Below, in pieces: positions 1 through 64,000 of a DNA stretch of 64,000 bases. Origin of the DNA: an uncultured Mucilaginibacter sp. (GTDB lineage Bacteria; Bacteroidota; Bacteroidia; Sphingobacteriales; Sphingobacteriaceae); the NCBI RefSeq assembly GCF_903893715.1, contig NZ_CAITNG010000112.1:62001-126000 (forward strand), read 5' to 3'. The position numbers and the translations under genes are program-made. The notes beneath the pieces were generated by a model. It was not told where the DNA came from. It saw only the letters and a program-made list of their open reading frames with translations, and searched no databases. Each line of letters starts with the position of its first letter. Position 1 is the stretch's first letter.

Positions 1-563
1 TCCAGCAGGCCCATAATTTCGACAGATGTTTTAGTGTCGAGGTTACCCGTAGGCTCATCGGCTAAAATGATGGATGGGTTATTGATAAGCGCCCTGGCTA
101 CGGCCACACGCTGGCGCTGCCCGCCCGAAAGCTCATTGGGTTTGTGCTCCACACGGTTGCCCAAGCCTACGTTCTCTAAAGCTTTGCGCGCACGGTCAAC
201 ACGCACTTGTTTTTTTACGCCTGCATAAACCAGCGGAAGACCCACATTGTCTAACGCGGTGTTACGTGGCAGTAAGTTAAACGTTTGGAAAACGAAGCCT
301 ATTTCTTTGTTGCGCACTTCGGCCAACTGGTTGTCGCTCATGCGGCTTACGTCAATGCCATTCAAGATATAAACACCTTTGGTTGGGGTATCCAAACAGC
401 CCAAAATATTCATCAAGGTTGATTTGCCTGAACCTGAAGGACCCATTAAAGCAACAAACTCGCCCTTGTTAATGGTGAGCGATACCGATTTTAAGGCATG
501 AATAATTTCGGCACCGATAACATATTTGCGACCTATATCTTTAATGGTAATTAATGGCTCCAT
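1..563 (-). CDS. ABC transporter ATP-binding protein, LolD/MacB type (3' end beyond window)
   Basis: This is the ATPase of an ABC exporter-like complex (LolD/MacB/FtsE-type family), which drives lipoprotein release or macrolide/peptide export at the inner membrane. About 187 N-terminal residues are visible, read leftward off the window edge. Visible motifs are Walker [10 protein letters not shown] (about residues 41-49), the Q-loop in FVFQTFNLL, the signature LSGGQ (about 145-149), and Walker B ILADEP followed by TGNLDT. The GNLDT H-side context is typical of the LolD/MacB branch. The ATG at 561-563 gives the usual MEPLITIKD start. The permease partner is not in the window, so the substrate cannot be assigned. 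Confidence 0.93.
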
Positions 564-698
564 CCGTTTTTGTTTTGTTTGACTAAGATATGGTATGTTA
601 TGTTACAAGAGAAAAGAAATTAGTTTGCCATCCCATGAATGGAAATAGCGATATAACGGACGACCAATAATAAAACCAGCCACATCAAATCTACCCAA

Positions 699-2347
699 TT
701 ACTCTTTGCGTACTATTTTGTTGTCCACCTCAATTTCACTTAATATACCCGGGGCATTAGTTGAGTTAGTGAAGCCTTTGCCAGAGCTTGGGGCAGATAT
801 TTTGGCTAAATCATTATTAATCTGATCTAATTGTTTAAATAAGCTGTTAATTTCCTTTAAGTGCGAATTGAATATCTTGACCTTGTTATTATAAGCGTCA
901 ATTTTATAATTGTTAAGTACGGCATCCGCTTTTTTGGACGTGTCGGTAGGTAAATAACTATAAGGGGACAAATTGCTGATTGTAGTTTGTATTGGGGTGA
1001 GCGAGGGTGTCGTATCTTTCGCATCAATCCCTTGCAGCACAAGGCGTACGGGGTCGGGGTTATAAGCTACCAGACTTTTGTATTCATCAACAATTGTTGT
1101 CGTGGTTTTGCGCTGATTTGTATAGGTGTTGGCTATAATATTGTTTTTGACATTGTCTTTAAACCCGTTAAATAGAAGCGAAGTAAAATCATAGGCTTTA
1201 GTACGCAACACAGCGTTTTGTACCGAATAGTAATTGCCTAAAGATTGATCTTTGGTGTACAGTACGCCCAAATTGGTACTCAATAGCTGAAAACCCGGAA
1301 CAGCCCCTGTTACGGACAAATCGGTTTCATTGCCAAAGTTATAAAATTGTTTTCCTGTAATTTCAAGGTCATCAATCCGCTCGTATGATGACAGAAAATA
1401 TAACCTATACCTTTGAAATTCTTTATCAGGGTCGTCGATCTGCGCGTAACAGTTTTGAAGAAACGATTGCACCGATTTATCGTCAAAAACCTGATAGATA
1501 TTGGCATTATTGCCCGGTCTCCATCTTAAAAGAGAAATTTTTCCTTTAAACTGAACCTGGAGCGTATTATTAACTTTTAATGAGTCGAATAATTTGACTA
1601 AAAAATAAGTAACCTGCGTGTTTGATTGTAATTGGTGTCCGGTATTAATTAAAGCTGATAGGCTATCCTGAATAGACAAATAATTTTCGGTATTGTTCCA
1701 AAATGATGGCTCTAACGGTGGAACAAGTAAACGGTCGGTTTTAGTATCAACAAAATAAAAGTCCCCAAAGGGTAAACATTTTGAAAATTGTTCTCGAGCA
1801 AAGAAAAGCCCGTCATGGCCGTTGAATCCATTTTCAACAAAAAATTCAATACTTTATTGTTTTGTAATTTAAGGCTCAGGTTTTCCAGCGACTCAAAACT
1901 CGTATTTTCTTTTTCGGGAATAATTATGGGTATATAGCACGCGTCGTTTTGTTGTCCCTTTAGCGAAACAAAATCTTTCTTGACAATGGCTGATGTTTCA
2001 TCTTCTGCATTTTGACCATAAAAAGAAATAGTATCCCCTTTGCTTATCGACACATCTTTTATCTTTTGCTCGCCCGGTTGCAATTTAACCAACGACTTCA
2101 GCTTAAAATTGCCCGACTTTTTGGTAATCTTGTAAAACACCGTGATACCAGCTTTGGTAGTATTTTTAATCCTGAATTTAAAGCCATCGGCTATTGCCAG
2201 TACTGGAAAAAGCGTTGTAAAAAGCAATAAAACAAAACAAAAATGTTTTTGCTTTTTTTGTCCGCAATCATTTTTGTATCCAATCGATTCGACGTATTGC
2301 AATAAGGGAGGCTGTTTACCTTTATTACCAAATGAGCATTTAAACAT
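699..2347 (-). pseudogene. Secreted protein of unknown function, broken by a frameshift
   Basis: Two same-strand reading frames read as one protein with the frame lost in the middle. The upstream part (2347-1712) carries a hydrophobic export segment (FVLLLFTTLFPVLAIA) and then a beta-rich region, and ends in an implausible tail. The downstream part is open well upstream of its first start-like codon (TTG, 1679) and reads FYFVDTKTDRLLVPPLEPSF before SIQDSLSALIN. One extra base in the G4 run (C4 at 1763-1766 on the + strand), or a shift up to about 1815, joins them. The true N-terminus is unclear: an ATG at 2271 would be in frame only if the A7 run at 2253-2259 were one base longer. No family was recognised. 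It could be a decayed gene or a sequence error. Confidence 0.6.
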
Positions 2348-2468
2348 GGTGATTTTCTTTAAATAAACTTATTTGAAAGCTTATTGTTTGATTATTGGAT
2401 ACCAATTGCCGCCCATGCATTTAAACGCACAGGCAGCAGAGAGGCAAGTTTAAAACACAAGGTTTTCA

Positions 2469-3017
2469 CTATTTTCCGATTTCGACGCGGCGGTTCTTTT
2501 CACGCCCTTCTTCGGTGCTGTTATCAGCAACGGGATTTTTGGTACCATAGCCCTTACCTGTAATTTGTGCTGCGGTTACGCCCGAATTAAGCAAGTATAA
2601 TTTAACTGCATTGGCCCGGTCTTGTGACAGCGTCATATTATGCTTTGGTGTGCCTTCTATCGAGGCATATCCTTTTAAAGCGAGTTTTATACCCGGATTA
2701 GTTCTCAGTACAGAGGCTACCTGATCCAATATGGCATACGAGCTTGTTTTTAATACACTCGAATCAAATTCGAACTGGATGGTAACCTTATTGTTATTAT
2801 CAAAACTTAAAGTTGGTGGCTGCGGAGCGGGCGGCGCGACCTGTGCCGGTTTTACTACAGGAGCCTGTTTAGGCGTCTCGGCAGTCGTCGCAGGTTTTAC
2901 CACCGGCGCTGGTTGGTCAGCAGGTTTTTGTGCCAGTTTTTTTGTTTTACACGCTTGTAAGGCCGCTAAGGCAAATAAAATTGTTATAAATAGAAGATTA
3001 GATTTTATAAGTTTCAT
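2469..3017 (-). CDS. OmpA-family peptidoglycan-associated lipoprotein
   Basis: This 182-residue outer-membrane lipoprotein probably tethers the outer membrane to peptidoglycan. It begins with a signal peptide and a lipobox ending in LQAC (Cys about 23). A Lys/Pro/Ala-rich linker follows (about 24-70), then a C-terminal OmpA domain (about 75-180) with the conserved stretch LSQDRANAVKLYLLNSGV and a REKNRRVEI ending. Its size and order match Pal-like proteins, but no tol genes are adjacent. It lies 99 bp downstream of the TPR gene on the same strand, so co-transcription is possible. Confidence 0.92.
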   Translation of the reverse strand: MKLIKSNLLFITILFALAALQACKTKKLAQKPADQPAPVVKPATTAETPKQAPVVKPAQVAPPAPQPPTLSFDNNNKVTIQFEFDSSVLKTSSYAILDQVASVLRTNPGIKLALKGYASIEGTPKHNMTLSQDRANAVKLYLLNSGVTAAQITGKGYGTKNPVADNSTEEGREKNRRVEIGK

Positions 3018-3116
3018 GGTTGAATTTTTTTATTTTTTTTAAAAAATAGTTATCGGCCGTGTCCATAACCTGTTGATTAATTATTCGATATTTGTAGTGC
3101 ACCGCGTGCAAATTGT

Positions 3117-4829
3117 TTATTTGACTTTAGCTGTGGCCTCCTTGTTTGCAAAAAAGGCTTGCGCTTGTTTGTTATCAGGATTAATGTCTTTTGCCTTTCC
3201 AAAATTTTCCGCAGCTTTGGCATCGTCCTTTTCCTTGTATTCATAGTATGCTCCCAAATAAGCATAAGCTTCGCCCAGGTTTTTTTTGGTTCTATCGTCG
3301 GTTGGCGGTGTTACGGTTGCCAGCGCTATAAATTTTTCGTAGAATGGTTTTGCAAAACCTTGCAGGTTGTTCCTATCGGCATCTTCCATATCTTTGACCC
3401 TTGCCCTGTAAAGCATTACATCCGGAATTGGCCTTGCCATTGTCTTTTGCTGTACATAACTAAAAGCGGAGTCGGCTTTTACCAACAGTGTGGAATCAGC
3501 TTTGGGTTTATTTGCAGCGGTAGCACTACCGGGAGCAAAATACTGATCACTGTAAGCAAAATAGTAACTCATACCTTCTCTGAAATAGTCATTTAGTTTT
3601 GCTTTGTGCGAAGTTTCGATATAGTTTTTATAGGCATCGCCAGCCTGTGCATACTTTCGGTCGGTATAAAATATTTTGGCTATTTCAGTGTTCACATCAT
3701 CGCGAAAATTGCTGTCTAACATCGCGGCTTTTTGCAGTGTTAAAATACCAAGGGAATCTTGGTTTGTTTTAATCTGCAAATGCCCTAGATATAAATAATC
3801 GCGCGGGATAATCCGCTTAGGATCGGCTTTGGCAATAAACATGTTGATGGCATCTAAGCCGGCCTGATAGTTCTTATTCTCGTAGGCGGAATAAGCGAGG
3901 TACCGGTACACGCGCAGGTTTGATTTGCTTGATTTTGCGATGTCATTCGCCACTTGTTCCAGTGTTTTATAATCACGTGCAAGTATCAAGAAGTCCGCAT
4001 AACGCATTTCAGATTCAAGCGACCGGTCGGTCAGGTCGAGGTACTTTTTATAATAATCGGCCCCCTCCTTAATTTTTTCTGGCGACATCGAGGGCTTCAG
4101 TTTAGCCCATAAAAGCTCAGTTTCGGCCAACTCCCGGTACGCAGGGCTAAAAGAGGCGTCAATGGCCAAGGCATCCTTTAGTTTTTGGATGCCATCCTCA
4201 AAGTTATAGGCTTGTTTCCATAATGCACCTATCGCAACTATCGCTTTTACCTCTTTGGGGTTGAGTGTTAAAGCTTGATTGTAATTGATATAGGCATTGT
4301 TGTTATCGTTTTCCACACGATAAGCATCGCCAAGGGCAATAAAATATTCGGGGTTATTCGTACCTAAATTCTTTTTGCTATTCAAAAGCGCTATGGCCGA
4401 TGCCGGATCAGGGTCAGGTTTTAAAAGGTATGCTTCGGCCATATATATAACCGGTTCTGCATTTTTACCTGTTAGTGATCCGGCTTTATCAAAATCAGCT
4501 TTTACCTCGGTCAAATTTTTGTCAGCTCGGGCTACCGCACCTATCCCGACATAGTTCAATGCGGATTTCGGGTTATCAGCGATACCCTTTTGAAACATAG
4601 ACATAGCTGTGTCGGGGTAGTCCTGTTTCAGGTAAATCCAGCCCAGATAAAAATAGTCTTCGTACTTTAACGGCGACGAAACCAGTAGTTTGTTTAATAT
4701 TGATTTAGCTTTCTGATACTGTTCAGCATCAATGGCTTTTTTAGCATCGGTTATGGTTTGCGCAAAAACGGATGATACCAATAACAACAGGCATACAGTG
4801 CTTACATAAGCTTTCTCTAATTTTTTCAT
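3117..4829 (-). CDS. Periplasmic tetratricopeptide-repeat protein
   Basis: This is a 570-residue exported TPR protein. The N-terminus is a clear signal peptide (VSTVCLLLLVSSVFAQ). From about residue 25 onward, helical repeats follow with TPR spacing, for example YLGWIYLKQDYPDTAMSMFQ, YIALGDAYRVE and AYINYNQALTLNP. The last repeat near the C-terminus (AYLGAYYEYKEKDDAKAAEN) is also TPR-like. Such proteins act as periplasmic scaffolds, but no partner is evident beyond the OmpA lipoprotein downstream. The ATG at 4829 directly precedes the signal peptide. Confidence 0.85.
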   Translation of the reverse strand: MKKLEKAYVSTVCLLLLVSSVFAQTITDAKKAIDAEQYQKAKSILNKLLVSSPLKYEDYFYLGWIYLKQDYPDTAMSMFQKGIADNPKSALNYVGIGAVARADKNLTEVKADFDKAGSLTGKNAEPVIYMAEAYLLKPDPDPASAIALLNSKKNLGTNNPEYFIALGDAYRVENDNNNAYINYNQALTLNPKEVKAIVAIGALWKQAYNFEDGIQKLKDALAIDASFSPAYRELAETELLWAKLKPSMSPEKIKEGADYYKKYLDLTDRSLESEMRYADFLILARDYKTLEQVANDIAKSSKSNLRVYRYLAYSAYENKNYQAGLDAINMFIAKADPKRIIPRDYLYLGHLQIKTNQDSLGILTLQKAAMLDSNFRDDVNTEIAKIFYTDRKYAQAGDAYKNYIETSHKAKLNDYFREGMSYYFAYSDQYFAPGSATAANKPKADSTLLVKADSAFSYVQQKTMARPIPDVMLYRARVKDMEDADRNNLQGFAKPFYEKFIALATVTPPTDDRTKKNLGEAYAYLGAYYEYKEKDDAKAAENFGKAKDINPDNKQAQAFFANKEATAKVK

Positions 4830-5052
4830 GATCTTTTAATTTAATAGTTAAATTACAAGGCAATAATCAGCGCCTCACCAAGATAGCGCGCATGTGCAAG
4901 CAAAAGGACTGGCATAGATTAAGTCCGTCCATACCTTTACAATTGAAGTAACGCATACGGCGCTTTACACAAAAGCCCGCATAAAACGCACTTTCTAAAA
5001 CAGGTAAGGAAAAAGCGGTGACTAACCAATCAGCAAATTGCGGAGGAATTTG
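4830..5052. other. Gap with nothing recognised
   Basis: About 220 bp lie between the TPR gene start and a small membrane ORF. No repeat, hairpin with a T-run or convincing promoter was found. Confidence 0.4.
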
Positions 5053-5439
5053 TCAGATCCGGAAGATGCGGAAAACGAGATAAGAATATTGTTTGTTTCG
5101 GGGATGATATAACTCGGGGGGAATTAACCGGCTAATGAGTTCGAGCAAAACAAACCCGCTAAAAATAACTAATAAAATAACCGATACTGACTTAATTATA
5201 TGATGCTGGTCGTCATCAAGGGTGGATCTGTCAATCATCTGTACAAAAACCATGTTTTGGTAGCTGCAATTAACCGTTGGTTTGCTAAAGCCAATGCCGT
5301 TAAAAGCTGACGCTCTGTTAGACAGCGAAGTATTACAATTAGGGATAAAGAACAGGTATGCAAGGGCGCAAAAAAGATATGTCATCAAAAAAAACATAGC
5401 CTGACGCCCCGACAAAATATGCGACTTACCCTTTTTCAT
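5053..5439 (-). CDS. Small putative membrane protein, unknown
   Basis: This 128-codon ORF predicts two hydrophobic segments (about residues 14-32, FFLMTYLFCALAYLFFIP, and about 86-104, VSVILLVIFSGFVLLELI) around a polar loop with two Cys. It starts with a plausible ATG (MKKGKSH). No family was recognised. It stands alone, about 90 bp upstream of nothing related, with gatC reading the same way. It could be a genuine orphan or a chance ORF; the ordered hydrophobicity and start favour a real gene. Confidence 0.42.
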   Translation of the reverse strand: MKKGKSHILSGRQAMFFLMTYLFCALAYLFFIPNCNTSLSNRASAFNGIGFSKPTVNCSYQNMVFVQMIDRSTLDDDQHHIIKSVSVILLVIFSGFVLLELISRLIPPELYHPRNKQYSYLVFRIFRI

Positions 5440-5531
5440 TGATTATTATAACGAACGATGATGAACGTTGTGATAAAATTATGAATAAAAACCGTTTATA
5501 AAAAGCAATGTTTTATTAAGTTTTCCCAAAA

Positions 5532-5819
5532 CTACCCAATCACTTTCGCCACCTTAAAATAATCGGCATCGTGCACAGGTGCGTTTGATAATGCTTCTTC
5601 ATGGCTAATTTCCTGTTTCAGCACATCTTCGCGGAAGTTGTTTACGGTATCGGTCATGTACACCAAGGGTTCAACGCCCGTGGTATCCACCTCGTTCAGT
5701 TTGGCCATAAAATCGAGTATGTTGCCCATATCGCCAATCAGTTCTTCGCGCTCGGTATCGGTAACCTCCAGGCGGGCCAGGTGGGCAATTTTGTCGACGG
5801 TATCTTTATCTATCTTCAT
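5532..5819 (-). CDS. gatC: Asp/Glu-tRNA amidotransferase subunit GatC
   Basis: GatC is the small subunit of the GatCAB amidotransferase, which converts Glu-tRNA(Gln) and/or Asp-tRNA(Asn) to the amidated form. The 95-residue length fits, as do the N-terminal VDKIAHLARLEVTDTE and the central FMAKLNEVDTTGVEPLVY. It overlaps the upstream acyltransferase gene by 4 nt (ATGA type), so translation is likely coupled. gatA and gatB are not in the window, which is common in Bacteroidota where the subunits are dispersed. Confidence 0.94.
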   Translation of the reverse strand: MKIDKDTVDKIAHLARLEVTDTEREELIGDMGNILDFMAKLNEVDTTGVEPLVYMTDTVNNFREDVLKQEISHEEALSNAPVHDADYFKVAKVIG

Positions 5820-6547
5820 GCTGTGGCAAATTTATCATTTATCAGGTTATAAACCATATCTTTCAGCATATCGGCATCGGCAATGGTCAAATTTGCGGTT
5901 TCGATGGGTTTGTGTACATAAATATCGCATACGCCGGGGCGGGTGCCAAGCTCAAAACCACTGTCGAACAACACTTTCCAGGTATTGAGTGAGGTAATGG
6001 GTATGATAGGTATCTTCAATTCAATCGCCAAGCGGAAAGGCCCGTTCTTAAACTCGTGCAATATGGGCGGGTAGTCGTCGCCAATCTTACCTTCAGGGAA
6101 TATCACCATCGAGCGGCCATTCTTTAAATGCTCCTCGGCCTTTTTAAATGCTTTAAAGGATGATATCTTACTATCCCGGTTAACCGGGATATCCAAAGTT
6201 TTTAAAAATATGGCGAAAAATGGATTGCTAAGCAGCTCTGCTTTGCTGATGAAGCTAAAATCGTTTTTAACCGCGATGCCCATCGACAAAATATCGAGGT
6301 TGGAAGTATGATTGGGGCAAATGATGTAATTGCGGGTCCAGTCGATAGGTTCTTCATACTTTATCCTGAAAAAGATACCCGAGGCCGTAGCGCTGATATA
6401 ACTGGCAATACGGCGCACCCGGTTCACGTTTTTGTAGCCCGAAGGCTTACGCGAGTAGATATATAGAAAGGGATAGAAAAGCGTAAGCGCGATAACAGCA
6501 GTAAATATGTAGTAGTAATTGTGCAGGCGGCGCAAAAAAAGAATCAT
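5816..6547 (-). CDS. 1-acyl-sn-glycerol-3-phosphate acyltransferase (PlsC family), copy 2
   Basis: This 243-residue lysophosphatidic-acid acyltransferase-family protein probably makes phosphatidic acid at the inner membrane. A hydrophobic N-terminus (about 10-30) is followed by the catalytic NHTSNLD (HX4D, about residues 79-85) and the substrate-binding FPEGKIG (about 149-155). It is closely similar to the next gene upstream (6587-7324), with the same FKNGPFRLAIELKIPIIP block, so the two are tandem duplicates. It is 39 bp downstream of that copy and overlaps gatC. Confidence 0.88.
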   Translation of the reverse strand: MILFLRRLHNYYYIFTAVIALTLFYPFLYIYSRKPSGYKNVNRVRRIASYISATASGIFFRIKYEEPIDWTRNYIICPNHTSNLDILSMGIAVKNDFSFISKAELLSNPFFAIFLKTLDIPVNRDSKISSFKAFKKAEEHLKNGRSMVIFPEGKIGDDYPPILHEFKNGPFRLAIELKIPIIPITSLNTWKVLFDSGFELGTRPGVCDIYVHKPIETANLTIADADMLKDMVYNLINDKFATA

Positions 6548-6586
6548 CTGGTTCAGTTTGCTTTAATATACGGGTGCGAGTAATCG

Positions 6587-7324
6587 TCAGATTTTACCAC
6601 TTTTAAACTTTCGGTCGATGATGTTAAAAACCTGTTCTTTTAAGGTGTCGGCGTCATCAACCGTCATGTTGGTGGTTTCGATAATTTTGTGGTAGTAAAT
6701 ATCGCAAATGCCGGGTTTGCTGCCACGCTCCAGACCGGTATCCCACAGCAGTTTCCAGGTATTGATACAGGTTACCGGGATAATGGGTATTTTTAATTCA
6801 ATCGCCAGACGAAACGGCCCGTTCTTAAACTCATTAAGTTGGGGCGGATAATCTTTAGGTATCTTTCCTTCCGGGAAGATGATCAGCGTCATCCCTTTTT
6901 TAAGGTTTTCTTCGGCTTTTTTAAAGGCACGGAAAGATGACATTTTGCTTTCACGGTTAACCGGTATATCTATAGTGCGGAAGAAAAGACCAAGCCAGGG
7001 TTTGTGCAATAATTCTTCTTTACCTATATAATGGAAATTGTTTTTTGTGCCGAGCGTGGTTGCTGTGATATCGATATTCGACACGTGGTTAGGACAAATA
7101 ATATACGTGCGCGACCAGTCAATAGGCTCCTGGTAGGTGATACGATAGAAAATACCTGAAATGGCCGAACTCAGGAAACCGCATATCTTCCTGAAAATGT
7201 TCATGATAGGATAACGCTCAGGCTTGCGCGAGAAATAATACAGACAGGGATAGAATATAATTAAAAAAAGACCAACGCTATAGCGGTAATAACGGCCATG
7301 CAGTTTTTTTAACATTGTTTTCAT
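6587..7324 (-). CDS. 1-acyl-sn-glycerol-3-phosphate acyltransferase (PlsC family), copy 1
   Basis: This is the first gene of a three-gene minus-strand unit (plsC-plsC-gatC). It is 245 residues long, with a membrane-proximal N-terminus, catalytic NHVSNID (HX4D) and FPEGKIP. It parallels the downstream copy along its whole length. Both copies keep the catalytic His and Asp, so both should be active. They may differ in acyl-chain preference, but this cannot be seen from sequence. It is divergent from trpS with only 40 bp between the starts. Confidence 0.88.
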   Translation of the reverse strand: MKTMLKKLHGRYYRYSVGLFLIIFYPCLYYFSRKPERYPIMNIFRKICGFLSSAISGIFYRITYQEPIDWSRTYIICPNHVSNIDITATTLGTKNNFHYIGKEELLHKPWLGLFFRTIDIPVNRESKMSSFRAFKKAEENLKKGMTLIIFPEGKIPKDYPPQLNEFKNGPFRLAIELKIPIIPVTCINTWKLLWDTGLERGSKPGICDIYYHKIIETTNMTVDDADTLKEQVFNIIDRKFKSGKI

Positions 7325-7364
7325 TCCGCATCAAAAATAGAAAAAATACTTACTTTCGCGCTAT

Positions 7365-8360
7365 ATGGAAACTGTTGTCAGCGGTATTCGTTCTACCGGC
7401 AAATTACATTTAGGAAATTATTACGGAGCTGTACAAAACTTCGTAAAGATGCAGCACGAGCATAACTGCTTTTTTTTTATTGCCGACTGGCATTCTTTAA
7501 CTACACACCCTAACCCGGCCGACCTGCACGGAAACGTAAAGCAAGTATTGGTTGAATATCTGGCCGCGGGCATTGACCCTGAAAAAGCTACGATATATAT
7601 ACAGTCGGAAGTACCGGAAATAGCAGAACTATACCTTTATTTAAACATGAACGCCTATTTAGGCGAATTGGAACGTGCTACATCGTTTAAAGATAAGGTG
7701 CGCGACAATCCGGATAACGTGAATGCGGGGCTGCTTACCTACCCTGTGTTAATGGCAGCCGATATTTTGATACATAAAGCCACCAAAGTGCCTGTAGGTA
7801 AAGACCAGGAACAGCATTTGGAAATGGCCCGCACCTTTGGCAACCGTTTTAACCGGATGTACAACAACGAATACTTCCCCGAACCATACGCTTTTAACTT
7901 TAGCGCTAAACTGGTAAAGATACCGGGATTGGACGGCAAGGGCAAAATGGGCAAATCGGAAGGGGAAGCCAACGCTGTTTATTTGTCTGATAGCCCGGAA
8001 GTAATCCGCAAAAAGGTGATGCGTGCTGTTACCGATGCAGGGCCGACCATCGAAAACCAACAAAAGCCCGACGAGATACAAAACCTGTTCGATTTGATGA
8101 AAGTTGTATCGACACCCGATACCCTGCAGCATTTTGACGACTTGTATAACAAAATGCAGATACGCTACGGCGACCTGAAGAAGCAATTGGCCGAAGACAT
8201 GATTATAGCTACCGCCCCCATGCGCGAACGCATTGAGGCTATTGCCAACGATGAAGTTTACCTGCGCCAGGTATCCATATATGGCGCTATAAAAGCCCGT
8301 GAAAGCGCACAGAAAACTATTAAAGAGGTACGGGAGATTATTGGGTTTAGGAAGTTTTAA
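7365..8360 (+). CDS. trpS: Tryptophanyl-tRNA synthetase
   Basis: TrpRS is a class I aminoacyl-tRNA synthetase that charges tRNA(Trp). The 331-residue length fits the bacterial short form. The HIGH-type motif is HLGNYYG (about residues 15-21) and the KMSKS-type loop is KMGKS (about 194-198). The signature GLLTYPVLMAADIL is present. The start METVVSGIRSTGKLHLGN is the usual beginning. A near-consensus box (TACTTTCG) lies just upstream of the ATG in the 40-bp divergent gap. Confidence 0.97.
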   Translation: METVVSGIRSTGKLHLGNYYGAVQNFVKMQHEHNCFFFIADWHSLTTHPNPADLHGNVKQVLVEYLAAGIDPEKATIYIQSEVPEIAELYLYLNMNAYLGELERATSFKDKVRDNPDNVNAGLLTYPVLMAADILIHKATKVPVGKDQEQHLEMARTFGNRFNRMYNNEYFPEPYAFNFSAKLVKIPGLDGKGKMGKSEGEANAVYLSDSPEVIRKKVMRAVTDAGPTIENQQKPDEIQNLFDLMKVVSTPDTLQHFDDLYNKMQIRYGDLKKQLAEDMIIATAPMRERIEAIANDEVYLRQVSIYGAIKARESAQKTIKEVREIIGFRKF

Positions 8361-8526
8361 TTCCTTAACTCATCTGTTGATGCCCTTTGGACCTAACGGG
8401 GAAATAATTGTATGTTAATCCATACAATAAATATTTTCACATTGTTTTAATTGTAATTTTAACAATAATTTTTATCTATATTGCATAAGTTTTTTTCATA
8501 GAAATAAAACTCTACCTGGACGACTT

Positions 8527-9933
8527 ATGACTAATACCCTAACCCGACTGTTGATCAGTTTTTGCTTTGCGATATTCATTATGTCGTGCAAACAAAAACC
8601 TGTTGCATCTGCCACAACAGCCGCCTATCAACACCAAATTGACAGCCTGATAGCCAAGGGGAAGAAGATACAAAGCGCACACATCGATTCGTTGCTTCCG
8701 ATAGCGAAGAAGCTGGACCAACTGGCAAATTTGAATTCGGACAAACCGGCGGCTATATATAGCGAGTTGTTTACGGCGCATTACTACTGGCTATCGGCTG
8801 AGCCTCAACAGTCGATGGAAATTGCGGTTAAATGTCTGGCCGATGCCGAAAAAGAGAGCTTAAAGGAGATTTACCCAGATATTTATAGCCTCATTTCGAA
8901 CCTGCACAAAGAGAATGGCAATTATAAAATGGCCTTCGAAGCTGATGCAAAAGGTTTAGACTGGGCCATTGCTAATCGCGATACCACTTCGATTATCGCG
9001 CTGTTAAGTTTAAAGGCGATGCTTACCCACACCCATCAGTTATTTCTGCACAGCAAAGCTTTAAACGACACTTCCATTAACCTGCAGTTTTCGGCGTTAA
9101 AAATGGCCGAGTCGAGCCCAAAATATGAAAGTATGCGTATCCGTTTTTACGACAACATATCGCAGTACTACCTTGACAATAAAAACTATGATAAAGCCAT
9201 TTTTTACGGCAACAAGGGTGTGGCGTTGGCGTTAAAACATAACCAACCACGCTCGTTAACTTACGCATACTCCTGGCTGGGCGAGGCATATTACTACAAA
9301 GGCGATAAAGTTAAGGGGCTCGATTATTTAAACAATGCCCTGTCTATTTCGCGATCAATTAAAGAGCCCTACCGTATCATGGAAATTTACAGCCATCTGT
9401 ACGATTGTTATTATTCTTCGGGGGATTATAAGAAAGCACTTGCAATGCTAACTATATCGAGGGACATGCGTGACTCGTTACAGGTAAGCATGAACGAAAA
9501 ACAGATCAGTGAACTGCAGATCAAGTACGAATCGGTAAAAAAGGACAAGAAAATTGTATCCATGGGTCATGATGAAGATGTAAAAAACCGGTTAATCATG
9601 GTGATATTAAGTGGCTCGTTGATTTTTGTTATCTTTTCGGTGCTGTTGTTTTTGCAATATCGTTTTATTAGTCGCAACAACCGCCTGATAAGCTTGAGCA
9701 ACGAGCAGAAAGGAAAAGCGCTCGAAAATATAGCACATATCCAATCTCACGAGCTAAGAAAGCCGCTGGCTTCGATAATGGGATTGATCAACCTGATTAA
9801 AGCGATGGATTATGAATTGGACAAAGAGTGCATTTTAAAGCTTGAAGAAGCCGGACGAGAACTGGATGCAAAAATTCACGCAGTGCTTGAGCATATTGAT
9901 AACGAACAAGTTGCCAACAACAATCACAAATGA
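8527..9933 (+). CDS. TPR lipoprotein with membrane segment and isolated HisKA-like domain
   Basis: This 468-residue protein has a lipoprotein-type signal (lipobox near IMSC), then TPR-like repeats (about 60-330, e.g. YSWLGEAYYYKGDKVKGLDYL). One transmembrane helix follows (about 357-378, MVILSGSLIFVIFSVLLFLQ), and then a short cytoplasmic HisKA-like helix with H-box QSHELRKPLASIMGL. The protein stops about 45 residues after the H-box and carries no HATPase domain. In this family (Bacteroidota TPR sensor kinases) an ATPase domain normally follows. It could be a phosphotransfer or dimerisation partner, or a truncated kinase. The 116 bp downstream contain no remnant of the missing domain that I could see. 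Confidence 0.82.
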   Translation: MTNTLTRLLISFCFAIFIMSCKQKPVASATTAAYQHQIDSLIAKGKKIQSAHIDSLLPIAKKLDQLANLNSDKPAAIYSELFTAHYYWLSAEPQQSMEIAVKCLADAEKESLKEIYPDIYSLISNLHKENGNYKMAFEADAKGLDWAIANRDTTSIIALLSLKAMLTHTHQLFLHSKALNDTSINLQFSALKMAESSPKYESMRIRFYDNISQYYLDNKNYDKAIFYGNKGVALALKHNQPRSLTYAYSWLGEAYYYKGDKVKGLDYLNNALSISRSIKEPYRIMEIYSHLYDCYYSSGDYKKALAMLTISRDMRDSLQVSMNEKQISELQIKYESVKKDKKIVSMGHDEDVKNRLIMVILSGSLIFVIFSVLLFLQYRFISRNNRLISLSNEQKGKALENIAHIQSHELRKPLASIMGLINLIKAMDYELDKECILKLEEAGRELDAKIHAVLEHIDNEQVANNNHK

Positions 9934-10049
9934 TGCAAATGATTATTTGTTATTGATGATGATTTAATTAATTTGCACTACTATATAAATTAATTAAACT
10001 GTCAACCCTAAGCCTGGTAAAACGCCCGGCTTGGGGCTTAACTCAAATT

Positions 10050-10664
10050 ATGCACATAGCCATTGTTGGAAACATTGGTGCTGGTAAAACCACACTGACC
10101 GAATTATTAGCAAAAAATTATGGCTGGGAACCTTTATATGAGGCCGTTGACCATAACCCCTATCTGGAAGACTTTTACAGCGATATGAAACGCTGGAGCT
10201 TTAACCTGCAGATATACTTTTTGAACAACCGCTTTCAGCAGATTATTGAGATTCAAAAAGGTAACCGCAACATTATACAGGACAGGACCATTTACGAGGA
10301 TGCCTTTATTTTTGCTGAAAACCTGCATGATATGGGGCTGATGACCACCCGCGATTATGAAAACTACCGTGCCATATTTGATAACATTACCGCTTTTATC
10401 AAACCGCCCGATTTGTTAGTTTACCTCAAAGCATCAGTGCCTACGCTGGTAAACAACATACAACGCCGCGGCCGCGAGTACGAAAGCGGCATCCGGTTGG
10501 ATTACCTGTCGAAACTGAACGACAAATACCAGAAATGGATAAGTGGCTATAAACTGGGCAAATTGCTGATATTGGATAAAGATGTGCTCGATTTTACCAA
10601 TAACCCCGAAGACCTGGGCACCATCATCCAAAGTATTGAAAGGGAAATAAACGGTTTGTTTTAA
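10050..10664 (+). CDS. Deoxynucleoside kinase (dNK/dAK family)
   Basis: This 204-residue salvage kinase phosphorylates deoxynucleosides (deoxyadenosine/deoxyguanosine type likely). It has a P-loop GNIGAGKTT (residues 7-15), the family motif DRTIYEDAFIF (about residue 78 on) and the arginine-rich lid RRGREYESGI. The start MHIAIVG is directly before the P-loop. A GC-rich hairpin-prone sequence (9998-10040) precedes the ATG. The gene ends 5 bp before kdsB and is probably co-transcribed with it. The exact substrate is not determined. Confidence 0.9.
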   Translation: MHIAIVGNIGAGKTTLTELLAKNYGWEPLYEAVDHNPYLEDFYSDMKRWSFNLQIYFLNNRFQQIIEIQKGNRNIIQDRTIYEDAFIFAENLHDMGLMTTRDYENYRAIFDNITAFIKPPDLLVYLKASVPTLVNNIQRRGREYESGIRLDYLSKLNDKYQKWISGYKLGKLLILDKDVLDFTNNPEDLGTIIQSIEREINGLF

Positions 10665-10669
10665 TCCCA

Positions 10670-11404
10670 ATGAAAGTATTAGGCATTATCCCCGCCCGCT
10701 ACGCGTCTACCCGTTTTCCGGGAAAGCCATTGGTTAAAATTGGCGGCAAAACTATGATACAACTGGTTTACGAGCAGGCCAAAAAATGCAACGCTTTAAG
10801 CGAAGTTTTTGTGGCTACCGATAATCAGGGTATTTTTTTGCATGTGCAGCAATTTGGCGGGCGTGCAGTAATGACATCGGACCAGCATCAAAGCGGCACC
10901 GACCGTTGCGCCGAAGTGGCCAAAAAATATCCTGAGTACGACGTTATCATCAACATACAGGGTGATGAGCCATTTATTGAGCCCGAACAAATAGCAAAAG
11001 TTGCCGCATGTTTTAATGACCCCGATACGCAATTGGCGACACTCGTCAAAAAAATCATAACGACCGAAGAACTATATAACTTCAGCTCGCCCAAAGTCAT
11101 CATCAATAAAAACTGGGAAGCTATCTATTTCTCGCGTTCGGCAATACCCCATGTGCGCGGCGAAGAGCCACAACGCTGGCTGTACCATAACACCTATTAT
11201 AAACACATCGGCATATACGGCTACCGCGCCGACATTTTGCAACAGGTAACTAAACTACCTGTATCATCGCTCGAAAAAGCCGAAAGCCTGGAACAACTGC
11301 GCTGGATAGAGAACGGCTACCGCATAAAAGTTGCCGAAACGGATATTGAAACCCTTGCAGTGGATACACCGGAAGATTTGGAGCGATTGCTGAAAGGTTT
11401 GTAA
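10670..11404 (+). CDS. kdsB: 3-deoxy-manno-octulosonate cytidylyltransferase
   Basis: KdsB activates Kdo with CTP to give CMP-Kdo for lipopolysaccharide core synthesis in the cytoplasm. The 244-residue protein begins with IIPARYASTRFPGKPLVKI, the nucleotide-binding start of this family. INIQGDEPFIEP (metal and nucleotide site) lies near residue 100, and AVDTPEDLERL at the C-terminus. It follows the deoxynucleoside kinase by 5 bp, and a candidate terminator lies about 100 bp downstream. Confidence 0.96.
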   Translation: MKVLGIIPARYASTRFPGKPLVKIGGKTMIQLVYEQAKKCNALSEVFVATDNQGIFLHVQQFGGRAVMTSDQHQSGTDRCAEVAKKYPEYDVIINIQGDEPFIEPEQIAKVAACFNDPDTQLATLVKKIITTEELYNFSSPKVIINKNWEAIYFSRSAIPHVRGEEPQRWLYHNTYYKHIGIYGYRADILQQVTKLPVSSLEKAESLEQLRWIENGYRIKVAETDIETLAVDTPEDLERLLKGL

Positions 11405-11502
11405 GTACTCCTTACTGAGTTTGAAATCTATCAACTATTAAATCCTAGCTGCAACAAATTCAGTTCGCAGAGCATCTTTCAATCTTCAAAAAAGCCAGAC
11501 AC

Positions 11503-11525
11503 AAAGTCCCCGAGGGGCTTTTTAT
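11503..11525 (+). terminator. Candidate terminator after kdsB
   Basis: The stretch holds a short hairpin (AAAG, CCCC, GA, GGGG, CTTT with one bulged T) followed by a short T-rich stretch. The stem is compact and the T-run brief, so strength is uncertain. The following 240 bp are very AT-rich and have no ORF. Confidence 0.65.
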
Positions 11526-11765
11526 ATGATTTATAAAAAATATTCTATATAAATTATGTTTTTTACATATATAATCATATACTTGTAGAGGAAACCATTC
11601 CCCGTGGTTTATTTAAGATAAACGGCATAAAATCAGCATTTTATGTTTAATTCAGGCATACGAATAATTACAGTTTAGTTAATATTAATTAATTTTATAA
11701 TTAATATTAAGATTACATTAAGCGTGTTTTATATTATTAGGATAATATACTATCCAAACGAAAAA

Positions 11766-11823
11766 CCTGGCCCGTACAGGTGCTTAAAACGGGGGTGCAA
11801 CCCGAAAAACCTTACGAGTAGGG
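11766..11823 (+). promoter_or_regulatory. Structured 5' leader with three consecutive hairpins
   Basis: Three small hairpins stand in a row upstream of the DUF1842-like gene: CCTG/CAGG (11766-11780), CGGG/CCCG (11790-11804) and CCTTAC/GTAGGG (11810-11823, one G-T pair). They follow a long AT-rich tract without genes (11526-11760) and end 24 nt before the ATG. I recognise no known riboswitch. The compact GC-rich block in AT-rich surroundings suggests a structured leader, but this is an inference. Confidence 0.4.
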
Positions 11824-11847
11824 ATAACCATTAACCAAATTAAAATT

Positions 11848-12267
11848 ATGTCAACAGAAACATCTCCGTTAATCGGCCTGTACCAGCTATGCCTGCTGGC
11901 CGAACAAAAAGGCTTATTGGGTGCACCCACATTCCATCTGGGGCTTTTAGTTAATGCGCCACACGGTACCGTTACCGGCCAGGTGCATATTACGCAAGCC
12001 GTTACCCCACCGAGCGGCGCCGTTACCGTTAACGTTACAGGCACCCTCCACGAGTTGGTTTTTGGCCCTACGGTAACCAAAGTTTTAACGCTTTCGGGGC
12101 AGTATATCGTATCGTTTCCACCGCCTGCTATTGGCTCTTACCTTGCGCATTTTTCGGCAACTATTGTTTTCCATGGTAATGGCTGGGTAAATGGCCTCGG
12201 CAATTTCCATTGGGCAAACCATATCGACAATAATGTTCCTACAAACAGCATTGCTTGTCCGAAATAA
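11848..12267 (+). CDS. DUF1842-like protein
   Basis: This 139-residue protein has no signal peptide or membrane segment. It is rich in Thr, Val, Gly and Pro with alternating beta-type patterns (VTGQVHITQAVTPPSGAVTV). From memory this layout (short N-terminal helix, LLVNAPHGTVTGQ, then ITQAV.PP) matches the DUF1842 family of unknown function; a profile search would confirm it. It stands alone between a structured leader and a strong terminator, which suggests a monocistronic, well-expressed transcript. Its function is unknown. Confidence 0.75.
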   Translation: MSTETSPLIGLYQLCLLAEQKGLLGAPTFHLGLLVNAPHGTVTGQVHITQAVTPPSGAVTVNVTGTLHELVFGPTVTKVLTLSGQYIVSFPPPAIGSYLAHFSATIVFHGNGWVNGLGNFHWANHIDNNVPTNSIACPK

Positions 12268-12282
12268 AATTTCAGCCCTACA

Positions 12283-12318
12283 AAAAGCAGCCCTGAATGA
12301 TTCTTGGGCTGCTTTTTT
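12283..12318 (+). terminator. Strong rho-independent terminator
   Basis: An 11-bp stem (AAAAGCAGCCC with GGGCTGCTTTT) with a 12-nt loop and a T6 run follows the DUF1842-like gene by 15 bp. Confidence 0.93.
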
Positions 12319-12400
12319 GTTTGCAACGGGTTGATTTTGAAATGGGGGCGATTTTCCTTATATTGTAAGATATTGCACCTTTGAGAAAAAGGTAAGTCAT

Positions 12401-12630
12401 TTCTTTGAAATAAACCTACTTTTACCCCCCCCTTGTTTGAATAGCAGATGCAGTGGTGAGTGGCGGGAGAAAAGATTCTTTTAAAACACCTACTTTTACC
12501 CCCCCCCTGTGTTTGCAAAGCGTACAGCGCGGAGGGCATAGTGTTGGAAAACCCGTTCTTTTAAAATACTGACTTCTACTCCTACCTCAATGACCGGGTT
12601 GAATAACAGATACGGCCCGGGCTGCAACAA
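12401..12630. repeat. Three diverged tandem units with TACTTTTAC plus C-run motif
   Basis: Three units start at 12401, 12476 and 12556 (periods 75 and 80 bp). Each begins TTCTTTkAAAw and then carries a TACTTTTACCCCCCC-type motif (12415-12432, 12489-12507, and a degenerate form at 12568-12586). The rest of each unit is more diverged. The same motif recurs four times at 62818-63119. There is no ORF with support here. Confidence 0.8.
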
Positions 12631-12648
12631 AACTCAGTTCTCAACAAA

Positions 12649-12680
12649 TTGGTCGAAATCCAAAATAATTCTTACATTTG
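12649..12680 (+). promoter_or_regulatory. Bacteroidota-type promoter of pyrG
   Basis: TTG at 12649-12651, a 21-nt spacer and TACATTTG at 12673-12680 match the TTTG/TAnnTTTG promoter pattern. Transcription should start near 12687, which excludes the upstream in-frame ATG-like start at 12678 for pyrG. Confidence 0.75.
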
Positions 12681-12737
12681 TATCCCGTACACAAACATTT
12701 GGTTTCTTCGTTTTTGAGGCCAGAATCCATAAAACAC

Positions 12738-14348
12738 ATGACTAAATATATTTTTGTTACGGGTGGCGTTACCTCGTCGTTAGGAAAAGGTATTATTTCT
12801 GCATCGTTAGCCAAATTGCTTCAGGCCCGTGGTTACCGGGTAACCATTCAAAAGTTCGACCCTTATATCAACATCGACCCTGGTACTTTAAACCCCTACG
12901 AACACGGCGAATGCTTTGTTACCGAGGATGGTGCCGAAACCGACCTTGACCTTGGCCACTACGAACGCTTTTTGAATACGCCGACATCAAAAGCCAACAA
13001 CATCACTACCGGACGCATTTATCAAAATGTTATCAACCGCGAACGCGAGGGCGCGTTTTTAGGGAAGACTGTTCAGGTTGTGCCGCACATTACTGACGAG
13101 ATAAAACGCAATATCCGCATACTGGGCGAAACCGGCGATTATGATATCGTGATTACCGAAATTGGCGGTACCGTAGGCGATATTGAGTCGTTGCCGTTTA
13201 TCGAAGCAGTACGACAATTCAGGTGGGAAGTAGGCCAAAACAGTTCGCTGGTCATACATCTTACGCTTATCCCCTTTTTGGCAGCAGCGGGCGAACTAAA
13301 AACCAAGCCCACACAGCACTCGGTAAAAATGTTGCTGGAGTACGGCATACAGCCCGACATATTGGTTTGCCGTACCGAGCACAGCATCAATATGGATATC
13401 CGTAAAAAGATAGCCTTGTTTTGTAACGTAAACATCAACGCGGTTATCGAATCGATAGACGCATCGACCATTTACGATGTGCCTTTGTTAATGTTAAGGG
13501 AGCAATTGGACAAAACTGTATTGAGCAAGTTAAAACTGCCAACCAAACAGGAACCAAACCTGGATAACTGGAAAGACTTTTTAGGAAGGTTGAAAAACCC
13601 GACCGCCGAAATCAAAATCGGTTTGATAGGCAAATATGTTGAACTGCCCGATGCTTATAAATCCATCATCGAATCGTTCATCCACGCAGGTGCCAAAAAC
13701 GAATGCAAAGTACGTGTTATTAGTGTACAATCAGAGCAGTTAACACCCGAAAATGCTGTTGAAAAACTAAAAGGCCTACACGGCGTATTGGTAGCCCCTG
13801 GTTTTGGATTACGTGGCATCGAGGGTAAAATTGAAGCCATACGTTATGTACGGGAGAACAATATCCCATTCTTTGGTATATGTTTGGGTATGCAATGCGC
13901 TGTTGTTGAATATGGTCGTAATGTTTTAGGTCTTGCCGGCGCCCACAGCACAGAAATGGACCAGGAGACTCCCCACCCTGTTATCAGCATGATGGAAGAA
14001 CAGAAAAAGATAAAGCTGATGGGCGGTACCATGCGTTTAGGGTCGTACCCCTGCGAACTAAAAAAGGGAAGTAAAGCTTTCGCTATATATGGTAAATCGC
14101 CAATTACCGAAAGACACCGCCACCGTTATGAGTTTAACAACGACTACCGCAAGCAATACGAAGCATCGGGCCTTATACCATCGGGTATCAATCCGGAAAA
14201 CGACCTTGTGGAGATAGTTGAACTAAAAAACCACCCGTTTTTTATAGGCGCCCAATTTCACCCCGAATTAAAATCAACGGTTGCTAATCCGCACCCACTT
14301 TTTGTTAACTTTGTGGCCGCTGCTTTGGCCTATGCCCGTAAAAATTAG
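12738..14348 (+). CDS. pyrG: CTP synthase
   Basis: PyrG makes CTP from UTP, ATP and glutamine. It has 536 residues from the ATG that gives [18 protein letters not shown], the standard start. The synthetase domain fills about residues 1-270. The class I glutamine amidotransferase domain follows, with the nucleophile Cys in [10 protein letters not shown] (about 381) and the His/Glu pair in AQFHPELKS (about 507). An in-frame upstream extension exists but overlaps the -7 box. yidC follows after 23 bp, so the two are likely co-transcribed. Confidence 0.98.
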
Positions 14349-14371
14349 CAGCAACATAGTTTTATATTACA

Positions 14372-16207
14372 ATGGATAGAAATACGTACACAGGGTTTTT
14401 CCTGATCTTGCTCATCCTTGTTGGGTTCTCGTTATGGATGAACAACGGCAACAAGGAAATTCTCGCAAAACAAAAACAACAACATACCTTAGATTCGGCA
14501 CGCAGGGCCGACTCAATCAGACAACACCCGGCAATTGTTAAAGCCAAGGGCGATACATCGAAAACGGTTAGGCCTGTGGATTCGGCTCTGTTAAAAAGCC
14601 CTTTCGGTATAGCTACCATCGGTACTGAGCAACTGGTAACCTTCGAAAATAAGGATGTACGCCTCAAGGTTTCCACTTTAGGAGGCCGTGTACAATCAAT
14701 AGAGTTAAAAAACTATAAGACTTTCGACGGCAAACCGCTGATACAAATCAACGGAGCTCAAAACCATTTTGGTTTGATTTTTCCAGTAGCCGGTAAAAAC
14801 ATCAATACCAACAACTATTACTTTAAACCGAGCGCCGCTACATTGGTTTCGAACGGCAGCGACTCATCAATAACCTTTCGCTTAAATTATAGCGCTACAC
14901 AGTATATAGATTATAAATACTCGTTAAAGCCCGAAGGTTTTAAAGTCGGCTTTAATATTAAACTGACCGGGCTTGAGCAGGTAATGCCACAAAACGGTTT
15001 GAAGTTAAGCTGGCAATCGAGCTTGTTGAAGACTGAAAAGGACATGTCGCAGGAGCGTTTGTACTCAACTGTGTATTACAAAAACACTTTGGACGAAGTC
15101 AACAACCTAAGTACCGGTAAAGACGATACAATTACTATTGGCGACAAATCGGTTCAATGGGTATCGTTCAAACAGCATTTCTTTTCGAATGTGTTGATTT
15201 TTAAGGAGGGGTTTAAAAACTCGAACCTGCATGTTAGTGTCGACGATAGTTCGAAAGTGGAGGTAAAGCAAATGCTGGCCAACCTGCAGCTACCTGCTAC
15301 CACAACAGGTATTTACCCGATGGAGTTTTATTTTGGCCCCAACGATTTTACCATATTAAAAGCTCAGGGTTATAAATTAGATAAACAGATAGATTTTGGC
15401 TGGGGTCCGCTCAAATTCATCAACCGTTATGCCGTGTTATACGTTTGGGACTTTTTGAAAGCCTCGGGCTGGAACTATGGCATCATCATTTTATTGCTCA
15501 CATTGGCTCTTAAACTGGTATTATCGCCGCTGACGTACAAATCGTACCTGTCTATGGCCAAGATGCGGGTAATGAAGCCGGAGATTGATGAGATAAAAGC
15601 CAAAGTTGGTGAAGACAACCCTACCCTGTTGCAACAGGAAACCATGAAACTGTACAAAAAAGCAGGCGTAAACCCGTTAGGTGGCTGTTTGCCGATGCTG
15701 TTACAGTTACCCATAGTATTCGCTTTCCTGCGCTTTTTCCCGGCATTGTTTGAGTTAAGGGGGCAAAGCTTCCTGTGGATGAAGGATTTGTCGACCTATG
15801 ATGACTTAATCAAATTTGGCACCACACTGCCATTTATTGGCGACCACCTGAGTTTGATGTGTTTGCTGATGACGATATCGACCTTCATTTATACATACTT
15901 TAACAACCAGATATCGGGCGTTACCGGGCAGATGAAATACATCGGTTATATAACCCCTGTCATCTTTATTGTGGTATTGAACAAGTATCCATCAGGTTTG
16001 AACTATTACTACTTCCTGGCCAACATGATGACTTTTGCACAGCAATATATCATACGTTTGATGGTAGATGATAAAAAGATTCACGCCCAATTACAGGAGA
16101 ATAAAAAGAAACCTGAAGACAAGACCAAAAAGAAATCGGGCTTTGCCGCGCGTATGGAAGATTACATGCGCCAGCAACAACAATTGCCTGCTTCGAAAAA
16201 GAAATAA
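14372..16207 (+). CDS. yidC: Membrane protein insertase YidC
   Basis: YidC inserts and folds inner-membrane proteins with or without SecYEG. The 611-residue length fits the Gram-negative form. The first TM segment is at about 5-23, then a large periplasmic beta-sandwich (about 60-350), then the conserved membrane core with KPEIDEIKAKVGED, GGCLPMLLQLPIVFAF and NYYYFLANMMTF. The C-terminus is lysine-rich and cytosolic. A terminator follows 24 bp downstream. Confidence 0.98.
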   Translation: MDRNTYTGFFLILLILVGFSLWMNNGNKEILAKQKQQHTLDSARRADSIRQHPAIVKAKGDTSKTVRPVDSALLKSPFGIATIGTEQLVTFENKDVRLKVSTLGGRVQSIELKNYKTFDGKPLIQINGAQNHFGLIFPVAGKNINTNNYYFKPSAATLVSNGSDSSITFRLNYSATQYIDYKYSLKPEGFKVGFNIKLTGLEQVMPQNGLKLSWQSSLLKTEKDMSQERLYSTVYYKNTLDEVNNLSTGKDDTITIGDKSVQWVSFKQHFFSNVLIFKEGFKNSNLHVSVDDSSKVEVKQMLANLQLPATTTGIYPMEFYFGPNDFTILKAQGYKLDKQIDFGWGPLKFINRYAVLYVWDFLKASGWNYGIIILLLTLALKLVLSPLTYKSYLSMAKMRVMKPEIDEIKAKVGEDNPTLLQQETMKLYKKAGVNPLGGCLPMLLQLPIVFAFLRFFPALFELRGQSFLWMKDLSTYDDLIKFGTTLPFIGDHLSLMCLLMTISTFIYTYFNNQISGVTGQMKYIGYITPVIFIVVLNKYPSGLNYYYFLANMMTFAQQYIIRLMVDDKKIHAQLQENKKKPEDKTKKKSGFAARMEDYMRQQQQLPASKKK

Positions 16208-16230
16208 CTGCTTAAGGTAATATGAAAACA

Positions 16231-16263
16231 AAAAGCGATGGGTTTTAATCCATCGCTTTTTTT
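16231..16263. terminator. Terminator between yidC and the convergent gene
   Basis: The stem AAAAGCGATGG/CCATCGCTTTT has A-rich and T-rich flanks, so it can work on both strands. It resembles the terminator at 19764-19804, which shares the GCGATGGG/CCATCGC core. Confidence 0.9.
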
Positions 16264-16273
16264 GCATCAAAGT

Positions 16274-16729
16274 TTATTGTTTAGGGGGTTGGGGAGCTGG
16301 TGGCGGGCCTTGTCCTTGCGAGGGACGTGGCGGGCGCATCGATTTTTCTACTACTTTGTACTTTTCGAATTGCGCTGGTGTTAATGCCTTTTTTATCACT
16401 TCATCGCGAATGGCCGAAAGGCTGTCGGCCTTTTTCTTCTGCTCAGGCGATAAACGGGGCGGAGGTGGTGGCGGAGGCGGTTGTTTATCCTTGCCTCTCA
16501 CCTTTTCCATGCTTGTAAAAAAAGCCTGGTAAGCCGTAGCCACTTTTTCTGATTGTTCTTTGTTGAGCGATAAGTCTTTCTCCAGCTTTGCTGTAACTTC
16601 TTTTGAATGCTCTGCAGGTGGAGGCGGTGGGCCTTGTGGTTTGCCACCGGGCGGCGGGCCCTGCTGTGCATGTACGGCACTGGCAAAAAACAACAAAGCC
16701 GGTAACATGATATTGATCTTAGTTTTCAT
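16274..16729 (-). CDS. Exported proline-rich protein, Spy/CpxP-like
   Basis: This 151-residue protein has a signal peptide ending AVHAQ, proline/glycine-rich segments at both ends and in the middle (a run of eight Pro near residue 85), and two helical stretches between (EVTAKLEKDLSLNKEQSEKV and LSPEQKKKADSLSAIRDEV). Paired LTPEQ-like helices recall the Spy/CpxP family of periplasmic stress chaperones; this is an inference from pattern. It is the last gene of a four-gene unit headed by an ECF sigma factor. Confidence 0.72.
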   Translation of the reverse strand: MKTKINIMLPALLFFASAVHAQQGPPPGGKPQGPPPPPAEHSKEVTAKLEKDLSLNKEQSEKVATAYQAFFTSMEKVRGKDKQPPPPPPPPRLSPEQKKKADSLSAIRDEVIKKALTPAQFEKYKVVEKSMRPPRPSQGQGPPPAPQPPKQ

Positions 16730-16786
16730 AATTGATTGCTTTACTACATAAGATGTTATCTACTTCAAAAACCTTCGCTAAAATAA

Positions 16787-17350
16787 TTATTGCGGTGGCG
16801 GGCCTTCTCCCGGCGGCGGCATACCATTTGGCGGACCATCCTTGAAGCCGCCACCACCCGGCGGCGGGCCCTGTGGCCGCCCCCCTGGCGGCGGCGCCAT
16901 TATGCGCATTACTTCTTTTATACAGTTATCAAATTTTACTTTTTGTTCGGATGTGCACATGGCGCGCACTTGTTTAAAATGAGTAAAAGTCAGCTCGTCC
17001 AACTCCTTTTCGAGCCTGCCAATGGTTGATGATGCGGTGTCGATTGTTTTTGCCGAGGCAGTAGTATCGCTCAACAGATCGAAGAAATTATCCTTGGCGG
17101 TATGTAACTGGTCGCGCAAAGCCCTAACTTTTTGCTGGTGTTGCTGTACCAACGCGATATAAGTTTTTTGCTGCTCGGTGTTAAAACCAACCTGCTTTAT
17201 AACAAAAGCTTGTGCCTGCGATGGGCCTTGCCCGCCAGCCGGGGCATTTGCCGACACATGGTGTATCTTATAATACCAAAACGTACCGAGCGTAACAATA
17301 TTGGCCATTACCAATAGCACCAACACAATACCTATAAATTTACTTTTCAT
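16787..17350 (-). CDS. Membrane-anchored periplasmic Spy/ZraP-like protein
   Basis: This 187-residue protein has an N-terminal signal anchor (about 5-26, GIVLVLLVMANIVTLGTFWY). A long helical periplasmic region (about 50-140) follows with FNTEQQKTYIALVQQHQQKV and CTSEQKVKFDNCI, then a glycine/proline-rich tail. The helical layout with LTFTHF.QVR..CT.EQK.KF matches periplasmic heavy-metal sensor/Spy-like proteins of Bacteroidota. It sits 18 bp downstream of the putative anti-sigma gene. Metal binding is not shown by any clear ligand cluster. Confidence 0.75.
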   Translation of the reverse strand: MKSKFIGIVLVLLVMANIVTLGTFWYYKIHHVSANAPAGGQGPSQAQAFVIKQVGFNTEQQKTYIALVQQHQQKVRALRDQLHTAKDNFFDLLSDTTASAKTIDTASSTIGRLEKELDELTFTHFKQVRAMCTSEQKVKFDNCIKEVMRIMAPPPGGRPQGPPPGGGGFKDGPPNGMPPPGEGPPPQ

Positions 17351-17368
17351 TATAAAAACCTTTAATGG

Positions 17369-17698
17369 TTAGTTTGAATACCCTGTACTTGTGCCCAGGT
17401 TATATTCGGTAGCAAAGCTCTGCGCTGCTGTTGTTGCAGCTTGCGCTGCCTTATTGCTTATAATGATACCTCGTATTGCAATCACATTCAATATCAAAAA
17501 AAGTGTAAGTAAGCTAATGCTGATAGCCGGACGGTTGAGCCATTGCAAAAAGCCAGGCTTTGCAGTGGCTTTCGTTCCCTCCATCCTGGCCAGCAGCCTT
17601 GTATAAAAATAAGGCGGTGCCTCGGCCCTGCTTATATGGTCGATGCTGTTTAATATGGCATCTATATCCTGTTTTTGTTTAGTATCGTTTTTCATCAT
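17369..17698 (-). CDS. Small membrane protein, probable anti-sigma partner
   Basis: The 109-residue protein starts at MMKND (17698), just 4 bp after the sigma stop codon; a longer upstream frame only overlaps the sigma gene. It has a cytoplasmic part of about 55 residues and one TM helix (about 62-80, ISISLLTLFLILNVIAIRG), with a short periplasmic tail. Its position right after an ECF sigma gene and its topology suggest an anti-sigma role. No zinc-finger HXXXCXXC motif is visible, so this is an inference. Confidence 0.7.
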   Translation of the reverse strand: MMKNDTKQKQDIDAILNSIDHISRAEAPPYFYTRLLARMEGTKATAKPGFLQWLNRPAISISLLTLFLILNVIAIRGIIISNKAAQAATTAAQSFATEYNLGTSTGYSN

Positions 17699-17702
17699 CG
17701 TA

Positions 17703-18272
17703 TTATTGATCTGTGTAATATGTCTCCAATGTTTTTCGCAGGTTTTGTTTAGCGCGGTGCATATACGATTCAACGGCGCCCACGCTTGCACCCATTATTT
17801 CGGCAACCTCCTGGTAACTTTGTTCTTCAATTTTCACCAATAAAAAAGCTACCTTTTGATTTTCGGGCAGTTTATCTATCGCTTTAAACAGTATAGCCGA
17901 TCGTTCTTTGTTCTCCATCTGCACGCCCGGATGTATAAAATCGGGCGGATCAACAATCACCTCATCGTTTAAGCCAAACAGGCTGGTTACAACAGCGAAC
18001 CTCTTCTTCCGCTGTTTGCGCCGCTGCCAGTCTAACGCTTTGGTTATGGTAATGCGATAAAGCCAGGTAGACAACTTCGACTCGCCTTTAAACTGGCCAA
18101 TCGACTCATAAACCTGTATAAAAACCTCCTGTGCTACATCTTCAGCCTCCTCCTGTTGATGTATGATACCCAGGGCCGTGTTAAAAACCATGTGTTGAAA
18201 CTGCGAAACCAGCTGCGCAAATGCAGACTGTTGCCTGTTTTTTAAACCTTCAACCAATAGTTGTTCAACCAA
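17703..18272 (-). CDS. ECF-family RNA polymerase sigma factor
   Basis: The 189-residue sigma-70 family protein contains region 2 (FNTALGIIHQQEEAEDVAQEVFIQVYESI, about residues 30-60) and region 4 (LPENQKVAFLLVKIEEQSYQEVAEIMGASVGAVESYMHRAK). The start is a TTG at 18272; the frame stays open a little upstream but without a better start. It heads a four-gene unit (sigma, membrane protein, two Spy-like proteins), which suggests control of an envelope-stress response. Confidence 0.93.
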   Translation of the reverse strand: MVEQLLVEGLKNRQQSAFAQLVSQFQHMVFNTALGIIHQQEEAEDVAQEVFIQVYESIGQFKGESKLSTWLYRITITKALDWQRRKQRKKRFAVVTSLFGLNDEVIVDPPDFIHPGVQMENKERSAILFKAIDKLPENQKVAFLLVKIEEQSYQEVAEIMGASVGAVESYMHRAKQNLRKTLETYYTDQ

Positions 18273-18506
18273 ACCGGTGCTATATTTAAAGAGTTTGACG
18301 TTATTGCAGAAAGAAACCTGCGGTGTAATTTAAAAAAATTCGCACAATAAACTATTGGTTTATTTTTGAACGGAGCATACCTCAATTTTCTTAGACGAAG
18401 GCGCACAGTATCATACTAATTAAAACCGCAACCCGTTTATGTTAAAACTATACAACAGGAGTAAAATTTTGTTGCCATTTAACAATTTAGTGATACATTA
18501 GTATTT

Positions 18507-19304
18507 GTGAAAAAGTGCGTCCCCTTGTTGCTGCTGTTTTGCGTTCCCTATTTGTTAAAGGCCCAAACCGATACGGTTACACCTAAAATAAACGCCCTGC
18601 CCTATCTTCGTGTTGATGCCGGAGCGCAGTTTAAAGGCGAGCCTTTCGAGAAATACCTTTCGGACCATATACGCCTTCAAACCAACCTAAAAACTGGCCT
18701 TTATGGCAATGCCGTATTGGCTATGCGGGTTGAAAGCGATGGCCGCATATCGGAAGCACGCTTATTAAAAACCTTGTACCCAGCGGTTGATAACGAAATA
18801 ATCCGCACGGTTATGGCATCGCCTAAATGGCAGCCCGCCATGCTAAACGGTAACCCGGCCACTATTTATGTCGTTTTCAATATCGCCATCTCTATAAAAG
18901 GCTCGGCCGAAGCGCCATCGCCACAAAAACAATTGAATGTAACGCCTGTTATTACCAAGAATGCTGTTCCCGCTAAACCTGTCAAGGCCGACGTTTATAC
19001 AAAGCCTGAGTTCCCGGGTGGCGACGACGCGTTTGGCAGATACCTGGGTAGCAATATCAAATATCCGCCGGCAGCCGAGAAAACCAAAACAGAAGGCATT
19101 GTTTTCCTTAAGTTTATGATCAGCGCCGAAGGTATTGTAGGCGATATACAAGTACTCAGCTCGCCCTCTACCGACCTCAGTCAAGAGGCGATACGGGTAA
19201 TCAAAGCTTCACCTAAATGGCAACCTGCCACCGTAAACGGCAAGCCGGTTTCAGGCTCGTACAGGGTGCCTATCAACTTTAAAATGCAGAACAGACCACA
19301 ATGA
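18507..19304 (+). CDS. Exported protein with two TonB C-terminal-type domains
   Basis: The 265-residue protein starts at GTG (18507) with a signal peptide ending LLKAQ. Two TonB_C-like modules follow: about 45-130 (VDNEIIRTVMASPKWQPAMLNG) and about 170-262 (PEFPGGDDAFGRYLG, then IRVIKASPKWQPATVNG). It has no TM anchor or Pro-rich spanner, unlike classical TonB. Such free TonB_C proteins are common in Bacteroidota, but their role is not established. The next gene encodes a similar single-domain protein. Confidence 0.85.
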   Translation: MKKCVPLLLLFCVPYLLKAQTDTVTPKINALPYLRVDAGAQFKGEPFEKYLSDHIRLQTNLKTGLYGNAVLAMRVESDGRISEARLLKTLYPAVDNEIIRTVMASPKWQPAMLNGNPATIYVVFNIAISIKGSAEAPSPQKQLNVTPVITKNAVPAKPVKADVYTKPEFPGGDDAFGRYLGSNIKYPPAAEKTKTEGIVFLKFMISAEGIVGDIQVLSSPSTDLSQEAIRVIKASPKWQPATVNGKPVSGSYRVPINFKMQNRPQ

Positions 19305-19330
19305 GGTACCTTTTAAAATCCGAAATCCAG

Positions 19331-19747
19331 ATGAAAAAATATATCCCGATAATCGCCCTGCTGCTACTGGCTTCTTTAAGCAAGGCACAAACCATCAATA
19401 TAATTAAAACCGGTCCCGCACCCACTGTAAAGGCGATCGATGTGGAGCCCGAATACCCCGGTGGCACCAAAGCCTTCTATAAATATATATCCGGGCATGT
19501 ATCGTTCCCGGCCGATGTTGACCCTGCCAAACTGCAAGGCATCATGACCATCAGTATGGCTATCGAAAAAGATGGCCGTTTGACCGATTTTCAGATCATC
19601 AAAGGCGTATCAGATGTGATGGACAAAGAGACCATCCGCGTTATTGCATCGGCACCACATTGGAAACCCGGCATGCAGCACGGCGAACCCATCAGGGTGA
19701 GGTATACCTACAACATCAATTACGCGCTGATAGGCAAAAAGAAGTAG
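19331..19747 (+). CDS. Exported single TonB_C-type domain protein
   Basis: The 138-residue protein starts at MKKYIPIIALLLL (19331). An upstream in-frame ATG at 19301 overlaps the previous gene and is less likely. After the signal peptide (SLSKAQ) comes one TonB_C module with EPEYPGGTKAFYKYISG and IRVIASAPHWKPGMQHGEP, parallel to the second module of its neighbour. The two genes are 26 bp apart and probably derive from duplication. Confidence 0.83.
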   Translation: MKKYIPIIALLLLASLSKAQTINIIKTGPAPTVKAIDVEPEYPGGTKAFYKYISGHVSFPADVDPAKLQGIMTISMAIEKDGRLTDFQIIKGVSDVMDKETIRVIASAPHWKPGMQHGEPIRVRYTYNINYALIGKKK

Positions 19748-19763
19748 GCTTTTATGGCACAAA

Positions 19764-19804
19764 AAAAATAGCGATGGGTTTGAAACCCATCGCTATTTTT
19801 TTTT
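19764..19804. terminator. Bidirectional terminator between TonB_C gene and rpmA
   Basis: The stem AATAGCGATGGGTT/AACCCATCGCTATT has a 3-4 nt loop, an A8 run on one side and a T9 run on the other, so it serves both convergent transcripts. Confidence 0.95.
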
Positions 19805-19817
19805 GAATGATTGCTAA

Positions 19818-20267
19818 TTAAGCTTCAGGCTCAGCAGCCGGAGCGGCGTCTTCTTTAGCTGGCGCGGCTTTCTTTGCTTTTGGTGCTTTAGCTACAGGTG
19901 CTGCTTCTTCGGCAACAACTTCCGCAACGGGAGCTGCTTCTGCAACAGGGGCAGCTTTAACTTCTTTTTTTGCAACGGGTTTAGGTGCTTCAACAACCGC
20001 AACAGGTTCTGCTTCGAAAGGAAGAACAGATACATACGACCTGTTATCGGCTTTCTTTTTGAAAACTACTGTACCATCGATCAACGCAAACAGCGTATGA
20101 TCTTTACCTATACCTACGTTTTTATCAGGATTGTGCGGGGTACCACGCTGACGAACGATAATGTTGCCTGCGATTGCCGGCTGACCGCCGAAAATTTTGA
20201 TACCTAAACGCTTGCTATGTGATTCGCGACCGTTTCTGGAACTACCGGCGCCTTTTTTGTGTGCCAT
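19818..20267 (-). CDS. rpmA: 50S ribosomal protein L27 with long C-terminal tail
   Basis: L27 binds near the peptidyl-transferase centre. The first 85 or so residues match the family ([20 protein letters not shown], then [17 protein letters not shown], and [19 protein letters not shown]). Beyond the usual end, about 60 residues rich in Ala, Pro, Lys, Glu and Val continue (repeats of APVAE and APKAKKA). The tail is low-complexity and acidic-basic mixed. It is in frame with no sign of a shift. It lies 48 bp after rplU in the usual L21-L27 order. Confidence 0.97.
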
Positions 20268-20315
20268 TTTCTATATTTTTTTATGAACCGTTACCGGCTC
20301 TGATTTTAAATTAAA

Positions 20316-20624
20316 TTATAACGAAATCCCGGTAATTGCAATTTTGGTAAATTGCTGACGGTGACCGTTTTTCTTTTTGTAACCTTTTCTGCGTTTCTTT
20401 TTAAACACGATTACTTTATCACCCTTTAAATGAGACAGTATGGTAGCTGTTACCTTAGCGCTTTTCAAATCAGAACCTAATTTTACTCCACCTTCGTTTT
20501 CTGCTAACAATACCTTGTCAAATTCAATACTAGCGCCCTCATCACCCTGTAACCTGTGTACAAAGATCTGCTGGTCTTTAGCAACTTTAAATTGCTGTCC
20601 GGCTATACTTACTATTGCGTACAT
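20316..20624 (-). CDS. rplU: 50S ribosomal protein L21
   Basis: The 102-residue protein begins MYAIVSIAGQQFKVAKDQ and has the C-terminal RRKGYKKKNGHRQQFTKI block that contacts 23S rRNA. It is the first gene of the rplU-rpmA operon, with a good promoter 35 bp upstream. Confidence 0.98.
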   Translation of the reverse strand: MYAIVSIAGQQFKVAKDQQIFVHRLQGDEGASIEFDKVLLAENEGGVKLGSDLKSAKVTATILSHLKGDKVIVFKKKRRKGYKKKNGHRQQFTKIAITGISL

Positions 20625-20657
20625 TGTTATTTATTTTTGTTTATTTAAAATGAGGTG

Positions 20658-20688
20658 CAAATATAGGGTTTTAGTTTTCAAATAGCAA
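20658..20688 (-). promoter_or_regulatory. Bacteroidota-type promoter of rplU-rpmA
   Basis: Read on the minus strand, TTG (20688-20686), a 20-nt spacer and TATATTTG (20665-20658) form a full match to the TTTG/TAnnTTTG pattern. It lies 34 bp before the rplU ATG. Confidence 0.8.
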
Positions 20689-20758
20689 GCGGGGCGGATA
20701 ATTTTATAAATAAGGCGGGGGCAACACCAAATACTTATATCATCACAAAGGAATAGGC

Positions 20759-20783
20759 TTAGTGTCTTCGTGCCTTTGTGGCT
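20759..20783. repeat. Dispersed TCTTCGTG/CTTTG repeat, copy 1
   Basis: The sequence TTAGTGTCTTCGTGCCTTTG continues into TGGCTT. It is one of four copies in the window of a short degenerate repeat (others at 25419-25447, 53301-53328 and 61810-61836, the last two inverted). Confidence 0.7.
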
Positions 20784-20801
20784 TAAAAGAATTTGGGCGT
20801 T

Positions 20802-20817
20802 TCCGTTAGCTAACGGA
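20802..20817. repeat. 16-bp perfect palindrome, copy 1
   Basis: TCCGTTAGCTAACGGA is self-complementary over all 16 bp and recurs exactly at 21968-21983, both in non-coding DNA. The stretch 20689-20918 holds nothing else recognisable. Confidence 0.8.
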
Positions 20818-20918
20818 CCGGGCTATCCACTGCAAGTCCTCATTCACCCCGATAGAAGGGCTCATTCCGGGCTTTCCGCTACTATCCCTAACGCAATTCC
20901 TTTGCTCGATTCTTGCCT

Positions 20919-21419
20919 CTATCTTTTCTCCGCTTCCTCCAACTTCCCCTGTATCTCTTTCACCAACCGTTCCGCGGCATCTTTTAGTTCGGGCTTGTCA
21001 TCATAAGCGTCGTTAAAAAACACTTTCTTGCTTTTGCGTTTGTAGTTAAACTCGATGTAATAACGCGGCGCTTTGGCCATGCGGGCTTCCAGGGTATCGG
21101 GTTCTATGCGGGTCGGAAAATTCCAGAAACCCAGGTCGGCGGCTTTGCGGTGCAGGTACAGCAGGTCATCGTTATTGAGCTTGAGGTGGATATGTACCAA
21201 CGAATCGCGCGAGGTGAGGTACTGGTAATCCCCTGTTTTGGAGTTATAACGATTCAATAAACTATCTCCTGTACCATAATTAAACACAATGGAATCGAAC
21301 TCGGCAAACTTATAGGGTGCATTCTTCACCATCATACCGTAATAGTAAAAACAGTAAATAAGGAAGGGCACGATGATGCTTAATATGAGGAATATCTTTT
21401 TAGAGCGTAGCGACGACAT
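20919..21419 (-). CDS. Signal-anchored protein of unknown function
   Basis: The 166-residue protein starts at ATG 21419; a TTG 24 bp upstream overlaps a TAACTTTG box (21448-21441) that looks like its -7 element. One TM segment (about 8-28, FLILSIIVPFLIYCFYYYG) leads to an extracytoplasmic region with DLGFWNFPTRIEPDTLEA. No family was recognised. The C-terminus is a charged helix (LKDAAERLVKEIQGKLEEAE). The next gene upstream is a broken lipoprotein gene. Confidence 0.72.
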   Translation of the reverse strand: MSSLRSKKIFLILSIIVPFLIYCFYYYGMMVKNAPYKFAEFDSIVFNYGTGDSLLNRYNSKTGDYQYLTSRDSLVHIHLKLNNDDLLYLHRKAADLGFWNFPTRIEPDTLEARMAKAPRYYIEFNYKRKSKKVFFNDAYDDKPELKDAAERLVKEIQGKLEEAEKR

Positions 21420-21477
21420 AGAAAATTGTTTATTGGCCTGCAAAGTTAACAGCTTTCGGCGGTATTAAAAGGCATTG

Positions 21478-21876
21478 TTAAAACGGACTATCCAATCCGT
21501 AATTACGGTAAACCGAATCGATATTGTGTTTGTCTTTCCCTGTTCCTATCATCACCAAAGTATCCTTGCTCAGCATTTTGAGGCGGGCGTGGTAAATATC
21601 ATCATCAAAAGTGATCACCATCGAATCGCGCTTTAACGTAAAGGGGTAATCGGTATTGGCTATGCCTTAAAATATACGGTTACTGTCTATAGCAAACAAC
21701 AAGGTGGTATCGCCCAAGCGGCTCCATTGCCCCTTCGTTACTTTCTCCAGGTCCTTTATCGAGTCGGGATAAATACCCATCGCGGCCAACTTTGCACCAT
21801 CGCCATTATAAGACGAATGGCAACCGAACATGGTTATACTTGCGATAAGGATTAGGGTTAACTTAAAAAAACGCAT
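21478..21876 (-). pseudogene. Small lipoprotein gene interrupted by an in-frame TAA
   Basis: Translation from ATG 21876 gives a lipoprotein signal (lipobox MFGC) and continues to a TAA at 21669-21667 (codon 70). The same frame then stays open for 62 more sensible codons (GIANTDYPFTLKRDSMVITF and onward to SVYRNYGLDSPF) before a second stop at 21478. The join RIF-stop-GIANTDYPF reads like continuous protein, so a point change (e.g. CAA or AAA to TAA) is likely. No family was recognised. Confidence 0.65.
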
Positions 21877-21926
21877 TGTTTATATTGTGTTATTGGTTAT
21901 TGACTTTTTAAGGTTTGACCCGCGAT

Positions 21927-22256
21927 ATGGGTATTTATGGGTACATTAAAAAAATTACGTCATGCCGTCCGTTAGCTAACGGATCTTCACCCCATCAGAC
22001 AAGCAACCCGGTAACAGGTACTAATGAACTAATGAACAATTGAACCAATGAACCAACAATATGGGTAAATATGGGTGTTTTCAATTTTATTTTTTTATCA
22101 CGAAACCGGACATTTTTTGCCATTTGTGTAAAATTCTCACCCAATTTCGCCAACACACATGGGTATTTATGGGTGTTTTTAGAAAAAAACAAGTGTCTCT
22201 TTATCAAATTCACAAAGTCGTACCCATATCTTATGTCAATGTGGTTATGGGTATTT
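21927..22256. repeat. Intergenic ATGGGTATTTATGGGT repeats and palindrome copy 2
   Basis: The gene-free stretch 21877-22360 contains ATGGGTATTTATGGGT-type direct repeats at 21927-21944, 22061-22080 and 22159-22180, with a partial copy at 22246-22256. Two of them are followed by GTTTT. It also holds the 16-bp palindrome TCCGTTAGCTAACGGA (21968-21983) and a run of TGAACCAATGAACCAA-like sequence (22022-22056). No convincing gene is present. Confidence 0.75.
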
Positions 22257-22360
22257 TAAAGGCCATATCCGCCGCATTTACCATCGCATCTGTACCTCGC
22301 GTACCACTACAAATATACGGATTTTGAAGCTTAAAACTGCATTCTTACCTAATATCCCCT

Positions 22361-23734
22361 TCAGGGCGTTAGGGGGTCCTCCCACTTACTCACTACCGCC
22401 GTAGCCATGGCATTACCCAGCACATTGGTTGCCGAGCGGCCCATATCCAGCAGCGGGTCGATGCCGATGAGGAGCGCCAGGCCCGCTTCGGGGATGTTAA
22501 AGGTGGCGATGGTCCCGGCTATCACCACTAAGGATGCACGCGGCACGCCCGCCACGCCCTTGCTGGTGAGCATCAGGATGAGCAGCATGGTGAGTTGCTG
22601 CCCCAAAGGCAGGTGGATATTATAGGCTTGCGCGATAAAGAGCGAAGCAAAGGTCATATACATCATGGAGCCGTCGAGGTTAAAGGAATAGCCCAGCGGC
22701 AATACAAAACTTACAATCTTGTCTTTACAGCCAAAACGTTCTAATTCGATCAGCACACGGGGGTACGCAGCTTCGCTGGTGGAAGTACTGAAGGCGATAA
22801 GGATGGCATCTTTAATACTGTTCACCAAAGTAAAGGCACGGCCCTTTAAAACCAAATAGCCCACAAAAATGATAACGAGCCAAAGGATGAGCAGTCCCGA
22901 ATAAAACTCGCTGATAAACACCGCGTAGGTAGATATGATGCCCAAACCCTGTTTGGCCACAATGGCGGTAATAGCGCCGAAAACCGCCAAAGGTGCCAGT
23001 TTCATCACATAGCCGGTTATCTTCATGATCACATGGGCAATGGCATCCATGGCTTTGATGATGATTTTACCCTGCTCGCCTACCGATGCCGTGGCGATGC
23101 CAAAAAATATGGCGAACACCACAATTTGTAGTATCTCGTTATTGGCCATGGCCTCGATAAAGCTGCGCGGCACCACGTGGCCCACAAAATCGCGCAGGGA
23201 TAGCGCCGATTTCTTGATATCTGTACCCAAATGACTATCGGGCAAAGGGATGTTCATGTGGCTGCCCGGCTGGTACAGGTTTACCAGCAACATTCCCAAC
23301 AATAACGAAACCAAAGTGGCCGAAATGAACCAAAGCATGGTTTTGCCGCCGATACGCCCTACGGCGCTCACATCGCCCACCTTAGCCACACCCACCACCA
23401 GTGTGGTAAACACCAAGGGTGCTACGATCATTTTAATGAGCCGTAAAAATATATCGCTGATGATGGTAAAGCCCTCCAACTTGTCTTCGCGCTTAGTATC
23501 AGCCTCCTTGTGTATTTTGGCCTGCGCCGACCGCTGGACCTTTAAGGCTTTGTACTCCACCGAATTGGTGTCTTTTATCAATACGATGCGGTTATCCAAA
23601 GTACGGGTAACCGCCTCCGCATTGCCCAAACTGTCATTATACGGTTTTAGTATGCTGACATTGTACAGGTAACCAACCAATACCCCGGCAACCAGGGCAA
23701 TGAAGATAAACAAGGTGAGTTTGCTTTTGGCCAT
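22361..23734 (-). CDS. Dicarboxylate/amino acid:cation symporter (SDF family), DctA-like
   Basis: The 457-residue secondary transporter of the DAACS/SDF family takes up C4-dicarboxylates or acidic amino acids with Na+ or H+. It shows the serine-rich hairpin STSTSEAAYPRVL, the FNLDGSMMYM motif of TM7, the second hairpin with TSKGVAGVPRASLVV, and DMGRSATNVLGNAMATAVV in TM8. The final N (VLGN) is as in DctA rather than the VTGD of glutamate carriers, so dicarboxylate is the better guess. A 60-residue hydrophilic loop between TM1 and TM2 is unusual in size. It is monocistronic. Confidence 0.9.
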   Translation of the reverse strand: MAKSKLTLFIFIALVAGVLVGYLYNVSILKPYNDSLGNAEAVTRTLDNRIVLIKDTNSVEYKALKVQRSAQAKIHKEADTKREDKLEGFTIISDIFLRLIKMIVAPLVFTTLVVGVAKVGDVSAVGRIGGKTMLWFISATLVSLLLGMLLVNLYQPGSHMNIPLPDSHLGTDIKKSALSLRDFVGHVVPRSFIEAMANNEILQIVVFAIFFGIATASVGEQGKIIIKAMDAIAHVIMKITGYVMKLAPLAVFGAITAIVAKQGLGIISTYAVFISEFYSGLLILWLVIIFVGYLVLKGRAFTLVNSIKDAILIAFSTSTSEAAYPRVLIELERFGCKDKIVSFVLPLGYSFNLDGSMMYMTFASLFIAQAYNIHLPLGQQLTMLLILMLTSKGVAGVPRASLVVIAGTIATFNIPEAGLALLIGIDPLLDMGRSATNVLGNAMATAVVSKWEDPLTP

Positions 23735-23828
23735 GTGTTTTAAAAAGCATTAAAATATAACAAAAATTCAATTAGAATAGATTTTAGCGGCGTATGCTGT
23801 TATGACATATCTTCACGTATAAAAAAGC

Positions 23829-24773
23829 TTATTTTATACTGATCGATCCAACTGTTTTTACATACTTGTCCTTAAGGGCTTCAACGTCATTATATGCACT
23901 TCCAAGAAAAAAAATGCTTGACTTTTCGCCAATCAAAGCAACCATATAACTTATTCCATTTTTGTTATTGTATGACACGTTTGAAGTCATAGTTACCGCC
24001 GGATAATTATTAATGGTTGTTTTTACAAAGTCCTTTTTGTCGAATTTAACCCCCTTTTTTTCATAATTCCAACTGATACTTTCCAAAAGTGCAATGGTGC
24101 TTTCCTGTGATACTTTAGGAAGTGTACCGATCTGAAATGAATCAGAACCAATTTCCTGGCTGTCTTTTAATCCATCTTTGGAATAGAAATAAATATTAGA
24201 TATGGCAGTGGAAAATTTAAAGTTCGTTATTGAATGATCGAAATCAAAATTGGCTAACTCTAACGGATCTTTTTGTAAAAATTTATCAAAATAAACCGAC
24301 CCAACGATTTTCCTTAATTCTCCTTTTGTTATTTCGTCGGCTATTTTACAAACGCCTGTGATAAAAACAACAAAAGTTTCATCCCCAAAAACTAACACTA
24401 CCTGCATTTTATCGAACTGTTCTGAAGGCGCTTCACAGTAAACCCCATCAAATTGGCCTATTTTTACGTCCTTTAACACGTATAATTTTGCACCCGAGGC
24501 AATAAGTTTTTCTTTAAATTTCCGCTTTGATTGAGTAAAGTTATTATTGTCTGCCTCGGTAACTTGCAAGTACTGATCATTATCTTTCTGAAATCTTGTT
24601 AACTCTTTGATGTATTGATAACCAGGTGGTTGCTTTAAATAAATTTTAGTGCCTAATATTCTTTTCAAATCATTGGCCCTAACGTTTTGTATTTTATCAG
24701 GGAAAATTTTTTCATTTTGGGCAAAGCAATTAAACACTACAAAAACTAAGATCAGGCTAAAAAGGTTTTTCAT
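23829..24773 (-). CDS. Exported protein of unknown function
   Basis: The 314-residue protein starts at MKNLFSLILVFVVFNCFAQ (24773). A longer frame to 24866 has an unlikely hydrophilic start. After the signal peptide come mixed alpha/beta stretches; no motif or family was recognised. Repeated GSxYF and KFDKKDFVKTTINNY-type patterns suggest two related halves, but weakly. The gene is AT-rich relative to its neighbours and stands next to a toxin-antitoxin pair, so it may be accessory DNA. Confidence 0.75.
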   Translation of the reverse strand: MKNLFSLILVFVVFNCFAQNEKIFPDKIQNVRANDLKRILGTKIYLKQPPGYQYIKELTRFQKDNDQYLQVTEADNNNFTQSKRKFKEKLIASGAKLYVLKDVKIGQFDGVYCEAPSEQFDKMQVVLVFGDETFVVFITGVCKIADEITKGELRKIVGSVYFDKFLQKDPLELANFDFDHSITNFKFSTAISNIYFYSKDGLKDSQEIGSDSFQIGTLPKVSQESTIALLESISWNYEKKGVKFDKKDFVKTTINNYPAVTMTSNVSYNNKNGISYMVALIGEKSSIFFLGSAYNDVEALKDKYVKTVGSISIK

Positions 24774-24872
24774 TTCTTTACTTTGTATTTTTTCTAAAAT
24801 AAACAAAATTCCAACTTGCCATTCATATCTGATGATTTTTTCTCGATATCTCATGCATACCAGCAATACAGC

Positions 24873-25205
24873 TTAAATCTTAATTTTTCTTATCGATTTA
24901 ATAAACCTGATACTCCTGCTACCATGAATCACATTTAACACTTCGATCCTTTGCTTTGCCACGCGATAGATAACGAGATAATTGCCATGAATGAGGTTTC
25001 GATACATTGCTGATTGCGTTTTTAAAAACCTGCATTCGGGGTACAAAAGGTAATCTTCCGAGAGAGATTCAATTCTTTCGTTCAATTCATCAATAAAAAC
25101 AGTCGCAGCGTTTAATGCGAAAGTTTCTACTCCATAATCAAAAACATCTTCAAGACTTTGTGTAGCAATATCACTAATAACTACTTCGAGTATTTTTCTT
25201 TCCAC
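24873..25205 (-). CDS. ParE/RelE-superfamily toxin
   Basis: The 110-residue toxin of a type II system would act on gyrase (ParE-like) or mRNA (RelE-like). The family signature is the C-terminal strand block YRNLIHGNYLVIYRVAKQRI followed by EVLNVIHGSRS, with an N-terminal pair of helices. The start is GTG at 25205. It overlaps the end of the antitoxin gene by 25 nt, typical of coupled toxin-antitoxin operons. Confidence 0.88.
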   Translation of the reverse strand: MERKILEVVISDIATQSLEDVFDYGVETFALNAATVFIDELNERIESLSEDYLLYPECRFLKTQSAMYRNLIHGNYLVIYRVAKQRIEVLNVIHGSRSIRFIKSIRKIKI

Positions 25206-25345
25206 TTAGCGATTTTTTCTTTGAGACTTTGCATTGAGTGAAACGGACCATTCTCCGCTTCTTTGATCATCTGCTCCATCTCCTGCTGGCTAAGCGGTTC
25301 CCCGGGGAGGGCATAATTTATTTTGGATGATTTTACCTTTGCCAT
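25181..25345 (-). CDS. Small antitoxin of the ParE-type pair
   Basis: This 54-codon ORF (ATG at 25345, TAG at 25183-25181) starts MAKVKSSKINYALPGEPLSQ and ends in a charged helix (LKEKIAKWKEKYSK). It lies directly upstream of the toxin with a 25-nt overlap in a different frame. The LSQQEMEQMIKEAENGPFHS part is typical of short antitoxins in front of ParE toxins in Bacteroidota. No clear DNA-binding fold can be named. Confidence 0.85.
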   Translation of the reverse strand: MAKVKSSKINYALPGEPLSQQEMEQMIKEAENGPFHSMQSLKEKIAKWKEKYSK

Positions 25346-25418
25346 AAACCAAAAATACAAATTTAAAGTTTACGTTTTTAATGGCTATTGAATTTTTACG
25401 AATCTATTAGTATCTAAA

Positions 25419-25447
25419 TCGCTTTGCGTCTTCGCGTCTTTGCGTGA
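25419..25447. repeat. Dispersed TCTTCGCG/CTTTG repeat, copy 2
   Basis: The sequence CGCTTTGCGTCTTCGCGTCT continues into TTGCGTGAA. It is a copy of the short repeat also found near 20759, 53301 and 61810. It lies in the 132-bp gap before the next gene. Confidence 0.7.
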
Positions 25448-25477
25448 AATAATAAATACGTAATTTGCCAAATTATT

Positions 25478-26005
25478 ATGGGCATCAAACAATACGGCTT
25501 ACAGGAAGTAAAAAAAGAACTGCAACAGTTAAACGGAAAGCAGGTGGCCGAGTTGTGCCTGCGCATGGCGCGTTATAAAAAAGAAAACAAAGAACTCCTC
25601 GCCTACCTGCTGTTTGATGCCGATGATGAACTGGCTTTTGCCGAAAGCTTTAAACAGGATATTGGCCTTGCCGTTAGTCAGGTGCCATCGCAAAGTTATG
25701 TGGCTGCCAAAGCCTTGCGCAAAACGTTAAAGTTGGTGAATAAATACATCAAGTTTACGGGCTCAAAACAGGTAGAAGTTGAACTGTTGCTTCGCTTTTG
25801 TCGCAATTACGTGGAATATGTTGACAGGCGCACCTCGCACAAACCCCTGCGCCTTATCCTCATTAAACAACTCGAAAAAGTAAAAAAGGCCATTGCCAAG
25901 TTGCACGAAGACCTGCAGTTTGATTATACACAGGAATTTGATGCGCTGCTTGACGATGCCGTTACCCGCCTGCCCTGGCTGCACAAACACGACCTGCTAT
26001 TGTAA
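25478..26005 (+). CDS. All-helical protein of unknown function
   Basis: The 175-residue cytosolic protein has no signal peptide. It is predicted to be almost all helix, with many Lys/Leu heptad-like stretches (VKKELQQLNGKQVAELCLRM, AAKALRKTLKLVNKYIKF). The ending DAVTRLPWLHKHDLLL is distinctive. It lies 41 bp upstream of an ECF sigma gene and could be co-transcribed. No family was recognised. Confidence 0.75.
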   Translation: MGIKQYGLQEVKKELQQLNGKQVAELCLRMARYKKENKELLAYLLFDADDELAFAESFKQDIGLAVSQVPSQSYVAAKALRKTLKLVNKYIKFTGSKQVEVELLLRFCRNYVEYVDRRTSHKPLRLILIKQLEKVKKAIAKLHEDLQFDYTQEFDALLDDAVTRLPWLHKHDLLL

Positions 26006-26046
26006 CATTTGTTAAATTAGCGCATCTAAAAAACAAAAACTACTAA

Positions 26047-26541
26047 GTGGCCAAAGAGGAACTCTTTAAAAAGGTATTCGAAGCTAATTCAAAAAAGATA
26101 TTCCATTTGTGTTATGGTTATACCGGCGATGATGACGCCGCTAACGACCTGATGCAGGAAACTTTTATGAAGGTTTGGCAAAACCTCGATAAATTTCGCA
26201 ACCAGGCCATGATATCTACCTGGATATATCGTATCGCCGTTAATACCTGTCTCACTTACCTCCGCTCCGAAAAGCGGCAGGCAAAAGACGAGATAACGCC
26301 CTTACTGGCCGAAACAAAACAAGAAGAATTTAGTGAAAAAAATGAGCAGGTCGCCCTGCTGTACAAGTGTATATCGAAATTGGAAGAGTCGGAAAGAATA
26401 ATCATTACCATGGTATTGGATGAGCTGCCATACCCTGAAATAGCGGATATTTCGGGCATATCCGAAGGAAATTTGCGGGTAAAAATCCACCGTATAAAAC
26501 AGAAATTAACAGAATTATATAACCACTATGAAAGACTTTGA
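26047..26541 (+). CDS. ECF-family RNA polymerase sigma factor
   Basis: The 164-residue sigma factor starts at GTG (26047). It contains region 2 (YTGDDDAANDLMQETFMKVW, then WIYRIAVNTCLTYLRSEKR) and region 4 (DELPYPEIADISGISEGNLRVKIHRIKQKL). Its stop overlaps the start of the next gene by 14 nt, so the two are translated together. Confidence 0.94.
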   Translation: MAKEELFKKVFEANSKKIFHLCYGYTGDDDAANDLMQETFMKVWQNLDKFRNQAMISTWIYRIAVNTCLTYLRSEKRQAKDEITPLLAETKQEEFSEKNEQVALLYKCISKLEESERIIITMVLDELPYPEIADISGISEGNLRVKIHRIKQKLTELYNHYERL

Positions 26542-27121
26542 GCATATAATGTCGGTTTGGCAGGCACAGCCCGCCAACGACCAGCTTTCGGTGGATGAAG
26601 CGCTGAAGCAAGTGAAGAAAGGGATAAGCGGGTTAAGCCGTAAGTTGTTGTGGGGCATCATCGCGATGATTGTTGCTTTGATCGACAGCATTGTCGTACT
26701 GTTCTTCTTTGTTTTCCAATCGTGGGTAACCTACGTTGGGCTGTTCATCATCGTAATGACCATTTTATTGTACGTCATCATGATGATACGCGATTACCGC
26801 ATCATCCGTAAGCGGGACATCACCATCAGCCCCGGCGAGTACCTGCAGACCCTGAAAGAATACCAGAAAAACCGCGCTAAACTATATGGTCGGCTGTATT
26901 ACACTTACGTGATGCTACTGAGCACCGGCATGACGATGTATTTTATAGAAGTATTGCACGATGCCTCGCTCGTCGGGAAGATCATTGTTTATACGCTGAC
27001 CATTGCCTGGTTTTTGATATGTACCTTCTATCTCAAACAGCGCATCGAAAAAAACGAGCAGGAAAAGATTAATTTGATTGTGGACAGGTTGGAAAGGTTG
27101 AAGGGGCAGTTTTTGATGTAA
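26528..27121 (+). CDS. Four-TM membrane protein, probable regulator of the ECF sigma factor
   Basis: The 197-residue protein has a cytoplasmic N-terminus of about 40 residues with a conserved-looking MSVWQAQP start, two TM helices (about 42-62 and 66-88), a cytoplasmic loop, two more TM helices (about 125-142 and 148-168), and a charged C-terminal helix. It overlaps the sigma gene by 14 nt. Position and topology suggest an anti-sigma-like role, but no known domain was recognised. Its TAA stop touches the left arm of the S23 cassette. Confidence 0.8.
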   Translation: MKDFEHIMSVWQAQPANDQLSVDEALKQVKKGISGLSRKLLWGIIAMIVALIDSIVVLFFFVFQSWVTYVGLFIIVMTILLYVIMMIRDYRIIRKRDITISPGEYLQTLKEYQKNRAKLYGRLYYTYVMLLSTGMTMYFIEVLHDASLVGKIIVYTLTIAWFLICTFYLKQRIEKNEQEKINLIVDRLERLKGQFLM

Positions 27122-27122
27122 G

Positions 27123-27565
27123 ATGGAAGACGGAAGATGGAAGAGGTGATGTGAAAAATGTATTTTTGATACATGAACGACAAAACAATACAACTACTCG
27201 ACAGGACTTTCGCCTTCTGTGTAAACACACTTAAATTCTTAAACAGCTTACCCGACGACCATATTTATAGATCGGTTAAGCTACAGATAGCAAAATCATC
27301 AGGCTCCGTTGGGGCTAATTATGAAGAAGCCCAAGGTGCCTCTTCAAAAAAGGACTTTAACAATAAAATAAGCATTTCTTACCGTGAAGCAAGGGAGTCT
27401 TTGTACTGGTTTAGGGTTTTGAAAGAGCTTTACCCGGATGATATTTACAAAGAAAGCTTTGAAAAACATATTCAGGAAGCCGGTGAGCTAAAGAAGATAT
27501 TTGCCAGCATCAAGCTATCACCAAAAGGATAATTGCCTTTTCTTCATACATCTTCCGTCTTCCAT
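27123..27565. repeat. Perfect 17-bp inverted repeat enclosing an S23 gene
   Basis: ATGGAAGACGGAAGATG at 27123-27139 returns as its exact reverse complement at 27549-27565. Both arms lie within longer low-complexity GGAAGATGG sequence (27118-27145 and 27546-27582). The arms run up to the stop codons of the two neighbouring genes (27121 on the left, guaB 27579-27581 on the right), so the unit fills the gap exactly. Confidence 0.9.
27173..27532 (+). CDS. Four-helix-bundle protein, S23/IVS family, cassette 1
   Basis: This 119-residue protein belongs to the family first found in 23S rRNA intervening sequences and related to the Avd proteins of diversity-generating retroelements. The signature is QIAKSSGSVGANYEEAQGA, followed by KKDFNNKISISYREARESLYW. 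The family forms basic pentameric four-helix bundles that bind nucleic acid. A TATTTTTG box lies 5 nt before the ATG, so a leaderless transcript is possible. No rRNA or reverse transcriptase is nearby. The gene sits inside a perfect inverted repeat. Confidence 0.9.
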   Translation: MNDKTIQLLDRTFAFCVNTLKFLNSLPDDHIYRSVKLQIAKSSGSVGANYEEAQGASSKKDFNNKISISYREARESLYWFRVLKELYPDDIYKESFEKHIQEAGELKKIFASIKLSPKG

Positions 27566-27578
27566 TTTCCATCTTCCA

Positions 27579-29048
27579 TCATCTGGTATAATTCGGCGCT
27601 TCCTTCGTTATCGTAATATCGTGCGGGTGCGATTCGCGGATACCGGCTGCGGTAATGCGTACAAATTGCGCTTGTTGTAAGGTAGGTATATCTTTGGCAC
27701 CGCAATAGCCCATACTGGCACGCAGGCCTCCAACATATTGATACATTACCTCTGCCAATGTACCTTTAAAGGGTACACGGCCAACAATACCTTCGGGTAC
27801 CAATTTCTTAATATCATCCTCCACATCCTGGAAATAACGGTCTTTCGAGCCTTGTTCCATCGCCTCTATAGAACCCATACCGCGGTACGATTTAAATTTA
27901 CGGCCTTCGTAAATAATGGTTTCGCCCGGCGATTCTTCCACCCCCGCGAACAACGAACCTGCCATAATGGAACTCGCGCCTGCTCCTATCGCTTTCGCTA
28001 TGTCGCCGGTGTGTTTGATACCGCCATCGGCAATAACCGGTACACCGGTGCCTTCCAAAGCTTTAGCGCATTCGTAAACAGCATATAATTGCGGTACACC
28101 CACACCCGCGATGATACGCGTGGTACAAATAGACCCCGGACCAATACCCACTTTTACGGCATCGGCACCTGCATCGGCAAGGGCTTTAGCACCCGCGCCT
28201 GTGGCTACGTTGCCCACTATTACCTGTAAATTAGGGAATTTGGCTTTTACTTCTTTCAATTTATCAATAACCCCTTTCGAGTGCCCGTGCGCCGTATCTA
28301 TCGCAATCACATCCACACCGGCTTTTACCAATGCTTCTACACGCTCCAATGTATCAGCAGTAACACCAACCGCAGAGCCAACACGCAAGCGGCCATGCTC
28401 GTCTTTACAAGCTTCAGGAAAGTTTTTGAATTTCTGTATATCCTTAAAGGTGATCAAACCACTCAGGCGGCCATCTTTATCTACTACAGGTAGTTTTTCG
28501 ATTTTATAATTTTGCAATATTTCTTCGGCCTGTACCAGCGTGGTGCCTTCGGGTGCGATAACCAGGTTTTCCTTGGTCATCACATCGGCAACGGGCAGGC
28601 TCATTTCCTTTTGGAAACGCAGGTCGCGGTTGGTAATAATCCCCTTTAGTTTGCGGTCGGCATCAATAATCGGGATACCGCCTATCCTAAACTCCTTCAT
28701 TATTTTAAAAGCATCGGCCAATACTGCCGTTTCCAACAAGGTAACGGGGTCCTGTATCATCCCGCTTTCCGAGCGTTTTACTTTGCGTACCTCGTCGGCC
28801 TGGCGTTGTATGCTCATGTTTTTGTGCAGCATGCCTATCCCGCCTGCCTGTGCAATGGCTATGGCCAGTTGCGCTTCGGTAACGGTATCCATAGCGGCTG
28901 ATACAATGGGCACGTTTAGCCTGATATTACGGGTAAGATAACTGCTTGTGTTTACTTCGCGGGGCAACACTTCGGAGTACGCCGGGAGCAACAATACGTC
29001 ATCGTACGTTAAACCTTCACTGACAAATTTGTTGGGATTGGATTGCAT
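27579..29048 (-). CDS. guaB: IMP dehydrogenase
   Basis: GuaB oxidises IMP to XMP with NAD+, the first step to GMP. It has 489 residues from [20 protein letters not shown] (29048); an upstream in-frame ATG at 29114 overlaps the promoter. CBS domains fill about residues 95-205. The catalytic Cys is in [12 protein letters not shown] (about 306), and the flap has [16 protein letters not shown]. The 3' end touches the right arm of the S23 cassette. Confidence 0.98.
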
Positions 29049-29083
29049 GGCAAATAATGTTTTTGGGGTTATTATTTGCGGGG

Positions 29084-29115
29084 CAAAGATACATTTAAAT
29101 GTGCAGATGTGCAAA
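29084..29115 (-). promoter_or_regulatory. Bacteroidota-type promoter of guaB
   Basis: On the minus strand, TTTG (29115-29112), a 20-nt spacer and TATCTTTG (29091-29084) match the consensus. It lies 36 bp before the guaB ATG and fixes that start. Confidence 0.8.
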
Positions 29116-29158
29116 TGAGTTAATGTGCGAATTTATGTAAGAAGGAAAATGTAAGATG

Positions 29159-29178
29159 CCTGCCTGTCGGCAGACAGG
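29159..29178. repeat. Short hairpin CCTGCCTG/CAGACAGG
   Basis: The 20-bp sequence CCTGCCTGTCGGCAGACAGG folds with one mismatch around a 4-nt loop. It lies between guaB and the globin gene inside GGAAAATG/GGAAGATGG sequence resembling the S23 cassette arms. Confidence 0.65.
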
Positions 29179-29281
29179 GAAGATGGGGAATAAATTAAAA
29201 ATGATAACTTGGTTTGCGTATTAAAATTGAGTTGATTTAAAGTAATCATACCCCTAAAACGTCTTTATCACAAAAAAGCCT

Positions 29282-29764
29282 ATGGAAAAGCCAAACATAC
29301 CTACCCTTTACGAATGGGCCGGCGGCATGGAAACCTTTGAAAAGCTGACCGCCCTGTTTTACGAAAAAGTTTTAAAGGACGACTTGCTGGAACCTGTGTT
29401 CAGGGATATGTCGCCGGAGCACCCTAAGCGCGTGGCACATTTTATTGCCGAAGTTTTTAAAGGCCCCGAAACTTACAGCAGCACTGATGGCGGCAGCCAC
29501 TATAAAATGGTGAAAAAGCATTTTTTAAAACACATCAACGAGGCCGAACGGCAGCGTTGGATTGCTTTGTTGCTGCAGTCGGCAGATGAGATCCAACTAC
29601 CCGACGACCCCGAGTTCCGCTCGGCATTTATGGCCTATATTGAGTGGGGCACGCGTTTGGCCATCATCAATTCCAACGTCGACGAGATACCCATGCACCC
29701 CGAAACCCCGATGCCAAAATGGGGCTGGGGCGAGCCGGGCGGGCCGTATATTCCTGAAAAGTAA
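29282..29764 (+). CDS. Group II truncated hemoglobin
   Basis: The 160-residue heme protein may bind O2 or detoxify NO or peroxide. The trHb II pattern is visible: TLYEWAGGMETFEKLTALFY, FRDMSPEHPKRVAHFIAEVF, the proximal His region HYKMVKKHFLKHINEAERQR, and WIALLLQSADEI. A Trp/Gly/Pro-rich C-terminal tail (MPKWGWGEPGGPYIPEK) extends past the globin fold, as in many bacterial group II forms. It converges with ppsA. Confidence 0.92.
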   Translation: MEKPNIPTLYEWAGGMETFEKLTALFYEKVLKDDLLEPVFRDMSPEHPKRVAHFIAEVFKGPETYSSTDGGSHYKMVKKHFLKHINEAERQRWIALLLQSADEIQLPDDPEFRSAFMAYIEWGTRLAIINSNVDEIPMHPETPMPKWGWGEPGGPYIPEK

Positions 29765-29830
29765 AAAAAACGCCACCGCTCTTTTACAAGCAATGGCGCA
29801 GCGGTTTACTATTGGTCAGTTAATAGTATT

Positions 29831-32326
29831 TTATTGGGCCGTTTTAAATATAGGCATATCCAAATGTTTGGTGAGCGGTACGATGGTGGCACCTTTACTT
29901 TCTTTTATCTCTTCTTCCACTTTGTGGATGGCATGTACCGTTTTAAAGAAGGAATCGGGTGTTACCGATATACTGCCGATGCCCTGCTCTACCAAAAACT
30001 GGGCAAAATCGGGGAAATCGGATGGGCCTTGTCCGCAAATGCCTACTTTTACGCCTTCGCGCTTGGCTGTATTGAGCAGCATCGTGATCATGCCTTTTAC
30101 GGCTTCGTTGCGTTCATCGTAAATATGAGCAACCAAGGATGAATCCCTGTCCAGACCCAAAACCAATTGGGTCAAATCGTTCGAGCCGATGGAGAATCCA
30201 TCAATATGTTTGGCAAATTGTTCCGCCATGATCACGTTCGATGGCAGTTCAGCCATCAAAAATACTTCTAGGCCATCTTCGCCGCGGTGCAGACCGTATT
30301 CGTTCATTACCTCATACACCTGCAGCAACTCTTTTACGGTACGGCAAAAAGGTATCATCACGGTAACGTTCTTCAAACCTAACTTTTCGCGAACAAGTTT
30401 GATGGCTTTACACTCTAAACCAAAGGCCTCTTTATATTGCGGCGAGTAATAGCGCGAAGCGCCCCTCCACCCAATCATCGGGTTTTCTTCAATCGGCTCA
30501 AAGTATTTGCCGCCCAGCATGTTAAAGTACTCGTTGCTCTTAAAATCGCTAAAGCGGACGATCACTTTATTGGGATAGAACGCGGCAGCAATTTTTGATA
30601 CCCCGCAGGCCAGTTTCTGCACGAAGAAGTCTTCCTCATCCTTATAACCACGAATCAGTTCGTTTATCTGCGCGGTCAGGTCGGCATCGCCCAATTCTTT
30701 GTGTTTCAGCAAAGCCATGGGGTGTACCTTGATGTAGTTGTTGATGATAAACTCCTCCCTTGCCAAACCTACACCCGCCTGCGGAAAATGCGAAAAATTA
30801 AATGCCATTGCCGGCGATGCGACATTAAGCATCAAAGGCGTATCGGTTTTGGGCAGTTCATCCAGTTTGTAAACGGTTTCTTTATAGGTAACCGCGCCAT
30901 CATATATCAAACCCGCGTCCCCTTCGGCACACGATGCGGTGATGAGCTTGCCTTGTTTTAGCATTTCGGTAGCGTTACCGCAGCCAACTATAGCCGGCAC
31001 GCCCAGTTCGCGGGCAACTATTGCCGCGTGGCAGGTACGGCCACCTTTATTGGTAATAATGGCCGAAGCCTGTTTCATAATGGGCTCCCAATCCGGGTCG
31101 GTCATATCGGTAACCAGCACATCGCCTTTTTTAAAATCGATATGGCTAATATCGTCCTTGCCCTGCGCTACCAATATGTTCACATTGCCGGTAGCGATCT
31201 TATCGCCAACGGCAATGCCCTTCAATATCAGTTTATCATGCCTTTTGGCATCGTCAATGGTGTATTCAACCACGGTATTGTATTCCTTGCGGGAATGAAT
31301 GGTCTCAGGGCGCGCCTGTACAATGAACAGTTCGCCGGTGGCGCCGTCTAACGCCCATTCCACATCCATTGGGCACCAGTGGCCTTTTATGCCGGTATAA
31401 TAACTTTCAATCATCACCACCCAATGCGCTAACTGCAACACCTGCTCATCGCTGATGCAAAAACTGTCGAATTGTGCTTTGTCGGTATTTACAATTTTCA
31501 CCCTTTCGGTGATGGTATTGCCGTACACCATCATTTTATCCTTCACACCCAGTTTACGCTCGATAATGGAATCGAAGCCTTGTTTTAAAGTTGGTTTGAA
31601 CACGATAAATTCATCCGGCGATACGGAACCTTGCACGATGAGTTCGCCCAGGCCGTAAGAGCCATTGATGATAACAGCGTCTTTAAAACCACTTTCGGTA
31701 CATAGTGAGAACGCCACACCCGAAGCGGCCAGGTCCGAACGTACCATTTTTTGTACGCAAACCGAAAGGCCGATATCAAAGTGGTCGTATTTAAAGCTTT
31801 CGCGATAGCTGATGGCGCGGTCCGTAAACAACGAGGCAAAGCAGTTGCGTACCGCCTCCAGTAAGCCGTCAATACCACTAATGTTCAAAAAGGTTTCCTG
31901 CTGACCGGCAAAAGAAGCATCGGGCAGGTCTTCTGCCGTTGCCGATGAGCGCACGGCAACATCTACGTTATCTCGCTTATAAGTCAACGATAATTGGGTA
32001 TAGGCGTTTGTGATGTCTTCCACAATACTTTGTGGGAAAACACCGGCGGCCACCATGCGGCGCACTTTTTGCCCGCACAGCCGCAGTTCGTCCAGGTTAT
32101 CCAGGTTGGATGAGCGGATAATGGACTTGATCTGGTCTTCCAAAAAATTATAGGCGATAAACTCTTTGTATGCCGCTACGGTGATAACATAACCGCCCGG
32201 TATACGGATGCCCAGGTTGGTCAGGTTTTGCAGCATTTCGCCGAGCGAGGCGTTTTTACCGCCTACTATTTCAATATCGTTAATGCCGACTTCGTTCAGG
32301 TTCAATATAAATTTATTGGTTTTCAT
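29831..32326 (-). CDS. ppsA: Phosphoenolpyruvate synthase
   Basis: PpsA makes PEP from pyruvate and ATP for gluconeogenesis. It has 831 residues in the order ATP-binding domain (GGKNASLGEMLQNL near residue 23, VRSSATAEDLPDASFAGQQE near 126), swivelling phosphohistidine domain (GGRTCHAAIVARELGVPAIV, His about 432) and PEP/pyruvate TIM barrel (SIGSNDLTQLVLGLDRDSS, then GICGQGPSD with the catalytic Cys). It is monocistronic and divergent from the AraC-type regulator. Confidence 0.97.
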   Translation of the reverse strand: MKTNKFILNLNEVGINDIEIVGGKNASLGEMLQNLTNLGIRIPGGYVITVAAYKEFIAYNFLEDQIKSIIRSSNLDNLDELRLCGQKVRRMVAAGVFPQSIVEDITNAYTQLSLTYKRDNVDVAVRSSATAEDLPDASFAGQQETFLNISGIDGLLEAVRNCFASLFTDRAISYRESFKYDHFDIGLSVCVQKMVRSDLAASGVAFSLCTESGFKDAVIINGSYGLGELIVQGSVSPDEFIVFKPTLKQGFDSIIERKLGVKDKMMVYGNTITERVKIVNTDKAQFDSFCISDEQVLQLAHWVVMIESYYTGIKGHWCPMDVEWALDGATGELFIVQARPETIHSRKEYNTVVEYTIDDAKRHDKLILKGIAVGDKIATGNVNILVAQGKDDISHIDFKKGDVLVTDMTDPDWEPIMKQASAIITNKGGRTCHAAIVARELGVPAIVGCGNATEMLKQGKLITASCAEGDAGLIYDGAVTYKETVYKLDELPKTDTPLMLNVASPAMAFNFSHFPQAGVGLAREEFIINNYIKVHPMALLKHKELGDADLTAQINELIRGYKDEEDFFVQKLACGVSKIAAAFYPNKVIVRFSDFKSNEYFNMLGGKYFEPIEENPMIGWRGASRYYSPQYKEAFGLECKAIKLVREKLGLKNVTVMIPFCRTVKELLQVYEVMNEYGLHRGEDGLEVFLMAELPSNVIMAEQFAKHIDGFSIGSNDLTQLVLGLDRDSSLVAHIYDERNEAVKGMITMLLNTAKREGVKVGICGQGPSDFPDFAQFLVEQGIGSISVTPDSFFKTVHAIHKVEEEIKESKGATIVPLTKHLDMPIFKTAQ

Positions 32327-32471
32327 AATATAAGCTTTACAGATAATTGGTTTACGGTGTAAAGGTAGGGTGGCTTTTTTGCATCGATTGAATGATAGTT
32401 AACTACTTTTAATACTATTTTAACCTATATTTTGTTTTTTTTGTTTAAAAACAGTTATCTTAGTATATCTT

Positions 32472-33341
32472 ATGGAAGCAGAGCTTTATAAAGTAGACAC
32501 AGACAGCGAATATTCCTTTAGCGTACAGCACGAGGTGGCCCCGTATTTTTATAATCAGTTGCACTATCATTCCGAAATTGAACTGACCCTAATTATACGC
32601 GGTACAGGCTCGCGTTTTATTGGCGATAACGTAGATACCTTTAAGAAAGACGACCTGATACTGATTGGCCCGGGCCTGCCACACCTGTTTAAAAATGATG
32701 AGAAATATTATAAAAACAACCCCGCATTACAGGCAGAATCGGTTTCCATACATTTTTTGCCCGCCATTTTCGGGACGGGGTTTTTAAACATCCCCGAAAA
32801 CCGGGATATCAAAACCCTGCTCGAAGCTGCAGCGTATGGTATCAGCATTACCGGCGAAACCAAAGAAAAAGCAAAAAAACTGATTGCCGACATCGGCACT
32901 GCCGGTAAAAGCGGGCGTATAATATTGTTGATGCAGTTACTAAACGTTATTGCCGAAGGCGCCGATAAAACCCCCATCGCTAAATTCAAAACCAAGGGCA
33001 TCAACCGCAGCGACGAGAACCGCCTGAACCGCATTTACCAATATACCCTCAACAACTTTACCCGCGAAATCACGCTAAAAGAAATAGCCGCAATTATCTA
33101 TATGGTGCCCCACTCCTTCTGCCGCTATTTTCGCCAGCGTACAAAAAAGAGCTACTCGGAGTTTTTATTAGAGGTACGTGTTAACCAGGCCTGCAAACTA
33201 TTGGTGGAAACCGATTTTAGTGTAGCCATTGTTTGCTGGGAAAGCGGTTTTAAAAACTTCTCCAACTTTAACCGGCATTTTAAGGCCATTGTTGGGCAGT
33301 CGCCGCTGGAGTATCGTAAAAATCACAACCAGCTCCAATAA
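32472..33341 (+). CDS. AraC-family transcriptional regulator
   Basis: The 289-residue regulator has an N-terminal cupin-like sensing domain (HYHSEIELTLIIRGTGSRFI, about 28-70) and a C-terminal pair of HTH motifs (about 190-289; ITLKEIAAIIYMVPHSFCRY and VAIVCWESGFKNFSNFNRHF). It is divergently arranged with ppsA (145 bp between starts), so regulation of ppsA or of carbon use is possible. This is inference from position only. Confidence 0.93.
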   Translation: MEAELYKVDTDSEYSFSVQHEVAPYFYNQLHYHSEIELTLIIRGTGSRFIGDNVDTFKKDDLILIGPGLPHLFKNDEKYYKNNPALQAESVSIHFLPAIFGTGFLNIPENRDIKTLLEAAAYGISITGETKEKAKKLIADIGTAGKSGRIILLMQLLNVIAEGADKTPIAKFKTKGINRSDENRLNRIYQYTLNNFTREITLKEIAAIIYMVPHSFCRYFRQRTKKSYSEFLLEVRVNQACKLLVETDFSVAIVCWESGFKNFSNFNRHFKAIVGQSPLEYRKNHNQLQ

Positions 33342-33390
33342 CAAAATTGCGCTTAGGCATTTTAAAAAAATAGGTTAATTTTAAAACCAA

Positions 33391-33861
33391 ATGACCTTTG
33401 GCTATATATCGAAACATAAACAAACCATACTTTACGGTGTGGCGCTGGCAGTACTGTTGTTTTTATTGAAATGGCTGGAGTGGCGGTTTATTATTGTAGA
33501 CCATACCATAGAACTGTACGCTGGTTGTATAGCTGTTATTTTTACCGGGCTGGGTGTTTGGCTGGCACTTAAACTCAGCAAGCCTAAAACCACTGTTATA
33601 ACGGTCGAAAAAGAATTGCGCGTTAACGATAGTACGTTTGTTTTAAACGAAGCCGCGTTGGATGAGACAGGCATCAGTAAACGCGAACTGGACGTTTTGC
33701 TGTTAATGGCTGAAGGTTTAAGCAATCAGGAGATAGCGGAACGTTTATTTGTATCGCTCAATACCATTAAAACGCATTCGTCAAACGTGTTTGCCAAACT
33801 GGACGTGGAGCGACGTACACAAGCGGTGGAGAAAGCCAAGCGGCTAAGTATTATCCCTTAA
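33391..33861 (+). CDS. Membrane-anchored LuxR-type regulator
   Basis: The 156-residue protein has two N-terminal TM helices (about 12-29 and 41-62), a short linker, and a LuxR/GerE HTH (about 93-153: ISKRELDVLLLMAEGLSNQE, then IAERLFVSLNTIKTHSSNVF). It has no receiver domain. Such membrane-bound LuxR proteins occur in Bacteroidota, but the signal is unknown. It precedes a DUF4199 gene by 111 bp and may control it. Confidence 0.9.
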   Translation: MTFGYISKHKQTILYGVALAVLLFLLKWLEWRFIIVDHTIELYAGCIAVIFTGLGVWLALKLSKPKTTVITVEKELRVNDSTFVLNEAALDETGISKRELDVLLLMAEGLSNQEIAERLFVSLNTIKTHSSNVFAKLDVERRTQAVEKAKRLSIIP

Positions 33862-33972
33862 AGGCATAGTACTTAAGTATGAAAACCATTTTAAATGCTA
33901 AATTCACCCTAAAGTATGACCGAAATGAAATACTAAACATACAATTTTGACCCAAATTAAAAACCAAAGAAC

Positions 33973-34515
33973 ATGAAAAAGAACGTATTTAAGTATGGGT
34001 TGATATCTGGTTTAATCATATCAGCTTTTGCACTTGCATCGGTAGCAATATGCGATGTGATCGGTAATTATAACGGCAGTATGCTCGTGGGTTATACCGC
34101 GCAGGTATTGGCGCTTTCGTTTGTATACGTGGGCGTCAAAAACTATCGCGATACGCAAAATGGCGGTATTATCTCATTTGGCAAAGCGCTTCAATTGGGC
34201 TTGCTCATTTCGCTGGTGGCGTGCACCATGTATGTTGTGGCCTGGGCTATCGATTATAACTTCTTCATCCCCGATTTTATGGATAAGTATTCGGCGCACA
34301 TCATAAAAGAGGCGCAACAAAGCGGTAAATCTGCAGCCTATATCAGCGCGCAAGTAGCGCAGGCTGCACAGATGAAGGATTTATACAAAAACCCGATATG
34401 GTTTACACTATTTACTTACCTTGAAATTGTGCCAACAGGTTTGATCGTCTCGCTCATAGTTGCCCTGTTATTAAAAAAGAAAGCAGCTGACGAAGGACAG
34501 GTTGCAACAGCTTGA
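33973..34515 (+). CDS. DUF4199-family membrane protein
   Basis: The 180-residue protein has four TM helices (about 9-28, 37-56, 72-94 and 139-164) and the family-like NYRDTQNGGIISFGKALQLG block in the first cytoplasmic loop. DUF4199 is a Bacteroidota family of unknown function. The periplasmic loop has KEAQQSGKSAAYISAQVAQ. A VOC-family gene follows by 29 bp and is probably in the same transcript. Confidence 0.87.
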   Translation: MKKNVFKYGLISGLIISAFALASVAICDVIGNYNGSMLVGYTAQVLALSFVYVGVKNYRDTQNGGIISFGKALQLGLLISLVACTMYVVAWAIDYNFFIPDFMDKYSAHIIKEAQQSGKSAAYISAQVAQAAQMKDLYKNPIWFTLFTYLEIVPTGLIVSLIVALLLKKKAADEGQVATA

Positions 34516-34544
34516 TATTGTAAAAATTATTAAAATAAGATAAA

Positions 34545-34922
34545 ATGAAAAAAGTAACAGGTATTGGCGGCATCTTTTTTAAGTGCGATGACCCGCAAAA
34601 AATGAAAGATTGGTACGCGCAAAACCTTGGCCTCCCGGTTCAAAGTTGGGGTACGATGTTTAAATGGCGCGAAGTTGAAAATCCTGAAAAGGAAGGAACG
34701 ACCGTTTGGAGCCCTTTTAAAAGCGACACCAAGTATTTTGAGCCCTCGAAAAAAGATTTCATGATCAATTACCGGGTGGAAGATCTGGAAGCTTTGGTAG
34801 AACAGCTCAAAAAAGACGGCGTAACCATTATTGATGAGATAGCTGTTTATGAGTACGGCAAATTTGTGCACATCCTCGACCCGGAAGGCAACAGCATTGA
34901 GCTTTGGGAAGACGCCAAATGA
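34545..34922 (+). CDS. VOC-family (glyoxalase/dioxygenase-fold) protein
   Basis: The 125-residue single-module pair has two beta-alpha-beta-beta-beta units: GIGGIFFKCDDPQKMKDWYA at the N-terminus and YRVEDLEALVEQLKKDGVTI, then FVHILDPEGNSIELWE at the C-terminus. The terminal E of IELWE is a usual metal ligand in the family. The substrate cannot be told from sequence. Confidence 0.92.
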   Translation: MKKVTGIGGIFFKCDDPQKMKDWYAQNLGLPVQSWGTMFKWREVENPEKEGTTVWSPFKSDTKYFEPSKKDFMINYRVEDLEALVEQLKKDGVTIIDEIAVYEYGKFVHILDPEGNSIELWEDAK

Positions 34923-35001
34923 TTGTTTGACCCGCTCTGTTAACCGAATTGCGTTAATCAGTTAATGTTTATAATATTGCGTACCAATTATAAGTGTCAT
35001 A

Positions 35002-35100
35002 ATGAAAATTAAAAACATTATCCTGTTCAGCGCAATTGCTGTTTTAGCTGCAATTACCTTGTTTGGTTTTAAAGATCTGACAGGCCGAGAAAACGCCTGA
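35002..35100 (+). CDS. Very short ORF with signal-peptide-like sequence
   Basis: The 32-codon ORF (MKIKNIILFSAIAVLAAITL, then a short polar tail) looks like a bare signal peptide or TM segment. It may be a small membrane peptide or the 5' remnant of a lost exported-protein gene. A plausible start context lies upstream, but no downstream frame continues. It ends just before the long inverted repeat. Confidence 0.35.
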   Translation: MKIKNIILFSAIAVLAAITLFGFKDLTGRENA

Positions 35101-35125
35101 CCGATATGCTGATTCACGCCAATAA

Positions 35126-35274
35126 TTGACTCACCCGGTCGTAGCTTCGCTCGACCACCCTCTCTTCGCCTGCGGCGGAAAGAGGGTTTTGAAAAAAATA
35201 TTTTTTGTTTTTTTACCCTCTTTGCGCGAAGCGAAGAGAGGGTCGACGAGTGTAACGAAGTCGGGGTGAGTCAA
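35126..35274. repeat. 149-bp imperfect inverted repeat, cruciform-forming
   Basis: The arms TTGACTCACCC...CCCTCTCTTCGC and its complement GCGAAGAGAGGG...GGTGAGTCAA face each other around an A/T-rich centre (35188-35213). Each arm contains its own inner hairpin (ACCCTCT...AGAGGGT). The right arm carries TCGACGAGTGTAACGAAGTC, the left a variant (GGTCGTAGCTTCGCTCGACC). Confidence 0.92.
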
Positions 35275-35281
35275 AAACAAA

Positions 35282-35304
35282 AAGGCCCCGAAAATCGGGG
35301 CCTT
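35282..35304. terminator. Terminator of the DUF1501 gene (bidirectional)
   Basis: The 9-bp stem AAGGCCCCG/CGGGGCCTT with an AAAAT loop is flanked by A-rich and T-rich runs. It stands 32 bp downstream of the minus-strand DUF1501 gene. Confidence 0.88.
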
Positions 35305-35335
35305 GGTTTTGCATAGATATATGATAGAATTGATG

Positions 35336-36610
35336 TTATGCCCTCATCACACCGATTTGGTTACCAGTCCACTCAGGAAACAGCACTTTATCGTTGTTTA
35401 TTTTCAGGTGTTTATCGGCAACTTCGCTGAATACAGCGCGGAAATCGGTAGTTACCGCTAAGTCGCGGCCATCTTCCAAATTCTCAACAGCCAAAGGCGC
35501 TACGTTACCATGTACGATACCACCGTTCACATCGTTACCTAAAATAAAGTTACAGCTTGCACGGCCGTGGTCGGTACCGCCGGTGCCGTTTTGTTTTACG
35601 GTACGGCCAAACTCGGTCATGGTCATCAGGGTAACATCGTCCTGGTATTGGCCAAGGTCAGTCCAGAAAGCCACGATGCTCTTGCTCAAATCGTCAACGT
35701 TACGTGCAAATATACCGGTATCCGATCCCTGGTTAAAGTGTGTATCCCAACCGCCCGATTCGGTAAAGGCAACTTCCAAACCTACATCCATTTTTATGAG
35801 CTGGGCGATTTGTTTTAACGAGTTTGCCACGGCGCTGTTTGGATAAACCGCCCCGTTTGCCGGTTTGTAGTTTTTAACATCAACTTTTTGCAGCATTTTT
35901 ATGGCATCAAAGCTTTCCTTGCCTGTCGATTTTAACAGATTGGATGATGTTTGGTCGTACAAATCTTCAAAGCTTTTTGCGGCCATGTTGGCACCCATTG
36001 GGTTACCGCGCATCTGGATGGCAAAATCCTGCAGGTTGCTGATGGCTACCGACGGGTTATCGCCATAAAACGAACGTGGCAAAGCCGATGTTAAACTTAC
36101 TGCCTGGAAAGGGGTGGTACCGGCATCGTGGCCCAAAAGCCCTACAGCGCGGTTTAACCAGCCACTCGCAGTGCCTTTATTGAATGGTGTGCCCGATTCC
36201 ATATAATCCTGCGCATCAAAGTGCGAACGGGTATTATTTGGCGATCCTATACCATGAACAATGCTCAGTTGTTTACTACGGAAGAGCGGCTCAAAAGCGC
36301 TCATTGAAGGGTGCAGGCCAAAACGACCGTCCAAATCGATTAGCGGGCTACGGTTGCCGTCTTTAGTGGCCGGTATAAACAGCGTTGGCCTCGCGGCTTG
36401 CAGGTAAGTATCGGTAAATGGTGTAACCGCCATCAGGCCATCCATAGCACCACGTTGAAAGATACAAACCATTATCTTTTTCTTTTTATACGGACCTACC
36501 CTTTTTTCGCTGGCTGCCGCTTCGGCAATAAACGATGGAATACCGCCCATTAAACTGATGCCGAATAAGGCCAGTCCCCCTGCTTTTAAAAATCCTCTTC
36601 TCGATGTCAT
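35336..36610 (-). CDS. DUF1501 domain protein
   Basis: The 424-residue protein has a twin-arginine-type N-terminus (SRRGFLKAGGLALFG), so it is probably exported by Tat. The body has the alkaline-phosphatase-like DUF1501 pattern: CIFQRGAMDGLMAVTPF, HSHFDAQDYME-like SHFDAQDYMESGTP, GWDTHFNQGS and MTEFGRTVKQNGTGGTDHG. It always pairs with a DUF1800 gene, here 38 bp upstream. Role unknown; likely a secreted hydrolase-like pair. Confidence 0.92.
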   Translation of the reverse strand: MTSRRGFLKAGGLALFGISLMGGIPSFIAEAAASEKRVGPYKKKKIMVCIFQRGAMDGLMAVTPFTDTYLQAARPTLFIPATKDGNRSPLIDLDGRFGLHPSMSAFEPLFRSKQLSIVHGIGSPNNTRSHFDAQDYMESGTPFNKGTASGWLNRAVGLLGHDAGTTPFQAVSLTSALPRSFYGDNPSVAISNLQDFAIQMRGNPMGANMAAKSFEDLYDQTSSNLLKSTGKESFDAIKMLQKVDVKNYKPANGAVYPNSAVANSLKQIAQLIKMDVGLEVAFTESGGWDTHFNQGSDTGIFARNVDDLSKSIVAFWTDLGQYQDDVTLMTMTEFGRTVKQNGTGGTDHGRASCNFILGNDVNGGIVHGNVAPLAVENLEDGRDLAVTTDFRAVFSEVADKHLKINNDKVLFPEWTGNQIGVMRA

Positions 36611-36648
36611 GATAATATATTTATAAATGTTGTAATTCTTCCTGTTAA

Positions 36649-38634
36649 TTATCTCCTTTGGTACTCCGGCGAACCAATCAATATCCCAACCACCTGCGAT
36701 AGCATGGTGTTGTTGCCGGGCGCACCTTCCATAGCGTATTCTAAACGGGCTTGCGCATTTTGTCCGCCTTTTCCGTTCACACGCGCTTTGGTTGCTTTGT
36801 TCATCGCGGCATCGCTCATCGGGTCGTTGGCGTTCATATCTGCCGGTGCTGCCTGTGTGTTTTTACCGGCAGCCTCATCTACTTTTTTGAGCAGGTCAGG
36901 GTCGTTCAGCATGGGGGTTAGGCGTGCAATGGTTTGGTCCAGGTTACGTTCCGGCATCAGTATCTTACCATAAGTCAGCAGTGCCGCTTGGGCGCTTTCG
37001 GGTTCGTGGTGATTGTTTAATGCCGCCAAATCAAACTTTATACCCGGTATACGTTGCGAGGCTAATGCCAAACCAAAGTTCATACGGTTTAACAGGGCGC
37101 CGGTATTTATCCAATATTGGCCTTTATCAGGATAACCTGTCGGAGCCTGATAGTAATACATTTTTTCTCCCATTTTAGTTATCCACGCGTTCAACAGGAA
37201 TGGCGCGCTGATGGTGGCATTTAAGCCGCGTACCGAACTGATGGCCAGCTCGAACGGCGATTTGGTCTTTTCGCGCAAAGCATCGGCTGTCCAAAACTCC
37301 GGCGAACTCACCATGGTAATCAATACCTGTTTGATGTCGCCGTCGTGCTCAGTGAAAGATGTAGCCATTTTATCCAATAAACTTTGCGGCGGCGTATCGC
37401 TTACAAAACGCACGGCTATTTTTTTGGTAATGAATTTAGCTGTGGATGGGTGATGTGCCAACATTTCGAGCAGGTCTACACCTTCCTGGTAGCCTTGTGC
37501 ACCATCAAAAGTATGACCCAATACAGTTACCGTAGCTTTATCGTGTCTGTTCATATTGAAGAGAAAATCCCCATCATGTACAAAACCTGCTTTAGCTAAA
37601 TTGTTATCTCCATAAGCGCCTATTATTTTCTTACCAAGCGTGCCAAGGCCACCTTTATCGTCCAGCGGGTAAACGCCCCATCCGGTGAGTACGCGCGCGG
37701 CTTGCGTAACGTCGCTTTGGGTATAGCCCCCATCAACACCTAAAGTGTGCAGTTCCATTACTTCGCGGGCGTAATTCTCGTTTATACCTTGGTTTTTGCG
37801 GGCCTGTTGTGCTTGTTGTACAAATTTAGCAGCTTGCGGATTGGCCATTAGGTTAGGATTCTGCGCTGTCTGAAAATTCCTTCCATTTCCTGCATTAGGT
37901 ACCGAACTTTGGAAATTATCCAAATAGTATAACATGGCCGGCGATTTGGCCGTGGCCAACAGTAACTGGTCGAACTTGCCTAATACATTGGGGCGTATCA
38001 CATCGCGTTCGTATGCGGGTATATATGAGGCACAGTCGTTTTTGGTGACCGATACGTTAAAGTGGTTGAACCAAAAGCTGGTCAATACTTCCTGTAATTG
38101 GTTATTGCTATAAGCAGCCCTTAATATTTTTTGATTGATAAACTGGCGATAAAGCTCTTGCTGGGGTTTCATGCCCTTGGTTTGCATGTACGCCAATAAC
38201 TGGTCGCGGTATTGTTTTTGGTCGGCTTTTACCGAATCCTTACTAATGATGCCATCTTTTATAGCCATTCTTAACACCGTGCCGGGCTTTGGATATTCGG
38301 CTTCAACCTGCGCGTTGGTCAAATTAATGGCATCTAACTTACTCAACATTGTCTTTAACGAGTCATCCGGGTCATTTGCCGTCAATTGTTTTTCAAACCA
38401 ATTTTCGAGGCCCATACTCATCATCTCGTCTATTTCTCCCGGCTTCTCTCCAAAAGTGAAACGGTTGAGCAAGTGTGCTGCTGCCTGACGTTCGGTCAGT
38501 CCTGCTTTTTTATAAGGGAATGTGGTTGGTTTTGATGCCAGGCGGGGACCTGCTAAAAACGACGACAACAATATCCCAGATACAAAAACAGCTAAAACTA
38601 TTGATAAGAATTTAAAGTGCGCTTTCATGAACAA
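36649..38634 (-). CDS. DUF1800 domain protein
   Basis: The 661-residue exported protein has a signal segment (about 8-28, LSIVLAVFVSGILLSSFLAG). The DUF1800 body carries AAAHLLNRFTFGEKPGEIDE near the N-terminus, NENYARELHTLGVDGGYTQ-like INENYAREVMELHTLGVDGG and VTQAARVLTGWGVYP. A low-complexity part rich in Asn/Ala lies near the C-terminus. It is the first gene of the DUF1800-DUF1501 operon. Start may be MFMK or MK (38634 or 38628). Confidence 0.92.
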   Translation of the reverse strand: MFMKAHFKFLSIVLAVFVSGILLSSFLAGPRLASKPTTFPYKKAGLTERQAAAHLLNRFTFGEKPGEIDEMMSMGLENWFEKQLTANDPDDSLKTMLSKLDAINLTNAQVEAEYPKPGTVLRMAIKDGIISKDSVKADQKQYRDQLLAYMQTKGMKPQQELYRQFINQKILRAAYSNNQLQEVLTSFWFNHFNVSVTKNDCASYIPAYERDVIRPNVLGKFDQLLLATAKSPAMLYYLDNFQSSVPNAGNGRNFQTAQNPNLMANPQAAKFVQQAQQARKNQGINENYAREVMELHTLGVDGGYTQSDVTQAARVLTGWGVYPLDDKGGLGTLGKKIIGAYGDNNLAKAGFVHDGDFLFNMNRHDKATVTVLGHTFDGAQGYQEGVDLLEMLAHHPSTAKFITKKIAVRFVSDTPPQSLLDKMATSFTEHDGDIKQVLITMVSSPEFWTADALREKTKSPFELAISSVRGLNATISAPFLLNAWITKMGEKMYYYQAPTGYPDKGQYWINTGALLNRMNFGLALASQRIPGIKFDLAALNNHHEPESAQAALLTYGKILMPERNLDQTIARLTPMLNDPDLLKKVDEAAGKNTQAAPADMNANDPMSDAAMNKATKARVNGKGGQNAQARLEYAMEGAPGNNTMLSQVVGILIGSPEYQRR

Positions 38635-38796
38635 TACTTTAGGTGTGGAATTAATTATGAGACGTTAAAATGCCTCGTTAGTTTAATTAACCGTCTAAAT
38701 TTATATAAAAAATGTAAAAAATTTAATCCTCAACAGGTTATGGGCAATAGCTTGGTTGCTTTTTTCTCAAAAAAAGAAAGTAAAACCCGGACTTTT

Positions 38797-39429
38797 TTAT
38801 TCACTGAACATGCGCTGGTAATCCTCAACGGCGTATTTGAGCATGGCTTGTAGTATATGAGCGTTCCAAACGTCCAAAAAGTTAAAACTTTTGTTGATGT
38901 GTACGTTTTGGCGGTGGTGGATAACAAAGTAAGATTGGTAATTGCTGAGCGATACCTGGTTCCAGCGGAGCATGATATGATTGTCCCAGCTGATACCATT
39001 AGGATAAAAGTTTATCCCGGCTATGTTGAAGCTTTGTTTTAGCTGGAACAACTCGATATACAAGTTTAACTGGCTCGAAAAATAAAAGCTGTACAAGTGT
39101 TTTACCATATCGGCCCAAGCCAGGTCGTAATCTTGCACCCTGAGGTTGTACAGGCTATTCAGGTTTATTTTTACGATACTGTCATCATGCAATTTCAACT
39201 CGATGACATATTGCTTGCCGATAGAAAAGAATTTATCGTTAAGCCAGGTGATGCCGATGTTGTTCACCCCCATCCTGATGGCGGCAAGGTTTTCGGCCGG
39301 GATGAACTTCACCGCGTTAAAACCAAAAGATTTTTCAATAGTAAGCCCTTCGACTGCAAAAATCAGTCGACGGCTAATACTATGGTTCAATAGCGCCGGT
39401 ATTTCAATAATATGGTTTTGCTGTGCCAC
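38797..39429 (-). CDS. Cytosolic protein of unknown function
   Basis: The 210-residue protein has no signal peptide or TM. It consists of beta-rich stretches with many aromatic residues (FSIGKQYVIELKLHDDSIVK, NFYPNGISWDNHIMLRWNQV) and ends in a helix. The pattern recalls a doubled PH-like fold, but this is weak. It is monocistronic and divergent from purK. Confidence 0.75.
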   Translation of the reverse strand: MAQQNHIIEIPALLNHSISRRLIFAVEGLTIEKSFGFNAVKFIPAENLAAIRMGVNNIGITWLNDKFFSIGKQYVIELKLHDDSIVKINLNSLYNLRVQDYDLAWADMVKHLYSFYFSSQLNLYIELFQLKQSFNIAGINFYPNGISWDNHIMLRWNQVSLSNYQSYFVIHHRQNVHINKSFNFLDVWNAHILQAMLKYAVEDYQRMFSE

Positions 39430-39569
39430 GGGTATAAAAGTAGCGAAATGGATTGTTGTTTAGACAATTATATTTTAAAAAGGTTTGAATTTTGATAAAA
39501 AAAATACAAATCAGGGTAAGCAAATGCTTTATGCTTTTTGCAGATTTTGCGCTAAACTTGTAACATCAA

Positions 39570-40709
39570 ATGAAAGCGTTTTACGGAGACCTTAAATTAG
39601 GCATATTAGGCGGCGGCCAACTGGGCCGCATGCTCATTCAGCAGGCCATTAATTACAATGTGAACATCAAGGTATTGGACCCCGACCGTGAGGCCCCATG
39701 CCGCAAATTATGCGACGAGTTTACCGTAGGGTCGCTGGGCGATTACGAAACCGTTTATAAGTTTGGCAAAACGGTGGATATGCTCACCATCGAAATAGAA
39801 AAGGTGAATGTTGACGCACTTGACCAGTTGGAAAGCGAAGGCGTTTTGGTGTACCCGCAGTCCCGCATCATCCGCCTGATACAGGATAAGGGTCTGCAAA
39901 AGCAGTTTTTTAAGGAAAACGATATCCCAACGGCCCCTTTCCAGGTCATATCAAGTCCGGAAGAATTACGAGAAAGCCACATCCCCTTCCCCTATATCCA
40001 AAAGCTGCGCCGCGATGGTTATGATGGCAAAGGGGTTTATAAAGTGATTGACGAAAGCTATTTGGACAATGCGTTTAAAGAACCCAGCCTGATTGAGGAA
40101 TGGGTGGATTTTGAAAAGGAAATAGCCGTTATAGTTGCCCGCAACGATGATGGCGACATCAGCACCTTCCCGGTAGTGGAAATGGAGTTTAACCCAAAAG
40201 CCAATTTGGTGGAGTTTTTGATTTCGCCCTCTACCCTGCACTTTGATATACAGGTGCGGGCGGAAGCTATTGCCAAAAAAATCGCGGAAAGCTTAAAAAT
40301 AGTTGGCCTGTTAGCGGTGGAAATGTTTTTGGACAAGCAAGGCAATATCTTAGTGAACGAGGTTGCCCCGCGCCCGCACAACAGCGGCCACCAAACCATT
40401 GAGGGCAATACCGTATCGCAATTTGAGCAGCATCTACGTGCCATATTTAACCAGCCCTTAGGCGATACCAAAAACCTGAACCACGCCATTATGGTAAACC
40501 TGCTGGGCGAAGACGGCTATGAAGGCCCCGCGCAATACCAGGGTTTGGAGGAAGTAATGAAACATGCCGGGGTTTATGTACATTTATATGGTAAGTTGCT
40601 CACCAAACCGCTCCGTAAAATGGGACACGTTACTATTGTGGATGCAGATAGGGAAAAGGCGATTGAAACGGCGAAGTTTGTGCAGGCAACGTTGAAAGTT
40701 GTTTCATGA
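39570..40709 (+). CDS. purK: N5-carboxyaminoimidazole ribonucleotide synthase
   Basis: PurK makes N5-CAIR from AIR, ATP and bicarbonate in purine synthesis. The 379-residue ATP-grasp enzyme begins LKLGILGGGQLGRMLIQQA and carries FPYIQKLRRDGYDGKGVYKV, EEWVDFEKEIAVIVAR, and NEVAPRPHNSGHQTIEG. Its partner purE is on the same strand, but a 450-bp S23 cassette lies between them. Confidence 0.97.
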   Translation: MKAFYGDLKLGILGGGQLGRMLIQQAINYNVNIKVLDPDREAPCRKLCDEFTVGSLGDYETVYKFGKTVDMLTIEIEKVNVDALDQLESEGVLVYPQSRIIRLIQDKGLQKQFFKENDIPTAPFQVISSPEELRESHIPFPYIQKLRRDGYDGKGVYKVIDESYLDNAFKEPSLIEEWVDFEKEIAVIVARNDDGDISTFPVVEMEFNPKANLVEFLISPSTLHFDIQVRAEAIAKKIAESLKIVGLLAVEMFLDKQGNILVNEVAPRPHNSGHQTIEGNTVSQFEQHLRAIFNQPLGDTKNLNHAIMVNLLGEDGYEGPAQYQGLEEVMKHAGVYVHLYGKLLTKPLRKMGHVTIVDADREKAIETAKFVQATLKVVS

Positions 40710-41170
40710 TCATTAGTCATTAGTCATTGGTCATTGGTCATTAGTCATATTTTTAAAAAAATTTCATGAGTATAAATCGCATTGAAGATTTGGAAGTTTA
40801 CCAACTTGCTGATCAGTTTTCAAATGAAATTTGGGAGCTTGTGATTACATGGGATTATTTTGCAAAAGACACAGTTGGTAAACAAATTGTTAGGTCGGCA
40901 GACTCGATCGGAGCTAATATAGCTGAAGGCTTCGGCAGATTTCACTATAAAGAAAATAAGAACTTTTGCTATTTTAGCAGAGGCTCGTTAATTGAAACCA
41001 AAGGTTGGTTGATAAAATCTAAGGCAAGAAAGTTAATTTCCGAGGAACAGTTCATCGATCTAATAACTAAACTCGAACTAATTCATTTTAAACTAAATGC
41101 CTACATTAAATTTATCGGCAATAAATGAACCAATCAACCAATGACTAATGACCAATGACACAATGACTAA
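40710..41170. repeat. Perfect 18-bp inverted repeat enclosing an S23 gene
   Basis: TCATTGGTCATTAGTCAT at 40731-40748 returns as its exact reverse complement at 41141-41158. Both lie in longer arrays of GTCATTAG/GTCATTGG units (40710-40748) and AATGACTA/AATGACCA units (41137-41170). The left array begins right after the purK stop codon, and the right array runs into the purE start (AATGACTAA at 41162-41170 includes its ATG). Confidence 0.92.
40766..41128 (+). CDS. Four-helix-bundle protein, S23/IVS family, cassette 2
   Basis: The 120-residue protein has the family signature QIVRSADSIGANIAEGFGRF, closer to the consensus than cassette 1, followed by FCYFSRGSLIETKGWLIKS. The two S23 proteins are clearly homologous but diverged, and their flanking repeats are unrelated in sequence. 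It interrupts the purK-purE pair. The family's nucleic-acid-binding role is known for Avd; the role of free-standing copies is not. Confidence 0.93.
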   Translation: MSINRIEDLEVYQLADQFSNEIWELVITWDYFAKDTVGKQIVRSADSIGANIAEGFGRFHYKENKNFCYFSRGSLIETKGWLIKSKARKLISEEQFIDLITKLELIHFKLNAYIKFIGNK

Positions 41171-41648
41171 AATAAAAGTAGGTATCATCATGGGCAGCAA
41201 ATCGGACTTGCCAGTTATGCAGGACGCTGCAGATGTATTAAAGGAATTAGGTGTTGAATACGAAATTACCGTGGTATCGGCACACCGCACACCCGACCGT
41301 ATGTTTACCTATGCCCGTGCCGCTGCGGAGCGTGGCCTGAAAGTCATCATTGCAGGTGCAGGCGGCGCGGCGCATTTGCCGGGCATGGTGGCCTCGCTTA
41401 CTTATTTACCGGTTATCGGTGTACCCATCAAATCGAGCAACTCCATCGATGGCTGGGATTCGGTATTGTCCATACTCCAAATGCCCAATGGCATACCCGT
41501 GGCTACCGTAGCGCTCAATGCAGCAAAGAACGCCGGCATATTGGCCGCGCAGATATTATCGACAGCGGATGAAAGCATCGTTCAAAACCTTATCGATTTT
41601 AAAGAGAACCTAAAATTGAAGGTTGAGGAGAGTGCGAGGGAGATGTAG
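41163..41648 (+). CDS. purE: N5-carboxyaminoimidazole ribonucleotide mutase
   Basis: PurE isomerises N5-CAIR to CAIR. The 161-residue protein has [30 protein letters not shown] (catalytic His) and [17 protein letters not shown]. The start is the ATG at 41163; an upstream in-frame ATG at 41148 is part of the same repeat array. The start codon and the second codon lie inside the cassette's right repeat, and no clear ribosome-binding site is visible there. Confidence 0.96.
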
Positions 41649-41683
41649 GCTCCTAACCCCTAAAGGGGAAAAAAATTGTCAGA

Positions 41684-42295
41684 TTACTTTTGACTAAGAT
41701 ATTTTACGATTAATGGTCGGTAATCTTCATCTTTTTCATTTATCGCGATTGAATTATCTTTTTCAGAAACAACGATAAATAATTCGGCCTCCCCATCGTC
41801 TGATTCTTTATCGTCTTCAAAAAAAAGTTTGTAAGTTTTCTCCCTCGGATTTTCAATTGGTGCTCTGGATACAGTTTTAGCGAACTTGTTAAGGTCGGCA
41901 AAACTTACTTTAATTGATTTCACAAACTTTTGGTTCGAGCTTACTTTAATGCCATATGCCTTTGATAGTTCTATCAAAAAAGTATCGCTAATTGGGCCTA
42001 AAGTTTTTAATACAATACCCTCTCCTAAACCATTTTTTGCCGTGTTTTTCTTTGGTATATCTATCTGTAATCCTATTTTTTTGTCATGATATAAGGTGTC
42101 CACCTGATAGGATATATAGGAATCTGATTTAAGGATTTTTCTAATGTGAAATTTGAAATCCCTGCCCCAATCATCATCTTTCTCTGTACCAGCCAATGGT
42201 TGTCCTATAATGACTTTATCATCGTTGGTTTTGGACGTACAACTACCAATCATCAATACGAAAAACACTAAACCGGTAAAAAAACTTTTTTTCAT
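41684..42295 (-). CDS. Lipoprotein of unknown function
   Basis: The 203-residue protein has a lipobox ending MIGSC and a polar, acidic C-terminal half (EDDKESDDGEAELFIVVSEK). No family was recognised. It is AT-rich and stands alone between purE and the TonB receptor terminator. Confidence 0.78.
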   Translation of the reverse strand: MKKSFFTGLVFFVLMIGSCTSKTNDDKVIIGQPLAGTEKDDDWGRDFKFHIRKILKSDSYISYQVDTLYHDKKIGLQIDIPKKNTAKNGLGEGIVLKTLGPISDTFLIELSKAYGIKVSSNQKFVKSIKVSFADLNKFAKTVSRAPIENPREKTYKLFFEDDKESDDGEAELFIVVSEKDNSIAINEKDEDYRPLIVKYLSQK

Positions 42296-42338
42296 TCAAT
42301 CTTGAAACAAACTTAACTAAAGTTAAATATTTCTAAGC

Positions 42339-42373
42339 AAAAAAAGCGGACAGGTAACCACACCCATCCGCTT
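42339..42373 (-). terminator. Terminator of the TonB-dependent receptor gene
   Basis: On the minus strand, AAGCGGA/TCCGCTT pairs around a 16-nt loop and a T-run follows (A-run at 42339-42345 on the + strand). It stands 28 bp downstream of the receptor stop codon. Confidence 0.85.
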
Positions 42374-42400
42374 AAATCAAACTATACTTAAAAAACAAAA

Positions 42401-45352
42401 CTATTTACTGCTTCCGCTTAACAGGCCGTCCAATGTAACAGAGGCATAGTACAGGCCGCCAATAGTTGGGCCGCCGGCATACTGTATGTAGCGGTTGTTG
42501 AATATATCAGATGCGCCCACTTTAAAGCTGGCTTTATAGGCCGGTACTTTCAGGGTAACCTGTGCATCAAAGGTGCTCACCGCAGGTACGTTGCCTGTGA
42601 TGACCAACTGGCTTTGCCATACGTAGGCTTGCTGCCATTTGTACACAATATTAAAGCCCAGGTTTTTTACCACCTCGCGATTGCCGAAGGACAGGTTGGT
42701 TGTCCATTGCGGGGTATTAAAACCGGTGATGAAGATATTGTCGGCATTTTGACCTACCATTTTGTTAAAGCTCGCATTTCCTGATACGGTATATTTTTTA
42801 TAGAAATTATAGGTCAGCCCCGCCGATGAACCATAAGCGTTGTAAACATTCTTAGCGTTGGTATACACGCGGTAGCGACTTTGGCCTAAACTGGCCGAGT
42901 TGGTGGAGGTGGCCGTTGTAGGATCGCGATTGGCGTCGAGCATGGCTTCCACAGCCGCATCGGTACCCACGGTGGTACCATTGGGTACATACACCTGTAT
43001 CTGGCCTAAAAATCCGTTATATTGGTTGGTATAGGCATCCACATCTAAAAACACCTTGTTATCAACCAATACGCCTTTGTAGCCTATTTCGTAAGAGGTG
43101 ATCTGCTCGGGCCTTGCGGGCGGCAGGTTGGCTACCTGTAGCAAGTTGCGGTTGGCCAACGCGGCGGCATCGGTACTGCCCTGGGCTGCTGCGGCGGCGT
43201 TAAACGTGGCTACCGAGGCTTGTGTATAGCTGTTCTCGAGATAGCCAAGGCCTTCGTCGATAAAAGGCAGGCTACCTACCCGTTTTACACGACCGTTGTT
43301 TACGTAAGACAGCGCTTCGAACAGCGACGGGAAGCGGTAACCCAACTGGTAGGTAAACCGGAAGTTATTGTTTTCGTTCGGCGAATAAACGGCGGCCAAA
43401 CGCGGGGTGAATTTAGGATCGAAATAAGGGTTGTAATCCCAACGGAGCGAGCCAAATAGTTTTAGCTTATCATCGAAAACGGTTTTGGTGATCTGGGCAA
43501 ACGAACCAAATTTTTTATAGTAAACATCGGCACCAAAACTACCATCGGGTAATGCTGTATTTCTATCGGCGATAGATCGGCTAAAGTCGACAAAGTTGTT
43601 GCCGTCGGGGATGATCTGGTAAACGCGCACATCGCCGCCCACCAACAGGTCGAATATTTTTACCTTATCGCTCAAATCCCACTGGGCCTCGCCGTTATAC
43701 ATGCGGCTTTGCTGGATGAGCGCAGCACCACCGGTAACTGGCGCAGTTGGTATCAAACTCGATTTGATGTCCCAGTTGTTGATACCTATAATGGTGCTTC
43801 GCAACTGGTTAAAGGCATCGGTACCGGGCAATACACGGCCGGCATCGGCGGCGGCGCGGGCAAAATCGGTAGCGGCGGCAAAGTTTGCCGAAGTTAACGA
43901 CCCACCATTGTTATTGGCAAAGGTGGTGAGCGCACTTTTATAAGTTGCAGCCCATGCGGTATTACTGGCATGGTTAAGGTCGAGGTTATCGGCCAGTGGT
44001 TTTACATTGAACGAGTTACCTGTATTTTCGAGGGATACATATCCCCGTACTAAAAAGTTCTTACCTTTCAGTTCAATCTTATGGTTTTGCACGGTGGCAC
44101 CATTCAGCTCTATTTTATTGCCGCGCTGAAAAACACCGTCCATCAAACCAAAACGGTAACCGTAGGATAGTTCGGTGGTTTTGCCGAGTTTATAGGCAAG
44201 CGTTGCATCCAATTTTACGTTGGAAACTTTGGGATCAACCAAATCGACTTCGTTATAGCCGGTACGCGCCACGGTGAGCGGCGCCCTTGCCACCCCATTG
44301 ATCACGATGCCTTTAATGGTTACAGTATTACTCCCCGAAAGGGCATCGTCGCCATATTTGTTCCAGCCATCGTAGGCCGCGTTATCGTTGTTGAGTTCGG
44401 GATAGAGCGGGTTGGCTGTTTTTAAGTTATTGGGGTTTTGATCCTGCTGCGTATTTGAGCGCCAATCAACCCCCTGCAAATAGCTGGCATTGATCTTGAA
44501 CGCGAATTTGTTGTTAAAGGCTTTGGCATACCGGATGGCGGTTTCGGTGAGGCCGCTTGGCGGTTCGTCGATACCGTCGGTATGGTTAATGCCTACGCGC
44601 TGGTAAAAACTTAATCCCTGGTAAGTAAACGGACTTTTGGTCGTTAAGTTAGCTAAACCACTAATGGCGTTGGTGCCGTAAAGCGCCGCTGCGGCACCGG
44701 GTGTGATCTCGATGCTTTGTATATCCAGTTCGGTGGGGCCAATGGCATTACCGAGCGGTACACCAAGCGTTGCCGATTGCATATCTATACCATCCACCAG
44801 CTGCATAAACCTGAAGTTGTTGGGGCTGTTAAAGCCTCGTGTGTTAGGTACCTGCAAGGTTAAACTCGAAGTGGTCATTTGCACGCCTTTAACATTGCCC
44901 AGGGCTTCGTAAAAGGTTGGTGCTGGCGATTCCTTGAGTGCCCTGATATCGAGCTTATCGATAGCCACCGGCGACTTCAGGAGTTTTTCTTCCCTGCGTG
45001 AAGCGGTAACCACCACCTCGTTTATGAGTAGGGATTGCGTGGTGAGCTGTACCGCCAGTTTGCTGTTGGCGTTTTTAATGAGGAACTCCTGCGGCGAATA
45101 CCCTATTTCGTTAAAAACCAAAGTGAACGGAAATTTAGCGTTGGTAGTAATGGAAAAGTGCCCTTGCTGGTCGGTTGAGGTACCATTGGTTGTGCCTTTT
45201 ATGGTAACGGTGGCGCCGGGCAGGGGTTGGCCTTTATCGTCGTTAACCTGGCCGCTCAACAGGTACGAACCGTTGAGCTGCGCATAACTCAATGCCGGTA
45301 AAAGGGCAAAGAAAAGTATTGCGGTTTTAAAAATCTTTGTAGAAATGGTCAT
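42401..45352 (-). CDS. TonB-dependent outer-membrane receptor
   Basis: The 983-residue receptor takes up an unknown ligand using proton-motive force via TonB. It has a signal peptide (LLPALSYAQ), a CarboxypepD_reg-like domain (about 30-110, SGQVNDDKGQPLPGATVTIK), a plug (about 115-235, VVVTASRREEKLLKSPVAID) and a long barrel ending in an aromatic-containing strand. No SusD partner or transporter is adjacent. A promoter, a polycysteine leader ORF and about 60 nt more precede the ATG, so expression may respond to cysteine or sulfur supply. Confidence 0.95.
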   Translation of the reverse strand: MTISTKIFKTAILFFALLPALSYAQLNGSYLLSGQVNDDKGQPLPGATVTIKGTTNGTSTDQQGHFSITTNAKFPFTLVFNEIGYSPQEFLIKNANSKLAVQLTTQSLLINEVVVTASRREEKLLKSPVAIDKLDIRALKESPAPTFYEALGNVKGVQMTTSSLTLQVPNTRGFNSPNNFRFMQLVDGIDMQSATLGVPLGNAIGPTELDIQSIEITPGAAAALYGTNAISGLANLTTKSPFTYQGLSFYQRVGINHTDGIDEPPSGLTETAIRYAKAFNNKFAFKINASYLQGVDWRSNTQQDQNPNNLKTANPLYPELNNDNAAYDGWNKYGDDALSGSNTVTIKGIVINGVARAPLTVARTGYNEVDLVDPKVSNVKLDATLAYKLGKTTELSYGYRFGLMDGVFQRGNKIELNGATVQNHKIELKGKNFLVRGYVSLENTGNSFNVKPLADNLDLNHASNTAWAATYKSALTTFANNNGGSLTSANFAAATDFARAAADAGRVLPGTDAFNQLRSTIIGINNWDIKSSLIPTAPVTGGAALIQQSRMYNGEAQWDLSDKVKIFDLLVGGDVRVYQIIPDGNNFVDFSRSIADRNTALPDGSFGADVYYKKFGSFAQITKTVFDDKLKLFGSLRWDYNPYFDPKFTPRLAAVYSPNENNNFRFTYQLGYRFPSLFEALSYVNNGRVKRVGSLPFIDEGLGYLENSYTQASVATFNAAAAAQGSTDAAALANRNLLQVANLPPARPEQITSYEIGYKGVLVDNKVFLDVDAYTNQYNGFLGQIQVYVPNGTTVGTDAAVEAMLDANRDPTTATSTNSASLGQSRYRVYTNAKNVYNAYGSSAGLTYNFYKKYTVSGNASFNKMVGQNADNIFITGFNTPQWTTNLSFGNREVVKNLGFNIVYKWQQAYVWQSQLVITGNVPAVSTFDAQVTLKVPAYKASFKVGASDIFNNRYIQYAGGPTIGGLYYASVTLDGLLSGSSK

Positions 45353-45412
45353 GGATTAAATTTAGATTGTAGATAAAAAATGCTGATGAATTAATTTGTG
45401 AAGGGTGTTGTA

Positions 45413-45460
45413 TCAGCAACAACAGCAGGCAGTTGGGGACTGCATTTTGCACATGGACAT
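45413..45460 (-). CDS. Polycysteine leader peptide ORF
   Basis: Fifteen codons read MSMCKMQSPTACCCC and stop (TGA at 45415-45413). Five of 15 residues are Cys, the last four in a row directly before the stop. It lies between a consensus promoter (45506-45536) and the receptor start (45352), about 40 nt inside the predicted transcript. A small hairpin (TGTTGT/ACAACA) overlaps the Cys codons. The layout is that of an attenuator leader peptide. Confidence 0.7.
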   Translation of the reverse strand: MSMCKMQSPTACCCC

Positions 45461-45505
45461 CGAAGTAAAAATATAATTGTACATAAATTCTATAGAATTA
45501 GTCGA

Positions 45506-45536
45506 CAAATATAATACGAGAATATATTTCTGCAAA
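45506..45536 (-). promoter_or_regulatory. Bacteroidota-type promoter of the TonB receptor unit
   Basis: On the minus strand, TTTG (45536-45533), a 19-nt spacer and TATATTTG (45513-45506) match the consensus fully. The start should be near 45499, giving a leader of about 145 nt that contains the polycysteine ORF. Confidence 0.85.
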
Positions 45537-45584
45537 TTATTTTTTATAATTTCACTCAATTAATTGTAATACAGTGGATTGAAT

Positions 45585-46832
45585 TTACCTGATTTGCCCA
45601 TTACCGGTTACATACCACTTTTCAGTAACCAGTTTTTCGAGCGCGAAGGGGCCGCGGGCATGGAGTTTTTGGGTGGATATGCCGATCTCGGCGCCAAGCC
45701 CGAACTGTCCCCCATCGGTAAAGCGGGTTGAGGCGTTGGTATACACGGCAGCGGCATCCACTTCATTTAAAAAGCGTTCGCAAAGTTCAGGGTCTTTGGA
45801 TATGATAGCTTCGGAGTGTTTGGATGAATACCCGGCGATGTGGTTTACCGCTTCGTCATAACCATCTACCACTTTAACGGAACATTTAAAATCGAGGAAC
45901 TCGCGACCAAAATCTTCTTCGGTTGCGTGCTGCAGGTATGGGTAATGGAGTTGTTGCAGGATGGTGTAACTCACTTCATCAGCAAATATCTCTACATCGT
46001 AAGCCAACAGACCGGGAGCCGCAAGGGTGAGCAGTTCGTTGGCGATGGCGCTATCTACCAAAATGGTATCCAGTGCATTGCAAACCGAGGGGCGCGATAC
46101 TTTGGCGTTCACCACAATTGCGGCGGCCATTTGCAGGTCGGCAGTTTGTTCCACATAAGTATGACAAACGCCGGCCCCGGTTTCGATGGTGGGTACTTTT
46201 GAGTTTTGGCGCACGTATTCAATCAATTGCTGCGAACCACGCGGGATGATGATGTCGATATATTTTACAGCCTCCAGCATCTCGATGATGAACTTGCGGT
46301 CGACAGGCAACAGCTGTATGATGGCAGTATCTAAACCAAATTCCTTTAAAACATCATGTATCAGGTTAACCAACACCATATTGGTATGCAGGGCATCGCT
46401 GCCGCCGCGCAGCACGCACACATTACCCGAGCGGATGCACAACGCAGCGACATCGATGGTTACATTGGGGCGAGATTCGTATATCACTCCTACTACACCC
46501 AGCGCCACTGTCTTTTTTTGGATATGCAAGCCATTGGCAGTGGTGTTTTCCAACAATAGTTTACCCGTTGGGTCGGGCAGTGCAGCAATTTCGTTCAGGC
46601 TCGATGCCAGGTCTTCTATCCTACCCTCGTCCAGTAATAACCTGTCCTTTTTGGGGTCAGTATCGGGCATGCGGTCGAGGTCCTTTTTGTTTTCGACAAT
46701 AATCCGGCCGGTATGTTCAACAATAACCACAGCCAGGCGCTGCAATAAGGCCCGCTTTTTAGCATCCGTTAATTGCCCGATAGACCGTGTGGCCTGTTTG
46801 GCTTGTTGCAATATGGGTAGTATGTTTTCCAT
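45585..46832 (-). CDS. proA: Gamma-glutamyl phosphate reductase
   Basis: ProA reduces gamma-glutamyl phosphate to glutamate semialdehyde in proline synthesis. The 415-residue aldehyde-dehydrogenase-fold enzyme has GVVGVIYESRPNVTIDVAAL, ALCIRSGNVCVLRGGSDA, and the catalytic Cys in TIETGAGVCHTYVEQ (about 225). It starts 4 bp after proB. Confidence 0.97.
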   Translation of the reverse strand: MENILPILQQAKQATRSIGQLTDAKKRALLQRLAVVIVEHTGRIIVENKKDLDRMPDTDPKKDRLLLDEGRIEDLASSLNEIAALPDPTGKLLLENTTANGLHIQKKTVALGVVGVIYESRPNVTIDVAALCIRSGNVCVLRGGSDALHTNMVLVNLIHDVLKEFGLDTAIIQLLPVDRKFIIEMLEAVKYIDIIIPRGSQQLIEYVRQNSKVPTIETGAGVCHTYVEQTADLQMAAAIVVNAKVSRPSVCNALDTILVDSAIANELLTLAAPGLLAYDVEIFADEVSYTILQQLHYPYLQHATEEDFGREFLDFKCSVKVVDGYDEAVNHIAGYSSKHSEAIISKDPELCERFLNEVDAAAVYTNASTRFTDGGQFGLGAEIGISTQKLHARGPFALEKLVTEKWYVTGNGQIR

Positions 46833-46836
46833 GTTC

Positions 46837-47871
46837 TCAGATCAGTACGATATCATCGGCATTGGCAATGGTGAGCTTGGGCGTTTTTAAATTCGCGGCC
46901 AAGTCATCCGACGATACTTTGGCCCTGCCTACAGCGACTGTAATTTTTTCTTCATCCAATATCTCGAACACTTCACCCGACTCAAATTTATCGATTATGG
47001 CCTTTACCCCTACCGCCAACAGACTATGACCATTTTGCAGGGCTTTATAAGCGCCGGCATCTATTTGCAGGCTGCCGGTAACCAAACTGCCGCTGGCCAG
47101 CCATTTTTTTCGGGCCGGCATGGCGCAATCCTGCGGATAGCAGAGCGTGCCCGTTTGTTCTTTTATGGCGTTGAGTATCCCGTCGGTAGTACGGATGCCG
47201 AAAATCACCACTTTAATGCCCATGCGGGTAGCCAAACGCGCGAATGTAAGCTTGGATATCATACCGCCCAAACCTAAGGCCGACTTCTCTTTATTGGCCA
47301 ATGCGAGTGCCTTTTTATCGATTACCTTTATCTCGGGTATTACTTTACCATCCTTATCGAGCACGCCGGGCACCCATGTGCTGAACAATAGTACAGACGC
47401 GCCGAAACCTACCGCAATTAATGTCGCCAGCTCGTCGTTGTCCGAAAACTTGAGTTCCAGGTTGCTTACCACATCATTTTCGTTGGCGATAGGGATGATA
47501 CCGTTTGCCCAAAGGTCCTCGTAGGTTTTTTTGAGCTGTAAAAACTGGTTGCGGTTGCTAAAATGCTGACGTTCGCAAAGGCTCTGCGCAATGTAGATGC
47601 CGTAAGGCTCAAAGTATTGCGCGTATTTGTTAAGCAAAAGCGGGTTACCGATGGCGGCAGCGGCTTTACGCTCGCTGATGGTGCCGGTATAATTCTTCAA
47701 TAATTTTTTACCGGCGGCAACCGCTCCTGATGATACCATCACGATGTGATAGTGGTTGTGGATGAGGGCAACCTGGCGAGCAATATCCTGCATCACCAAT
47801 TCATCCAAATCGCCGCTTTTGGTGGTGATGGATGCTGTGCCGAATTTTATAACGAGTATGGGCTTTATCAA
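46837..47871 (-). CDS. proB: Glutamate 5-kinase
   Basis: ProB phosphorylates glutamate and is the feedback-controlled step of proline synthesis. The 344-residue protein has the amino-acid kinase domain (VIKFGTASITTK, VSSGAVAAG, IANENDVVS) and a C-terminal PUA domain (about 265-340). The start is TTG at 47871; a TAAATTTG box at 47898-47891 puts the transcript start just upstream and supports it. proA follows by 4 bp. Confidence 0.95.
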   Translation of the reverse strand: MIKPILVIKFGTASITTKSGDLDELVMQDIARQVALIHNHYHIVMVSSGAVAAGKKLLKNYTGTISERKAAAAIGNPLLLNKYAQYFEPYGIYIAQSLCERQHFSNRNQFLQLKKTYEDLWANGIIPIANENDVVSNLELKFSDNDELATLIAVGFGASVLLFSTWVPGVLDKDGKVIPEIKVIDKKALALANKEKSALGLGGMISKLTFARLATRMGIKVVIFGIRTTDGILNAIKEQTGTLCYPQDCAMPARKKWLASGSLVTGSLQIDAGAYKALQNGHSLLAVGVKAIIDKFESGEVFEILDEEKITVAVGRAKVSSDDLAANLKTPKLTIANADDIVLI

Positions 47872-47962
47872 TGTATGCTGTAAAATTGCCCAAATTTATA
47901 AAAAGACTACAAAACACGTAGGCTTTTTGTTGTTTTAATGCAGGGATGGGTATTAATGTTCA

Positions 47963-48036
47963 AAATGGGTAGCCCCTACGGGGCAATTTTCACTTTCAAT
48001 ATTTTTCTACAAACAGGTAGCCCCGATGGGGCATAC
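47963..48036. repeat. Double hairpin repeat GGTAGCCCCTACGGGGC, copy 1
   Basis: Two short hairpin units (AGCCCC-TA-CGGGGC at about 47969 and AGCCCC-GA-TGGGGC at about 48019) are joined by TTTTTCTACAAACAG. Almost the same 74 bp recur at 61662-61734, 13.6 kb away. Confidence 0.9.
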
Positions 48037-48096
48037 TATCCCATTATTAGGAAATCCCATATATTTATAAAAAGATAGATTATCTCGAATGATGTA

Positions 48097-48612
48097 TCAT
48101 TTAACGTATCTCAGCTTTTTAAAAAAAGCATAAAGGGCATCTCCACCCTTTTTGCTAAAACCGTCTAAAGGGTATATCCTTTTTCCATTATCATCATGCA
48201 CCCATTTAATCCGGCTTGCCTTAATGGGTACTGTGCTGTAAAGATGATTACATTCAAAACATATATCTATTTGGATTACGGGTTTATTGTTTTTAAAATA
48301 TACTAACGCCAATGCTGGTTCGAAACAAGATGCCGGAGCTTCACCATAAGTTTTAGGAGAGCTGAGTATCTTATCCAAATAATCAATATCCGATTGAGCC
48401 AATGCCATATATTTTTTTACGTATTTTGTCGGCTGTCCTTTGGAATCGATCACTGGAGGCGACCCTTCCGGATTACTTTCAAACGAATAAGCCAAAACCC
48501 GATCATATCTAACACCCAAAAAACTTTTAAGTTGACTTTTAAGTGGTGCAAATCCAAAGCATACAAAAGCAACAAAAAGTACCGCACAGGTTCTTGTAAT
48601 GGATGATTTCAT
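48097..48612 (-). CDS. Exported protein of unknown function
   Basis: The 171-residue protein has a signal peptide (FVAFVCFGFA), and a CFECNHL CxxC motif near residue 118. No family was recognised. It is 11 bp downstream of the next gene and probably the last gene of a four-gene unit reading from 53222. Confidence 0.75.
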   Translation of the reverse strand: MKSSITRTCAVLFVAFVCFGFAPLKSQLKSFLGVRYDRVLAYSFESNPEGSPPVIDSKGQPTKYVKKYMALAQSDIDYLDKILSSPKTYGEAPASCFEPALALVYFKNNKPVIQIDICFECNHLYSTVPIKASRIKWVHDDNGKRIYPLDGFSKKGGDALYAFFKKLRYVK

Positions 48613-48623
48613 ACTTCTTAAAA

Positions 48624-49490
48624 TTATTTTGAATAAATATGCTTTATAAACGATGTAAGCGTACCACCTACATAGGTTACTTCGTTTCCTAACAGGCCAT
48701 TATCGTCATAATAATATTTGGTCGTTTCGAGCGGAACGGCATTTTTGATATCGGCATAAGCCACATCATTAAAATGTTCTTTTTTGATGCAATCCTTGTT
48801 TACGTTGTAGGTGTAAACTTCATACAGTTTTTTACCGGCTTTAAACACCATCCGCTTTTTGGCCGGGTAATCATAATCAAATGAATAGGACGCGATCTCG
48901 CTGCCATTTACATCCATGTAATATAGACCCGACAGGTCGCCGTTTTCGTTATAGATCATGGCCTTATCGGTCAAATAATCATCATCGGTCAGCTTGTGCA
49001 TTGTGCTGATCAGTTGTTTTTTGGAGTTATACATCAACTGTGTGGTCTGCAAATTCGTGGTATCCTTACTGTACCTGAAAATAAACCTGGTATTTCCCAA
49101 CGTATCATACTGCAACTGGTAGATCAACGAATCCTTTTTCCCGCCGGTTAAATCCGACTTTGAGGTGATATCGACATACTTTACCAGGGTATTATATTGA
49201 TCGTAATAGTACTTTCGGGATATTTTGGTTTTGCTGCCTTCGGTTTTCAACTCCCAGCTTACCAGTTGATGCGCCGGGCTGTAGGCATACTGCTTTGTCC
49301 ATATCAAAACCGAATCTTTTACACCTTTGTTGCCAAATACCACCGCGTATTCTTTTTCGGTGGCGATGAGGTTGGCTACTATCCGTTTAGATGGCAATAT
49401 CGGGTCGGTATTATATGGGATATCGATGTATTGGGCATGAGTGCTTGTGGTAAATAAAAAGCCGGCCAGTATGACATAAACCGTCTTCAT
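48624..49490 (-). CDS. Exported YD/RHS-like repeat protein
   Basis: The 288-residue protein starts at MKTVYVILAG (49490), 1 bp after the stop of the gene upstream; a longer frame overlaps that gene. A signal peptide (THAQ) is followed by YYDQYNTLVKYVDI, YDTLGNTRFIF, YNSKKQLIST, YNENGDLSGLYYM and YYDDNGLLGNEV, i.e. repeated YD-type beta units as in short MORN/RHS-like proteins. Function unknown. Confidence 0.8.
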   Translation of the reverse strand: MKTVYVILAGFLFTTSTHAQYIDIPYNTDPILPSKRIVANLIATEKEYAVVFGNKGVKDSVLIWTKQYAYSPAHQLVSWELKTEGSKTKISRKYYYDQYNTLVKYVDITSKSDLTGGKKDSLIYQLQYDTLGNTRFIFRYSKDTTNLQTTQLMYNSKKQLISTMHKLTDDDYLTDKAMIYNENGDLSGLYYMDVNGSEIASYSFDYDYPAKKRMVFKAGKKLYEVYTYNVNKDCIKKEHFNDVAYADIKNAVPLETTKYYYDDNGLLGNEVTYVGGTLTSFIKHIYSK

Positions 49491-49491
49491 A

Positions 49492-52215
49492 TTAATCCCC
49501 ATCCTTTTTACCATTGCTGTCCTTGCCGGGATATGGCTTTTTGCCTTTGGCGGCGTACCATAACATACGGTTCATGAGGTCGTCGTTACCGCCATCAATG
49601 TGGCTATATTCGGGCCTGAGCGAAATTTTGGCATAATATAGGCCCATACCTTTTAGTGCCGAAAGGCGTTTGTTCATTTCGTCCAGAGGTATACGGTTTG
49701 GTAAATGGGTATAGGCATAGTCGTCGGCTGTGCTTTTAAAGCAATCGAACATGGGTAAAGCCGTGGCATCGATCATGTTCATGGGCGGGATACCCAATAT
49801 CTGCTCGATGGTACGTACCATACTGGTTTGGTTATAATTGGTGTGCACTTCGCGCTGCAGGCGTGAGTATTTGCTGATAACAAAACCCGTGGTTCGGTAG
49901 GCCGAAACATGGTCCCAACCATCCTGCGAATCGTCTTCGGTAATAAAAATGACCGTATTGGCATAAAAACGGCTGTGTGCAACGGCTTCGATGATACGGC
50001 CAACTGCAAGGTCGTTATCGGCAACCATGGCACGTGGCGTTGGTAAACGCGGACTCATGCCCCCGGTATGGTCGGCAGGGAGGGCCAGTTCCATTAATTG
50101 CGGCCAGGTATCCCCGGGTTTGCTTTCGGCTTCTTTCAGTTCTTTGATGAAGGCATCGGCGCGTATCTGGTCATTTATGGCATGGTTATCATAACCGGGA
50201 TAGGTAGGGCTTAATATGGGCCTCACCCGCGAAATGGTCGTATAATTTGTAAAGCTGAAAGGTTTACCTTCTTTATACAGCTGGTAAATATCGGTCCAGC
50301 CCAATTTCGGGTCAAAACTTGGAGTTGCGGTTTCGCCGTATATGCGCACGGTTTTACCATGATCGAGGGCGTTGTTCCAGATAAAGCCTTGTTTATCGTA
50401 AACCATAGCATCAGTTTGTACGTGCGGATAGCTGCGGAACCAAGCCCTTACGTTTTTCTCTACATAATCGTTCACCATGGCCTGATCGGTCCATTGATGG
50501 CCTTCGGCGGATGATTTGCCTGACGCGTAATAGTTATCGAGCAATACAAAATCCTTCGCCAATTGGTGTTGGTTAGGGGTAACGCTATCGCCGTATATGC
50601 AAAGTTGTTTGCTGCCGTTACCGCCGGGCATATCCCCCAAAATTTGGTCGTACGTACGGTTTTCTTTTACGATGTAGATGACATGTTTAAACACCGATGG
50701 CTCCCCTATCCTTTCGGGCACGGGTTTTGGCTCCACGTTGCGGCGGGGCATTTTGCGGGCGATATCTTCGCGGAAGAGCAGGTTAAGATCGCGGACGTTT
50801 TTGGTATAGGTGCTATAATCCGCACCCTGGGTTGGCAATGGTACGATGGTTACCGTAGCGTCCTGATGGTGCGCGTTAAAGGCATCCACACCGGGCACGC
50901 CTTTGGCTTTGGCACCGGCGTTTTGCTCATCAACGATGCGGTTGCTCACCACCCTTGCGCCTTCGCCCTCCAAATTGGTAATAAAAAGGCTGGTGCCATC
51001 GGTAACTATGCCGCCGGGGTAAGCCTCGGTGGGCACAAAGCCTGCAATGGTAGTGACGTCTTTGCCAAGGGTGGCATCGGCAGGGCCGAGTTTGATGACC
51101 GCAATGGCATTGTCCAAACCATTGGCTACGTATAAAATAGTACCCAGAGGACTCGTTGCCAGCGCATTGGGCGAATCGCCGATGAAGCCTTTGTCGTTCA
51201 GGTCGAGTTTGACGCTGATGGAATCGACCATGCCCATTTTGGCGACATCGATAACGGAAATATTATCGCTGTTGCCATTGGCTACGTATAAAAAGTGCTT
51301 ATCAGGACTGGGGATAATGGCGTTGGGGTGCAGGCCGACAGTAATTTCTTTAATGAAACTACCGGTATGGGTATCAAACACCGAAACACTACCCTGGCTA
51401 ATAGCGCCTGTAGCGTGGTTGATGATGGCATGTCCATAAGGTACGCCAGCGGTTTCGTGGGTAATGGTATCGGTTGGGTTGGTACCGCCCCAGTTTGTTA
51501 CGTACGCTTTGCCATTGAATAAAGTTAAGCCGTAAGGTGCTACGCCCGTGGGCGATTTCCATATTACTTTTTCGGTATTGAGGTCGAGTTTTACGAGTTG
51601 GTTGTTGCCATTGAGTACCACGTACAGAAAATCAGTGCCATTTTCTTCGGTTACTGCAAGTTCGTTTGGCAGGGCCAGCGGCGAATCGCCTTCGGGTTTA
51701 AAGGCAATCTGTTTTTTAAAAAAAAGGTGTTCGCCGTCCCAGTTTACCATCATCACAAAGGATTCGTGGGTATTAGGGTTGGCGGCGCTCCAGAAAATAT
51801 TTGTTTTGCCGTATTGCTGTACCACCTGTATACCTGAGAAGGTGCTCATCAGACCTTTAAACCGTTTTTCTTCATTAAAGGAAAGATGGGTAATCTCGTC
51901 CTTGGTTTTGGTGTTGATCATGGTGATGCCGTAGCGGTCTTCTACCGCCAGCACATTTTGACCGGGCACCAATTTACAATCGAGGCTGTGGTTTTCGTAT
52001 TTGGTATCGCCGAAGGCGATGGTGGTACCGGCCGGATTGATGATGCGGTTATAAGGCATAATGTACGGCGCGGCCTTGTTGTATAGGGCGCTATCGTCGT
52101 AACCAATCCTTTCGGAAGTATTGTTAACCGTTTGTGCATTGGCGCTCTGCTTGGTTTGGCACGAAAAGAGGCCTATCGCAACAGCTAAAAGCAGAATATG
52201 GTTTTTGATGCTCAT
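49492..52215 (-). CDS. YncE-type beta-propeller fused to an alkaline-phosphatase-family phosphoesterase
   Basis: The 907-residue lipoprotein (lipobox LFSC; start MSIKNHILLL at 52215) has an N-terminal seven-bladed propeller (about 60-440, with GLHPNAIIPSPDKHFLYVAN and repeated SVFDTHTG/NSDNISVID strands) and a C-terminal phosphoesterase (about 500-900: VIYIVKENRTYDQILGDMPG, VIFITEDDSQDGWDHVSAYR). The family is annotated in related genomes as bifunctional YncE/alkaline phosphatase; its substrate is not known. It sits 11 bp downstream of a phospholipase C/nuclease-like gene. Confidence 0.9.
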   Translation of the reverse strand: MSIKNHILLLAVAIGLFSCQTKQSANAQTVNNTSERIGYDDSALYNKAAPYIMPYNRIINPAGTTIAFGDTKYENHSLDCKLVPGQNVLAVEDRYGITMINTKTKDEITHLSFNEEKRFKGLMSTFSGIQVVQQYGKTNIFWSAANPNTHESFVMMVNWDGEHLFFKKQIAFKPEGDSPLALPNELAVTEENGTDFLYVVLNGNNQLVKLDLNTEKVIWKSPTGVAPYGLTLFNGKAYVTNWGGTNPTDTITHETAGVPYGHAIINHATGAISQGSVSVFDTHTGSFIKEITVGLHPNAIIPSPDKHFLYVANGNSDNISVIDVAKMGMVDSISVKLDLNDKGFIGDSPNALATSPLGTILYVANGLDNAIAVIKLGPADATLGKDVTTIAGFVPTEAYPGGIVTDGTSLFITNLEGEGARVVSNRIVDEQNAGAKAKGVPGVDAFNAHHQDATVTIVPLPTQGADYSTYTKNVRDLNLLFREDIARKMPRRNVEPKPVPERIGEPSVFKHVIYIVKENRTYDQILGDMPGGNGSKQLCIYGDSVTPNQHQLAKDFVLLDNYYASGKSSAEGHQWTDQAMVNDYVEKNVRAWFRSYPHVQTDAMVYDKQGFIWNNALDHGKTVRIYGETATPSFDPKLGWTDIYQLYKEGKPFSFTNYTTISRVRPILSPTYPGYDNHAINDQIRADAFIKELKEAESKPGDTWPQLMELALPADHTGGMSPRLPTPRAMVADNDLAVGRIIEAVAHSRFYANTVIFITEDDSQDGWDHVSAYRTTGFVISKYSRLQREVHTNYNQTSMVRTIEQILGIPPMNMIDATALPMFDCFKSTADDYAYTHLPNRIPLDEMNKRLSALKGMGLYYAKISLRPEYSHIDGGNDDLMNRMLWYAAKGKKPYPGKDSNGKKDGD

Positions 52216-52226
52216 TTGTTTAAAAA

Positions 52227-53222
52227 TCAAAATTCTTTGTCGGCTTTAAGGCCAAACAGTTTACCTTTTTTGTATAAGGCACGCTCCTGTGCTAACGAAG
52301 GCGCGTTGCGGGTAGTCAGTTCTTTTTTGTCGATATCGCTCAGGTCGGGTTTGCCAGCATTTACCCATGCCGTATACCAAAAGCTGGCAGAGGTGGCTAT
52401 CGCGGCACGCAATTGCCTTTCGACCATTCCTTTCAGGCCATCATGGTATAGTTTGCAGTAACCGTACGTATGTATGGGTTCGTTATACTCGTTGGTTTTA
52501 ATGTTGCCAGCAGCGTCGAGCACATATATTTTGTCTTGAGGCAGGTTTTTCATCAAGTCGCGATCCACCCTTAACAGGGTATCGGCCGATTTTAAGCTTG
52601 CTAACAGGATGCGCCAGGTTTCAGCTTGGACGTCGGTAACATATTTTACCTTGCTGCCAACGTTGTAGTTATAAGTTTCGCCAAACACTTCGGGCAATTG
52701 CGACTCGAAAAGGGAGTGCGCGCCTTTGGCATTGGTTAAAGTGCCATTATGGTTTATGGAAACGTGCAAGGGCATATAAGCATCGCCAATGTAATGGGCC
52801 AGATCGGCAGAGAGGAAGAGGATATCGGTTTTGTGTTTGCGTTTAAAGGCGTCGGTCAGTTTTGCCATCATATCCTCAATTGCCCAGGGCAACATGCCAT
52901 GGCGGATAAAGAACTTGCGGTCGTATTGTTTTAATGCTGCCGCGGGCGATTTAGGCACGGTATCCAAATTGCCCAATGCCTCCAAGTGGATGAAATGGCG
53001 CGGGTACTCGGCCGTGTCGCTCATGGTGTATTTGCGGATATCCGGCTCGTTGGATTCCTGGGTGATATAATCGATATGGTTGTAGTAAAAGGTTTGTATG
53101 GGCATGGGCAAGGCCATTACGGTAGCGCGATTGATATGTTCGTGCCCGAATTTGCCCCAGGAGATAAGCATTACAGCAGCCGGGACGAGAAAAAAAAATA
53201 CCCTAAGTTTAGTTTTTGGCAT
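52227..53222 (-). CDS. Zinc-dependent phospholipase C / S1-P1 nuclease-fold protein
   Basis: The 331-residue exported protein has a signal peptide ending near MLISWG. Zinc-ligand candidates of this fold are visible: WGKFGHEHINRA at the mature N-terminus, HFIHLEAL near residue 80 and LAHYIGDAYMPLHVSINHNG near 140. The fold hydrolyses phosphodiester bonds in lipids or nucleic acids. It is the first gene of a unit with the propeller-phosphoesterase, suggesting phosphate or nucleotide scavenging outside the cytoplasm. Confidence 0.82.
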   Translation of the reverse strand: MPKTKLRVFFFLVPAAVMLISWGKFGHEHINRATVMALPMPIQTFYYNHIDYITQESNEPDIRKYTMSDTAEYPRHFIHLEALGNLDTVPKSPAAALKQYDRKFFIRHGMLPWAIEDMMAKLTDAFKRKHKTDILFLSADLAHYIGDAYMPLHVSINHNGTLTNAKGAHSLFESQLPEVFGETYNYNVGSKVKYVTDVQAETWRILLASLKSADTLLRVDRDLMKNLPQDKIYVLDAAGNIKTNEYNEPIHTYGYCKLYHDGLKGMVERQLRAAIATSASFWYTAWVNAGKPDLSDIDKKELTTRNAPSLAQERALYKKGKLFGLKADKEF

Positions 53223-53300
53223 GGCGATGTTTACAATGGTAAAAATATGTAAAAGCTTTATTAAAGCGTAAATAAAACAGAAACGTTACCAATAGTTGTC

Positions 53301-53328
53301 GCCACGAAGGCACAAAGACACGAAGCCT
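53301..53328. repeat. Dispersed CGAAG/CAAAG repeat, copy 3 (inverted)
   Basis: GCCACGAAGGCACAAAGACA continues into CGAAGCCT and is the inverted form of the repeats at 20759 and 25419. It lies between the suhB end and the phospholipase-like gene start. Confidence 0.7.
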
Positions 53329-53346
53329 TAAATTTTGCGATAAGAT

Positions 53347-54138
53347 TTAGGAAAAATATTTGGCGATCAAACCTAAAAACTCATCGGTTATTTTACCGTT
53401 GGTGGCCACTACCTCGCGGGTGTTGAATAGGTCGGTGCCGCCGGAGAAATTGCATACATGGCCGCCTGCCTGGCGCACGATGACAATACCCGCCGCCATA
53501 TCATAAGAGTTGAGGTTATACTCGTAATAGGCATCAAAACGGCCACAGGCGGTATAGGCCAGATCGACGGCGGCTGAGCCTAAACGGCGCAAGCCGTGGC
53601 AATTACGCATCAGTTCGGTAAACAAGCCGATGTAAGCTTCCTGTTTTTCGAAATTGTAGTATGGGAATCCTGTGGCCACGAGTGTACCCGCCACGGTTGG
53701 GGTATTGGTTACTTTTATTTCCTTCCCGTTAAGGTAAGCGGGCGCGTCTTTCCAGGCGTAAAAGCATTCGTCCTGATTTATTTCATATACTACGCCTAAA
53801 ACCAATTCATCGTACTCCTGTAAAGCAATGCTTACTGAGTAAACCGGCAAACCGTGGATAAAATTGGTGGTACCATCCAAGGGGTCGATGATCCAGGTGT
53901 AGCGTTCGCCGGTTTTGTTGATGGTTTTTTCTTCGGTGATGAAACCGGCTTCGGGAAGTATTTTTTGGAGAGCGGCAACAATTTGTATCTCGGCTTCTTT
54001 GTCGACATAGGACACCATATCGTTTACGCCTTTGTATTCAACCGCGTCGCTGTTGAATTTCATACGCTCCCGGCGGATAAAACCGCCTACTTGTTTTGAT
54101 AGTTCAATTACTTGCTGCGCGATGTCGGGTAGGTGCAT
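53347..54138 (-). CDS. suhB: Inositol monophosphatase family protein
   Basis: The 263-residue Mg2+-dependent phosphatase has motif A WIIDPLDGTTNFIHG (about 83-97), EEKTINKTGERY (metal-binding Glu) and the C-terminal NSYDMAAGIVIVRQAGG. It may dephosphorylate inositol phosphates or 3'-phosphoadenosine compounds. The start overlaps gtrA by 35 nt, and the gene is last in mtaB-lgt-gtrA-suhB. Confidence 0.93.
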   Translation of the reverse strand: MHLPDIAQQVIELSKQVGGFIRRERMKFNSDAVEYKGVNDMVSYVDKEAEIQIVAALQKILPEAGFITEEKTINKTGERYTWIIDPLDGTTNFIHGLPVYSVSIALQEYDELVLGVVYEINQDECFYAWKDAPAYLNGKEIKVTNTPTVAGTLVATGFPYYNFEKQEAYIGLFTELMRNCHGLRRLGSAAVDLAYTACGRFDAYYEYNLNSYDMAAGIVIVRQAGGHVCNFSGGTDLFNTREVVATNGKITDEFLGLIAKYFS

Positions 54139-54598
54139 GATGTCTTAACGATAAACTGAACGAGAAAAATTTATGAACAAAAAAACTGGCGAAAAACAGG
54201 CTGAGTGCTGCAGCGGGACGTGCAACCGGCGGATCGAGGTGACAATAATTGATCATTACCTTGAGCATACCCAGGTTAGCGTAAAAGCCTACTATCGCGA
54301 CAGCAATAAACCTCAAGAATTGTTTTGAGGGCGATGATTCTGATTTGGAAAACACAAAGAACTTAGTGATGACAAAATTGACCAACACACCCAAAAAGAA
54401 GGATATGGCTAACGAAAGCGTACTATTTTTAACCGTATAACCCCAAATATCGTAGCTTTTTTGCTGGAGCAGGTTATGGTATAAAATATAATAGGCAGCA
54501 ACATCAACTACGAAGCCGATGCCTGCCGAAAGGATAAACCTCAATACCTCCTTAAGCAATGTTTTGCGTCCTGATGCGGGAGCGGCTGTTTCCGTCAT
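54104..54598 (-). CDS. GtrA-family membrane protein
   Basis: The 164-residue protein has four TM helices (about 20-38, 48-68, 86-106 and 118-140) and the family pattern [20 protein letters not shown] and [15 protein letters not shown]. GtrA proteins help flip polyprenyl-linked sugars or move teichoic/lipid precursors. It overlaps lgt by 4 nt and suhB by 35 nt, so all are co-translated. Confidence 0.88.
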
Positions 54599-55788
54599 GC
54601 AGTGGGTGGTGTTGGGATGTTTTTATGACGCAAGGCATAGGCTGACAGGCCGATACCGCTGAAAAACAGGATAATAGAAATCAATTCGGCCTGGGTAAAG
54701 GCGATGCCTGCCACATGGTATTTGGTGTTTACGCGTATCAGTTCGATAAAAAAGCGTTCGAGGCCGGTAAGCATGAGGTATATACCGAACATGAGGCCCA
54801 CATATTTTATTTTTTTACGGATGCTCCATAAAAAGACGAAAAGTAATAAACAAACTATCATCTCGTAAAACGAAGTTGGGAACACCCCTACTTTTAGCTC
54901 GTAACAGAATTTGCCGATTTTACCTGACTGATCGAAACAACCGGGAATAGGCACACCTTCGCCATTCACATTATGCGGAAATTTAAACGACCACATCCAA
55001 TCGGGTGCCCAGCTTAACCAGCCCGGTTTTGGCGCGGTATTGGGGATACCCCAATCGCCATCGCCGCTCATTTGGCAGCCAATGCGCCCCAACGCGTACG
55101 AAAGCATCATGCCCGGACCACCTATATCTAACATAGTTAGTGGCTTTATTCCATGCTTATTAGCTATGTATAAGACTGCAGCTCCGCCACATATTAATCC
55201 CCCATAAAAAGTTAAACCGCTTTTTATATCAAATAGCATATCTATTGGGTCAGCCATAAATTGCCCCCAATTTTCGAGGGCATTAAATAGTTTAGCACCT
55301 GCAAAACCGGCTACAGCAGCCCATAATAAAATGCTACCCATTATTTCGTAAGGATGAACTGAGACTTCCATAGTTTTGGTCTCAGGATATTTTTCCAATT
55401 CCTTATTTTTTTCGATATAAGCCCAATACGCAAATAAGCCAGCCATTAAAACGCCCCCAATGGGATTACCTTTGAAAGAAACCAGAAAGCCTTGAGGATC
55501 ATCAACAAAACTACGGTAATTCAAAACGATGACGACCAACTTAAAGCCTATCAAAAAGCCAAAAACACTATTCAATATCAAATCGGCTATAGACACCGGT
55601 TTACCTACCGTAACTTGTTTGGTAAACGAATGTATATAACCCAACGCTTCTTTTCTTTTAAACTCCTGCTCAAAGGCCCAATAAGCACCGATAAAAGCTA
55701 TAGCGACAAAAAAGCCAAAAGTTTGCACAGGCAACGGAATATCAATCCCGAAAAGGTATTTTAAAAGCTCGGATATGGTAGGGAACAT
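54595..55788 (-). CDS. lgt: Prolipoprotein diacylglyceryl transferase
   Basis: Lgt attaches diacylglycerol to the lipobox Cys of prolipoproteins. The 397-residue protein is longer than the E. coli form (291), as is usual in Sphingobacteriia. It has multiple TM helices, the signature [16 protein letters not shown] (about 228-243), the [15 protein letters not shown] block, and [13 protein letters not shown]. The many lipoproteins in this window depend on it. Confidence 0.94.
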
Positions 55789-55817
55789 AGGTGTTGATTA
55801 TGCGGCTAATATAAAAA

Positions 55818-57137
55818 TTAATGTACCAATGTTTCCTGCATTTCTGTTATTTCAACATCACCATCAAATGAAATCGCGGTTAAGTGCGCGTGCTTTATTT
55901 CGCGTACCAACACGGGGTCGTATTTGGTTTTTACTTTAACGTAGTTGCGGGTAAAACCGTGCATGTAGCCATCTTTTATGTCGGTTTCGAAGAGTATTTC
56001 GGCATCGGCGCCTAACTGTGTCTCATAAAAGGCCCTGCGTTTTTTGTCGGACAGGATATGCAGCATTTTGCTCCGCTCTGCACGGGTGGAACCGGGAACC
56101 GTGCCGGGCAGTTCGGCGGCGATGGTATTTTCGCGTTCGGAATAGGTGAATACGTGCAGGTATGATATATCCAGGTCGTTCAAAAAGTTATAGGTATCGA
56201 TAAAATCTTCACGTGTTTCGCCTGGAAAACCGACGATGACATCCACCCCGATGCAGCAATGCGGCATCAATTGTTTTATTTTGGCCACTCTGTCCACATA
56301 TAAATCGCGGCGGTAACGGCGGCGCATCAGGCCCAATATCTTATCAGAACCTGATTGCAGCGGGATATGGAAATGGGGCACGAATATTTTGCTTTGCGCG
56401 ACAAATTCGATGATTTCGTCGGTCAATAAATTCGGTTCGATAGAGGAAATGCGGATGCGGTTGATGCCTTCTACCTCGTCCAAAGCTTTTACCAGGTCGA
56501 AAAATTTATCCTCGCGTTTACCATCGCGAATGCCAAAATCGCCGAGGTTTACGCCGGTGAGCACAATTTCTTTTACTCCCGAAAGGGCAACTTCGCGGGC
56601 CTGCTGCACAACAGCCTCAATGGTATCGCTGCGGCTGCTGCCACGTGCCAGGGGGATGGTGCAAAAGGTGCAGGAATAATCGCAGCCATCCTGAACCTTG
56701 AGAAAAGTGCGGGTACGGTCGCCAACGGAATAGGATGCCACAAACTCGTTCACCTCGCTTACCGGGCCATTCAACACCAATGCTTTTGGCTTTTTGGTGA
56801 GGTCGGTAATATGCTCTACGATGTTGAACTTTTCGGCGGCACCCAATACCATGTCGACCCCCTCAATTTCCGAAATCTCCTTTGGTTTGAGCTGCGCATA
56901 GCAGCCAACAATGGTGATATAAGCGTTTGGTGATATTTTGAGCGCTTCTTTTACCACGCGGCGGCACTTTTTATCGGCATTATCGGTAACCGAGCAGGTG
57001 TTGATGACATATACATCGGGCGCGTCGGTAAAGTCCACGGTATCGAAACCGGCCTTGTTAAAGAGGCGTCCAATGGTGGAAGTTTCCGAATAGTTGAGCT
57101 TGCAGCCCAGCGTATAAAAAGCGACTTTTTTGTTCAT
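55818..57137 (-). CDS. mtaB: tRNA ms2t6A37 methylthiotransferase
   Basis: MtaB is a radical-SAM enzyme that methylthiolates t6A37 in ANN-decoding tRNAs. The 439-residue protein starts at MNKKVAFYTLGCKLNYSET (57137). The N-terminal MTTase domain has Cys in GCKLNYSET, NTCSVTD and GCYAQLKP; the radical SAM CxxxCxxC is in DGCDYSCTFC (about 150-158). A TATCTTTG box at 57157-57150 lies just upstream. It heads the mtaB-lgt-gtrA-suhB unit. Confidence 0.96.
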   Translation of the reverse strand: MNKKVAFYTLGCKLNYSETSTIGRLFNKAGFDTVDFTDAPDVYVINTCSVTDNADKKCRRVVKEALKISPNAYITIVGCYAQLKPKEISEIEGVDMVLGAAEKFNIVEHITDLTKKPKALVLNGPVSEVNEFVASYSVGDRTRTFLKVQDGCDYSCTFCTIPLARGSSRSDTIEAVVQQAREVALSGVKEIVLTGVNLGDFGIRDGKREDKFFDLVKALDEVEGINRIRISSIEPNLLTDEIIEFVAQSKIFVPHFHIPLQSGSDKILGLMRRRYRRDLYVDRVAKIKQLMPHCCIGVDVIVGFPGETREDFIDTYNFLNDLDISYLHVFTYSERENTIAAELPGTVPGSTRAERSKMLHILSDKKRRAFYETQLGADAEILFETDIKDGYMHGFTRNYVKVKTKYDPVLVREIKHAHLTAISFDGDVEITEMQETLVH

Positions 57138-57238
57138 TTTAATCAGCCGCAAAGATAGGGAATTTTTGTTTTGAGGGGAATGGAATGTGGTGAGAACCTA
57201 TTTTATGATGGATTATCTAAAAAATGACCGAAAAGTAG

Positions 57239-57271
57239 GTGAAAACACGGATATAAATACGGTGTTTTCAC
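57239..57271. promoter_or_regulatory. Perfect 10-bp hairpin in the mtaB-57328 divergent gap
   Basis: GTGAAAACAC and GTGTTTTCAC flank a 13-nt loop. It is perfectly paired and lies 57 bp before the lipoprotein gene at 57328, without a T-run, so it is not a terminator for either neighbour. It could be an operator or a leader hairpin. Confidence 0.6.
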
Positions 57272-57327
57272 GGATAGGAAACTTGATTTATAGGGGTTAT
57301 CTTGTAGGCAATTAAACCACTCTCCTT

Positions 57328-59056
57328 ATGAAAAAATTTTATCCTAAAAGCCGATTTGCTAAAACGGCGTGCATTTTATTCTTTATGGTTATTTGTTTTG
57401 CTGTAAATAGCTGTAAAAAGAATTCAAACACAGCGTCCCAAGAAGTGGGAAATAATGCACCTTTGATTTCAAATGCAGTTATAAAAGCATGGTTTACAAA
57501 CAATCCGGCAGGTGCTTATTTTACCCCCGATTGGACTAAAGCCCGGCAGACAACTATAGGAGGCGTTCCAGTGGTAACTGTTCCTATTTTATCGATTACA
57601 AATGTTGGTTTAAACAATAATAGTGCAAAAACACAAGGTGTTGGTACATCGTCAAGCGTTACTAAGTTAACTGGATTTAATCCGAACCACCCACCTGCAT
57701 TATATTTTTTTTAAAAACTCTGTTCGCGCCGACAGCGTAACGGCTGTGTTATTGAACTTTGTGCCCGATGACGCTACAAAAGAAAACGGAGAAAATAAAA
57801 TTTGGACTGGAAAGCTTGTTGAGTGGAACATGCAGTCGGATTCAGGTCATTACCAGATGCTTACAAAAAGCTATGTAAAAGGAAAAGGTAATTTTCCAGT
57901 TGTCCCATCAAGTTCGAATACGCAATCAACAAAAGCAAAAATAAATACGCTGGCAGATATATTTAATGCCATTTATAATGCAATTGTAGATGTAATTAAT
58001 GCCGTTGGTTGGTTTTTAAATGTTCCAGGTAATTATCCCGATGCATATATCAGCTCATGGTGCGATTTTTTATGGGGCGGTTGGTGTGGTGATGGCGGCG
58101 GCGACGCAGGTAGCAGTGACGGCGGTGCTTATTACGATGCAGTCTACCTCGACTATTTGAACGGTTACAATGGTTATAGTTCAGATAACGGGCCAAGCGC
58201 AAGTGATACTAACAAACCTACATGGAACCCATATGCTATACCAGGTGGTGGTGGAAATGGCACATCTAATAATTACGATCCGAACTACCCTTTTCAAAAT
58301 GGTGATTCTCCAATTGACTCGCCAGATGACCTTATAATTGATAACGGAATAACAGTAACCGACTTATCAAATCCATTATTACCTTCAAATAGCCCAATTC
58401 AAATAGCACACACAATTAACAGAAACAATACAGAAGACATGACCTATGGCACAAATGGGGATACGCAGGGTATTGATCTAACTGATAACAATGCCAGCGA
58501 TGACCAATTATTTCAGAAGATGACAAGCTTACTTCATCTCTTCACTGTTTTTGATAACGGTTTGCAAGTAGTAGGGGATAAAATGACACAGAAATTTAGG
58601 GACAAAACAGGTAATCAATTCGAAGATCCAATTTTGAACCAACGTGTAAATCAAAGTGCCGCACTAATTAACTTTGTAAAGGAATTTGGTGCAACTTTAA
58701 ATACTTTATTAGGAAATAATGGTGGCAATATAAATAGTGTAGGAACAATAGTTTTGACCAATCGGCCAAAATTTGATGGACTTTATAATAAATTTCATGG
58801 CTTGCAGATACTCATCAATGATACAGAGTATACAGAAATTCAATTGGACAGTTTTACGATTTCTGGAGCCTCCTGGAGTGCTAATGTAACAATAACAATA
58901 CATGATCATTTTGGCTTGGACAAAAACGATGCTACAACATATCAAAGTTATCATCGAGGCTTTGCTGACTGGTGGTTATTACAACATGTAAGAGGTTATG
59001 TCCCATTTGAAACGATAGTCCATGTTAAAAAAATTATTTCTGGCCAATTAAATTGA
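57328..59056 (+). pseudogene. Lipoprotein with DUF3289-like C-terminal domain, frameshifted at a T8 tract
   Basis: The 5' part (57328-57714) encodes a lipoprotein signal (lipobox AVNSC) and a beta-rich region, then stops right after a T8 run (57705-57712). One T fewer gives LYFFKNSVRADSVTAVLLNF and continues through 59056, about 575 residues in all. A Gly/Asp/Ser/Asn-rich linker (about 230-340) leads to a C-terminal domain (about 370-575) with ILINDTEYTEI, TIHDHFGLDKNDATTYQSY, GFADWWLLQH and GYVPFETIV, which by memory fits DUF3289. It may be phase-variable, decayed or an assembly error. Confidence 0.7.
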
Positions 59057-59090
59057 GTAATTCTATTTAAGAATATATATTTAAATCAAA

Positions 59091-59546
59091 ATGATGAATT
59101 TCCGCTATTGTCTTCTTATTTGCTTTTTGCTTTCGGGTTGTTCGGGCCATGCCCAGAAATTAATTTTTACACATGTGCCTTTATTAACATCAATAGACAC
59201 AAGTTCTGTTTCAGGTAAAATATCAATCAGTAAACAGGAATGCTATCTAATAGAGAATTTTACCGAAGATAGTATATCGGTAAAGACTGTAGATGACTTT
59301 GTAAATACACACAAAGACTCAGTATTAAAAAAATATGCCAATTATTACATCACCTTTTACAAAAAGTCCAGCCAAACGAATATTGAAAATATCAGAAAAA
59401 ACAAAAGAATTATTGACAGATATTCCTTTGACAATGATTTGATATATAATTACTTTTGGGCTCAGGGGAAGTTTATTTGCCGCTTTAGATATAAGAATGG
59501 TGAGTTAATTGACCCCAAAAATAACATTACTGTCAAAGACCCGTAA
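59091..59546 (+). CDS. Small exported protein, possible immunity-type partner
   Basis: The 151-residue protein has a signal/lipobox segment (FLLSGC) and then alpha/beta sequence with no recognised family. It stands 34 bp downstream of the DUF3289-like gene in AT-rich DNA. Position suggests a partner (immunity) role, but nothing in the sequence proves it. Start may be the second ATG at 59094. Confidence 0.7.
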   Translation: MMNFRYCLLICFLLSGCSGHAQKLIFTHVPLLTSIDTSSVSGKISISKQECYLIENFTEDSISVKTVDDFVNTHKDSVLKKYANYYITFYKKSSQTNIENIRKNKRIIDRYSFDNDLIYNYFWAQGKFICRFRYKNGELIDPKNNITVKDP

Positions 59547-59569
59547 AATAATTTTTTATTGAATCTTTT

Positions 59570-60136
59570 ATGAAAAATACAGTAATTGGGGTATTATTAT
59601 GTTTTTCAATAGAATCATTTATACAAGCCAAATCGACAGATACCATTCCAAAATACAAATCAGTTATTTACCAGAAAGTTGTTCCAAAAAAAATAATAAA
59701 ATACATAAAGACTTATTTACCAGGCTGGTACTTCCCGTCGACAAATCTGTGGGACAAAAAGACTTTTGATGACTATCAATCGAATAATAGTTTGGCCTAT
59801 TTTGCAAGCGGCGATTTTAATGGCGACCAAAAAGCAGACTATGTTGTTTTGCTAACTAACAAAGCTAAGGAGTTCGAAGTATGGGTATTCCTGTCGATGA
59901 AAGGCGGATGGGAAAAAGTGCAACTCTCCGTGGGACCTAGAGACAAAGTAAACTATGTTGTTGGGGTTTTGAGGCCCGGGCTATATAATTACAAAGTTAG
60001 CGACCGACCTAAACATGATCCGATAACGGTTAAGAATGATGCAGTCAGGATAATTTTTAATAGTGGTAGCATTAATGTATTTTATTTTGATAAGGGCAAA
60101 TTTAACAGCTTTATGATGGAAGACTTACAACAATGA
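59570..60136 (+). CDS. Exported protein with FG-GAP-like motif
   Basis: The 188-residue protein has a signal peptide (SFIQAKS) and one FG-GAP-like motif, GDFNGDQKADYVVLLTNKAK (about residues 83-102), a calcium-binding beta-propeller element. The remainder (VWVFLSMKGGWEKVQL) fits a small secreted beta-rich protein. It follows the previous gene by 23 bp. Role unknown. Confidence 0.75.
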   Translation: MKNTVIGVLLCFSIESFIQAKSTDTIPKYKSVIYQKVVPKKIIKYIKTYLPGWYFPSTNLWDKKTFDDYQSNNSLAYFASGDFNGDQKADYVVLLTNKAKEFEVWVFLSMKGGWEKVQLSVGPRDKVNYVVGVLRPGLYNYKVSDRPKHDPITVKNDAVRIIFNSGSINVFYFDKGKFNSFMMEDLQQ

Positions 60137-60222
60137 TTTATTGAAAAAGTGTGTTTAAAATATTATGCCATCCAATAGAATTAGGTTATCAGGTACGGAT
60201 ACTTTTATTTAATCCCAATTAG

Positions 60223-60492
60223 TTGCACCAGCTCAATTTAATGGTAACAAGCTTTATATCGGATATGGCAACAACTTTAAAAACATATGGAGATAGTAAG
60301 GGTTATGGATTACCTTTAACTTTTTATAACGACCTTTGCTGGGCTGGGCTTACATCAACAAGTGCATTTACTTCTCTGACCCAAACGGAACAGGACCGTA
60401 TAAATAATTTTCTTTCCGTGCAGGAGGGTGGGTATGACTTAAGTAATAATCCGGGTGTTCAACAGGGTACTATTGGTGGATGTGGTAACTAA
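60223..60492 (+). CDS. Orphan C-terminal fragment-like ORF
   Basis: The 89-codon ORF starts at TTG (60223) immediately after an in-frame stop, or at ATG 60241. It lacks a signal peptide and a good ribosome-binding site. The sequence (KGYGLPLTFYNDLCWAGLTS, then QTEQDRINNFLSVQEGGYDL) resembles the C-terminal end of larger secreted proteins rather than a whole one. It may be a displaced toxin-tip module or gene remnant. Confidence 0.5.
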   Translation: MHQLNLMVTSFISDMATTLKTYGDSKGYGLPLTFYNDLCWAGLTSTSAFTSLTQTEQDRINNFLSVQEGGYDLSNNPGVQQGTIGGCGN

Positions 60493-60498
60493 CTTATA

Positions 60499-60879
60499 AT
60501 GAAATATATAATCATATTAGCATTGTTTTGCCATTCATTCAAAACATTCGCACAAGCCAAATCAACAAAACAATATGCAATTACCTATTCGAAAGTTGAC
60601 ACTAGTAATTTGTATAATGGTGCAATAATAAAGGTAAAAGTTTTTGATGCTTTAAATCAGGAATATGTTGCATACGGCTTAGTAGTTAACGGATTGTTTC
60701 TACAAAATGATTCTTTTAAATCGTCAATGGTTTTAAGGGTTATACCTAAAAATTCAATTAAAATTGATTGTATGGCTATGGGTTTTTATCCTATAAAGCT
60801 TCCGAAATTTAAACTTCAAAAAAATGACCTCGCAACAATAACGTTTTATTTAAAAGAAGACCTTACCCCTGTTCAATAG
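60499..60879 (+). CDS. Small exported protein of unknown function
   Basis: The 126-residue protein has a signal peptide (FKTFAQAKST) that resembles that of the gene at 59570 (FIQAKST). The body is beta-rich (AIIKVKVFDALNQEYVAYGL, LATITFYLKEDL), like a small CarboxypepD_reg-type domain. It stands 6 bp after the orphan fragment and may be its partner. Confidence 0.7.
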   Translation: MKYIIILALFCHSFKTFAQAKSTKQYAITYSKVDTSNLYNGAIIKVKVFDALNQEYVAYGLVVNGLFLQNDSFKSSMVLRVIPKNSIKIDCMAMGFYPIKLPKFKLQKNDLATITFYLKEDLTPVQ

Positions 60880-60900
60880 GTATCGACAATTAAAGTAGAA

Positions 60901-61377
60901 ATGAATAAATTATTGGTTTTATCGATTAGCCTACTCATTTTTTCGACTACCGTAAATGCCCAAACGTCAAAAAAGACCGACTATATCTATTGCTTGATTG
61001 ACACGGCAGGAACACCCGAAAATGCCCGAATGTGGAATATTGGAATCGAGGGGCCATTTAAGTGTTTTGCCATAGAGTGCCCTTGCCTTGAATATGGACG
61101 CGAGCCGACTTTATTTTACAGGCTACCCATGCAGGGCCAAATTATTACTCGGGAACAATTAAACAAGTTTCATCTGATTAGTCTTGTTGAGCTTATAAAA
61201 AAAGCAAAACAAGTAACAGATAAAAAATATGATGGTGATTATGTGGTGTATATAATTGAACCTGACGCAAGCGGATATATTGTACACGAAACACAATTTA
61301 TAACGCCAATAAAAGATGAAGCGACATTAGATTATTCAATTGTACACCCGGATTCATTGAAATTGAAAAAGCATTAA
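60901..61377 (+). CDS. Exported protein of unknown function
   Basis: The 158-residue protein has a signal peptide (STTVNAQ) and Cys-containing IYCLIDTAG, FKCFAIECPCLEYGREP. No family was recognised. It is the last gene of the AT-rich plus-strand cluster. Confidence 0.7.
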   Translation: MNKLLVLSISLLIFSTTVNAQTSKKTDYIYCLIDTAGTPENARMWNIGIEGPFKCFAIECPCLEYGREPTLFYRLPMQGQIITREQLNKFHLISLVELIKKAKQVTDKKYDGDYVVYIIEPDASGYIVHETQFITPIKDEATLDYSIVHPDSLKLKKH

Positions 61378-61382
61378 CTGGT

Positions 61383-61613
61383 TCAGTCATCAGATGCCGA
61401 TAATGCTTCCAATATCTCAGGAGTCAAGCCATTTTTTGCAGCTTCGTTACCAATGTCATCTAAAAATTTTGAGTACTCATCGAAGTTCGCATCGTTAATG
61501 GCCTTTTTTATCAATAAGCTAATCGCCTGACTAAATTGCTGTTTCTTTTCAGGATTAAAGTTACGATACGCTTTTCCTACAACATCATCTACTTCTAATA
61601 CAATCCTATCCAA
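61383..61613 (-). CDS. Small antitoxin-like protein, orphan
   Basis: The 76-residue cytosolic protein starts at TTG (61613). It has MDRIVLEVDDVVGKAYRNFN, then helices with ISLLIKKAINDANFDEYSKF and ends in GLTPEILEALSASDD, a pattern of small antitoxins whose toxin is often adjacent. No toxin is seen here. It converges with the island and stands next to a repeat. Confidence 0.65.
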   Translation of the reverse strand: MDRIVLEVDDVVGKAYRNFNPEKKQQFSQAISLLIKKAINDANFDEYSKFLDDIGNEAAKNGLTPEILEALSASDD

Positions 61614-61661
61614 GTTCTTAAATCTTGTTATTTAAAATTTACAAAAAAATCAAATCAGTCC

Positions 61662-61734
61662 AAATTGGGTAGCCCCTACGGGGCAATTTTTGCTTTCATT
61701 GTTTTTCTACAAACAGGTAGCCCCGATGGGGCAT
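61662..61734. repeat. Double hairpin repeat GGTAGCCCCTACGGGGC, copy 2
   Basis: It is nearly identical to 47963-48036, including the CTACAAACAG joint. A third degraded unit (TTCTACAAATAGGTAGCATC) follows at 61761-61780. Confidence 0.9.
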
Positions 61735-61809
61735 TTATGAGTGTTGCAGCATCGTCCTCATTCTACAAATAGGTAGCATCTATACGCAATGTAATTAAGT
61801 GAAGATTTA

Positions 61810-61836
61810 TTCGCGCAAAGTCGCGAAGACGCAAAG
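61810..61836. repeat. Dispersed CGCAAAG/CGAAGAC repeat, copy 4
   Basis: TTCGCGCAAAGTCGCGAAGA continues into CGCAAAG. A partly complementary CTTTGCGAGAA stands at 61866-61876, so this copy may fold. It lies directly upstream of the TPR gene. Confidence 0.65.
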
Positions 61837-61955
61837 TTTAGCCACATTCTTAGCGCCTTATGCGGCTTTGCGAGAATTTAAAAAACAATCCGGGCATACT
61901 ATTTGCAACATTCCAAGGGCAAAGCATTGTTGATAACCCACTTTGCAACAGGCTC

Positions 61956-62693
61956 ATGAAAAAAATATACTTTACCATACTCGCTATAGTCAGCATCCTG
62001 TCCGCCGGCTTTGCGCAAAACATTGATTCGCTGCAAAGGAAACAGGATTCTGTTCAGCATATCTGCGCACAAGCTGAGCTGTATATCAATACGGCGGATT
62101 CGCTGATACAATTCGGGCAGCAAAAAACAAGGGTCATCAGCATGTCTGATGCCGCTAAAGCCAGCGATTGTGTATTGAAAGCCATACAGACAGATAAGAA
62201 ATTTAACGACACCCTGGCCATACGCAATGATTTTGACCGTTTGGGACAGGCTTATGTGCTGCAGAACAAGTTTACAGAGGCCAAATGGTATATTTTGCAG
62301 TCGGCCTGTATATCGCGCGACGCGCGTGACGTACCGCATATCATCAGTTCGTTGCTGGAACTGGCGGCGGTGAAGACTGTGATAAAGGATTATGACCTCG
62401 CGCAAAAAGACCTGCAGGAAGCTATTGTATTGTGTAAATACGAGTACAATGTTCCACAGCAAATTGTAGCTGAAAAACAATTGGCCGCACTTTATGATCA
62501 AACAGGTAAATTGAAAGAAGCCAACAGCATGGTGGCGCATTATACGCTATTGGCCGAGGGTTTAAGAAAGGCTAATGCACCACGTTACATGGCCATGCAA
62601 AAAGTGAAAATAAGGACGAAAAAACCGGCGTCGGCTGATGTAAAACAAGGTGCAACCTTAGCGGATGTTGAGGTGATGACGCCGCTGAATTAA
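61956..62693 (+). CDS. Exported TPR-like protein
   Basis: The 245-residue protein starts at MKKIYFTILAIVSILSAGFA (61956); an upstream in-frame ATG at 61860 lies in the repeat. A signal peptide is followed by helical repeats with TPR character (AYVLQNKFTEAKWYILQSAC, LAQKDLQEAIVLCKY, QLAALYDQTGKLKEANSMVA). No partner is evident. Confidence 0.82.
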   Translation: MKKIYFTILAIVSILSAGFAQNIDSLQRKQDSVQHICAQAELYINTADSLIQFGQQKTRVISMSDAAKASDCVLKAIQTDKKFNDTLAIRNDFDRLGQAYVLQNKFTEAKWYILQSACISRDARDVPHIISSLLELAAVKTVIKDYDLAQKDLQEAIVLCKYEYNVPQQIVAEKQLAALYDQTGKLKEANSMVAHYTLLAEGLRKANAPRYMAMQKVKIRTKKPASADVKQGATLADVEVMTPLN

Positions 62694-62817
62694 GGATTGC
62701 TGCTCTTTACAAAACATGGCGTTTTTGAACAATCAAGGTGTTATTTCGCGCTAAATTGTTTATATTTGTGTGTGGCGCGCGAGGCGCAAAGAGCAAAGCG
62801 CAAGGCGTGAAAAAAGT

Positions 62818-63119
62818 CTTACTTTTTCCCCCCTGGTTGGTCATTGGTTCATTAAGTGATTAGGTCATTGTATGGCGGGTAGGCTTCCCGGTTGTCCTTC
62901 CAAAAGCTCAGGACTACAACATTTTGGGATGGATAAATATCCTACTTTTACCCCCCCCCTTTTGAAAAAGTCAAAAGTCAAAAGTCAAAAGTCAAAAGTT
63001 GGAGAGTTGAGAGGGATGAAAATATCTTACTTTTACCCCCCGCCTTTGTCGGAGCAAGGAATAAAGAGCAATGAACAAGGACTAAAGACTTTATAGAATT
63101 TCCTACTATTTCCCCCCCC
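62818..63119. repeat. Four copies of the TACTTTTAC plus C-run motif and a GTCAAAA array
   Basis: Motif copies are at 62818-62833, 62941-62959, 63026-63044 and 63102-63119. The last overlaps the ubiX 3' end: read on the minus strand it encodes WGGK and the stop. Between them lies a heptamer array (GTCAAAA about five times, 62969-62999) and TCATTGGTTCATTA-like sequence (62841-62868). No gene is present in 62694-63105. Confidence 0.85.
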
Positions 63120-63669
63120 ATCGGTAGGTGTCGTTATCGAGGCCTATGAGGTCGACGATGCGGTTTACTACAGTAAATGCCACATCTTCAATGGTTTGCG
63201 GCTTGCTATAGAAAGAAGGAACGGCCGGACAGATGATACCGCCTGCTTCGGTAATGGTTTGCATATTGCGGATGTGGATCAAGCTGAAGGGCATATCGCG
63301 GGCCACGAGGATAAGCTTACGGCGCTCTTTAAGGATGACATCGGCGGCACGGGTGGTGAGGTCGTTAGAGATACCCGAGGCGATACGGCCGAGGGTGCCC
63401 ATAGAGCAGGGAACAATCACCATGGTATCGTATTTGGCCGAGCCCGAGGCGAAAGGCGCCATAAAGTCGTTCTTATCGTAAAAAGTAAAGGGGTAGCTAT
63501 TGTAGGCTTCGTTACCGAGTTCAAGCTGCCAAACCTGACGGGCGTTGTCGCTCATCACCACCCCTATTTCGGCAATTTGGGTATCGAGCTTTTGCAGGGT
63601 ATCCAACAATAGTTTAGCGTAAATGGCTCCGCTGGCACCTGTAACAGCAATGACTATCTTTCTTTTCAT
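63106..63669 (-). CDS. ubiX: Flavin prenyltransferase UbiX
   Basis: UbiX makes prenylated FMN, the cofactor of UbiD-type decarboxylases. The 187-residue protein has AVTGASGAIYAKLLLDTL (FMN loop), VVPCSMGTLGRIASGISND and ARDMPFSLIHIRNM, then AGGIICPAVPSFYSKP. No ubiD is in the window. The last codons (Trp-Gly-Gly-Lys-stop) coincide with a copy of the C-run repeat. Confidence 0.95.
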   Translation of the reverse strand: MKRKIVIAVTGASGAIYAKLLLDTLQKLDTQIAEIGVVMSDNARQVWQLELGNEAYNSYPFTFYDKNDFMAPFASGSAKYDTMVIVPCSMGTLGRIASGISNDLTTRAADVILKERRKLILVARDMPFSLIHIRNMQTITEAGGIICPAVPSFYSKPQTIEDVAFTVVNRIVDLIGLDNDTYRWGGK

Positions 63670-63709
63670 ATCAGCAATGAGGAGGCAAAGCTACGGTAAA
63701 AGCGGGCAT

Positions 63710-63741
63710 AAAAAAAGGGTCGAATACTAGTATCCGACCCT
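63710..63741 (-). terminator. Terminator of the Ppx/GppA gene
   Basis: AGGGTCG and CGACCCT flank the palindrome ATACTAGTAT; on the minus strand the stem is followed by T7. It stands 118 bp after the stop at 63861-63859 and 41 bp before ubiX. Confidence 0.88.
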
Positions 63742-63858
63742 ACATCTACCTATGAAAAACATGCCCTTTTAACGGGGCGAACAAATATATATACAGATTA
63801 TTAAATTATAAAGCAATTGTTAAGAAAAATTTTTCGTCAGACTTTGACTATCAATCGC

Positions 63859-64000
63859 CTACTGGATGCTTTTGGCAAGGTTTTTATCAATTAGGGTTTG
63901 CACAATACCATCGACCAGGCCTACTTTTGGTACATAAATGCTCTTGATCGCTGCCCATTTCATCACGCTAATGTAAATTTCGCAAGCGGGAATGATGACG
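63859..64000 (-). CDS. Ppx/GppA exopolyphosphatase-family protein (C-terminal end only)
   Basis: The last 46 residues are visible, read from the right edge: [20 protein letters not shown], then [20 protein letters not shown]. The GLVDGI ending with a preceding beta strand (I.VP/VSE.GL.DG) is typical of the second actin-like domain of Ppx/GppA phosphatases, which degrade polyphosphate or pppGpp. The rest lies beyond the window. Confidence 0.85.

Follow-up and report, generated by a model that had tools for sequence, protein, structure and literature searches.

A conserved leader ORF with terminal cysteine codons upstream of a TonB-dependent receptor in Mucilaginibacter: a candidate cysteine-responsive attenuator

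The minus strand of a 64,000-nucleotide stretch of an uncultured Mucilaginibacter genome (contig NZ_CAITNG010000112.1; the whole stretch is hereafter the window) encodes a TonB-dependent receptor of 983 amino acids (42401..45352), and between this gene and its predicted promoter lies a short open reading frame that ends in four consecutive cysteine codons. This arrangement raises the question of what such an ORF does at this position. The reading we favour, at a probability of roughly 0.78, is that it acts as a cysteine-responsive leader-peptide attenuator, which would switch the receptor on when Cys-tRNA is short, with Rho most likely providing the off-step. The underlying idea, a leader ORF that responds to cysteine, had been advanced from the letters of the window only (the sequence-only reading), and it is supported by the comparative sequence analysis described here, with charged tRNA-Cys as the proposed signal.

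The promoter consists of a -33 element, TTTG (45533..45536), set 19 nt from a -7 element, TATATTTG (45506..45513), which is kept as TA..TTTG in orthologs; TTTG-19-TATATTTG is of the Bacteroidota type. Reading of the minus strand confirmed that four Cys codons, TGC TGT TGT TGC (45416..45427), follow this promoter and abut a TGA stop (45413-45415), and that the receptor ATG, at 45352, stands 60 nt past the leader stop, both as originally described. The proposed start of the ORF, on the other hand, has had to be revised. In the leader frame, an ATG at 45484 gives MYNYIFTSMSMCKMQSPTACCCC before the stop, and one at 45460 gives MSMCKMQSPTACCCC; the sequence-only reading had chosen the latter, and with it a 15-codon ORF about 40 nt into the transcript. 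Since orthologous leaders keep the upstream start, mostly beginning MYY, MYH, MYR or MYK (also MYN) and so matching the ATG at 45484, the leader is likely to comprise 23 codons (45413..45484), with a start and Cys tail that are both kept in orthologs. The ORF would therefore begin about 17 nt into the predicted transcript, and the positions of the promoter elements thus predict a short 5' UTR as opposed to a leaderless transcript.

Comparison of the regions upstream of orthologous receptors, a check proposed together with the original observation, recovered the short Cys-run ORF throughout Mucilaginibacter and also in Solitalea and Hufsiella. In all 15 same-genus receptor orthologs (72-100% identity) the leader closes with between two and four Cys codons. 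A search of named genomes added 38 loci, which belong to Mucilaginibacter, Solitalea, Hufsiella and a single related Sphingobacteriales MAG, and every one of them has a leader with a terminal Cys-codon run at a distance of 48-81 nt from the receptor. The runs range from CC, the minimum of just two codons seen in some receptor orthologs, to CCCCCC, with a final Arg in some. When these loci are combined with the window (39 loci), Cys is found at codon -2 in 39/39, at codon -1 in 36 and at codon -3 in 33; the Cys codons are all TGT or TGC, differing only in a T/C third base, while the preceding codons diverge freely. Variation within the run is only synonymous, and the pattern suggests that selection acts on the amino acid, or on the use of tRNA-Cys, rather than on a DNA word. 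A Desertivirga receptor locus (L231) and the distant receptor paralogs (L019-L030, L032 and L033) are without the leader, two Sphingobacteriales loci (L228, L236) have CC only and internal to the ORF, and the terminal poly-Cys run is mostly absent from Chitinophagaceae receptor loci. Separately, CGATGTTG occurs in 12 of 40 regions examined among L199-L244 (mostly Chitinophagaceae receptor loci), some 50-200 nt 5' of the receptor, against an expectation of 0.004 per region. It is in frame in all 12 occurrences, encoding Arg-Cys(-Cys) close to the stop of a short ATG-initiated ORF, and these ORFs may form another class of Cys leader, in which an Arg CGA codon stands ahead of the Cys codons.

The sequence-only reading had judged the Cys run very unlikely to arise by chance, which agrees both with these ortholog counts and with the rarity of similar ORFs elsewhere: across 80 named loci, a CCC-ended ORF lies within 200 nt upstream of 5 of 848 other genes. 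Four of these are cysH (PAPS/APS reductase) genes and the fifth is the receptor of locus L201, which was counted among the "other" genes after escaping the coordinate filter, leaving none at the remaining 843 genes. With the search patterns applied to the window's genome, and the frame read for each match, the leader under study was the single in-frame ATG...(Cys)4-stop ORF recovered, and intergenic ORFs with a Cys-rich end occurred essentially only directly 5' of the receptor in 44 scanned loci, nearly all of which are receptor loci. Other TGY-run matches (L107, L153, L154, L053) and class-level search matches (L311, L320, L324, L327) were discarded as lying inside or antisense to genes. A short intergenic ORF, MITSICGSLCC, was also seen at L181:4386-4421 and L185:4099-4134, with no obvious sulfur gene downstream.

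Gene neighbourhoods associate the receptor with sulfur. Its Pfam domains are carboxypeptidase-regulatory-like, plug and beta barrel, and its matches among solved structures are to generic SusC/TonB receptors only; uptake of a sulfur source is predicted from the location of orthologs near cysHDN/cysI/cysG clusters. At least two of cysN, cysD, cysH, cysI, cobA and cysG lie within about 9 kb of the receptor in 49 of 80 relatives. The gene order in Solitalea is Rrf2 - cysG/TauE - cobA - sulfite reductase - receptor - Cys/Met PLP enzyme - cysN - cysD - cysH, and in several Mucilaginibacter the receptor flanks these same genes. The window itself has no cys genes beside the receptor, whose neighbours are proA/proB, and the sulfur role of this copy is thus assigned by orthology. 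A guess in the sequence-only reading, that a sulfur compound is involved, is borne out by synteny with sulfate assimilation and by the poly-Cys leaders that precede metY, cysH and cysS as well as operons with sulfatases.

The metY-metX-hom operon is preceded by a poly-Cys leader in 25 of the 29 loci examined. The leader of metY-metX in the window's own genome (L245, C135) ends ...MQMCCCCICC, most metY leaders are about 32-42 codons long, and examples also come from two further families within the class (L246, L247). A SAM-I riboswitch was detected in 19 of 20 metY loci scanned, and also at L110 and L113, such that at metY loci, including L245, riboswitch, poly-Cys leader and metY-metX-hom follow one another and place two sulfur sensors in series. 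Inspection by eye of L275-L287 showed a recurrent stem, ACACG...CGTG, immediately 3' of the stop codon of the metY leader and, in the interval up to metY, another small hairpin whose sequence varies (GGATA..TATCC or ACCGG..CCGGT); these hairpins were not captured by alifold on an automatic alignment. Leaders stand 30-54 nt upstream of cysH at four loci of the Chitinophagaceae group, and those of the cysteinyl-tRNA synthetase gene cysS, MIVFNTYCCCCCC and MNAPRLLFCCCC, each ending at a stop, were found in two genomes of one other family; cysH and cysS of Mucilaginibacter have no poly-Cys leader. The placement of such a leader before cysS argues for tRNA-Cys charging as the sensed signal. Poly-Cys leaders also precede a PhyH-type dioxygenase (G022, G090, G159) and SusCD pairs. 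Among loci L106 and L109, one such leader stands ahead of a gene set in which SusC/SusD are accompanied by an FGE-type sulfatase-modifying factor and a sulfatase-like protein, and another ahead of a PIG-L deacetylase with weak similarity to BshB2.

The region also carries a candidate site for a transcriptional regulator. An imperfect palindrome of the GTCTACTAATTCTATAGAC type, here GTCGACTAATTCTATAGAA (45488..45506, minus strand), overlies the predicted transcription start. The 19-mer is present in 29 of the 39 receptor leaders, in most of them 20 nt ahead of the leader start codon, with similar boxes upstream of sulfite reductase, Rrf2, SusC and PhyH genes. An Rrf2 gene heads the cys cluster; CymR is the best named equivalog of its product, at 81 bits against a cut-off of 195 bits, and because this score is far under the cut-off the identification as CymR was rejected. 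The palindrome is a candidate Rrf2-family operator that probably adds a separate transcriptional control, and the question arises whether it alone controls the receptor, the leader ORF being a translation aid or a passenger. Strong conservation of the palindrome, its recurrence before sulfur genes and the position of the regulator gene would all fit such an arrangement; however, it leaves unexplained both the Cys run and its recurrence before metY, downstream of the SAM riboswitch, and before cysS, and several loci keep the leader with no canonical box detected, for which reasons we consider sole control by the operator unlikely. Palindromes of the AGTCTACTAAATTAGTAGACTA type, often in two to three copies, were seen before receptor and sulfur genes (upstream regions of L199-L244; L155, L156, L109 and L111) and are a probable Rrf2-family sulfur operator. 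A related box, TTAGTCTGCTAATTCTATAGAG, was noted on two contigs of the window's genome (L035 and L036, on C60 and C92), within near-duplicate regions that precede the gene of a short protein that looks secreted.

How might a cysteine signal reach the receptor gene? The spacer between leader and receptor (45353..45412, minus strand) is G-poor and C-rich, as are its homologs: the 39 receptor spacers average 5.7% G and 26.5% C versus 13.3% G and 18.7% C in 244 control upstream regions, a difference whose significance the p-values overstate, related sequences having been treated as independent. This composition has the appearance of a Rho entry (rut-like) region, and with rho encoded in the genome, the two features expected of a Rho attenuator, such a stretch after the leader stop and the factor itself, are both found, which suggests Rho-dependent attenuation. 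The same composition could alternatively reflect unstructured RNA that favours translation initiation. No terminator-like site lies between leader and receptor, and alifold on the leader/spacer sets returned no conserved fold in the receptor set and a trivial one in the metY set. The hairpin (TGTTGT/ACAACA) that the sequence-only reading had described over the Cys codons is present, yet the fold is no better than that of shuffled sequences (z -0.37) and corresponds to no conserved fixed structure. A possible alternative pairing joins ATCAGCA (45381..45387, minus strand), which is followed by six T, to TGCTGAT (45412-45418), comprising the last Cys codon, the stop and a T; it is weak, with no conserved fixed helix. 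Pairing between Cys run and spacer gave a mean z of -1.17 over the 39 receptor loci and about 0 in the metY set, and a permutation test found no Watson-Crick excess, the observed value being reached in 3 of 200 only with G-U pairs allowed; given its absence from the metY set and a weak, species-specific covariation, this pairing was demoted to a weak hint.

From these features we infer leader translation, stalling, a direction of control and a Rho step, which would combine as follows. RNA polymerase would initiate just 5' of the leader and a ribosome would begin the 23 codons. With Cys-tRNA scarce, the ribosome would stall at the Cys codons by the stop, occupying the leader end and covering the start of the C-rich spacer, and the receptor would be expressed; with Cys-tRNA ample, it would complete the leader and leave, baring the spacer, most likely to Rho, which would halt transcription ahead of the receptor. 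The net effect would be that falling cysteine raises sulfur uptake. Relief of Rho attenuation by Cys-tRNA shortage is favoured because of the spacer composition, the presence of rho, ribosome cover of the kind seen in tnaC, and the precedent of a Bordetella uORF before a TonB receptor. We place the Rho step itself at about even odds and cysteine sensing much higher. The tnaC leader of E. coli is a Rho-dependent attenuator that senses free tryptophan via its nascent chain; as there, a ribosome held at the leader end would mask the adjoining Rho entry site, whereas for the leader under study the proposed signal is tRNA-Cys charging. Stalling in cysteine shortage might instead reduce receptor expression, since a stalled upstream-ORF ribosome can, by inference, also cut downstream expression, but induction is favoured by the mycobacterial precedent and by metabolic logic, under which a shortage would be expected to raise metY, cysH and cysS, making this opposite sign quite unlikely.

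That precedent is the closest known system. A 2005 study predicted terminator-free Cys-run leader peptides in Actinobacteria and proposed polypyrimidine Rho sites for them (PMC1262725), and mycobacterial polycysteine leaders were tested by Canestrari 2020, according to the passages citing that work in PMC13236596 and PMC9094748. In both groups, as here, a short ORF with a Cys run close to its stop is found upstream of sulfur or cysteine genes (for the window copy, by orthology) with no conserved terminator hairpin. The present leader differs in phylum, probably in a short 5' UTR, as predicted from the promoter elements, in place of a leaderless transcript, in its outer-membrane TonB receptor target, and in the accompanying candidate Rrf2-type operator, SAM riboswitch at metY and G-depleted receptor spacer. 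The Rhodobacterales uORFC-8-2, a two-Cys cysS leader (PMC8632094), likewise has tandem Cys codons in a uORF and shares its cysS target with two Bacteroidota genomes, but it contains two stems and an intrinsic terminator, neither of which is conserved here; the hairpin plus U-tract of intrinsic-terminator attenuators (trp type, uORFC-8-2) was not found between leader and receptor.

A further precedent, Bordetella CruR/bfrG, is a copper-responsive, Cys-containing uORF that immediately precedes a TonB receptor gene and in which ribosome arrest opposes Rho-dependent termination (PMC9426467), and it invites the reading that the leader cysteines sense metal (copper, zinc) or redox state, like CruR/CutF, and control a metal-uptake receptor. 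CruR, however, belongs to the DUF2946 proteins and carries a CXXC and a C-terminal RAPP motif, none of which is found in the 23-codon peptide with its C-terminal Cys codons and sulfur-linked receptor. Its cysteines, being the last residues, would still be in the exit tunnel at termination, no export signal is apparent, and the gene associations are with sulfur metabolism and cysteinyl-tRNA synthetase rather than with copper; on this geometry and gene context metal sensing was rejected as very unlikely. The chance that the Cys run is an untranslated accident or a TG-rich DNA/RNA motif is negligible: TGY-run short ORFs do also occur out of frame within coding DNA, but here the frame, the place of the stop and the cysteines themselves persist amid diverging flanking codons, third bases are only T or C, and the association is specific to sulfur genes.

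Within Bacteroidota, a flavobacterial transcriptome study (PMC9723704) mentions attenuation by leader peptides ahead of operons for amino-acid biosynthesis; its main text contains no cysteine example. Our search of the main texts of open-licence papers found no Bacteroidota cysteine leader, in accord with the sequence-only reading, which knew of no described case. The leader thus appears to work like a polycysteine attenuator, in a phylum and with a class of target that are both new for this kind of element, and is undescribed in Bacteroidota as far as could be searched. More tentatively, and at somewhat below even odds, it may belong to a Bacteroidota-wide cysteine-starvation regulon in which tRNA-Cys charging, poly-Cys leaders and Rho attenuation directly gate TonB receptor and SusCD sulfur scavenging, together with an Rrf2-type repressor and the SAM riboswitch tandem at metY.

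If the proposed mechanism is true, cysteine-codon attenuation would extend to Bacteroidota, and nutrient uptake at the outer membrane would come under the control of tRNA charging. A simple sequence signature would furthermore assign sulfur acquisition to TonB/SusC receptors that otherwise lack a function, and homocysteine synthesis would have a dual control point, combining SAM riboswitch and Cys leader, that is testable in cultivable Mucilaginibacter.
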